A stretch of 33,570 nt of DNA from an uncultured Desulfovibrio sp. (GTDB lineage: Bacteria; Desulfobacterota; Desulfovibrionia; Desulfovibrionales; Desulfovibrionaceae), in assembly GCA_902783285.1 (NCBI GenBank), contig CACZQM010000049.1:1-33570 (forward strand). Reading direction: 5' to 3'. The notes beneath the pieces were generated by a model, which saw nothing but the letters and a program-made list of their open reading frames with translations, was not told the DNA's origin and did not search any database. The position numbers were made by a program, and so were the translations under genes. Positions 1-33,570 of the stretch are shown one piece after another; the stretch's first letter is position 1; each line of letters starts with the position of its first letter.

Positions 1-1157
1 ACGCCCCCTTCCTTCTTCATCTCGAGGGCGATCTTCCAGAGTATCGAGATGACCAGGGCGCCTACGGCGAACACGCCAAGGCCGACGGAAACTTCCCAGA
101 AGCTGGGCGTGTACACTTCATAGGTCTCGTACGGAGTGGGGGCGAAGCCGCCGATGAGCAGGCCGAGCCCCTTGTCGATCCAGGTGGCTATGATGAGGGC
201 CACGAGCGCCCAGGGGAGTATCTTCATGTTGTGGCGGTACTTGGGTATGGCCAGGAAGAAGATGCTCGCAAAGGCCAGCACGACGGCGAACCACATCCAG
301 CCCGTCACCCAGACGTTCAGCCCTTCATGGCCGCCAAACAGGAAGTGTATGGGATGGGCATGCCCGGGGATGCCGCTGTAGAAAGCCGTGAACAGTTCCA
401 GGACGTAGAAGAACATGTTCAGCCCCATGGCGTAGGCGATGGTGATCGAGAGCGAACGCACGACAGGGCGGCTGGGATCGAACCCGGTGAGTTTTTTGAG
501 CAGCAGCAGGCAGAGCAGCAGCAGGGCGGGGCCGGCGCAGAAGGCGGAGGCCAGGAAGCGGGCGGCCATGATGGCGGAAAGCCAGTAGTGGCGCCCGGGG
601 AGCCCGGCATACAGGAAAGCCGTCACCGTGTGGATGGAGAAGGCCCAGAAGATGGAGATGACCACCAGCACCTTGATCCAGCGGGGCACTTCGATATGGC
701 GGCTCTCATGCTCCAGCGACGTCCATCCGATGATGGCGTTGAGCAGCAGGTAGCCGCACAGCACGGTGCAGTCCCAGAACATCACGGAATTGGGCGTGGG
801 GTGCAGGATGACGTTCATCACGCGCTGCGGCTGCCCCATGTCCACGACGATGAACAGCATGCACATGAGCACGGCGCCGATGGCCAGGAATTCCGCAAAG
901 ACCATGACCCTGTGATAGGGATGGTAATGGTGGAACGTGGCGGGCAGCACCAGCATGACGGCCGCTGCCGCGACGCCGACCAGATAGGTGAACTGGGCGA
1001 TGTAGAAGCCCCATGAGGTGTTGCGCGTGAGCCCGGTGGTCTGGAGGCCGTACATCAGCTGGAACACATAGACGATGAACGCGTAGCCGATGATGGAAAG
1101 CAGGAAAAGCAGCCAGAAGTAGTATTTGGGAGAACCCTTGAGAACTTTTTCGACCAT
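1..1157 (-). CDS. dsrP: DsrP, NrfD-type membrane subunit of DsrMKJOP (3' end cut by window edge)
   Basis: The reading frame opens at 1157 (MVEKVLKGSPKYYFW) and stays open for 385 codons to the window edge, ending in the charged stretch WKIALEMKKEGG, so only a few C-terminal residues are probably missing. The protein is a series of hydrophobic helices with few charged loops, as in NrfD/PsrC-type quinol-interacting subunits. It is the last gene of the dsrMKJOP order. DsrP is thought to exchange electrons with menaquinone in the membrane and pass them through DsrO and DsrJ on the periplasmic side. The start is firm: a strong ribosome binding site (GGAGGG) overlaps the TAG stop of dsrO nine bases upstream. 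Identity rests on both fold type and gene order; sequence alone would only say NrfD family. Confidence 0.93.
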   Translation of the reverse strand, partial: MVEKVLKGSPKYYFWLLFLLSIIGYAFIVYVFQLMYGLQTTGLTRNTSWGFYIAQFTYLVGVAAAAVMLVLPATFHHYHPYHRVMVFAEFLAIGAVLMCMLFIVVDMGQPQRVMNVILHPTPNSVMFWDCTVLCGYLLLNAIIGWTSLEHESRHIEVPRWIKVLVVISIFWAFSIHTVTAFLYAGLPGRHYWLSAIMAARFLASAFCAGPALLLLCLLLLKKLTGFDPSRPVVRSLSITIAYAMGLNMFFYVLELFTAFYSGIPGHAHPIHFLFGGHEGLNVWVTGWMWFAVVLAFASIFFLAIPKYRHNMKILPWALVALIIATWIDKGLGLLIGGFAPTPYETYEVYTPSFWEVSVGLGVFAVGALVISILWKIALEMKKEGG

Positions 1158-1166
1158 GGTTCCCTC

Positions 1167-1919
1167 CTAGATGATGTAGTAGACGCCGGGATCCGTGCCC
1201 AGGTCGGGCTTGCGGCGAATGCTGAAGTTGCTGGCCAGGACTTTGCGGACGATGGACTTGGGATCGTTGAGGTCGCCGAACATGATCGCTCCGTTGGAAG
1301 CTTCCACGCATGCCGGCATCTGGCCTTTTTCGAGCCGTTCGGCACAGAAGGTGCACTTTTCCACCACGCCGCGCATGCGCGTGGGGTATTCGGGATTGAG
1401 CGCCTTCACGTGCGGACGGGGATCCATGAAGTTGAAGCTGCGGGATCCGTACGGGCAGGCGGCCATGCAGAAGCGGCAGCCCACGCAGCGGTGGTAGTCG
1501 ATGGCCACGAGGCCGCCCGGGGTCTTGTAGGTCGCTCCGGCAGGGCAGACGCGCACGCAGGAGGGGTTGGTGCAGTGGTTGCAGAGCAGGAAGAAGCGCC
1601 GCTTCTCGATGCGTTCGGGAAGGATGGAGGAAGGATCGGATGCGAAGGCGTGTTCAAACGTGTCGTCCCAGATCCACTTCACTTCCTTGGGTCCGGGGAT
1701 GTCGGGCACGTTGTGGAACTTATGGCAGGCATCCACGATGGGCTTCATCTGTTCCGGACGGGTGAAGCGGCGGGTGTCTATGACCATGGCCCAGCGATGG
1801 GCTTTCAGAGCTTCCGGGTAGGCTTCGTATTCAGCCGCTTCGCTCCCGGCGGCTCCTGCGGCAAGGGCAAAGGTGGAAAGCCCCGCGACTTTGAGAAAAT
1901 AACGTCTGCTTGTTTTCAT
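1167..1919 (-). CDS. dsrO: DsrO, periplasmic ferredoxin-like iron-sulfur subunit
   Basis: A 250-residue protein that opens with a twin-arginine signal (SRRYFLK followed by an Ala-rich hydrophobic stretch), so it is exported folded with its clusters. Cysteine groups typical of the multi-[4Fe-4S] DmsB/HybA-type family follow: CNHCTNPSCVRVCP, CVGCRFCMAACP and CTFC with a later paired Cys. It is expected to relay electrons between DsrP and DsrJ on the periplasmic face. A longer open frame extends upstream into dsrJ, but the ATG at 1919 is preferred because it begins exactly at the Tat signal and overlaps the dsrJ TGA (ATGA), which indicates translational coupling. Confidence 0.95.
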   Translation of the reverse strand: MKTSRRYFLKVAGLSTFALAAGAAGSEAAEYEAYPEALKAHRWAMVIDTRRFTRPEQMKPIVDACHKFHNVPDIPGPKEVKWIWDDTFEHAFASDPSSILPERIEKRRFFLLCNHCTNPSCVRVCPAGATYKTPGGLVAIDYHRCVGCRFCMAACPYGSRSFNFMDPRPHVKALNPEYPTRMRGVVEKCTFCAERLEKGQMPACVEASNGAIMFGDLNDPKSIVRKVLASNFSIRRKPDLGTDPGVYYII

Positions 1920-2323
1920 TTGTTGTTCCCCTGGGGTTCGACGTGGCAATCCCAGCAGTACGGGCTCACGCTGTTGGCGTTGTGGCATTTGTCGCAGAAC
2001 TCTTCCTTGTTGGCATGGCAGGCCATGCAGGTGTTCTGCAGGCTGGTCTGCCATTTCTTGCCGTCGCTTGCGACATAGATGCGCTTGTTCTGCCTCAGGG
2101 CCTGGTCACGCCACTCGATGAGCATCTCCATGTGGTTGGCGGCCATCCATTCCCTGGGCTCGATGCACTGCTTCCTGGCTTCGCCAAAGAAGACCACAGG
2201 CTCTTTGGGAAGCTCCACCTTGACCGCTTCATGCTTCGGGGAAAACGCATTGATCCAGAAGGGAGCGGTGAACAGCCCGGCAAAGACGATGATTCCGGGG
2301 ATGATGAATTTGCTGTTGTACAT
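1916..2323 (-). CDS. dsrJ: DsrJ, triheme c-type cytochrome
   Basis: A 135-residue protein with an N-terminal hydrophobic segment (about residues 5-22) acting as signal anchor, and three c-type heme sites near the C-terminus: CMACH, CDKCH and CWDCH. Three hemes in a small periplasmic protein is the hallmark of DsrJ. It is the periplasmic redox subunit of DsrMKJOP; its electron partner is not settled in the literature. The start codon follows the dsrK TAA directly with no gap, and its stop overlaps the dsrO start, so the three genes are translated as a coupled block. Confidence 0.96.
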   Translation of the reverse strand: MYNSKFIIPGIIVFAGLFTAPFWINAFSPKHEAVKVELPKEPVVFFGEARKQCIEPREWMAANHMEMLIEWRDQALRQNKRIYVASDGKKWQTSLQNTCMACHANKEEFCDKCHNANSVSPYCWDCHVEPQGNNK

Positions 2324-3955
2324 TTACGCTTCCTCCGCGGCTTCAGTGTCTTCATCGGGGAAGGGCAGGTCTTCCTGGCGCAGGTCCATGGTGCGGGGTA
2401 TCTCGTCTTTCATGACCAGGGCGTTGGCGACCAGCTCATGCAGTCCGGAGACCGTGACGCCGGGCACCCAGTAATCGACCAGGGGCGGCAGGGCGGCACG
2501 GTCGAGGGCGCACATGCAGGCCATCCAGTTGACATCCTTGGTGTCGTGCACGTAGCGCAGGGCGTTGGCCCTGGGGAAGCCGCCGCGCAGGCGCTGGTCC
2601 ATGATCTCCTCGGCGTTCAGGCCGGAACCGGAACCGCAGCAGAAGGTCTCTTCCCTGATGGTGTGCTCCGGCATCTCGACGAAGTTGTTGCAGACGTTCC
2701 TGATGATGTAGCGCGGCTCTTCCAGTATGCCCATGGCGCGCGCCGGGTTGCAGGAGTCGTGCCACGTGGTGATGATGTGGTCGTTGCGGCGCGGGCGCAG
2801 GTTGAGCTTGTTGTTCTTGATGAGGTCGGCGGTGAATTCCGCGATGTGCACCATCTTGGTGGCCGCTGCGTTCTTGAACACCGTTCCGGTGATGGGGGAG
2901 ACGGGCGTTTCCAGGAAGTCGGCCGGACCGTTGTATGTGGCCATGTACTGGTTGACCACGCGCCACATATGGCCGCACTCGCCGCCCAGGATCCACTTCA
3001 CGCCCAGGCGCTCCGCCTCGGCGTACATCTTGGCATTGAGCCGCTTGGCCACGTCGAATGATACGAAGGAGCCGAAGTTGCCGCCTTCAGAGGCGTAGGT
3101 GGAGAGCGTGTAGTCCAGCCCGATCTCGTGGAAGAGCATCAGGTAGCCCATGAAGGTGTAGACGCCCGGGTCGGCAAAGTAGTCGCCGGAGGGGGTGATG
3201 AAGATGACCTCGTGGCCCCGTTCGTTCCACGGCGGGTCGATGCGGATGCCGGTGATGGTCTCGATGTCGTCGCACAGGAACTCGACGATCTCACGCATGG
3301 AGTGGGGCTGGATGCCCAGGTGGTTGCCGGTGCGGTTGCAGTCGGCGACGGAGTTCATGATCCAGTTGATGCCGAGGCCGAGGTCGAGCAGCATCTGGCG
3401 CACGACGACCGTCATTTCCGCGGTGTCGATGCCGTAGGGGCAGAACAGCGAGCAGCGGCGGCATTCCGTGCACTGGTAGAAATAGATGAACCACTCCTTG
3501 ATGACGTCCTTGTCGAGTTTGCGGGCGCCGGCCACCTTGCCCAGCAGCTTTCCGGCCGTGGTGAAGTCGCGGCGGTACACGGAGCGCAGGAGCTCCGCGC
3601 GCAGGACGGGCATGTTCTTGGGATCGTTGGTGCCGATGAAGAAGTGGCATTTGTCTGCGCAGGCCCCGCAGCGCACGCAGCAGTCCATGAAGATCTTGAG
3701 CGAGCGGTGCTTTTCCAGCGCGTCACTGAGGGAGTTGTAGATGATCTCCTCCCAGTTTTCCGGGAGTTCCCAGTCCTCGTTGGCGGGGGACCAGTTATGG
3801 GCGTTTTCAAAGCCAAGGGACTTGAGGCTGTCGACCTTGGCGGGGTAGCAGTAGCTGCCGGGATGGAAATCGGGCTTGGTGTCCATCCACCCTTCTTTCG
3901 GGAAGGAAGCGGGGATGGCGGACAGCAGCTGGTCTGGTGTGGGCATTTTGGCCAT
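2324..3955 (-). CDS. dsrK: DsrK, HdrD-like cytoplasmic iron-sulfur subunit
   Basis: A 543-residue cytoplasmic protein related to HdrD of heterodisulfide reductase. Two [4Fe-4S] motifs are visible, CVRCGACADKC near residue 92 and CTECRRCSLFCP near residue 161. A CCG-type catalytic region follows, with a HDSC segment and FCCGSGSG near residue 438, where the noncubane cluster that acts on disulfides is expected. DsrK is the proposed site that reduces the DsrC trisulfide made by dissimilatory sulfite reductase. The start at 3955 has a strong AAGGAGG site six bases upstream. The gene begins 11 bases after the dsrM stop and touches dsrJ. Confidence 0.96.
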   Translation of the reverse strand: MAKMPTPDQLLSAIPASFPKEGWMDTKPDFHPGSYCYPAKVDSLKSLGFENAHNWSPANEDWELPENWEEIIYNSLSDALEKHRSLKIFMDCCVRCGACADKCHFFIGTNDPKNMPVLRAELLRSVYRRDFTTAGKLLGKVAGARKLDKDVIKEWFIYFYQCTECRRCSLFCPYGIDTAEMTVVVRQMLLDLGLGINWIMNSVADCNRTGNHLGIQPHSMREIVEFLCDDIETITGIRIDPPWNERGHEVIFITPSGDYFADPGVYTFMGYLMLFHEIGLDYTLSTYASEGGNFGSFVSFDVAKRLNAKMYAEAERLGVKWILGGECGHMWRVVNQYMATYNGPADFLETPVSPITGTVFKNAAATKMVHIAEFTADLIKNNKLNLRPRRNDHIITTWHDSCNPARAMGILEEPRYIIRNVCNNFVEMPEHTIREETFCCGSGSGLNAEEIMDQRLRGGFPRANALRYVHDTKDVNWMACMCALDRAALPPLVDYWVPGVTVSGLHELVANALVMKDEIPRTMDLRQEDLPFPDEDTEAAEEA

Positions 3956-3966
3956 GGTCGTCCTCC

Positions 3967-4983
3967 TTATGCTTCTTCCGGCCTGGGCTCGGGCTGCTTG
4001 TCGACGGGAAGGCCCGCCTCGACCATGGCGTCACGGAATTCGTCTTCGTATTCTTCGTAGGTATGGAAGTTCTTCGGCGGATTCCACGGGTTCACATGGC
4101 GTTCCTGGCGCGTGTTGCACTTCGTGTTGCGCGTGGGGCTGAAGAACACGCCGCCCATGTGCATGAGCTTGGAGAAGGGGAAGTAGATGAGCAGCGCGCT
4201 CACCAGGGTGACATGCACGAAGAAGATGCTGCCGATGCCGGAAGGCGATACGGGATGCAGCGTGGCGAGCCCCATGACCACTTCCTTGACCTGGTTGATG
4301 TCCACCTTGCTGATGTAGCGCATGCAGATGCCTGATCCGGCGATGGCGATGAGCAGGAACAGGGCGAACCAGTCAGCCGGGAGGGAGATGTAGCGCAGCC
4401 TTTCCGAGCAGGCGCGGCGCAGGAAAAGGAAGCCCAGGCCGAGGATGATGAGGGCGTCCGACATATAGAAGCGGGGCGCACCGATCTGGAACACGCCGTC
4501 GAGGAATTCCACGACGGCGATGCACGCCGGCACCGGGTCGAGGAAGAAGCGGGCGTGGCGGATGATGATCACCAGCATGCTGTAGTGGAACAGCAGGGCG
4601 AACAGCCAGAGCCATTTGTTGGAGAAATACGTCATCCTGGGTGTGCCGTCGATGGTCGTGCGCTCAGCCCTGGTGTTGCGGAAAAGCGAACGGAACGCGA
4701 GCACTTCCAGGAGCATCCTGCCGAAGACGGCCGGCCCCGTCCATGGGCAGTCGAGCCGGTTGGGCTTGATCCAGCTGAGCGAGCGCTGCTGCCCGGCCAC
4801 CGTGGGGATGGCGAAGGGCACGGGAGACTTGGCCCAGCGGATGATTTTCCAGATGAAACCGATGATGAACACAGCACCTGCCGTCAGCGGCAAGACGACG
4901 CCGAACAGATACTGCAGGCCAATTGCTGGCCCTGCCCATCCCACGAAAAGGATCAGCAGGGTTGCCGCAAGAGCGATGGTCAT
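3967..4983 (-). CDS. dsrM: DsrM, NarI-like cytochrome b membrane subunit
   Basis: A 338-residue integral membrane protein with an N-terminal pair of hydrophobic segments and a NarI-like core with conserved His residues (for example FHYSMLVIIIRH and a FFVH segment), consistent with b-type heme ligation. It is expected to oxidise menaquinol and pass electrons to DsrK. The C-terminal 50 residues are polar and cytoplasmic. It starts five bases after the stop of the upstream RsbRD-domain gene, with a GAGG site before the ATG, so that gene is very probably in the same transcript. Confidence 0.95.
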   Translation of the reverse strand: MTIALAATLLILFVGWAGPAIGLQYLFGVVLPLTAGAVFIIGFIWKIIRWAKSPVPFAIPTVAGQQRSLSWIKPNRLDCPWTGPAVFGRMLLEVLAFRSLFRNTRAERTTIDGTPRMTYFSNKWLWLFALLFHYSMLVIIIRHARFFLDPVPACIAVVEFLDGVFQIGAPRFYMSDALIILGLGFLFLRRACSERLRYISLPADWFALFLLIAIAGSGICMRYISKVDINQVKEVVMGLATLHPVSPSGIGSIFFVHVTLVSALLIYFPFSKLMHMGGVFFSPTRNTKCNTRQERHVNPWNPPKNFHTYEEYEDEFRDAMVEAGLPVDKQPEPRPEEA

Positions 4984-4987
4984 TCCT

Positions 4988-5545
4988 CTACCCCTCGTTG
5001 TCTGTTTCCGGGAGCGGTTCCTTGCGCTCCCGCCGAAGCCCGGCCAGCCTGATCACCTGGGACTGGCTTTGCTTGACATCCTCTATCCTCACCCTGTAGA
5101 CGCGCTCCCGCGCTTCGGCGTACATGTCCAGCGCCAGCAGGCAGAGCGTGTCTATCCGGGATTCCATCTCGAGGTAGCCCGCAAGGGCCCCCGAGCTGGC
5201 GTTTTCAGGTCTAAGGCATTCCGGCAGCACTTCCTTCCTCAGGAGGTCCTTGAGGAGGACAAGGGCGCCGACGGCCTGCGACGGAGCCATGTCCTGCACG
5301 GCGCGTATCCAGATGAGGTCGTGCAGGGCGGTCTTCACGGCCTCGGGATCCGCATCTTCACCGATCACGGATCCGAAGAGCACGGCGGCGGAATTGCGCG
5401 TGGTCTCTCCCACGGGATTGGCGAACTTGTCCCTGAGGGTGCGCATGAATCCGGTGCTGTCGATCGGGTAGCTGGCAAAGAAGCGGTCGATCCACAGCCC
5501 GGTGATCTTTTCTGCCTTGCCGGAGCAGAAAGCCTTTATGTCCAT
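4988..5545 (-). CDS. RsbRD N-terminal-domain sensor-like protein heading the dsr operon
   Basis: A 185-residue, mostly helical soluble protein. The overall pattern (an early W..RF...Y segment, several amphipathic helices and a charged tail) resembles the RsbRD N-terminal domain, a globin-fold-like sensor domain of stressosome proteins, here without the STAS domain. I recall such a gene next to dsrM in other Desulfovibrio genomes, but cannot check it here. The ATG at 5545 is preferred over a farther TTG because GAAGG lies at the right distance. The gene is four bases from dsrM. A role in sensing or regulating the dsr complex is inference from position only; no heme-binding proof is visible. 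Confidence 0.7.
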   Translation of the reverse strand: MDIKAFCSGKAEKITGLWIDRFFASYPIDSTGFMRTLRDKFANPVGETTRNSAAVLFGSVIGEDADPEAVKTALHDLIWIRAVQDMAPSQAVGALVLLKDLLRKEVLPECLRPENASSGALAGYLEMESRIDTLCLLALDMYAEARERVYRVRIEDVKQSQSQVIRLAGLRRERKEPLPETDNEG

Positions 5546-5608
5546 AAAAAACCTTCGTGTGTCAGCGGTTGCGGACAACAGCGGAGACCGCAGATGCCCG
5601 GCTGCATG

Positions 5609-5637
5609 ATCATACGTAAAAATCGCCGCGGATACAA
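5609..5637 (-). promoter_or_regulatory. candidate sigma70 promoter of the RsbRD-dsrMKJOP operon
   Basis: On the minus strand TTGTAT is separated by 17 bases from TATGAT (5 of 6 matches to the -10 consensus). It lies about 65 bases upstream of the RsbRD-domain start in the only gap of this block (5546-5725). The -35 match is modest. No terminator for the VKOR-like gene is evident in this gap, so some readthrough from upstream is possible. Confidence 0.5.
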
Positions 5638-5725
5638 GGGAGGAATTTGCGCTCCGGTTTTTTTTTGTGCCTCGTCCCGTCTGCGGAAGGCGGCACGCGG
5701 AGCACCGGGGATGGCAGGCGGGGGC

Positions 5726-6802
5726 TCACATCATGCCGCTGGTGTCGATGAGGGGCTTTGCGGGCTGACTTCCGCCGTCATCGCAGGGGGCAGGGTCGGA
5801 ACCGTCGCAGAAACCGGCGACGCCAAGCTCAGGGATGCCGGGGATGGCCTGCGGCTGCCCGCCTGTCCTCTCCGGGCCGGAAGGGGAAGCGGGGCCGCCA
5901 CCGGGCGTCGTCCCGCCGCCATCATGCAGGCTGCCGGGAGCGGGCTTTTCCTGCAGGAAGGATGGCGTCCCCAGGAATTCCACGAAGGGCAGCCTGCTGG
6001 ATCCTGCGGTGAGCACATGGGCGCGGTTGACCCACAGGCGGAACTGCAGGAGCAGCATGTCCGGGCGGATCAGATCGAAGCGCCGGGCGGCGCGGGCGGC
6101 TGCCTGGGCGCCTGCTTCGCTGCGGGCTTTCCCGACGGCTTCGGGCAGGGGCATGCCCCTGCCCATGAGATCTGCCATGGACTTGATGACGGGCAGGTCG
6201 GCTTCGTCCTCGGCCACGGGATACCAGGCTGCGCCGGGCATCGCGCCGTGCTGCTGAACGAGCCTCAGGCATGCCGGGCAGCTCGGAGAGAACCACACGC
6301 GCACGGAAGGCTGCCCGTCCTGCGCGGCCGGGCTCCACGGCTCAACGGCATCGCGCAGGACGCCGCTGACATCAAAGAGGAAAAGCACCGTCCACAGTGC
6401 GGTCAGGAACGATATGCCGCGGGCCCTGCCGCCGGAGCAGGCATGCCTGAGCGCAAGGTAGCACAGGGCGGCGAGCAGGCCGACAGCCAGGCAGTTGAGG
6501 CAGGGCGCCGTAAAAAGCATGATGCCCAGGAGCAGGGAATCGGCAGCCAGCGCGAGGGCGGCGGCACCTTTGGCGAGCGGGGTGAGCCTGAGCATGCAGA
6601 GCAGGAGGAGGAGCGTGAAGAAGGCGAGGCCCGCTTCCCAGAGGGAATAGCCCGCGATGCGGAAATCCTGGAAGAGGCTGCATCCTTCGGTCACGCACAG
6701 GGCCCCGCCCCCAGTCATGAGCACCCAGGAGCAGAAAGCGATGCCCGCAGCGCTGAGGCTGGCGGGCAGCAGGGGGAGTTCCCGCGCGGGAAGGATGGGC
6801 AT
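5726..6802 (-). CDS. VKOR-like membrane oxidoreductase with thioredoxin-like domain
   Basis: A 358-residue protein with about five hydrophobic segments in the first 150 residues. It carries a Cys pair CVTEGC at residues 36-41 followed by GYSLWEAG (like the conserved SLWG of VKOR proteins), a CLNC pair at 101-104 inside a membrane segment, and a CPAC thioredoxin-type pair at 175-178 after the last membrane helix. This is the layout of bacterial VKOR-thioredoxin proteins, which act like DsbB plus DsbA to form disulfides in exported proteins. The C-terminus is Gly/Pro/Ser rich with two more Cys. The start at 6802 has an AAAGGA site; upstream in-frame starts lack one. It is divergent from lgt. 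Loop length between the first Cys pair is shorter than in classic VKOR, so the family call is good but not certain. Confidence 0.7.
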   Translation of the reverse strand: MPILPARELPLLPASLSAAGIAFCSWVLMTGGGALCVTEGCSLFQDFRIAGYSLWEAGLAFFTLLLLLCMLRLTPLAKGAAALALAADSLLLGIMLFTAPCLNCLAVGLLAALCYLALRHACSGGRARGISFLTALWTVLFLFDVSGVLRDAVEPWSPAAQDGQPSVRVWFSPSCPACLRLVQQHGAMPGAAWYPVAEDEADLPVIKSMADLMGRGMPLPEAVGKARSEAGAQAAARAARRFDLIRPDMLLLQFRLWVNRAHVLTAGSSRLPFVEFLGTPSFLQEKPAPGSLHDGGGTTPGGGPASPSGPERTGGQPQAIPGIPELGVAGFCDGSDPAPCDDGGSQPAKPLIDTSGMM

Positions 6803-6910
6803 GGCGTTTCCTTTACGTTTTCGTCGTTTGCCGGTATCGTAGCGGAGCTTTTGCATTAAGTCCATTTTTTTCGCCGCCGGCTCCTGCCGTGGCCGGCACG
6901 GAGTGTGCAC

Positions 6911-7690
6911 ATGCAATACCCTTCGATCGATCCGGTCGCCCTGAGCATCGGTCCGGTGCGCCTGCACTGGTACGGGCTCATGTACGTGTTCGCCTTTGCC
7001 GCGGGATGGCTCCTGGGCAGATGGAGGGCTTCACGCCCCTGGAACGGCTGGAAGGGATCCGACGTGGACGACCTCGTTTCCTGGGTCATGCTCGGCGTCA
7101 TCCTCGGTGCCCGCCTCGGCTACGTGCTTTTTTACGACCTTTCGGTCTATCTCGCGGATCCGCTGGAGATCTTCCGGGTATGGAACGGGGGCATGTCCTT
7201 CCACGGGGGGCTGCTGGGCGTCGTCCTGGCGACATGGCTGTGGGGGCGCCGGCACGGCCGCAGCCTCATCGACATCCTCGATTTCGTCGCCCCCCTCGTT
7301 CCCACGGGCCTTTTTTTCGGACGCATGGGCAACTTCATCAACGCCGAGCTGTGGGGCAGGCCCACGGACAGCATGTTCGGCATGGTCTTCCCCGGCGCCG
7401 GCGACATGCCCCGCCACCCTTCGCAGCTCTATGAGGCCGGGCTCGAGGGGCTGCTCACCTTCGCCATACTCTGGATCTATTCGTCCAGGCCGCGTCCGCG
7501 CGGCTGCGTCGCAGGGCTCTTCGCCATCCTCTATTCCCTCAGCCGGATGTCCGTGGAGTTCTTCCGCGTGCCGGATCCGCAGATCGGCTATCTCTTGGGC
7601 GGCTGGCTCACCATGGGGCAGCTTTTGTGCCTCCCGCTGCTGTGCGCGGGGGTGTGGCTTTTCGCGGGCGGGATGCGGAAAGCGCGCTGA
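6911..7690 (+). CDS. lgt: Prolipoprotein diacylglyceryl transferase
   Basis: A 259-residue polytopic membrane enzyme that transfers diacylglyceryl from phosphatidylglycerol to the lipobox Cys of prolipoproteins. Family motifs are present: GGMSFHGG, then GRMGNFINAELWGRPT and HPSQLYEAGLEG, which include the signature Arg, Asn and Glu residues of Lgt. Length is normal. ATG 6911 is chosen over GTG 6905 because GGAG at 6900-6903 is seven bases from the ATG but only one base from the GTG. It is divergent from the VKOR-like gene (108-base gap), and no strong terminator follows before hdrC; the CCGGG/CCCGG hairpin at 7701-7720 lacks a T-tract. Confidence 0.95.
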   Translation: MQYPSIDPVALSIGPVRLHWYGLMYVFAFAAGWLLGRWRASRPWNGWKGSDVDDLVSWVMLGVILGARLGYVLFYDLSVYLADPLEIFRVWNGGMSFHGGLLGVVLATWLWGRRHGRSLIDILDFVAPLVPTGLFFGRMGNFINAELWGRPTDSMFGMVFPGAGDMPRHPSQLYEAGLEGLLTFAILWIYSSRPRPRGCVAGLFAILYSLSRMSVEFFRVPDPQIGYLLGGWLTMGQLLCLPLLCAGVWLFAGGMRKAR

Positions 7691-7731
7691 AAGCCTTTAT
7701 CCGGGCGCTGCATGCCCCGGCGAAATAGGGA

Positions 7732-7760
7732 TGGACAGAAGGCGCCAAATGGGCTATATG
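7732..7760 (+). promoter_or_regulatory. candidate sigma70 promoter of the hdr-flx operon
   Basis: TGGACA (5 of 6 to the -35 consensus) is separated by 17 bases from TATATG (4 of 6). It lies in the 159-base gap between lgt and hdrC, about 90 bases before the hdrC start, and would begin transcription near 7767, just before the inverted repeat at 7774-7796. Confidence 0.5.
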
Positions 7761-7773
7761 TTTCCTGTTAAAA

Positions 7774-7796
7774 AATGGACAAAGCGTCTGTCCATT
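7774..7796 (+). promoter_or_regulatory. operator-like inverted repeat before hdrC
   Basis: AATGGACA, a seven-base spacer and TGTCCATT form a perfect 8+7+8 inverted repeat just downstream of the predicted transcription start. It could be a repressor operator or a hairpin in the 5' leader. It is not followed by a T-tract, so it is not an intrinsic terminator. The arm sequence ATGGACA also occurs across the -35 box at 7731-7737. Confidence 0.45.
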
Positions 7797-7849
7797 GCAT
7801 TCCAATGCCTGCGGACAAGCCGAGCCCGCAGGTGTTCAGGGGAGTTGTT

Positions 7850-8407
7850 ATGAACGTTACCAGGCTTGATAAAGCCAGGGACCTGAAGTTCAAGCGTCAG
7901 GTCGAAGAGGAAAGCGGTCAGAATCTGTCCCATTGCTACCAGTGCGGCAAATGCACCGCGGGATGCCCCGGCGCCCAGGTGTATGACAAGCAGGTCAGCC
8001 AGATCATGCGCGCCGTGCAGTTGGGGCTCAAGGACGAAGCCCTCAGGAACCGCTCTCTCTGGCTCTGCCTCACGTGTTCGACGTGCACGGCAAGATGCCC
8101 GAACGACATCGATGTGGCCGCCGTCATGGAAACGCTGCGCATGATGGCGCGGCGCGAGGGGCTGGTCCAGGACCGTCCGATCGAGTCCTTCTGGCGGGCT
8201 TTCCTCGATACGGTCCGCGTGACCGGGCGCTCTTACGAGATGGGCGTGATGGCAGACTACATGGCGCGCACCATGCGCGGCTGGGGCAACCTTGAGATCG
8301 CGCCCACGGCGCTCCTCAAGAGGAAGATGCCCTTTAAGCCCTCCCTCATCCACGGACGGGAAGAAGTGGCGCGGATCTTCAAACGCTATGCGGAAAAGAG
8401 AGGGTAG
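7850..8407 (+). CDS. hdrC: HdrC, heterodisulfide reductase subunit C homologue
   Basis: A 185-residue ferredoxin-like protein with two classical [4Fe-4S] motifs, CYQCGKCTAGCP and CLTCSTCTARCP. It carries electrons between HdrA and the catalytic HdrB. The ATG at 7850 follows an AGGGGAG site; an in-frame ATG 75 bases upstream lies inside the operator-like repeat and has no such site. It is the first gene of a six-gene cluster, and its stop is two bases before hdrB. The arrangement with Flx genes downstream points to the bacterial HdrABC-FlxABCD complex rather than to a methanogen-type enzyme. Confidence 0.93.
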   Translation: MNVTRLDKARDLKFKRQVEEESGQNLSHCYQCGKCTAGCPGAQVYDKQVSQIMRAVQLGLKDEALRNRSLWLCLTCSTCTARCPNDIDVAAVMETLRMMARREGLVQDRPIESFWRAFLDTVRVTGRSYEMGVMADYMARTMRGWGNLEIAPTALLKRKMPFKPSLIHGREEVARIFKRYAEKRG

Positions 8408-8409
8408 CC

Positions 8410-9330
8410 ATGAAATACGCATATTATCCCGGATGCTCCGGGCATGGCACCTCCGTGGAGTACGAGACTTCCACGCGCGCCGTATGCAAGGCCCTGAACA
8501 TGGACCTTGTTGAGATCGACGACTGGAACTGCTGCGGTTCGACCCCTGCGCATTCTGTGAGCCATGAGCTCTCGGGGGCCCTTTCCGCGCGCAACCTGCT
8601 GCAGGCTGCCAAGACAGGCGCCGATTGCGTCATATCCCCCTGCCCAAGCTGCTCCTCCAACCTCAAGATGGCGCGCTGGCGCATGCAGAAGCCGGAATTC
8701 AAGGCCGGCGTGGACGCGCTGCTCGACGCTCCGACCCCGGCCAACGCAGAGGGCGGCGCCGACCTGCTGGAGACCTATTCCGTCCTGCAGGCCATCGTGG
8801 AGCATGTGGGCGTGGACAGGATCGCCACCGGCGTGGCCTATCCGCTCACGGGGCTCAAGGTCGTCACCTATTACGGCTGCCTGCTCAGCCGGCCTGCCCA
8901 CGTCGCCAAGTTCGACGATCCCGAAGACCCCGTTTCGCTGGACAACATCATGCGGGCGCTCGGTGCCGAGGTGCTGCCCTTCGCCCTCAAGACGGAGTGC
9001 TGCGGAGCTGCCATGGGCATACCTGACGTGAACATCCCGGCCTCGCTCAGCGGGCGCATCCTCGACACGGCAAAAGCCGTGGGCGCGGAAGCCGTGGTCA
9101 CCGCCTGCCCGCTTTGCCATATGAACCTGGACCTCCGCCAGCGCCAGGCCGCGCGCATCTCCGGCAAGCCGTTCTTTGACCTGCCCGTGTTCTACTACAC
9201 GCAGCTGATCTGCCTTGCCTACGGCCTGCCCAAGGAGACCGCGCGCCTGGATAAGCTCGCCGTCGATCCTACCCCGCTTCTGGCCCGGATCGCCCAGCGC
9301 CGCGCTGCGGCCAATCCCAGCAAGTCCTAA
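8410..9330 (+). CDS. hdrB: HdrB, heterodisulfide reductase catalytic subunit homologue
   Basis: A 306-residue protein with two CCG domains: an early YYPGCS segment with WNCCGS and CPSCSSN, then YYGCLLSRP with ECCGAAMG and CPLCHMN. In methanogen HdrB these Cys clusters bind two noncubane [4Fe-4S] clusters that split disulfides. In sulfate reducers the substrate is probably the DsrC disulfide or trisulfide rather than CoM-S-S-CoB, which is inference from the literature on Flx-Hdr. The start follows the hdrC stop after two bases. Confidence 0.94.
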   Translation: MKYAYYPGCSGHGTSVEYETSTRAVCKALNMDLVEIDDWNCCGSTPAHSVSHELSGALSARNLLQAAKTGADCVISPCPSCSSNLKMARWRMQKPEFKAGVDALLDAPTPANAEGGADLLETYSVLQAIVEHVGVDRIATGVAYPLTGLKVVTYYGCLLSRPAHVAKFDDPEDPVSLDNIMRALGAEVLPFALKTECCGAAMGIPDVNIPASLSGRILDTAKAVGAEAVVTACPLCHMNLDLRQRQAARISGKPFFDLPVFYYTQLICLAYGLPKETARLDKLAVDPTPLLARIAQRRAAANPSKS

Positions 9331-9341
9331 GGAGCAGCATC

Positions 9342-11318
9342 ATGAAAATAGGCGTTTTTGTCTGCCACTGCGGCAGCAATATAGCCGCCACTGTCGACTG
9401 CGCCGCAGTCGCGAAGGCGGCCTTGCAGTATCCTGACGTCGTTTACGCCCAGGACACCATGTACACCTGCTCGGAACCGGGACAGCAGAGCATCGTCGAT
9501 GCCGTGAAGGAGCATGGGCTGGACGGCGTGGTCGTGGCTTCCTGCTCGCCGCGCATGCACGAGCCGACGTTCCGCCGCACGGTGGAGCGCGCCGGGCTCA
9601 ACCGCTACATGTTCGAGATGGCCAACATCCGCGAGCACGTCTCGTGGATCGGCCGCGACATGGAAGCCAACACCAACAAGGCCGCCGAGCTGGTGCGCCT
9701 TGCCGTGGAAAAGCTCCGCCGCAACGCCCCCCTGTACGCCAGGCAGTTCGACGTGACCAAGCGCGTGCTGGTCATCGGCGGCGGCATCGCCGGCATCCAG
9801 GCGGCCCTGGACGCCGCCGAGGGCGGCGTGGAAGTCGTCATGGTCGAGCGCGAGAGCACCATCGGCGGCAAGATGGCCAAGCTCGACAAGACCTTCCCCA
9901 CCATCGACTGCTCGAGCTGCGTGCTCGCCCCCAAGATGGTGGACGTCTCCCAGAACCCGAACATCACCCTCTACGCCCATTCGGAAGTGGAGAGCATCTC
10001 CGGCTTCGTGGGCAATTTCACCGTGAAGATCCGCAAGCGCGCCACCTACGTGGACTGGAGCAAGTGCACCGGCTGCGGCACCTGCACCGAGAAGTGCCCC
10101 ACCAAGAACGTGCCCGACGCGTTCAACGAGAACATCAGCTTCTGCCGCGCCATCAACATCCCCTTCCCGCAGGCCATACCCAAGAAGGCGACCATCAATC
10201 CCGACTACTGCCGCAAGATCAAGGACGGCAAGTGCGGCGTGTGCGCCAAGGTCTGCCCCACGGGCGCCATCGTCTACGACATGGCGGATGAGATCGTGGA
10301 GGAAAAGGTGGGCGCCATCATCGCCGCCACCGGCTACGACCTCGCCGACTGGAAGGTGATCAAGGAATACGGCGGCGGACAGTACCCCGATGTCATCACC
10401 TCCCTGCAGTACGAGCGCATGATGTCCGCTTCCGGCCCCACCGCCGGGCACATCGCCCGCCCCTCCGACGGCATGGAGCCCAAGAACATCGTGTTCATCC
10501 AGTGCGTCTGCTCGCGCGATCCTTCCATGGGCAGGCCCTACTGCTCCGGCTTCTGCTGCATGTACACGGCCAAGCAGGCCATCATGACCAAGGACCACCT
10601 GCCCGACACCGAAGCCTTCGTCTTCTACATGGACATCCGCGCGCCGGGCAAGATGTACGATGAGTTCACCCGCCGCGCCCAGGAGGACTACGGCGTCCAG
10701 TACATCCGCGGACGCGTTTCCGCCATCCAGCCCACGGTGCGTCCCGACGGCAAGGTCGGCTACATCGTCAGGGGGGCGGACACGCTGCTCGGCAAGCAGG
10801 TGGAAGTGGATGCCGACATGGTCGTCCTCGCCGTCGGCGTCGAGGCGGCCAAGGGCGCCTCGCACCTCGCCGAGACCCTGCGCATCTCTTATGACCACTT
10901 CGGCTTTTTCGTGGAGAGCCACGTCAAGCTGCGCCCGGTGGAGACGAACACCGCCGGCGTGTATCTTGCCGGCGTCTGCCAGGGGCCGAAGGACATCCCG
11001 GCCTCCGTGGCCCAGGGCAGCGCGGCGGCCGCCAAGGTCATGGCGCTGTTCGCCAAGCCCAAGCTGGAGAATGACCCGCAGATCTCCGTCGTCGACATCA
11101 AGCGCTGCGTGGACTGCGGCAAGTGCATCAAGGTCTGCCCCTACCAGGCCATCGAAGAAGTGGAGCTTCGCGGCGGCATCAAGAAGGCGCACGTCATCGA
11201 GACCGTTTGCCAGGGCTGCGGCGTCTGCACGGCCACCTGCCCGCAGGGCGCCATCCAGCTCTCCCACTTCACGGACAATCAGATCCTTGCGGAGGTGAAC
11301 GCACTATGTCAGTGCTAA
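9342..11318 (+). CDS. hdrA: HdrA, FAD iron-sulfur subunit
   Basis: A 658-residue protein with the HdrA domain order: an N-terminal domain with CHCGSNI, a FAD-binding Rossmann fold (VIGGGIAGIQAAL, about residues 143-156), a CSSC segment near 189, two [4Fe-4S] motifs near 242 (CTGCGTCTEKCP) and 297 (CGVCAKVCP), and a C-terminal ferredoxin domain (CVDCGKCIKVCP near 589, CQGCGVCTATCP near 623). HdrA is the proposed bifurcating centre that splits electron pairs between ferredoxin and the HdrBC disulfide site. The stop overlaps the next start by 13 bases. GC at third positions is very high, which creates a 646-codon antisense frame that is not a gene. Confidence 0.95.
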   Translation: MKIGVFVCHCGSNIAATVDCAAVAKAALQYPDVVYAQDTMYTCSEPGQQSIVDAVKEHGLDGVVVASCSPRMHEPTFRRTVERAGLNRYMFEMANIREHVSWIGRDMEANTNKAAELVRLAVEKLRRNAPLYARQFDVTKRVLVIGGGIAGIQAALDAAEGGVEVVMVERESTIGGKMAKLDKTFPTIDCSSCVLAPKMVDVSQNPNITLYAHSEVESISGFVGNFTVKIRKRATYVDWSKCTGCGTCTEKCPTKNVPDAFNENISFCRAINIPFPQAIPKKATINPDYCRKIKDGKCGVCAKVCPTGAIVYDMADEIVEEKVGAIIAATGYDLADWKVIKEYGGGQYPDVITSLQYERMMSASGPTAGHIARPSDGMEPKNIVFIQCVCSRDPSMGRPYCSGFCCMYTAKQAIMTKDHLPDTEAFVFYMDIRAPGKMYDEFTRRAQEDYGVQYIRGRVSAIQPTVRPDGKVGYIVRGADTLLGKQVEVDADMVVLAVGVEAAKGASHLAETLRISYDHFGFFVESHVKLRPVETNTAGVYLAGVCQGPKDIPASVAQGSAAAAKVMALFAKPKLENDPQISVVDIKRCVDCGKCIKVCPYQAIEEVELRGGIKKAHVIETVCQGCGVCTATCPQGAIQLSHFTDNQILAEVNALCQC

Positions 11319-12760
11319 AAGGTAAAGAACTCCGTATCGTCGGGTTCCTGTGCAACTGGTGTTCCTACGGCGGCGCCGACACTGCCGGCACTGCCCGTGC
11401 CACGCAGCCGACGGACCTCCGTATCATCCGTGTCCCATGCTCCGGGCGCGTCAACCCGCTGTTCGTGCTCAAGGCGCTGATGAACGGCGCCGACGGCGTG
11501 CTCGTTTCCGGCTGCCACCCCAGGGACTGCCACTATTCCGCGGGCAATTTCTTTGCCCGCCGCCGCCTGGAGCTGCTCAAGCAGTTCCTCCCGGTCATCG
11601 GCATCGATCCCAACCGCTTCGAGTACACTTGGGTCTCCGCATCCGAAGGCCCGCGCTGGAAGAACGTGGTGACCAACTTCACCGCCCGCATCCACGAGCT
11701 CGGACCAGCTCCCAAATGGGAAGACGTTCCGGCCCGCTATGACATGCCCGCCGACCTCGCAGAGCCCATCCGCCCGCTTGGCTGCGGCGCGCATCCCTCG
11801 CTGCCCGAGCTCAAGGAGGCCATCAAAAAGGCGCTCGCGGAAGGGCTGGAGGGCGTCCTCGGCTGGAAGCAGGGCTTTGACGCCATCCACGCCGAGCCCG
11901 TGCTGATGACCACGCCTGAAGAAGTGGATTCCCTGATCTGGGGCCCCTTCAACGTGCAGAACCTTGCCGTCCAGCTGCCCCTGTACAAGGGGAAGAAGAT
12001 CGGCGTGGTGGTCAAGGGCTGCGACAGCAAGGGCGTCGTCGAACTGCTTGCCGAAGGCCTCATCGCCCGTGAAGACGTGACCATCTTCGGCATGGGCTGC
12101 AACGGCACGGTGAGCGTCCAGCGCATCCTGGCCAGGCTGCCTGAAGGCGCCGCGATCGGGTCCGTCGCCTGCAAGGGCAGTAAGATCACCGTCCAGGCCG
12201 GCGGCTCAAGCTATGAGATGACCATGGCCGAAGTCGCCCAGGACAAATGCCGCATCTGCACCAGGCCCAATGCCGTGCTTTCGGACGTGTTCTGCGGCAG
12301 CCCCACCACCGAGCCTGAAGAGCCGAAGGACGGGCGCAGCCCGGCGCTGCGCTTCCTGGACTCCCTGAGCCTGGTCGAACGCATGAGCTTCTGGAAGGGG
12401 CAGATGGAACGCTGCATCGCCTGCCATGCCTGCCGCGGCGCCTGCCCGATGTGCGTCTGCCGCGACCATTGCGTCTCAGATTCCCGCAACCCGGAATGGG
12501 TCACGCAGGAAGACACCGTTCAGCAGAAGCTTTTCTTCCAGCTCGTCCACGCCCAGCACCTCGCCGGGCGCTGCACCGGCTGCTACGAATGCGAACGGGC
12601 ATGCCCCATGGACATCCCGGTGTTCGCCCTCAAGCAGCAGTTCGGCCGCATCATCAAGCAGGTGTTCGGCTTCGGCGCCGGCCTCGATGTCAACGCCACG
12701 CCCCCGCTGCTTACCTATCAGGTGGATGAACCAACCATCAAGGAGCATGATCTGGCATGA
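11306..12760 (+). CDS. flxD: FlxD-FlxC-like fusion: MvhD-type domain plus iron-sulfur protein
   Basis: A 484-residue protein. Residues 8-135 are an MvhD (methyl-viologen-reducing hydrogenase delta) domain with CNWCSYGGAD, PCSGR and GCHPRDCHY, which carries a [2Fe-2S] cluster and docks HdrA. The rest contains a KKIGVVVKGCDSKG segment, reminiscent of FrhB-type proteins, and a C-terminal pair of [4Fe-4S] motifs, CIACHACRGACP near 370 and CTGCYECERACP near 422, as expected of FlxC. So two Flx roles appear to be on one chain. GGAGG at 11291-11295 supports the ATG at 11306, inside the hdrA 3' end, and its TGA overlaps the flxB start. The functional name of the second half is less sure than the MvhD part. 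Confidence 0.83.
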   Translation: MSVLKGKELRIVGFLCNWCSYGGADTAGTARATQPTDLRIIRVPCSGRVNPLFVLKALMNGADGVLVSGCHPRDCHYSAGNFFARRRLELLKQFLPVIGIDPNRFEYTWVSASEGPRWKNVVTNFTARIHELGPAPKWEDVPARYDMPADLAEPIRPLGCGAHPSLPELKEAIKKALAEGLEGVLGWKQGFDAIHAEPVLMTTPEEVDSLIWGPFNVQNLAVQLPLYKGKKIGVVVKGCDSKGVVELLAEGLIAREDVTIFGMGCNGTVSVQRILARLPEGAAIGSVACKGSKITVQAGGSSYEMTMAEVAQDKCRICTRPNAVLSDVFCGSPTTEPEEPKDGRSPALRFLDSLSLVERMSFWKGQMERCIACHACRGACPMCVCRDHCVSDSRNPEWVTQEDTVQQKLFFQLVHAQHLAGRCTGCYECERACPMDIPVFALKQQFGRIIKQVFGFGAGLDVNATPPLLTYQVDEPTIKEHDLA

Positions 12761-13914
12761 GCAGTCTTCTTTTTGCCACACCAAAGGAACTGGCAGGGTG
12801 GCTCGCGAAGCTGGCGGCCAGCTATCGCGTGCTTGCCCCCCGTCAGGAAGGTCCCGCCGTGGTCTTCCGCCCGCAGTCTGCCGAGCAGCTTGCCCAGGCG
12901 GATCCCGCCGCGCTTCTCCGGCGTTCCACGGCCTCGCCCAAGCAGGCCATCCTGCCCCAGAGCGAGGTCCTCGTGAAGTTCTCGTCCGTGAAGGACGCGG
13001 AAGACGCCTCCAAGCTCACCACCACGCTCACCGTGCCCGAAGCCGCCGTGCCCACGGTGCTCTTCGGCTGCCGTCCCTGTGACGCCCGCGGCTTCGTGGT
13101 GCTCGACAGGCCCTACCTCGAAGGCCCCCTCAAAGACCCGTATTACGGTGCACGCCGGGAAGCCACGGTCATCGTCACCCAGGCCTGCCCCTCCGCATTC
13201 TCCACCTGCTTCTGCAACTGGGTCGGGAGCCATCCCGCTGACGGAGAGGGCTCCGACGTGCTGTTCACCGCCGTCGAGGGCGGCTACGCGCTGGAGGCCC
13301 TGACGGACAAGGGCGCCGCCCTTCTTGAAGGTTCCGGCTTTGCCCCCGCAGAGGAAAAAAGGCAGGCCGTGGACGATGCCCACGCCGCGGCTGCCGCGTC
13401 CCTCGCCCCCGCGCCCGGCCTGCAGGATGTTCCGGCGAAGATCGCCAAGCGCTTCACGGACGAGGCCTTCTGGACGAAGGAGACCGTCAAGTGCCTTTCC
13501 TGCGGCGCCTGCACCTATCTCTGTCCCACCTGCCAGTGCTTCACCATCACCGACGAAGGCTCGCAGCTGGACGGACGCCGCCTGCGCAGCTGGGATTCCT
13601 GCATGACCCCCCTGTTCACCCTGGAGACCAGCGGCCACAACTCCCGCGCCGCCAAGCATGCGCGCATGCGCAACAGGGTCAGCCACAAGTTCAGCTTCTA
13701 CCCTGAGCGCTACGGCGGATATTATTCCTGCGTGGGCTGCGGCAGGTGCGTCGTGAGCTGCCCGGTCTCCCTGGACATCCGCCACATGGTCACGGCGGCC
13801 ATCGAAGGCGTGGAGGTCGAGCCGCAGCCTGCGCCGGCCGCAAAACCCGCGCCGGAAGCTCCAAAGACCGAAAACGCCAAGGGCAAGTCCAAAAAAGGTA
13901 AGGAGAAGATATGA
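12757..13914 (+). CDS. flxB: FlxB-like 4Fe-4S protein (AsrA-like)
   Basis: A 385-residue protein whose N-terminal half has a CRPCD segment and CFCNWVG, as in the AsrA/HydB-type sulfhydrogenase beta family. It has two [4Fe-4S] motifs, CLSCGACTYLCPTC near residue 246 and CVGCGRCVVSCP near 325. It should carry electrons from the flavoprotein FlxA towards the FlxD/HdrA part. The last 40 residues are an Ala/Pro/Lys tail without clear structure. It starts in an ATGA overlap with the previous gene and overlaps flxA in the same way, so the three genes are translationally coupled. Confidence 0.87.
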   Translation: MSSLLFATPKELAGWLAKLAASYRVLAPRQEGPAVVFRPQSAEQLAQADPAALLRRSTASPKQAILPQSEVLVKFSSVKDAEDASKLTTTLTVPEAAVPTVLFGCRPCDARGFVVLDRPYLEGPLKDPYYGARREATVIVTQACPSAFSTCFCNWVGSHPADGEGSDVLFTAVEGGYALEALTDKGAALLEGSGFAPAEEKRQAVDDAHAAAAASLAPAPGLQDVPAKIAKRFTDEAFWTKETVKCLSCGACTYLCPTCQCFTITDEGSQLDGRRLRSWDSCMTPLFTLETSGHNSRAAKHARMRNRVSHKFSFYPERYGGYYSCVGCGRCVVSCPVSLDIRHMVTAAIEGVEVEPQPAPAAKPAPEAPKTENAKGKSKKGKEKI

Positions 13915-14771
13915 GCGAGAACAATTGCGGCTGCAGCAAGAATCCTTACCTGCCTGAAGTCGCCACCGTGCTTGAGGTGATCACGGAATCGCCGACCATC
14001 AAGTCTTTCCGCGTGCGCTTTGACAACGAGGAAGCCTGGCAGGCTTTCTCCCATCAGCCGGGGCAGGTCGGACAGCTCTCCGTGTTCGGCGTGGGCGAAT
14101 CCACCTTTGTCATCAATACGCCGCCTTCCAGCAAGGCGGAGAACGGCTACATCCAGTTTTCCGTGATGCGCGCCGGCGAAGTGACCACGGCCATCCACAA
14201 GCTCCGTCCCGGGGACAAGGTCGGCGTGCGCGCGCCGCTCGGCAATTACTTCCCCTGGGAGCAGTGGAAGGGCAAGAGCGTGTTCTTCGTGGGCGGCGGC
14301 ATCGGCATGGCGCCCATCCGCACCATCATGCTGCACCTGATGGAGCGCGCCCAGGACTACGGCAAGCTGAGCCTGCTCTACGGCGCCAAATCGCCTGAGG
14401 ACCTGGCCTACAAGGCCGACATCCCCGGCTGGCTGGAAAGCAAGGTGCTCAACACCACCCTGACCATCGACCGTGAAGCTCCCAACTGGCAGCACCGCGT
14501 GGGGCTCATCCCCAACGTGCTCAAGGAACTCAAGCCCAGCCCTGATGACTGCATCGCCGTGCTCTGCGGCCCGCCCATCATGATCAAGTTCACGCTGGCG
14601 GCCTTCCGCGAGCTCGGCTTCAAGGACGAGAATATCGTCACCACCCTCGAACGCCGCATGAAGTGCGGGATAGGCATCTGCGGGCGCTGCAACCTCGGCA
14701 GCAAGTATGTCTGCCTGGACGGACCTGTGTTCACCCAGGCGCAGCTCAACGGATTGCCTCCGGAGATGTAA
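13911..14771 (+). CDS. flxA: FlxA, FAD/NAD-binding and [2Fe-2S] oxidoreductase
   Basis: A 286-residue protein of the ferredoxin-NADP reductase superfamily, close to AsrB and the sulfhydrogenase gamma subunit. It has a FAD-binding beta-barrel in the first 100 residues, a nucleotide-binding segment FVGGGIGMAPIR near 126, CGPPIM near 220, and a C-terminal Cys group CGIGICGRCNLG with a later Cys that fits the [2Fe-2S] site of dihydroorotate dehydrogenase electron-transfer subunits. It is the predicted NADH entry point of the Hdr-Flx complex. It is the last gene of the operon, and a strong terminator follows 25 bases after the stop. Confidence 0.9.
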   Translation: MSENNCGCSKNPYLPEVATVLEVITESPTIKSFRVRFDNEEAWQAFSHQPGQVGQLSVFGVGESTFVINTPPSSKAENGYIQFSVMRAGEVTTAIHKLRPGDKVGVRAPLGNYFPWEQWKGKSVFFVGGGIGMAPIRTIMLHLMERAQDYGKLSLLYGAKSPEDLAYKADIPGWLESKVLNTTLTIDREAPNWQHRVGLIPNVLKELKPSPDDCIAVLCGPPIMIKFTLAAFRELGFKDENIVTTLERRMKCGIGICGRCNLGSKYVCLDGPVFTQAQLNGLPPEM

Positions 14772-14796
14772 GCCTTCCCATCGGACCATGACGCAT

Positions 14797-14828
14797 GAGG
14801 AGGCGGCCGTTAGGCCGCCTCCTCTTTT
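14797..14828 (+). terminator. intrinsic terminator of the hdr-flx operon
   Basis: A perfect 12-bp stem (GAGGAGGCGGCC with GGCCGCCTCCTC) with the four-base loop GTTA, followed by TTTT. It lies 25 bases after the flxA stop and ends the six-gene operon. Confidence 0.92.
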
Positions 14829-14892
14829 GCGCGGCAGAGTCCGGCGCGTGCTTTTGCACCGGCCGGCACGGGGGAGCGTGGAAGGCGGGGAT

Positions 14893-14935
14893 AAAAAAGG
14901 CCCCGGCGACAAAAAGGAGGTAAACATCGCCGGGG
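14893..14935 (-). terminator. intrinsic terminator of the ACT/DUF711 genes
   Basis: On the minus strand CCCCGGCGA and TCGCCGGGG form a 9-bp stem around a 17-base loop and are followed by CC and six T. It lies about 120 bases past the stop of the DUF711 gene and faces the hdr-flx terminator, so the two convergent operons are separated by two terminators. The rest of the gap 14829-15054 shows no gene. Confidence 0.75.
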
Positions 14936-15054
14936 GAACGCATGAGCGGAACATGCGCTGGAATATAATCGTCCATTACGGCGCGGCAGTCAAGCTCTTT
15001 AATGGAGCCTGCCTCCAGGCCGGGGCTGGTCCGGGTGCGGCGGCAGCGGCGGAA

Positions 15055-16425
15055 TCAGTTTTTCAGGCTGTGGATGGGGGCGGGGATGCGTCCGCCCAGG
15101 GCGATGAAGGCAGAGGCATCGCCCTGGTTGACAGGGATGATCTTGGCCTGCCCGAGGAGCCCGCCGAACACGGCCGTTTCGCCCACGCCCTTGCCGGGGA
15201 CGGGGATGACGCGCACGGCCGTCGTCTTGCCGTTGATCATCCCGATGGCCATTTCGTCGGCGATGATGCCGGAGATGGCAGACGCCGGCGTGTCTCCGGG
15301 GATGGCGATCATGTCCAGCCCCACGGAGCAGACGCTGGTCATGGCTTCCAGCTTTTCCATGGTGAGCGCGCCGGTGTTGGCCGCCGCCTCGATGCTGGAA
15401 TCTTCGGAAACGGGGATGAATGCGCCGGAGAGCCCGCCCACGTGCGACGAGGCGAACACGCCGCCTTTTTTCACGGCGTCGTTGAGCATGGCCAGGGCTG
15501 CGGTGGAGCCGGGGGCGCCGATGGAGGAAAGCCCGACGCTCTGGAAGATCTCGCCCACGGAGTCGCCTACGGCGGGCGTGGGGGCCAGGGAAAGGTCGGC
15601 CACTCCGAAGGGCAGCCCCATGCGCTCCGCCACTTCCCGGCCGATCAGCTCGCCCACGCGGGTCACCTTGTAGGCGGTGGACTTGATGACTTCGGCCACG
15701 TCGCTGAGGGTGAGGCATTTTTGGGTCTCCCGGGCGCGGTCGATGGCCTTTTTGACCACGCCTGGTCCGGAAACGCCGACGTTGATGACCACGTCGGGCT
15801 CGCCGATGCCCAGGTAGGCGCCGGCCATGAAGGGCACGTCCTGGGGGATGTTGGCGAACACCACCAGCTTGGCGCAGCCGATGCCGTCGCGCGTTCCCGT
15901 GGCCTGCGCCACCTTGAGGATCTGCCTGCCCATGAGGGCGACGGCGTCCATGTTGATGCCGGCGCGCGATGAAGCGACGTTGATGGATGAGCAGACGCGG
16001 TCGGTGCCGGCCAGGGCTTCCGGGAGGGCTTCGATGAGCGCCCGGTCGCCCGGGGTCATGCCCTTTTCCACCAGGGCTCCAAAGCCGCCGAGGAAATCGA
16101 CGCCTGCGTCCTTGGCGGCTTCGTCCAGCATCTGGCATGCGCTGACCATCTGGGATGCGGAAAAGCCGGCACCCACCACGGCCATGGGGCTGACGCTGAT
16201 GCGCTTGTTGACCACGGGGATCCCGTAGCGCGCGCCCACCTCGTTGCACGTCTCGACAAGGCGGGCGGCGTATTTGGCGATCTTGGCGCGCACCTTGTAG
16301 GAAAAGTAGTCGAAGTCATGGCTGGCGCAGTCGAACAGGCTGATGCCAAGGGTCACCGTCCTCACGTCCAGATGTTCGTTGCGAAGCATGTTGATGGTGC
16401 TGAGCACCTCGCGTTCTGTAAGCAT
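15055..16425 (-). CDS. DUF711/UPF0210 (PFL family) protein
   Basis: A 456-residue soluble protein of the conserved DUF711 family, often labelled PFL-like. It has the expected length and Gly/Ala-rich alpha/beta sequence, with [14 protein letters not shown] and [17 protein letters not shown]. The biochemical function is not established. Across many anaerobes the gene is paired with an upstream ACT-domain gene, as here (18-base gap), which suggests control or sensing of an amino acid or related ligand; that is inference. The start has an AGAGG site upstream. The resemblance to pyruvate formate-lyase is in name only: I see no RxxGY glycyl-radical motif at its C-terminus. Confidence 0.88.
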
Positions 16426-16443
16426 GGCAGACCTCTGCTCCTG

Positions 16444-17004
16444 TTAGACGATGGGCACGCGGTGTATGGCCTCGAAGATGTCCTGATGCTGCATGCTCAG
16501 GGTGAGCCCCATGCTGCGGGCCTTGGCGTGGAGCATCTGGCGGAAGGCGCTGCGGTTGATGGAGAGCGGCAGGGCCACTTCGAACACCAGCACGCATTCA
16601 TCGGAACCGGGCGATACCCGGATGGCCTTGAGGTTTTCGATATTGACGTTCTGGCTGGCGAAGATGCCGGAAATGACGGCGATGATGTCCGGCTGGTCGG
16701 AACCGTAGACGGTGACGACGAAGGGCTCGGATTCCACCTGGCCGGAGGCGTCGCGGTTCATGGCGCGCGCCGTGACGGAAAGATCCATGCCCTTTTCTTC
16801 CAGCGCCAGGCTGACGACGCGCTGGATGTCTTCCGGACTGACGTTTTCGGGCGATGCCACGATGAAGATCGAGGCGAACTGGCCTTTGAGGATGGTCTGG
16901 CTCAGTTCTTCGATATTGCATTTTTCCAGCGAGAGCGCACTGGCGATGGCATGCACCACGCCCGGGCAGTCGCGGCCGATGACGGAAATGACGGTATGCA
17001 GCAT
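16444..17004 (-). CDS. ACT-domain protein (GcvR-like)
   Basis: A 186-residue protein made of two ACT repeats: the first begins at the N-terminus (TVISVIGRDCPGVVHAIA), the second near residue 95 (FVVTVYGSDQPDIIAVIS). Both show the beta-alpha-beta start with G.D.P/G typical of small-molecule-binding ACT domains, as in GcvR and UPF0237 proteins. It has no DNA-binding domain. It is expected to bind an amino acid and modulate a partner, perhaps the DUF711 protein encoded next. A promoter is predicted just upstream. Confidence 0.85.
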   Translation of the reverse strand: MLHTVISVIGRDCPGVVHAIASALSLEKCNIEELSQTILKGQFASIFIVASPENVSPEDIQRVVSLALEEKGMDLSVTARAMNRDASGQVESEPFVVTVYGSDQPDIIAVISGIFASQNVNIENLKAIRVSPGSDECVLVFEVALPLSINRSAFRQMLHAKARSMGLTLSMQHQDIFEAIHRVPIV

Positions 17005-17044
17005 GAAGGCTCCTTATGCGCATGGGAGGAAAACACCGGCATGA

Positions 17045-17074
17045 AAGATAGACGCGAAAAAGCCGGCGCGTCAA
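17045..17074 (-). promoter_or_regulatory. candidate sigma70 promoter of the ACT-DUF711 operon
   Basis: On the minus strand TTGACG (5 of 6) is separated by 18 bases from TATCTT (4 of 6), about 40 bases before the ACT start. It sits just after the terminator that closes nhaC, so the ACT-DUF711 pair is probably its own transcription unit. Confidence 0.5.
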
Positions 17075-17106
17075 GGCACGGACAGGGCGGGCGCGGACGC
17101 CGCCGG

Positions 17107-17138
17107 TAAAAAGAGCCCCTCCCCGGCGGGGGAGGGGC
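17107..17138 (-). terminator. intrinsic terminator after nhaC
   Basis: On the minus strand GCCCCTCCCC and GGGGAGGGGC form a perfect 10-bp stem with a four-base loop, followed by TC and five T. It is 22 bases after the antiporter stop. Confidence 0.92.
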
Positions 17139-17159
17139 GCAACGTCCGGTCTGGCAGGG

Positions 17160-18695
17160 CTAGGCGGCGGCCTCGCGCTTCGCGCTCCATGCGCTGAGCG
17201 CGGCAAGGAGGACGATCAGCAGCCCGCCGGCCACGAGCAGGCATATCCAGGGGTTGGAGCTGACGAAACCGACCATCAGGTAGCCGCAGGCGCTGCAGGT
17301 GGCAGCCAGCAGCGCGTAGGGCAGCTGCGTGGAGACGTGGTCGATATGGCTGCAGCCGGCGCCTGCGCTCGAAAGGATGGTCGTGTCCGAGATGGGCGAG
17401 CAGTGGTCGCCGAACACGCTCCCTGCAAGGGTGGCGGAAAGGGCGACGACCAGCAGTTCGGGGCAGAGCGTCTGGGCGATGGGCACCACCAGGGGGATGA
17501 GGATGCCGAAGGTGCCCCACGCCGTGCCGGTGGAGAAGCTCAGGAAGCCGGCTATGATGAAGATGAGGAAGGGCAGCATGGGGCCGACCATGCTCCCGCC
17601 TGTGACCAGGGATTCCACGAACTTGGGGGTCTGGAGCAGTTCCTGGCAGACGCCGCTCAGCCCCCAGGCGAGCACGAGCACCAGGTTGGCGGGCAGCATG
17701 GCCTTCATGCCTTCCACCAGGCCGTGCATGAATTCCGCAAGCGCCATCAGGCGGCGCGGCACATACTGCAGGAAGGCCACCACGAGGGCGCCGAAGGAAG
17801 CCCATACCAGCGAAGGTGAGGCATCGCAGTTGCCGAGGGCGGCGCCGAAGGTATGGTAGGCGGCGTCTTTGCCCCAGTAGCCGCCGCTGTACATCATGGC
17901 CAGCACGGCAAAGACGATGAGCGCGCCAATGGGCAGGAGCATGTCGAGCACGGTGCCGTTCTTGATGTCGAGCTTGCCCTGTTCCTGCTGCGCCAGGGAG
18001 CCGAGGTCGCCCTGGACCGCGCGCTTTTCGGCGCTGCGCATGGGGCCGAAATCCCAGTTGAAGAAGCAGAGCAGGGCGACGAGCAGCAGGGAGAGCAGGG
18101 AGTAGAAATTGTAGGGGATGGCGGCGATGAAGGCGGACATCTCGCTTTCAAAGGCGCCCGTCGCCTTGAGGTTGCTGCCCACGGATGCAGCCCAGCTGGA
18201 TATGGGGGCGATGATGCAGATGGGCGCGGCCGTGGCGTCGATGATGTAGGCCAGCTTGGCGCGGGAAATGCTGTACGTGTCGGTGACGGGCTTCATGACG
18301 GTGCCGACAGTGAGGCAGTTGAAGTAGTCATCGATGAAGATGAGCGCCCCCAGCCCGCAGGTGGAGAACATGGCGGAGCGCCTGCTCCGGATGCGCGACG
18401 TCGCCCATTTCCCGTAGGCGCGGGATCCGCCGGCCATGGTTATCACATAGACCAGGGCGCCCAGGGCGGAGCAGAACATGATGATGTTGAAGTCGACGCG
18501 CTTGCCCATGATGGCGAAGGCGGACTGCACGGTGTTCATGAAGATGAAGTCCGCGCCCGTTCCCACGGAATAGATGAGCGTTCCGGAAAGGATGCCGATC
18601 ATCAGCGAGGAAAAGACTTCCTTGGTGATCAGCGCCAGGAGAATGGCAATGATCGGGGGCAGAAGGGACAGCCACCCGGCAAAATACGGTTCCAT
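17160..18695 (-). CDS. NhaC-family Na+/H+ antiporter
   Basis: A 511-residue membrane protein with about 11-12 hydrophobic segments. Features of the NhaC/ArsB-superfamily type are visible: an N-terminal LLPPIIAILLALITKEVF segment, FIDDYFNCLTVG, and FGDHCSPISDTTILSSAGAG, whose acidic and polar residues form the ion path in this family. It would exchange Na+ (or an organic substrate, as in the malate-lactate NhaC relatives) for protons across the inner membrane. The exact substrate cannot be read from sequence. The start at 18695 has a GAGGG site upstream. It lies 61 bases after the SLOG gene and may be partly co-transcribed with it. Confidence 0.9.
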   Translation of the reverse strand: MEPYFAGWLSLLPPIIAILLALITKEVFSSLMIGILSGTLIYSVGTGADFIFMNTVQSAFAIMGKRVDFNIIMFCSALGALVYVITMAGGSRAYGKWATSRIRSRRSAMFSTCGLGALIFIDDYFNCLTVGTVMKPVTDTYSISRAKLAYIIDATAAPICIIAPISSWAASVGSNLKATGAFESEMSAFIAAIPYNFYSLLSLLLVALLCFFNWDFGPMRSAEKRAVQGDLGSLAQQEQGKLDIKNGTVLDMLLPIGALIVFAVLAMMYSGGYWGKDAAYHTFGAALGNCDASPSLVWASFGALVVAFLQYVPRRLMALAEFMHGLVEGMKAMLPANLVLVLAWGLSGVCQELLQTPKFVESLVTGGSMVGPMLPFLIFIIAGFLSFSTGTAWGTFGILIPLVVPIAQTLCPELLVVALSATLAGSVFGDHCSPISDTTILSSAGAGCSHIDHVSTQLPYALLAATCSACGYLMVGFVSSNPWICLLVAGGLLIVLLAALSAWSAKREAAA

Positions 18696-18724
18696 AGCAC
18701 CCTCATAACAAAAAAGTTTTGCAT

Positions 18725-18753
18725 CTGATAGCAGAGTTGCGGATTTTTCTCAA
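18725..18753 (-). promoter_or_regulatory. candidate sigma70 promoter of nhaC
   Basis: On the minus strand TTGAGA is separated by 17 bases from TATCAG. It lies in the 61-base gap between the SLOG stop and the nhaC start. The -10 match is partial, so this is a candidate only. Confidence 0.4.
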
Positions 18754-18756
18754 GGG

Positions 18757-19158
18757 TTACTTTTCCTTTTTTAAGCCGCTGGCGGCCGTGAGCGTCCCCT
18801 GCACGCAGGCGGGGGCCGGGTGGTCCGCGCCCATCAGGATGACGCGCACCGGGCGGCCCAGCCTGCGCGCATGCGCGATGGTGAACTGCGTGCCCCTGGA
18901 ATGCCCGTCCCAGACGGCAAGCATGGCGTCGCAGGCTTCGGCTATGGCTTTGTCCCGCAGGAGGGGGGCGGTCCTTCCGTGCAGCCTGTAATCCGGCCTG
19001 ATGACCAGCGCGGGGATGCCGTGCCGCCGGGCATACTCTTCGGCGCAGGCATCGACGCCGCGCGCCCCTCCGCTGATGATGAGCGACGGCCGTTCCGTGA
19101 TGAGCGGGGCCAGGTCCACGGAGGCGATGCTCCGGCTGCCGATGATGGCGAGTTTCAT
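18757..19158 (-). CDS. SLOG-family protein (DUF2493/YspA-like)
   Basis: A 133-residue protein with a small Rossmann-like fold: KLAIIGSRSI at the N-terminus and IISGGARGVDACAEEYAR near residue 30, then a VIRPDY and WDGHSRGTQF segment. This is the pattern of the SLOG superfamily (DprA/LOG/DUF2493), which binds nucleotides or nucleotide-derived ligands. It is far shorter than DprA and has no DNA-processing extensions. GGGAG precedes the ATG at 19158; a long in-frame extension upstream is antisense-like low-complexity sequence and is rejected. Function is unknown. It is the second gene after the GAF gene. Confidence 0.75.
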   Translation of the reverse strand: MKLAIIGSRSIASVDLAPLITERPSLIISGGARGVDACAEEYARRHGIPALVIRPDYRLHGRTAPLLRDKAIAEACDAMLAVWDGHSRGTQFTIAHARRLGRPVRVILMGADHPAPACVQGTLTAASGLKKEK

Positions 19159-19213
19159 AACGCTCCCGGCCGCGGCGGGCAAAAGGTCATGGACGCCGCC
19201 CGCGCCGCGGTCT

Positions 19214-20131
19214 TTACGCCCTGGCGTGACGTGACGACAGCCATTCGAGGGTGTGCGAAAGTTCTCCGGCGGCGAGCGCAAGGAAGGAACGGAGCCCGCG
19301 GGAGATCGGCATCGGCCCGGAGGATCCGAGGTACAGGACCCCGCACAGCCCGGAGTGCATGGAAACGGGCAGGCAGGCATAGCCGGGGAAGTGCTTTTCG
19401 AACGGCGTCTTGGGGAAGACCGCCGGACTGCCGGGATCGCCTTCGCAGAAGAGGGAGCGGTCGTTGCGGAACGTCCAGCCGATGATGTCGCTGTAAAAGG
19501 AAAAGACGAGTTTTCGGGCATCCTGCGGGGCGGCCGGGGTGCAGTATTCGATGCGGTAATGCCTGTCGTCGGCCCGCGTGGCAAAGGCAGCGAAATCGAA
19601 TCCGCCCTGGCGGCGGAGCAGGGCGAGCAGGGCTGCGATGTAGCCTGTCCAGCCCGTGTAGCGCAGGCGCAGCGCGCTGAGTTCTTCCAGGCTGGCCATG
19701 TAGCCGGATCCTTCCTGCCCGTCACTGGCGGCGCAGGCCAGCGCCAGCGTGCGGGAGAACCCGCCGAAAAGCTTTTGCTTCTCAGGCGGGAAGGCGTTTT
19801 CTTCCAGGCTGTCGATGCAGGCGACGCCCACGCCCGGGACGAAGCAGCCCATGAAGGATCGGACGTCCGGGATCGCGCTGTCCTTGTAATAGGTCAGGTA
19901 TCCGCGGGATCTCTGCAGGGAGTTGACCACCAGCCGGCTCTTGTTGCGGAGTATCCAGCCCGCCAGCCCCTTCCCCGGATAGAGGAGCGAGGAGCGGTCG
20001 ATGTCGTCCTGGCCGTACGCCAGGCGGATCCTGGCGCAGGAATCATCCTGCTCTTCGAAGAGCAGGATGGAATGCGCGCCGAAAACGTCTGATGCGAAGG
20101 AAAGAAGGGATTCGAGCAGTTCTGAAGCCAT
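19214..20131 (-). CDS. double GAF-domain protein
   Basis: A 305-residue soluble protein with two GAF-like halves. The first has SILLFEEQDD, then YPGKGLAGWILRNKSRLVV; the second has FDFAAFATRADD, then DIIGWTFRNDRSLF and GLCGVLYLGSSG. The repeated G-W-R-N pattern is typical of ligand-binding GAF domains. No output domain (kinase, cyclase, HTH) is present, so it may sense a small molecule and act by protein contact. The start is uncertain: ATG 20131 begins right at the first helix, ATG 20185 would add 18 residues, and neither has a clear ribosome binding site. It is divergent from the tct genes. Confidence 0.7.
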   Translation of the reverse strand: MASELLESLLSFASDVFGAHSILLFEEQDDSCARIRLAYGQDDIDRSSLLYPGKGLAGWILRNKSRLVVNSLQRSRGYLTYYKDSAIPDVRSFMGCFVPGVGVACIDSLEENAFPPEKQKLFGGFSRTLALACAASDGQEGSGYMASLEELSALRLRYTGWTGYIAALLALLRRQGGFDFAAFATRADDRHYRIEYCTPAAPQDARKLVFSFYSDIIGWTFRNDRSLFCEGDPGSPAVFPKTPFEKHFPGYACLPVSMHSGLCGVLYLGSSGPMPISRGLRSFLALAAGELSHTLEWLSSRHARA

Positions 20132-20276
20132 GGCGACAAGGGAGTTGCATGTGGGATGGCTCTTTGTACCAGCATGCGCCGCCATGGGCAAGAGGTTATG
20201 CCGGCCCCTCCATGGGATGCCGTGCCGGCGGCCGCTGCCTGCCCCGGGCTTGCCCTTAAAGAGCTGCGCGGAAAGA

Positions 20277-20306
20277 TTGACAATGCGTCCGGCGCTTCGT
20301 TATTTT
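20277..20306 (+). promoter_or_regulatory. candidate sigma70 promoter of tctCBA
   Basis: A perfect TTGACA at 20277-20282 is followed after 17-18 bases by TTATTT/TATTTT. It lies about 80 bases before the tctC start, in the gap divergent to the GAF gene. The -10 is weak, but the -35 and spacing are good. Confidence 0.55.
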
Positions 20307-20384
20307 TACAGGCACCTGATCCTGGGATGCCTGGATCCAGATGGGAGCTGGCAGAAAGAGGATCGCAACGATAAGGAGAAAGAG

Positions 20385-21338
20385 ATGAAGAAATGGCATT
20401 CCCTGTTCCTTGCCGCCTTGCTGGCGCTTCCTGTTTCCGCCCAGGCCTGGCAGCCTGAAGGCGATGTCACCGTGATCGTGGCCTACAAGGCCGGTTCCGG
20501 CACGGATACGGGCGCGCGCCTGCTTGCCGCCCAGGCGCAGAAATACGTCGGCAAGACCCTGGTCATCAACAACCTTCCCGGCGGAGACGGCAAGATCGGC
20601 TGGACCGAACTTGTCAAGGCCAGGCCGAACGGCCAGACCATCGGCTTCATCAACCTTCCTACGTTCACGACGCTTGCCACGGCCAAGGGATCCACCTTCA
20701 AGACATCCGATGTCGTGCCCATCTGCAACCATCTCACAGAGACCGGCGTGGTCGTCGTCAAGGGCGACAGCAAGTGGAAGACGCTCAAAGATCTCGTGGA
20801 AGACTGCAAGGCGAACCCGGGCAAGTACCGCTGCTCGACCAACGGCGCCCAGGCTTCCAACCACACGGCGGCCCAGCTCCTGGCCACGTCGGCGGGTTTC
20901 AAGTACAAGGCCATACCCTATGGTGGCACGGCTGACCAGCTGCTTGCGCTGCGCCAGGGCGAAGTGCAGTTCTCCTGCGCCAAGGTCGCTGACATCGCCA
21001 AGCTGATCAAGGGTGACGCCCCGGAACTGCGCGTGCTGGGCGTGTTTTCCAAGAAGCGCGTTGCAGAACTTCCCGACGTCCCGACACTGGGAGAGCTTGG
21101 CTACTACCCTGAATGGTACGGTTCGGCGCGTGCGCTCGTGGCCCCGGCCGGCACGCCGCAGGAAGTCATCGATTTCTATGTCGATGCGTTCCGCAAGACC
21201 ATGGAAGACCCCGCTACGGTCGAGATGCATGCCAAGGGCGGTCTGAGCATGGATTTCATGGACAATGCCCGGCTTGGCGAACTCATCAAGGCGCAGGAAG
21301 TGTTCTGCAGCGACGTCGTTTCCAAGCTTTATCAGTGA
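20385..21338 (+). CDS. tctC: TctC/Bug-type substrate-binding protein
   Basis: A 317-residue exported protein with a classic Sec signal peptide (MKK start, hydrophobic core, cleavage expected after SAQA). The mature part has the Bug/TctC pattern: VTVIVAYKAGSGTD near the N-terminus, NLPGGDGKIGW, and AIPYGGTADQLLALRQGEVQ, which form the ligand pocket for carboxylates. It delivers a dicarboxylate or tricarboxylate, or another small acid, to the TctAB permease; the substrate cannot be told from sequence. The ATG at 20385 has an AAGGAG site. It is the first gene of a complete tctCBA set, and a hairpin follows its stop. Confidence 0.93.
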   Translation: MKKWHSLFLAALLALPVSAQAWQPEGDVTVIVAYKAGSGTDTGARLLAAQAQKYVGKTLVINNLPGGDGKIGWTELVKARPNGQTIGFINLPTFTTLATAKGSTFKTSDVVPICNHLTETGVVVVKGDSKWKTLKDLVEDCKANPGKYRCSTNGAQASNHTAAQLLATSAGFKYKAIPYGGTADQLLALRQGEVQFSCAKVADIAKLIKGDAPELRVLGVFSKKRVAELPDVPTLGELGYYPEWYGSARALVAPAGTPQEVIDFYVDAFRKTMEDPATVEMHAKGGLSMDFMDNARLGELIKAQEVFCSDVVSKLYQ

Positions 21339-21345
21339 TCTTTTT

Positions 21346-21377
21346 CCTGGAGGGAAGGGGCGGCCTTTCCCTCCAGG
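21346..21377 (+). repeat. intercistronic hairpin between tctC and tctB
   Basis: CCTGGAGGGAA and TTCCCTCCAGG form a perfect 11-bp stem with a 10-base loop, starting seven bases after the tctC stop. There is no T-tract after it, so it is unlikely to be a full terminator. It more probably protects the tctC message or limits downstream expression, giving more binding protein than permease. Confidence 0.75.
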
Positions 21378-21395
21378 TCCTATCCGGAGACCTGG

Positions 21396-21845
21396 ATGAA
21401 ACGATCCGACATAGGCGTCGTGGCGGTGATCTATGCGATCTGCCTGCTGTTTTTCGTTATGACGCTGAACCTGCCCGAACAGGCGCAGACCTATCCGCTG
21501 TGCCTCCTGGCCGGACTCTTTTTTTTAAACACCGTGTATATCGGCCGGGCCGTGCTCGCCTACCGCAGGGACAAAGCGATGGTGGACGATGTCAGTGAGT
21601 CCTTCGGCACGTTCCAGGCCGGGCAGTTTTTCGGCACTGTCGCGCTCGGCGTGCTGTACATGGTGCTGCTCTGGCTGGCAGGATTCTACATATCCACTGT
21701 CCTGTACATGCTGGCGGCCATGCTCTTCCTGCGCGTGCCCAGGCTCCACATCGCCGTCACGGCGGGAGCCATGCTGGGCATCATCTATGCCGTGTTCACC
21801 CTTTTCCTCAAGGTCCCGCTCCCGGTGGGCCTGCTGTTCAAGTAG
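21396..21845 (+). CDS. tctB: TctB, small membrane subunit of tripartite tricarboxylate transporter
   Basis: A 149-residue protein with four hydrophobic segments, which fits the small TctB family (weakly conserved, defined mainly by topology and position). The segments are near residues 7-25, 35-50, 75-100 and 110-145. It assembles with the large TctA channel subunit; its precise role is not well known. The start at 21396 follows GGAGACCTGG, and its TAG stop is 12 bases before tctA. Confidence 0.88.
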   Translation: MKRSDIGVVAVIYAICLLFFVMTLNLPEQAQTYPLCLLAGLFFLNTVYIGRAVLAYRRDKAMVDDVSESFGTFQAGQFFGTVALGVLYMVLLWLAGFYISTVLYMLAAMLFLRVPRLHIAVTAGAMLGIIYAVFTLFLKVPLPVGLLFK

Positions 21846-21857
21846 AGGAGGGCGGAA

Positions 21858-23360
21858 ATGCTTGAGACTTTGGGGATGATGGGCGCCGGCTTCGCCAACG
21901 CGCTCAGCCTGGTCAACCTGTTCGCCATGCTTGTTTCCACCACCATAGGCGTTGCCATCGGCTGCCTTCCGGGCTTGTCTGCCGCCATGGGCGTGGCCCT
22001 CCTGCTGCCCATCACCTTCGGCATGGATCCCGCGACCGGGCTCATCGTCCTGGGAGGCATCTACTGCGGAGCCATCTTTGGCGGTTCCATCTCGGCCATC
22101 CTCATCCATACGCCCGGTACGCCGGCTTCTGCCGCAACGGCCATCGAGGGGTATCAGCTCACGCTGCGCGGGCAGGCCGCGAAGGCCCTTTCCGTCGCCT
22201 GCTTCGCTTCGTTTTGCGGCGGCCTCCTGAGCTGCATCTCGCTGTACTTTTTCTCTCCTGCGCTGGCTCAGCTGGCGATGAATTTCAAAAGCCCGGAATA
22301 TTTCTGGCTTTCCCTGTTCGGACTGACCATCATTGCCGGCGTCTCCTCCAAGTCCATGCTCAAGGGGCTCATGTCGGGCGTGTTCGGGCTGCTCCTTTCG
22401 ACCATCGGCATGGACCCCATGGAAGGCGTGCCGCGCTTCATGTTCGGGCAGGATGCCCTCTACAGCGGCATCAACACCACATGCGCCCTGATCGGCCTTT
22501 TTTCCATGTCCCAGGTGCTCATCCTGGCCGAGCGGAAGATCGTGCAGCGGGCCAGGGCTGCCGCATTCAAGGACAAGCTCGGCATCTCCGGCGGCGAACT
22601 CCGGCGGATCATGCCGCCCATCATCCGTTCATGGATCATCGGCAATGTCGTAGGCATACTGCCAGGTGCCGGCGCATCCATCGCCTGCTTCATGGGCTAT
22701 AATGAAGCCCGGCGCTTTTCCAGGCATAAGGAGGAGTTCGGCAAGGGCTCCATCGAGGGCGTCGCCGGTTCCGAAGCGGCGAACAACGCCGTCACCGGCG
22801 GTTCCCTCATCCCCACGCTGACGCTGGGCATCCCGGGAGAATCCGTGACGGCGGTGCTCATGGGCGGGCTCATCATCCAGGGGCTGCAGCCCGGGCCGGA
22901 GCTGTTCACGACCTATGCCGGCATGACATACACGTTTTTTGCCGGATTCGTCCTCGTGCAGTTCTTCATGCTGGGCATAGGGCTCCTGGGCTGCAAGGGC
23001 TTCGCGCAGATCTCACGCCTTTCCGATGCCATACTCATCCCTTCCGTGTTCATCCTCTGCGTCGTCGGCTCGTACGCCATCCACAACAATTTTGTGGAGG
23101 TGGTCATCATGCTCATTTTCGGCGTGATAGGCTATCTGTCCCGCAAGTTTGACCTCAACAATGCCGCCATCGTCCTGGGGCTCATCCTCGGACCCATCGG
23201 CGAGAAAGGGCTGCGGCGCTCCCTGATGATCAACGATGGCGATCCGTCCATCCTCTTTTCTTCCACCATATGCTGGGTGCTCATCGCGCTTTGCATCATC
23301 GGCGTTTTCTCCCCTGTTTTCATGGAGATAGCCAGGCGTTCAAGAAAAAAGGCCGCATGA
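21858..23360 (+). CDS. tctA: TctA, large permease subunit of tripartite tricarboxylate transporter
   Basis: A 500-residue membrane protein of normal TctA length with about 11-12 hydrophobic segments. It shows the family signature near residues 38-80 (IGCLPGLSAAMGVALLLP, then GAIFGGSISAILIHTPGTP) and a second related stretch in the C-terminal half (GSLIPTLTLGIPGESVTAVLMG). It is the Na+- or proton-driven channel subunit. A GAGGAGGG site precedes the ATG at 21858. It is the last gene of tctCBA, and a terminator follows. Confidence 0.94.
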   Translation: MLETLGMMGAGFANALSLVNLFAMLVSTTIGVAIGCLPGLSAAMGVALLLPITFGMDPATGLIVLGGIYCGAIFGGSISAILIHTPGTPASAATAIEGYQLTLRGQAAKALSVACFASFCGGLLSCISLYFFSPALAQLAMNFKSPEYFWLSLFGLTIIAGVSSKSMLKGLMSGVFGLLLSTIGMDPMEGVPRFMFGQDALYSGINTTCALIGLFSMSQVLILAERKIVQRARAAAFKDKLGISGGELRRIMPPIIRSWIIGNVVGILPGAGASIACFMGYNEARRFSRHKEEFGKGSIEGVAGSEAANNAVTGGSLIPTLTLGIPGESVTAVLMGGLIIQGLQPGPELFTTYAGMTYTFFAGFVLVQFFMLGIGLLGCKGFAQISRLSDAILIPSVFILCVVGSYAIHNNFVEVVIMLIFGVIGYLSRKFDLNNAAIVLGLILGPIGEKGLRRSLMINDGDPSILFSSTICWVLIALCIIGVFSPVFMEIARRSRKKAA

Positions 23361-23438
23361 CCGGCGGGCGCCCCGCCCCTTTTGCGGTGAACCTGCCGGC
23401 GGGATGGCCTTGGTGCCGTCCATGCCCTTGAAACAGGA

Positions 23439-23469
23439 GCGGCGCGGCATATTGCCGCGCCGCCTCTTT
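23439..23469 (+). terminator. terminator of tctCBA, possibly bidirectional
   Basis: GCGGCGCGGCA and TGCCGCGCCGC form a perfect 11-bp stem around the loop TAT, followed by CTCTTT. It is about 80 bases after the tctA stop and 17 bases past the end of the convergent nrd genes, so it may serve both directions; the minus-strand side has only GTTTC after the stem. Confidence 0.8.
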
Positions 23470-23485
23470 GCAGTGTCATGGGGCG

Positions 23486-23677
23486 TTAGTGCATGGCGCC
23501 CATGTCGCAATGCTTGACACGGTCGCGTTCCTCGGCGGCCTTGGCGTCGTTGAAGCGTTCCAGCGTTCCCACAAGGTATCCGGTGATGCGGCGGATGCGT
23601 TCGAACCTGACGCCCGACCCGACCAAGACCTGGCTGGCGGTGGAAACTTCCCCTGTTTCTGCTTTGGCGTGGACCAT
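23486..23677 (-). CDS. small glycyl-radical subunit of split class III ribonucleotide reductase
   Basis: A 63-residue protein with the C-terminal part of an NrdD: RRITGYLVGTLERFNDAK, then EERDRVKH. RITGY closely fits the glycyl-radical signature (R-[IVT]-x-G-Y-x-[GACV]), whose Gly carries the stable radical made by the NrdG activase. The first 25 residues are unrelated linker-like sequence. A good ribosome binding site (AGGAG) overlaps the TAG stop of the large gene, eight to nine bases before the ATG, the same layout as dsrO-dsrP here, which supports separate translation. The frame is the same as that of the large gene, so readthrough would join them. No nrdG is present in the window. Confidence 0.8.
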   Translation of the reverse strand: MVHAKAETGEVSTASQVLVGSGVRFERIRRITGYLVGTLERFNDAKAAEERDRVKHCDMGAMH

Positions 23678-23689
23678 GCGGATGCTCTC

Positions 23690-25978
23690 CTAAAATTTGA
23701 TGTTGGGGATCTTGTCGCGGGATTCGCTCTTTTCGTCGCTGTTGCGGCTGTCATGCACGTATCCCTTTATCTGCTTGAGGGTGGAAAGGGGGATGCCCTC
23801 TCCGTCGTGCCTGCCGCAGCGCGGGCAGACGTCGCCGATGATGCCGGTGTAGCCGCATACGGGATCGCGGTCCACGGGATGGTTGATGGAGCCGTAGCCT
23901 ATGCCCATTTCCTTCATGGCGCGCACGATGTCCTCGAACGCCTGGAGGTTGTTCAGCGGATCGCCGTCCACCTCCACATAGCTGATATGCCCGCCGTTGG
24001 TGAAGGCGTGGTAGGGCGCTTCGAGCCTGATCTTGTTGTAGGCGCTGATGGGGAAGTACACCGGGATGTGGAAGGAGTTGGTGTAGTATTCGCGGTCGGT
24101 GATGCCGGGGATGACGCCGAAGAGCTTGCGGTCGTACTTGACGAAGCGTCCGGCCAGCCCCTCGGCCGGGGTGGCGATGACCGAGAAGTTCAGCCTGGTC
24201 TCTGCGCCCTTGGCATCGGCGCGCTCACGGATGGTGCGCACGATGCGCAGCCCCAGCTCCTGGGCTTTTTCGGACTCGCCATGATGGACGCCGATGAGCG
24301 CCTTGAGGCATTCCGCCAGCCCGATGAATCCCGTGGTCAGCGTCCCGTGCTTGAGCACCTCGCCCACGGTGTCATCCGGCGCGAGGCTGTCGGAATCCAG
24401 CCAGATGCCCTGGCCCATGAGGAAGGGGTAGTTGCGGCACAGCTTCTTGCTCTGGATCTCCAGCCTCTGGAGGAGCTGGGCGAACACAAGGTCGATCTTT
24501 TCGTTCAGCTCGGCAAAAAAGCCGTCCACGTCGCCGCGGTGGCGCAGGGCGATGCGCGGCAGGTTGATGGACGTGAAGGAAAGGTTGCCGCGGCCGAAGG
24601 TCGTTTCCCTTTCCGGATCGTGAAGGTTGGCTATGACGCGGGTGCGGCAGCCCATGTAGGCCACCTCGTGGTTGGGATCGCTCCCCCTGAGGTAGGGCTT
24701 GTTGAACGGGGCGTCCATGAAGGAAAAGTTGGGGAAGAGGCGCTTTGCCGACACCCTGCAGGCGAGCTTGAACAGGTCGTAGTTGGGATCGCCCGGGTTG
24801 TAGCTGTACCCCTCGCGCACCTTGAAGATGTGGATGGGGAAGATGGGGGTCTCGCCATTGCCGAGGCCGGCATCTTCGGCCAGCAGGATGTTCTTGATGA
24901 CCATGCGCCCTTCGGGGGAGGTGTCCGTCCCGTAGTTGATGGAGCTGAAGGGCACCTGCGCGCCGGCGCGGCTGTGCATGGTGTTGAGGTTGTGCACGAG
25001 CCCTTCCATGGCCTGGTAGCAGTCCTTGTCGGTCTTGGCGATGGCCTTCCGGATGATGCTGCGCGCCTTTTCCTCCTCGAATCGCTGGAGGAGCAGGGAA
25101 AGCGTGAAGTCCTGCCCGCCGTCATCAAGGATGGATGTGAAGGAATCGTATTTCCCGGAGGGGAAGGCACGGGCCCGCAGGGCGTCTTTCACGCCGGAGC
25201 GGAAATCTTCCGGGGCGTCGAGGATGTCGAGGATGAGGTCGATGTCCTTGATGAAGCTGCGGGCCACGGCCGGCGCCAGCCCGTAATCGAAATTGGGGAT
25301 GCTCTGCCCGCCGTGCTGGTCGTTCTGGTTGGACTGGATGGCGATGCTGGCGAGGGCGGCCGCGCACTGGATGCTGTTGGGCTCGCGCAGGAATCCGTGC
25401 CCGGTGTTGAAGCCGCCGGTGAACAGCTTTTTGATGTCTATCTGGCAGCAGGTCGTGGTGAGCGAGAGGAAATCCAGGTCGTGGATGTGGATGTCGCCTT
25501 CGTCATGCGCGCGGCTGAATTCCGGCTTGAGCAGGTAGTTCCGGTAGAAGGCCTTGGCGGCCTCGCTCCCGTAGCGCAGCATGGTGCCCATGGGCGTGTC
25601 GCCGTCGATGTTGGCGTTCTCGCGCTTGAGATCCATTTCCTTCGCTTCGTTGAAGGAGAGGTCCTTCAGCGTGTTCATCAGCTGGGTCTTCATCTCGCGC
25701 ACGCGGGTGCGCTCGTCGCGGTAGAGGATGTAGGCCTTGGCCGTGCGCGCGTGCCCGGCTTCTATGAGCACCTTTTCCACGACGTCCTGCACGTGCTCGA
25801 CGTCGGGGGTGTCGCCTTCTTCCGCTTCAAGGATGTCATACACGCGGTCCGCCAGCCGGCGGGCCAGGTTCCGGTCCGTGCCGCCCTGCGCCTTTGCGGC
25901 CTTGAAAATGGCGTCGTCGATCTTCGAGATGTCGAAGGGGACTATCCGGGAGTCCCTTTTTTTGATGAAGCGGATCAT
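23690..25978 (-). CDS. nrdD: class III anaerobic ribonucleoside-triphosphate reductase, large part
   Basis: A 762-residue protein that reduces ribonucleotides to deoxyribonucleotides without oxygen. Residues 1-90 are an ATP-cone allosteric domain (FIKKRDSRIVPFD). The ten-stranded barrel follows, with the active-site Cys segments TTTCCQIDI (Cys 177/178) and MGCRTRV (Cys 444). Near the C-terminus a zinc-ribbon-like region reads DPVCGYTG then CPRCG: three Cys instead of the usual four. The protein then ends with QIKGYVHD and a charged tail, where a normal NrdD would have the R-x-x-GY radical loop, so its own motif lacks the Arg. The good motif is in the small gene just downstream. The start has an AGAAGGGA site. 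Confidence 0.93.
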   Translation of the reverse strand: MIRFIKKRDSRIVPFDISKIDDAIFKAAKAQGGTDRNLARRLADRVYDILEAEEGDTPDVEHVQDVVEKVLIEAGHARTAKAYILYRDERTRVREMKTQLMNTLKDLSFNEAKEMDLKRENANIDGDTPMGTMLRYGSEAAKAFYRNYLLKPEFSRAHDEGDIHIHDLDFLSLTTTCCQIDIKKLFTGGFNTGHGFLREPNSIQCAAALASIAIQSNQNDQHGGQSIPNFDYGLAPAVARSFIKDIDLILDILDAPEDFRSGVKDALRARAFPSGKYDSFTSILDDGGQDFTLSLLLQRFEEEKARSIIRKAIAKTDKDCYQAMEGLVHNLNTMHSRAGAQVPFSSINYGTDTSPEGRMVIKNILLAEDAGLGNGETPIFPIHIFKVREGYSYNPGDPNYDLFKLACRVSAKRLFPNFSFMDAPFNKPYLRGSDPNHEVAYMGCRTRVIANLHDPERETTFGRGNLSFTSINLPRIALRHRGDVDGFFAELNEKIDLVFAQLLQRLEIQSKKLCRNYPFLMGQGIWLDSDSLAPDDTVGEVLKHGTLTTGFIGLAECLKALIGVHHGESEKAQELGLRIVRTIRERADAKGAETRLNFSVIATPAEGLAGRFVKYDRKLFGVIPGITDREYYTNSFHIPVYFPISAYNKIRLEAPYHAFTNGGHISYVEVDGDPLNNLQAFEDIVRAMKEMGIGYGSINHPVDRDPVCGYTGIIGDVCPRCGRHDGEGIPLSTLKQIKGYVHDSRNSDEKSESRDKIPNIKF

Positions 25979-26029
25979 GGCGGTCCCTTCTTAAATAAAT
26001 AAGAGGTTGCTGAAAGTGCAGAAAAAATG

Positions 26030-26066
26030 ATTCTATTAATTAAAGAAGGCATGAAAAAAGTCATGC
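26030..26066 (-). promoter_or_regulatory. possible nrdD promoter with overlapping palindrome
   Basis: Upstream of nrdD on the minus strand, TAGAAT (26030-26035) fits a -10 box. A perfect palindrome GCATGA-N6-TCATGC at 26049-26066 covers the place of the -35 box and could be an operator. The -35 itself is poor, so an activator or a different promoter is possible. The site does not match an NrdR box or an FNR box that I recognise. Confidence 0.35.
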
Positions 26067-26219
26067 GGGAATCAAGCCTAGCCAGTCGCAGGGGCGTGGT
26101 CAAGCCGCGCCTCCCGCAGGAAAAAGGCTTATGGAAAGCACGTACGATGAACTGTGAAGGAAAACAAGAGGAAAAGCCGGCGGAAAAATATTTTTATGCA
26201 CGTGATGCCGTTTTCGCGC

Positions 26220-26248
26220 TTGACAGCGGCAGGCTGCAAGGCTATAAA
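26220..26248 (+). promoter_or_regulatory. consensus sigma70 promoter of rimP-nusA-ylxR-infB
   Basis: TTGACA at 26220-26225 and TATAAA at 26243-26248 are separated by exactly 17 bases, with an A/T-rich stretch just upstream (26186-26198). Transcription should start near 26255, about 115 bases before rimP. This is the best promoter in the window. The remainder of the nrdD-rimP gap (25979-26219) holds the nrdD control region and no gene I can support. Confidence 0.8.
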
Positions 26249-26265
26249 TCCCACACGCAGTGGAA

Positions 26266-26295
26266 GCAAGGTCCATTCCGGATCTTGCTTTTTTT
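26266..26295 (+). terminator. first leader terminator (attenuator) before rimP
   Basis: GCAAGGTCC and GGATCTTGC form a 9-bp stem (one G-U pair) around the loop ATTCC, followed by seven T. It starts only about 10 bases after the predicted transcription start, so it would end a transcript of about 40 bases unless bypassed. Confidence 0.8.
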
Positions 26296-26326
26296 CATCC
26301 TGACGCCGCAACGGGCGGCATTCGCG

Positions 26327-26353
26327 GGGTGGCCTGGGGGCCTCCCTTTTTTT
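26327..26353 (+). terminator. second leader terminator (attenuator) before rimP
   Basis: GGG-T-GGCC and GGCC-T-CCC form a 7-bp stem with one T-T mismatch and a four-base loop, followed by seven T. It ends 16 bases before the rimP start codon. A smaller hairpin (GCCGC/GCGGC, 26305-26319) lies between the two terminators. Confidence 0.7.
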
Positions 26354-26369
26354 ATATGCAAGGTATCGC

Positions 26370-26990
26370 ATGGGCAAAGGATTGACACAGGAAAAGCTGG
26401 CCGGGATCGTCAGGGCCGCGGCGGAGCCGGTGGCGGCATCGCTCGGGCTTGCCCTTTGGGGCGTGGAATTCGTCGGCGGCGGGCGCACGGTGGTGCGCAT
26501 CTATGTGGACAGGGCCCCCGCTGCGGCGGAGGCATCTGCCGGAGACGATGGTCCGGGCGTTCAGGACGGCGTCTCCGTGGACCAGTGCGCGGAGCTTTCC
26601 CGCCTGGTCGGGCTCGCCCTCGATGTCGAGGATGTGATGCCCGGGGCGTGGGTGCTGGAGGTGTCTTCCCCCGGCTTTGAGCGCGTGTTCTTTTCCGCCT
26701 CGCAGATGATCCCCTACATCGGCAGGGACGTGGACGTCATGCTGGCGGATCCGCATCCGGACTTCCCGGGGCGCCGCCGCTTCAAGGGGCCGCTCCGCGC
26801 CGTGGAAGGGGATGCGTTCACCGTCGATGTTTTGCAGGCGCCCGTCCCCGGCGGGGAGCCCAGGCCCGTCCTGGCTGCGCTGCGCTGGGACATGGTCAAA
26901 AAGGCGCATCTTGTTTATGTATTTCCCGAAACCAGCCGCCCGGGCAGGCGTCCGGCTGCGGAGGGCAAAGGCGGAGGTAAGCAGCAATGA
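26370..26990 (+). CDS. rimP: RimP, ribosome maturation factor
   Basis: A 206-residue protein needed for 30S subunit maturation. It has the RimP N-domain (LGLALWGVEFVGGGRTVVRI, then VDQCAELSRLVGLALDVED and a VSSPGFERVF segment, the family hallmark) and a C-terminal SH3-like domain. A low-complexity insert (about residues 50-66) and a basic Gly-rich tail are extra. AAGG lies upstream of the ATG. It heads the conserved rimP-nusA-infB operon and overlaps nusA by four bases. Confidence 0.93.
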   Translation: MGKGLTQEKLAGIVRAAAEPVAASLGLALWGVEFVGGGRTVVRIYVDRAPAAAEASAGDDGPGVQDGVSVDQCAELSRLVGLALDVEDVMPGAWVLEVSSPGFERVFFSASQMIPYIGRDVDVMLADPHPDFPGRRRFKGPLRAVEGDAFTVDVLQAPVPGGEPRPVLAALRWDMVKKAHLVYVFPETSRPGRRPAAEGKGGGKQQ

Positions 26991-28243
26991 ATTTTGAGCT
27001 GAAAAAGGCCATCGACCAGATCAGCAAGGACAAGGGCCTTTCCCGTGAGATGCTGATCGGCATGCTCAAGGACGCCGTTCGTACGTCGGTAGCCCGCAAG
27101 TATGCGGAAAATCTGGATATAGAAGTTGAATATAACGAAGATACCGGCGATCTGAAGGTGTACCAGTACAAGCTCATCGTGGATGAGGTGGAAGATAAGT
27201 ACACGGAGATCTCCCTTGAGGATGCGCTCGAGCGGGACCCCACGGTGCAGCTGGGCGACGACATGGGCTTCGAACTCAAGATCGACGATCTGGGGCGCAT
27301 CGCGGCGCAGTCGGCCAAGCAGGTGATCATCCAGCGCATGCGCGACGCCGAGCAGGAGCAGGTGTACAACGAGTTCAAGGACCGCGTGGGCGAGGTCGTC
27401 AGCGGCAGCGTGCAGCGCCGCGACCGCGGCGGCTGGGTGATCAACCTTGGGCGCACCGAGGCCCTCATGCCGCGCGATGAGCAGATCCCCCGCGAACATT
27501 ACAAGCACAACGACCGCATCCAGGCCATCGTCATCGAGGTCAAGCGCGAAGGGCGCGGGCCGCAGATCATCGTGTCCCGTGCGCACCGCGACTACCTCAA
27601 GGCGCTGTTCCGCCGTGAAGTGCCCGAAGTCGATGACGGCAGCGTCGAGATCATGGGCGTGGCGAGGGATCCCGGGTCGCGCGCCAAGGTGGCCGTTTTT
27701 TCGCGCGACCGCGACATCGATCCCGTGGGGGCCTGCGTGGGCGTCCGCGGCTCGCGCATACAGAACATCGTGCAGGAGCTGCATGGCGAGCGCATCGACA
27801 TCGTGGTCTGGAACCCGGATATCGCCGTGTACGCCCGCAACGCGCTTTCGCCGGCCGTCGTCTCCCATATCAATGTGGATGAGGAGGCGAACCTGCTGGA
27901 AGTGACCGTGCCTGACGATCAGTTTGCCAACGCCGTAGGCAAAAAGGGACAGCATGTGCGCCTTGCCGCAAAGCTTCTGGGATGGAAGATCGACATCTTC
28001 GTGGAATCCCGCGCCAATGCCGGTTCATCTGCCGGGCGCGGGCTCGAACAGGTGGCCAGCGTCGCCGAGATCTCGGTGGACCGCCTCATGGGAGCCGGAT
28101 TCCATTCCCTGGAGGATCTGCGCGCTGCCGCGGACGATGAGCTTGCTCAGAAGCTCGACCTGCCTGAAGAAAGGATCGCAGACCTGAAGGCGGCGGTGAA
28201 CTTCCTCAGCCCCTCTTCCACGGAAGAAGGCGGGGAGGAGTGA
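26987..28243 (+). CDS. nusA: NusA, transcription termination/antitermination factor
   Basis: A 418-residue protein that binds RNA polymerase and RNA and modulates pausing, termination and antitermination. The N-terminal domain begins MNFELKKAIDQISKDKG. The S1 domain (VGEVVSGSVQRRDRGG) follows near residue 135, then KH1 and KH2 (DPVGACVGVRGSRIQNIV, and NAVGKKGQHVRLAAKL). A C-terminal helix-hairpin-helix stretch (SLEDLRAAADDELAQKL) ends the protein. The length fits the shorter NusA type without the two E. coli acidic repeats. The start overlaps rimP (ATGA). Given the tandem terminators before rimP, NusA may regulate its own operon. Confidence 0.97.
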   Translation: MNFELKKAIDQISKDKGLSREMLIGMLKDAVRTSVARKYAENLDIEVEYNEDTGDLKVYQYKLIVDEVEDKYTEISLEDALERDPTVQLGDDMGFELKIDDLGRIAAQSAKQVIIQRMRDAEQEQVYNEFKDRVGEVVSGSVQRRDRGGWVINLGRTEALMPRDEQIPREHYKHNDRIQAIVIEVKREGRGPQIIVSRAHRDYLKALFRREVPEVDDGSVEIMGVARDPGSRAKVAVFSRDRDIDPVGACVGVRGSRIQNIVQELHGERIDIVVWNPDIAVYARNALSPAVVSHINVDEEANLLEVTVPDDQFANAVGKKGQHVRLAAKLLGWKIDIFVESRANAGSSAGRGLEQVASVAEISVDRLMGAGFHSLEDLRAAADDELAQKLDLPEERIADLKAAVNFLSPSSTEEGGEE

Positions 28244-28245
28244 GC

Positions 28246-28474
28246 ATGTCCGCTGCCGCGCCCCTGCGCATGTGCGTGGTGTGCAGGAAGCGCTTTCCCA
28301 AGCCGTTCCTCCTGCGCCATGTCATGCGTCCCGGCACAGAAGGCAACGGGCTGGTGCCGGACGAAGCCGGCACCCTGCCGGGAAGGGGCTGGTATCTCTG
28401 CCATGACGAACAGTGCAGGTCGCGGTTTGCAAGGATGAAATTCAGGAGCAAAGCCCGCAACGGGAGCAAAGCAC

Positions 28475-28482
<8 letters not shown>
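28246..28482 (+). CDS. YlxR/RnpM family RNA-binding protein (DUF448)
   Basis: A 78-residue basic protein with the DUF448 signature [15 protein letters not shown] and GRGWYLCHD. YlxR sits between nusA and infB in many bacteria; in Bacillus and relatives it is reported to bind RNase P RNA and modulate its activity. ATG 28246 has a near-perfect ribosome binding site (GGGGAGGAG) across the nusA stop. Its stop lies inside the infB start region, so it is coupled on both sides. Confidence 0.9.
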
Positions 28483-31618
<3,136 letters not shown>

Positions 31619-31644
31619 TCTGAATAACAGACATGATGGAACAT

Positions 31645-31689
31645 AAAGCGCATCCCGGTGGCTGGTATTTTGCAGGGATGCGCTTTTTT
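31645..31689 (+). terminator. intrinsic terminator after infB
   Basis: AAAGCGCATCCC and GGGATGCGCTTT form a 12-bp stem with an 18-base loop, followed by further T. It closes the rimP-nusA-ylxR-infB operon, so the usual downstream partners rbfA, truB, rpsO and pnp are not part of this transcript. Confidence 0.85.
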
Positions 31690-31940
31690 GTGATCTGAAA
31701 ACCAGATATGTCCATATCCCCCTTGCCATTCCAAGAGGCCTGGCTGCCAGGCGGCCGGGCGCGGAGCCGGGGGCCAGGGCCGTGGGCCGGGGCGGCGGAT
31801 GCAGATCCTGCCGGCCCATGCGCGCAGGATCGGATCGCCGGGGCAGGGGCGGCAGGAAAGAGCGGCGTTGACGCCGCAGCCCCCTGCGTGCTACACAGCG
31901 CAAAATCAAGGCGCCTGCAGGCATGCCCCTGCAGGTGCGC
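31690..31940 (+). other. hairpin-rich gap upstream of khpA, no supported gene
   Basis: No gene can be supported here; the open frames are GC-driven and have no family features. Four inverted repeats are visible: GCCTGG/CCAGGC (31738-31752), GATCCTGC/GCAGGATC with a 12-base loop (31804-31831), GCAGGGG/CCCCTGC enclosing GCGGCG-TTGA-CGCCGC (31843-31887), and CCTGCAGG/CCTGCAGG (31914-31935) just before the khpA ribosome binding site. A weak promoter-like TTGACG-N18-TACACA (31868-31897) overlaps the third. This is where rpsP lies in many genomes; rpsP is not here. Confidence 0.5.
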
Positions 31941-31950
31941 GAGGATGGAA

Positions 31951-32187
31951 ATGCTTCAGAAAGAACTCGTGGAATATATCGCCAGGTCCCTGGTCGACAA
32001 TCCGGACCAGGTGCAGGTGCGCGAACAGGAAGGGGAACAGGGCACCGTGCTGCAGCTTTCCGTGCTGCAGGAAGACATCGGCAAGATCATCGGCCGCCAG
32101 GGGCGCACGGCACGGGCCATCCGCACGCTCATCGGTGCTGTCTCTGCCAAAAGCAAGAAGCGTGCCTTTCTGGAAATCGTGGAATAA
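31951..32187 (+). CDS. khpA: KhpA, KH-domain RNA-binding protein
   Basis: A 78-residue single KH-domain protein: [20 protein letters not shown] followed by the KH loop [16 protein letters not shown]. KhpA proteins bind RNA, often with KhpB/Jag, and the gene commonly lies between rpsP and rimM. ATG 31951 is preferred because AGGA (31942-31945) is five bases away; an ATG at 31945 would add two residues. The stop overlaps the rimM start (TAATG). Confidence 0.92.
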
Positions 32188-32753
32188 TGCCCTCGGATCT
32201 CGTGACCATAGGCCGTGTGCTCAAGCCGCACGGCATAGGCGGGGAACTGCTGGTGGAGTACTACGCAGAATCGCCCGCGCTCCTGGAAAAGCCGCTGCTC
32301 ATGCGGGCCGGGCGCTTCGCTCCGCGCCCGGTGCGCCTCAGGGAGTGGCATCTTTGGCGTGACCAGCTCATCATCTCCCTGGAAGGGTGCTCCGGGCGTT
32401 CGCAGGCCGAGCATCTGCGGGGGCAGGAGATACTGATAGAAGCAGCCTGGCTGCCGCCGTCCGGAGACGATGCTCCCTATCTGCGTGACCTTGTGGGGCT
32501 GGAGGTCCGCCTGCCCTCCGGCGAGGCGGCAGGCGTGCTGGAGGATGTCCTCGAGCTGTCCGGGCAGGAGGTATGGAGCATCCGCGCCCCGGCGGAGCAG
32601 GGCGGATATGAGATCCTTTTCCCCGCCATGCCCCAGTTCGTGAAGGGCATCCATGTCTCTGCAGGCTTCGTGACCATCGACCCGCCGGAGGGGCTGCTGG
32701 AATTGTACCGCGAAGAGGCGGCCCGTGCCGCAGGCCCCGGGCAGGAGCGGTGA
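32187..32753 (+). CDS. rimM: RimM, 16S rRNA processing protein
   Basis: A 188-residue protein that assists 30S head assembly, binding S19 and pre-16S rRNA. The N-terminal barrel starts VTIGRVLKPHGIGGELLVEYY, the family hallmark; the C-terminal PRC-barrel has YLRDLVGLEVRLPSGEAAGVL and ILFPAMPQFVKGIHV. It overlaps khpA by one base and is five bases from trmD, giving the common khpA-rimM-trmD order. Confidence 0.95.
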   Translation: MPSDLVTIGRVLKPHGIGGELLVEYYAESPALLEKPLLMRAGRFAPRPVRLREWHLWRDQLIISLEGCSGRSQAEHLRGQEILIEAAWLPPSGDDAPYLRDLVGLEVRLPSGEAAGVLEDVLELSGQEVWSIRAPAEQGGYEILFPAMPQFVKGIHVSAGFVTIDPPEGLLELYREEAARAAGPGQER

Positions 32754-32758
32754 GGCGC

Positions 32759-33570
32759 ATGCGCTACACCCTGGTGACGCTGTTCCCGGAATGGTTCGAT
32801 TCCCCGCTTTCGTCAGGCCTGATGGGAAGGGCCAGGCAGGCAGGCATCGTGGAGTTCTGCTTTGCCGATCCGCGCGACAAAAGCACGGACAGGCACCGCA
32901 GCGTGGATGACAGCCCCTATGGCGGCGGGCCGGGCATGGTGCTCATGCTCGATCCGCTGGTGCAGACCCTGCGCCCCCTCTGCTCCGATGGCAAAAAGCG
33001 GCGCATCATCGCCCTGGCTCCTGCGGGCAGGCCGTTCACCCAGCGCCTCGCACGCGAACTGGCCCGGGAGGAAGACCTGGTCCTGGTGTGCGGGCGGTAC
33101 GAAGGCTTTGACGCCCGCCTCTTCGATCTTTTGCCCGTGGAGCCCGTATGCGTGGGAGACGCCGTGCTCAACGGCGGAGAGGCCGCTGCGCTGGCCGTCA
33201 TCGAAGCCACGGCGAGGCTGCAGCCCGGCTTCATGGGCAAAGAGGAGTCCGGCGATGAAGAGAGCTTCAGCGACGGGCTGCTGGAATATCCGCAGTACAC
33301 GCGTCCCGCCACCTATGAAGGCTTGTCCGTGCCGGAGGTCCTCCAGAACGGCAACCATGCCGGGATCGCCTTGTGGCGCAGGCAGCAGTCGCTGCTGGCC
33401 ACGGCGAAGCACCGGCCTGAGATGCTGGACCATGCCCGCCTTACCCTGGCAGACAGGGAGTTTCTGCGCTCCAGGCCCCGTTTCCGTCCGGGGAAAAACC
33501 TTTATGTCGCCCTGCTGCACCATCCCGTGCGATTAAAAAATCGCAGGACGGGCACAACTTCTTTGACAAA
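32759..33570 (+). CDS. trmD: TrmD, tRNA (guanine37-N1)-methyltransferase, fused to a second methyltransferase domain (cut by window edge)
   Basis: The frame stays open for 270 codons to the window edge. TrmD motifs are present: LVTLFPEWFDSPLSSG, DDSPYGGGPGMVL near residue 54, and the trefoil-knot SAM site VCGRYEGFDARL and VGDAVLNGGEAAALAVIEA near 133. TrmD normally ends near residue 240-250, but here a new segment begins near 245 (GKNLYVALLHHPVRLKN). That resembles the start of the RNA methyltransferase domain attached to TrmD in Desulfovibrio-type proteins. It makes m1G37 in tRNA to prevent frameshifting; the target of the added domain is unknown. GAGG precedes the ATG. Confidence 0.93.
   Translation, partial: MRYTLVTLFPEWFDSPLSSGLMGRARQAGIVEFCFADPRDKSTDRHRSVDDSPYGGGPGMVLMLDPLVQTLRPLCSDGKKRRIIALAPAGRPFTQRLARELAREEDLVLVCGRYEGFDARLFDLLPVEPVCVGDAVLNGGEAAALAVIEATARLQPGFMGKEESGDEESFSDGLLEYPQYTRPATYEGLSVPEVLQNGNHAGIALWRRQQSLLATAKHRPEMLDHARLTLADREFLRSRPRFRPGKNLYVALLHHPVRLKNRRTGTTSLT

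Follow-up and report, generated by a model that had tools for sequence, protein, structure and literature searches.

A candidate terminator/antiterminator leader upstream of rimP-nusA-infB in a Desulfovibrio clade, at the place held by tRNA-Gly(CCC) in relatives

The leader upstream of rimP, nusA and infB in an uncultured Desulfovibrio sp., a Mailhella-like gut bacterium (contig CACZQM010000049.1, of which the whole 33,570 nt stretch analysed is called the window) fits a new, lineage-wide variant of the known rimP-leader attenuator. With moderate confidence it is read as a cis-acting transcription attenuator in which an antiterminator helix (PX) competes with an intrinsic terminator (P3), NusA most likely tipping the balance. 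Comparison among relatives shows that the promoter, a first hairpin (P1), the motif CAUCCUG and P3 are conserved, that the predicted PX and P3 pairings exclude each other and that a tRNA gene is absent. An attenuator ahead of rimP-nusA had been proposed in an earlier sequence-only reading, and the proposal is strengthened by the conserved terminator and by CAUCCUG, which hardly varies and could base-pair with the P3 5′ arm.

The leader is located between the divergent nrdD (minus strand, 23690–25978) and rimP (26370–26990, plus strand; Pfam RimP_N, 1.9e-17). A likely ribosome-binding site, AAGG, is seen in the sequence at 26360–26363 of the plus strand, with the rimP ATG at 26370–26372. Downstream are nusA (26987–28243, plus strand; Pfam NusA_N, 4.5e-37, with S1 and KH_5), ylxR (28240–28482; Pfam), which lies between nusA and infB, and infB itself, encoding IF-2 (28475–31618, plus strand; identified from its ORF and the GTPase sequence in the translation). 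The region 3′ of infB (31620–31950) holds a strong hairpin with T6 (31645–31690), followed by a KH-like gene, rimM and trmD; rbfA is not next after infB, and rpsP was not seen ahead of the KH-like gene. This infB-KH-like-rimM-trmD order may reflect a rearrangement, or contigs joined during assembly.

Promoter and P1 hairpin

A sigma-70-type promoter at 26220–26248 of the plus strand comprises TTGACA (26220–26225), a 17-base spacer and TATAAA (26243–26248), matching 11 of 12 consensus positions. It is the top promoter match on both strands of the entire window, with 0.02 such matches expected from shuffling, and bears out the earlier statement that the window's best promoter precedes rimP-nusA. 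The leader comparison places the promoter at the same position in Mailhella relatives. A stock promoter scanner missed it because a final T is demanded in the -10 element, which here reads TATAAA. From the position of the promoter, transcription is expected to start at approximately 26254–26256. An A/T-rich block, AAAAATATTTTTATGC, is located at 26184–26199, about 20–25 bases or more upstream of the -35 element; relatives carry AAAAAAATTTTTTTGTGC in its place, and the block is possibly an UP element. Additionally, a promoter-like pair on the minus strand (TTGACC-17-TAGGCT, 26075–26105) faces nrdD, the anaerobic ribonucleotide reductase gene, and is visibly kept in the Mailhella relatives (CTTGACC...TAGGCT).

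P1 (26262–26292, plus strand; arms GGAAGCAAGGUCC and GGAUCUUGCUUUU) is supported by its fold, by shuffles and by covariation. The stem, 26262–26274 paired with 26280–26292, has a folding energy of −17.7 kcal/mol (z −4.87), and none of 200 shuffles is as stable. Among 14 Mailhella leaders, 6 of the 12 pairs have changed on both sides, giving 12 compensatory cells, and the covariation score is matched by 0 of 500 shuffles and by no slid version. Over the clade as a whole the sequence and size of P1 vary greatly.

P1 is followed by a T7 run (26289–26295, plus strand), a possible species-specific terminator tail judging by its sequence. Of these seven T, four belong to the full stem (GGAAGC.../...GCUUUU). 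Relatives mostly have an interrupted run (e.g. CTTTC) at this position, where it forms the lower strand of P1, and a run of at least five T occurs near the position in only 6 of 70 leaders. Thus, while the two hairpins reported earlier, each with seven T, are both present, they are not equivalent; the T of P1 are partly stem, P3 alone is kept, and the description of two equivalent tandem terminators is not upheld. Because the T7 run is partly P1 lower strand and hardly any relative has it, a terminator at P1 (26262–26295) would be limited at best to the species of the window. Two tandem functional terminators in that species, releasing an RNA of about 40 bases, would be compatible with the attenuator; by shape P1 with its T7 makes a good terminator, yet the loss of the T run in almost all relatives and the four paired T render this arrangement doubtful. 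The RNA of about 40 bases would need the terminator at P1 and would therefore, if it exists, be specific to the window's species. In most relatives an RNA ending at P3, longer than 40 bases, could be the sole possibility.

Terminator P3 and the predicted competing helix

The rimP-leader terminator P3, GGGG(U)GGCC-UGGG-GGCC(U)CCC-U7, occupies 26326–26353 of the plus strand, with its stem at 26326–26346 (−14.3 kcal/mol) and a T7 run at 26347–26353, and stops 16 bases short of the rimP ATG. It is conserved in every relative examined; within its arms, GGGGUGGCC and GGCCUCCC, the GGG and CCC are near-invariant. The folding energy of P3 does not exceed that of shuffles of its GC-rich stretch (z −0.9).

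Upstream of P3 lies CAUCCUG (26296–26302, plus strand), recognized by motif conservation and forming the 5′ strand of PX, the predicted antiterminator strand. Its partner is CGGGGUG (26325–26331, plus strand), which shares bases with the terminator's 5′ arm and was found in nascent folds and by RNAalifold. Between the two is hairpin P2, GCCGC-AACGG-GCGGC (26305–26319, plus strand; stem 26305–26309/26315–26319 in the fold); most relatives have a hairpin of other sequence in its place. PX and P3 are mutually exclusive, GGGGUG being common to both helices. The earlier suggestion that an extra hairpin here may form alternative structures is well supported as regards the middle region, but P2 is enclosed by the competing helix and does not do the competing.

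A motif of the CAUCC type, in most cases CAUCCUG, stands ahead of P2 in 70 of 75 tRNA-less leaders. Across the clade 5–7 bp can form between CAUCCUG and the 5′ arm of P3 (CGGGGUG, UAGGGUG and similar); the five core pairs are kept in 97–100 % of 32 distinct combinations, and the seven PX positions are 89 % paired in register versus 40–61 % when slid. Truncated at the P3 loop to represent nascent transcripts, the leaders form P1 and a PX helix around P2 in folds over most of the clade, and RNAalifold returns the PX helix from 40 divergent cores. A search with a model of the switch core gives a single strong copy in each genome, located at rimP, a result on which a trans-acting RNA family was rejected. 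The core is also present in 5 of 6 rumen MAGs named as Desulfovibrio or Desulfovibrionaceae.

Leaders L052–L055 and L057, and also L059, lack the CAUCC motif; folds of L053, L054, L057 and L059 still pair the P3 arm upstream. In L052–L055 and L057, which belong to an AT-rich genus (g48), another upstream strand, ACCUGUUAUAUAC, occupies this position and pairs with GUAUAUAGCCGGGU, which looks like an antiterminator that has been remodelled.

Covariation across relatives, proposed earlier as a check on the leader, is significant for P1 as given above, but not for PX, where three cells with both sides changed do not exceed shuffles, the helix being too invariant. The pairing probability of the G-rich arm (0.91 observed versus 0.70 with shuffled upstream sequence) is weak evidence taken alone. 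Because PX is too invariant and G-rich arms pair by chance, the case for the switch rests on an unpaired U that has a partner in PX only: U26330 is unpaired in P3 and paired with A26297 in PX. In 59 of 60 distinct tRNA-less leaders the base after the G run has no partner within P3 (in two of them it is C), versus an equivalent U that is paired in 36 of 40 terminators of tRNA-type leaders (typical stem GUGGaCC/GGuCCAC), although these are species counts of non-independent events, so that a naive Fisher test overstates the case. Two of the four tRNA-type exceptions with an unpaired U, L142 and L143, also carry CAUCCUG. In L074 the terminator stem is now GCCUG/CAGGC, and the unpaired U is still there. 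The association of unpaired U with CAUCCUG recurs in more than one lineage.

Two further candidates were rejected. A closing helix, P0, between a 5′ UCAG and CUGA of the P3 loop appears in several folds but was discarded as a general feature, with a score of 3.93 versus 3.92 for random end pairing among species. Leader-peptide attenuation was discarded since the leader frames differ and break between close relatives and none is conserved.

Proposed control and known rimP leaders

A terminator/antiterminator switch of this kind probably operates in cells. RNA polymerase would start near 26255 and make P1, then CAUCCUG, then P2. The emerging G-rich 5′ arm of P3 would pair first with CAUCCUG, forming PX as an antiterminator of seven pairs around P2. 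As GGCCUCCC arrives it would compete for the P3 5′ arm; P3 would form and an RNA of about 100 bases would be released. Were PX to persist, polymerase would continue into rimP-nusA-infB. NusA, which stimulates intrinsic termination, would most likely set the outcome, resulting in negative autoregulation.

That NusA drives the switch has about an even chance and fits work in two other bacteria. In Bacillus subtilis, NusA limits its own expression by stimulating termination in its leader, according to the account of Mondal 2016 in PMC12288461; the likeness to that account is in the proposed logic, NusA-stimulated termination upstream of nusA. In the Escherichia coli metY-rimP-nusA-infB leader, a tRNA gene is followed by terminators t1 and t2, and NusA represses its own operon (PMC6511841). 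The same PX/P3 structure could instead respond to RimP, IF-2, a cold-shock protein or a small ligand. Cold induces E. coli metY-rimP-nusA-infB, RimP was also named by Naville and Gautheret (PMC2965389), and the very variable size of P1 is what sensing domains may show; however, P1 is not conserved in sequence or size over the clade as a ligand-binding pocket would be, and the leader has no conserved ORF. A driver other than NusA is considered unlikely.

Among predicted bacterial transcription attenuators, the terminator of the rimP leader has been described as the most ubiquitous; its general form has been described without a larger conserved element or an antiterminator, and NusA has been suggested (Naville and Gautheret 2010, PMC2965389). 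The leader described here shares with this attenuator (Rfam RF01770) a terminator directly before rimP-nusA-infB with a G-rich 5′ arm, a C-rich 3′ arm and a U run. The GGGc(...)gCCC stem is found in P3 in altered form, the run of G being followed by an unpaired U in tRNA-less leaders, and P3 and the general rimP-leader terminator are probably one ancient terminator. In contrast to the general form, for which no antiterminator is reported (PMC2965389), the clade has a lineage-wide P1-CAUCCUG-P2 antiterminator candidate and the unpaired U. Gammaproteobacterial rimP leaders (PMC2965389) likewise have a terminator/antiterminator ahead of rimP, but their description includes a further terminator upstream, with CCCg..cGGG, whereas here no upstream terminator is conserved and the antiterminator pairs directly with the P3 arm. 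RF01770 gave no match in the window at the gathering score, and its hit in the window's own genome is a 17-bit chance match elsewhere; the model is narrow, since its cut-off was passed in only 1 of 14 control genomes. No known Rfam family matched the leader, and a literature search found no paper on the rimP leader in Desulfovibrio. For an attenuator whose general form lacks a visible antiterminator, a whole clade now offers a candidate, together with the terminator arm competed for and natural intermediates, which allows precise point mutations to be designed for testing how the supply of NusA and IF-2 is set in cells.

tRNA-Gly(CCC) at the same place in relatives

About 120 relatives were compared; leaders of rimP were gathered from the genus, family and order and searched for tRNAs. 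A tRNA-Gly(CCC) gene is located between promoter and terminator in many genera across the order, and upstream of rimP in 15 of 28 genomes sampled from other families of the phylum. Its position before rimP-nusA recurs in many of these families (L188, L190–L193, L195–L199, L202, L209, L210, L213 and L215). It was not found in leaders of the window's clade, where the structured leader stands instead, in what would be the ancestral place of the gene. In a RimP tree the tRNA-less leaders fall on one side of a weakly supported branch, except L102, which has a long branch. Most tRNA-less genomes carry tRNA-Gly(CCC) elsewhere, the window's own genome on contig C152. L111, from another genus (G133), retains a degraded tRNA-Gly where the gene first stood (score 37 versus a shuffled maximum of 32). 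The idea that the leader is by sequence a degenerate tRNA was rejected, as similarity does not exceed shuffles in the window or in the other switch-type leaders tested, and only L111 keeps a relic.

P3 corresponds in position and sequence to the terminator behind tRNA-Gly in relatives. This correspondence raises the alternative that P3 is a constitutive partial terminator kept from the lost tRNA gene, with fixed read-through and an upstream structure that only protects the RNA; most tRNA-type leaders are without CAUCCUG (two were found with it, L142 and L143), and in these rimP must still be fed. Such a terminator leaves the near-invariant CAUCCUG and the unpaired U of the tRNA-less clade unexplained, and is regarded as distinctly improbable. 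It is very unlikely that termination serves to produce a small RNA whose CAUCCUG would act as a seed for antisense pairing with start regions of the AGGAUG type; the layout is alike (strong promoter, hairpin, conserved C-rich stretch, terminator), but the partner of CAUCCUG is conserved in cis, and each genome has a single strong copy, always upstream of rimP.

With the PX/P3 attenuator as the preferred reading, a possible, still tentative history is that an ancient tRNA-Gly(CCC)-terminator-rimP-nusA arrangement became an RNA switch, by gain of CAUCCUG first (as in L142 and L143), then loss of the tRNA, and then establishment of a dedicated regulatory RNA for NusA and IF-2 supply. The E. coli metY leader shares with the Desulfovibrionales the order of tRNA gene, terminators and rimP-nusA-infB, but its tRNA is the initiator, versus tRNA-Gly(CCC) in the Desulfovibrionales and no tRNA in the window's clade. 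The leaders bear on why tRNA genes occupy this place (fMet in E. coli, Gly in Desulfobacterota), and a switch in the tRNA's former place would make an ancient, widespread and poorly understood control point testable. A literature search found no paper on tRNA-Gly beside rimP; its location before rimP parallels that of metY (fMet) in E. coli. In several tRNA-type leaders (L127, L136, L137 and L138) a GGAG immediately ahead of the terminator could pair with the CTCC that closes the tRNA at its 3′ end, which might be a further link between the tRNA and read-through.
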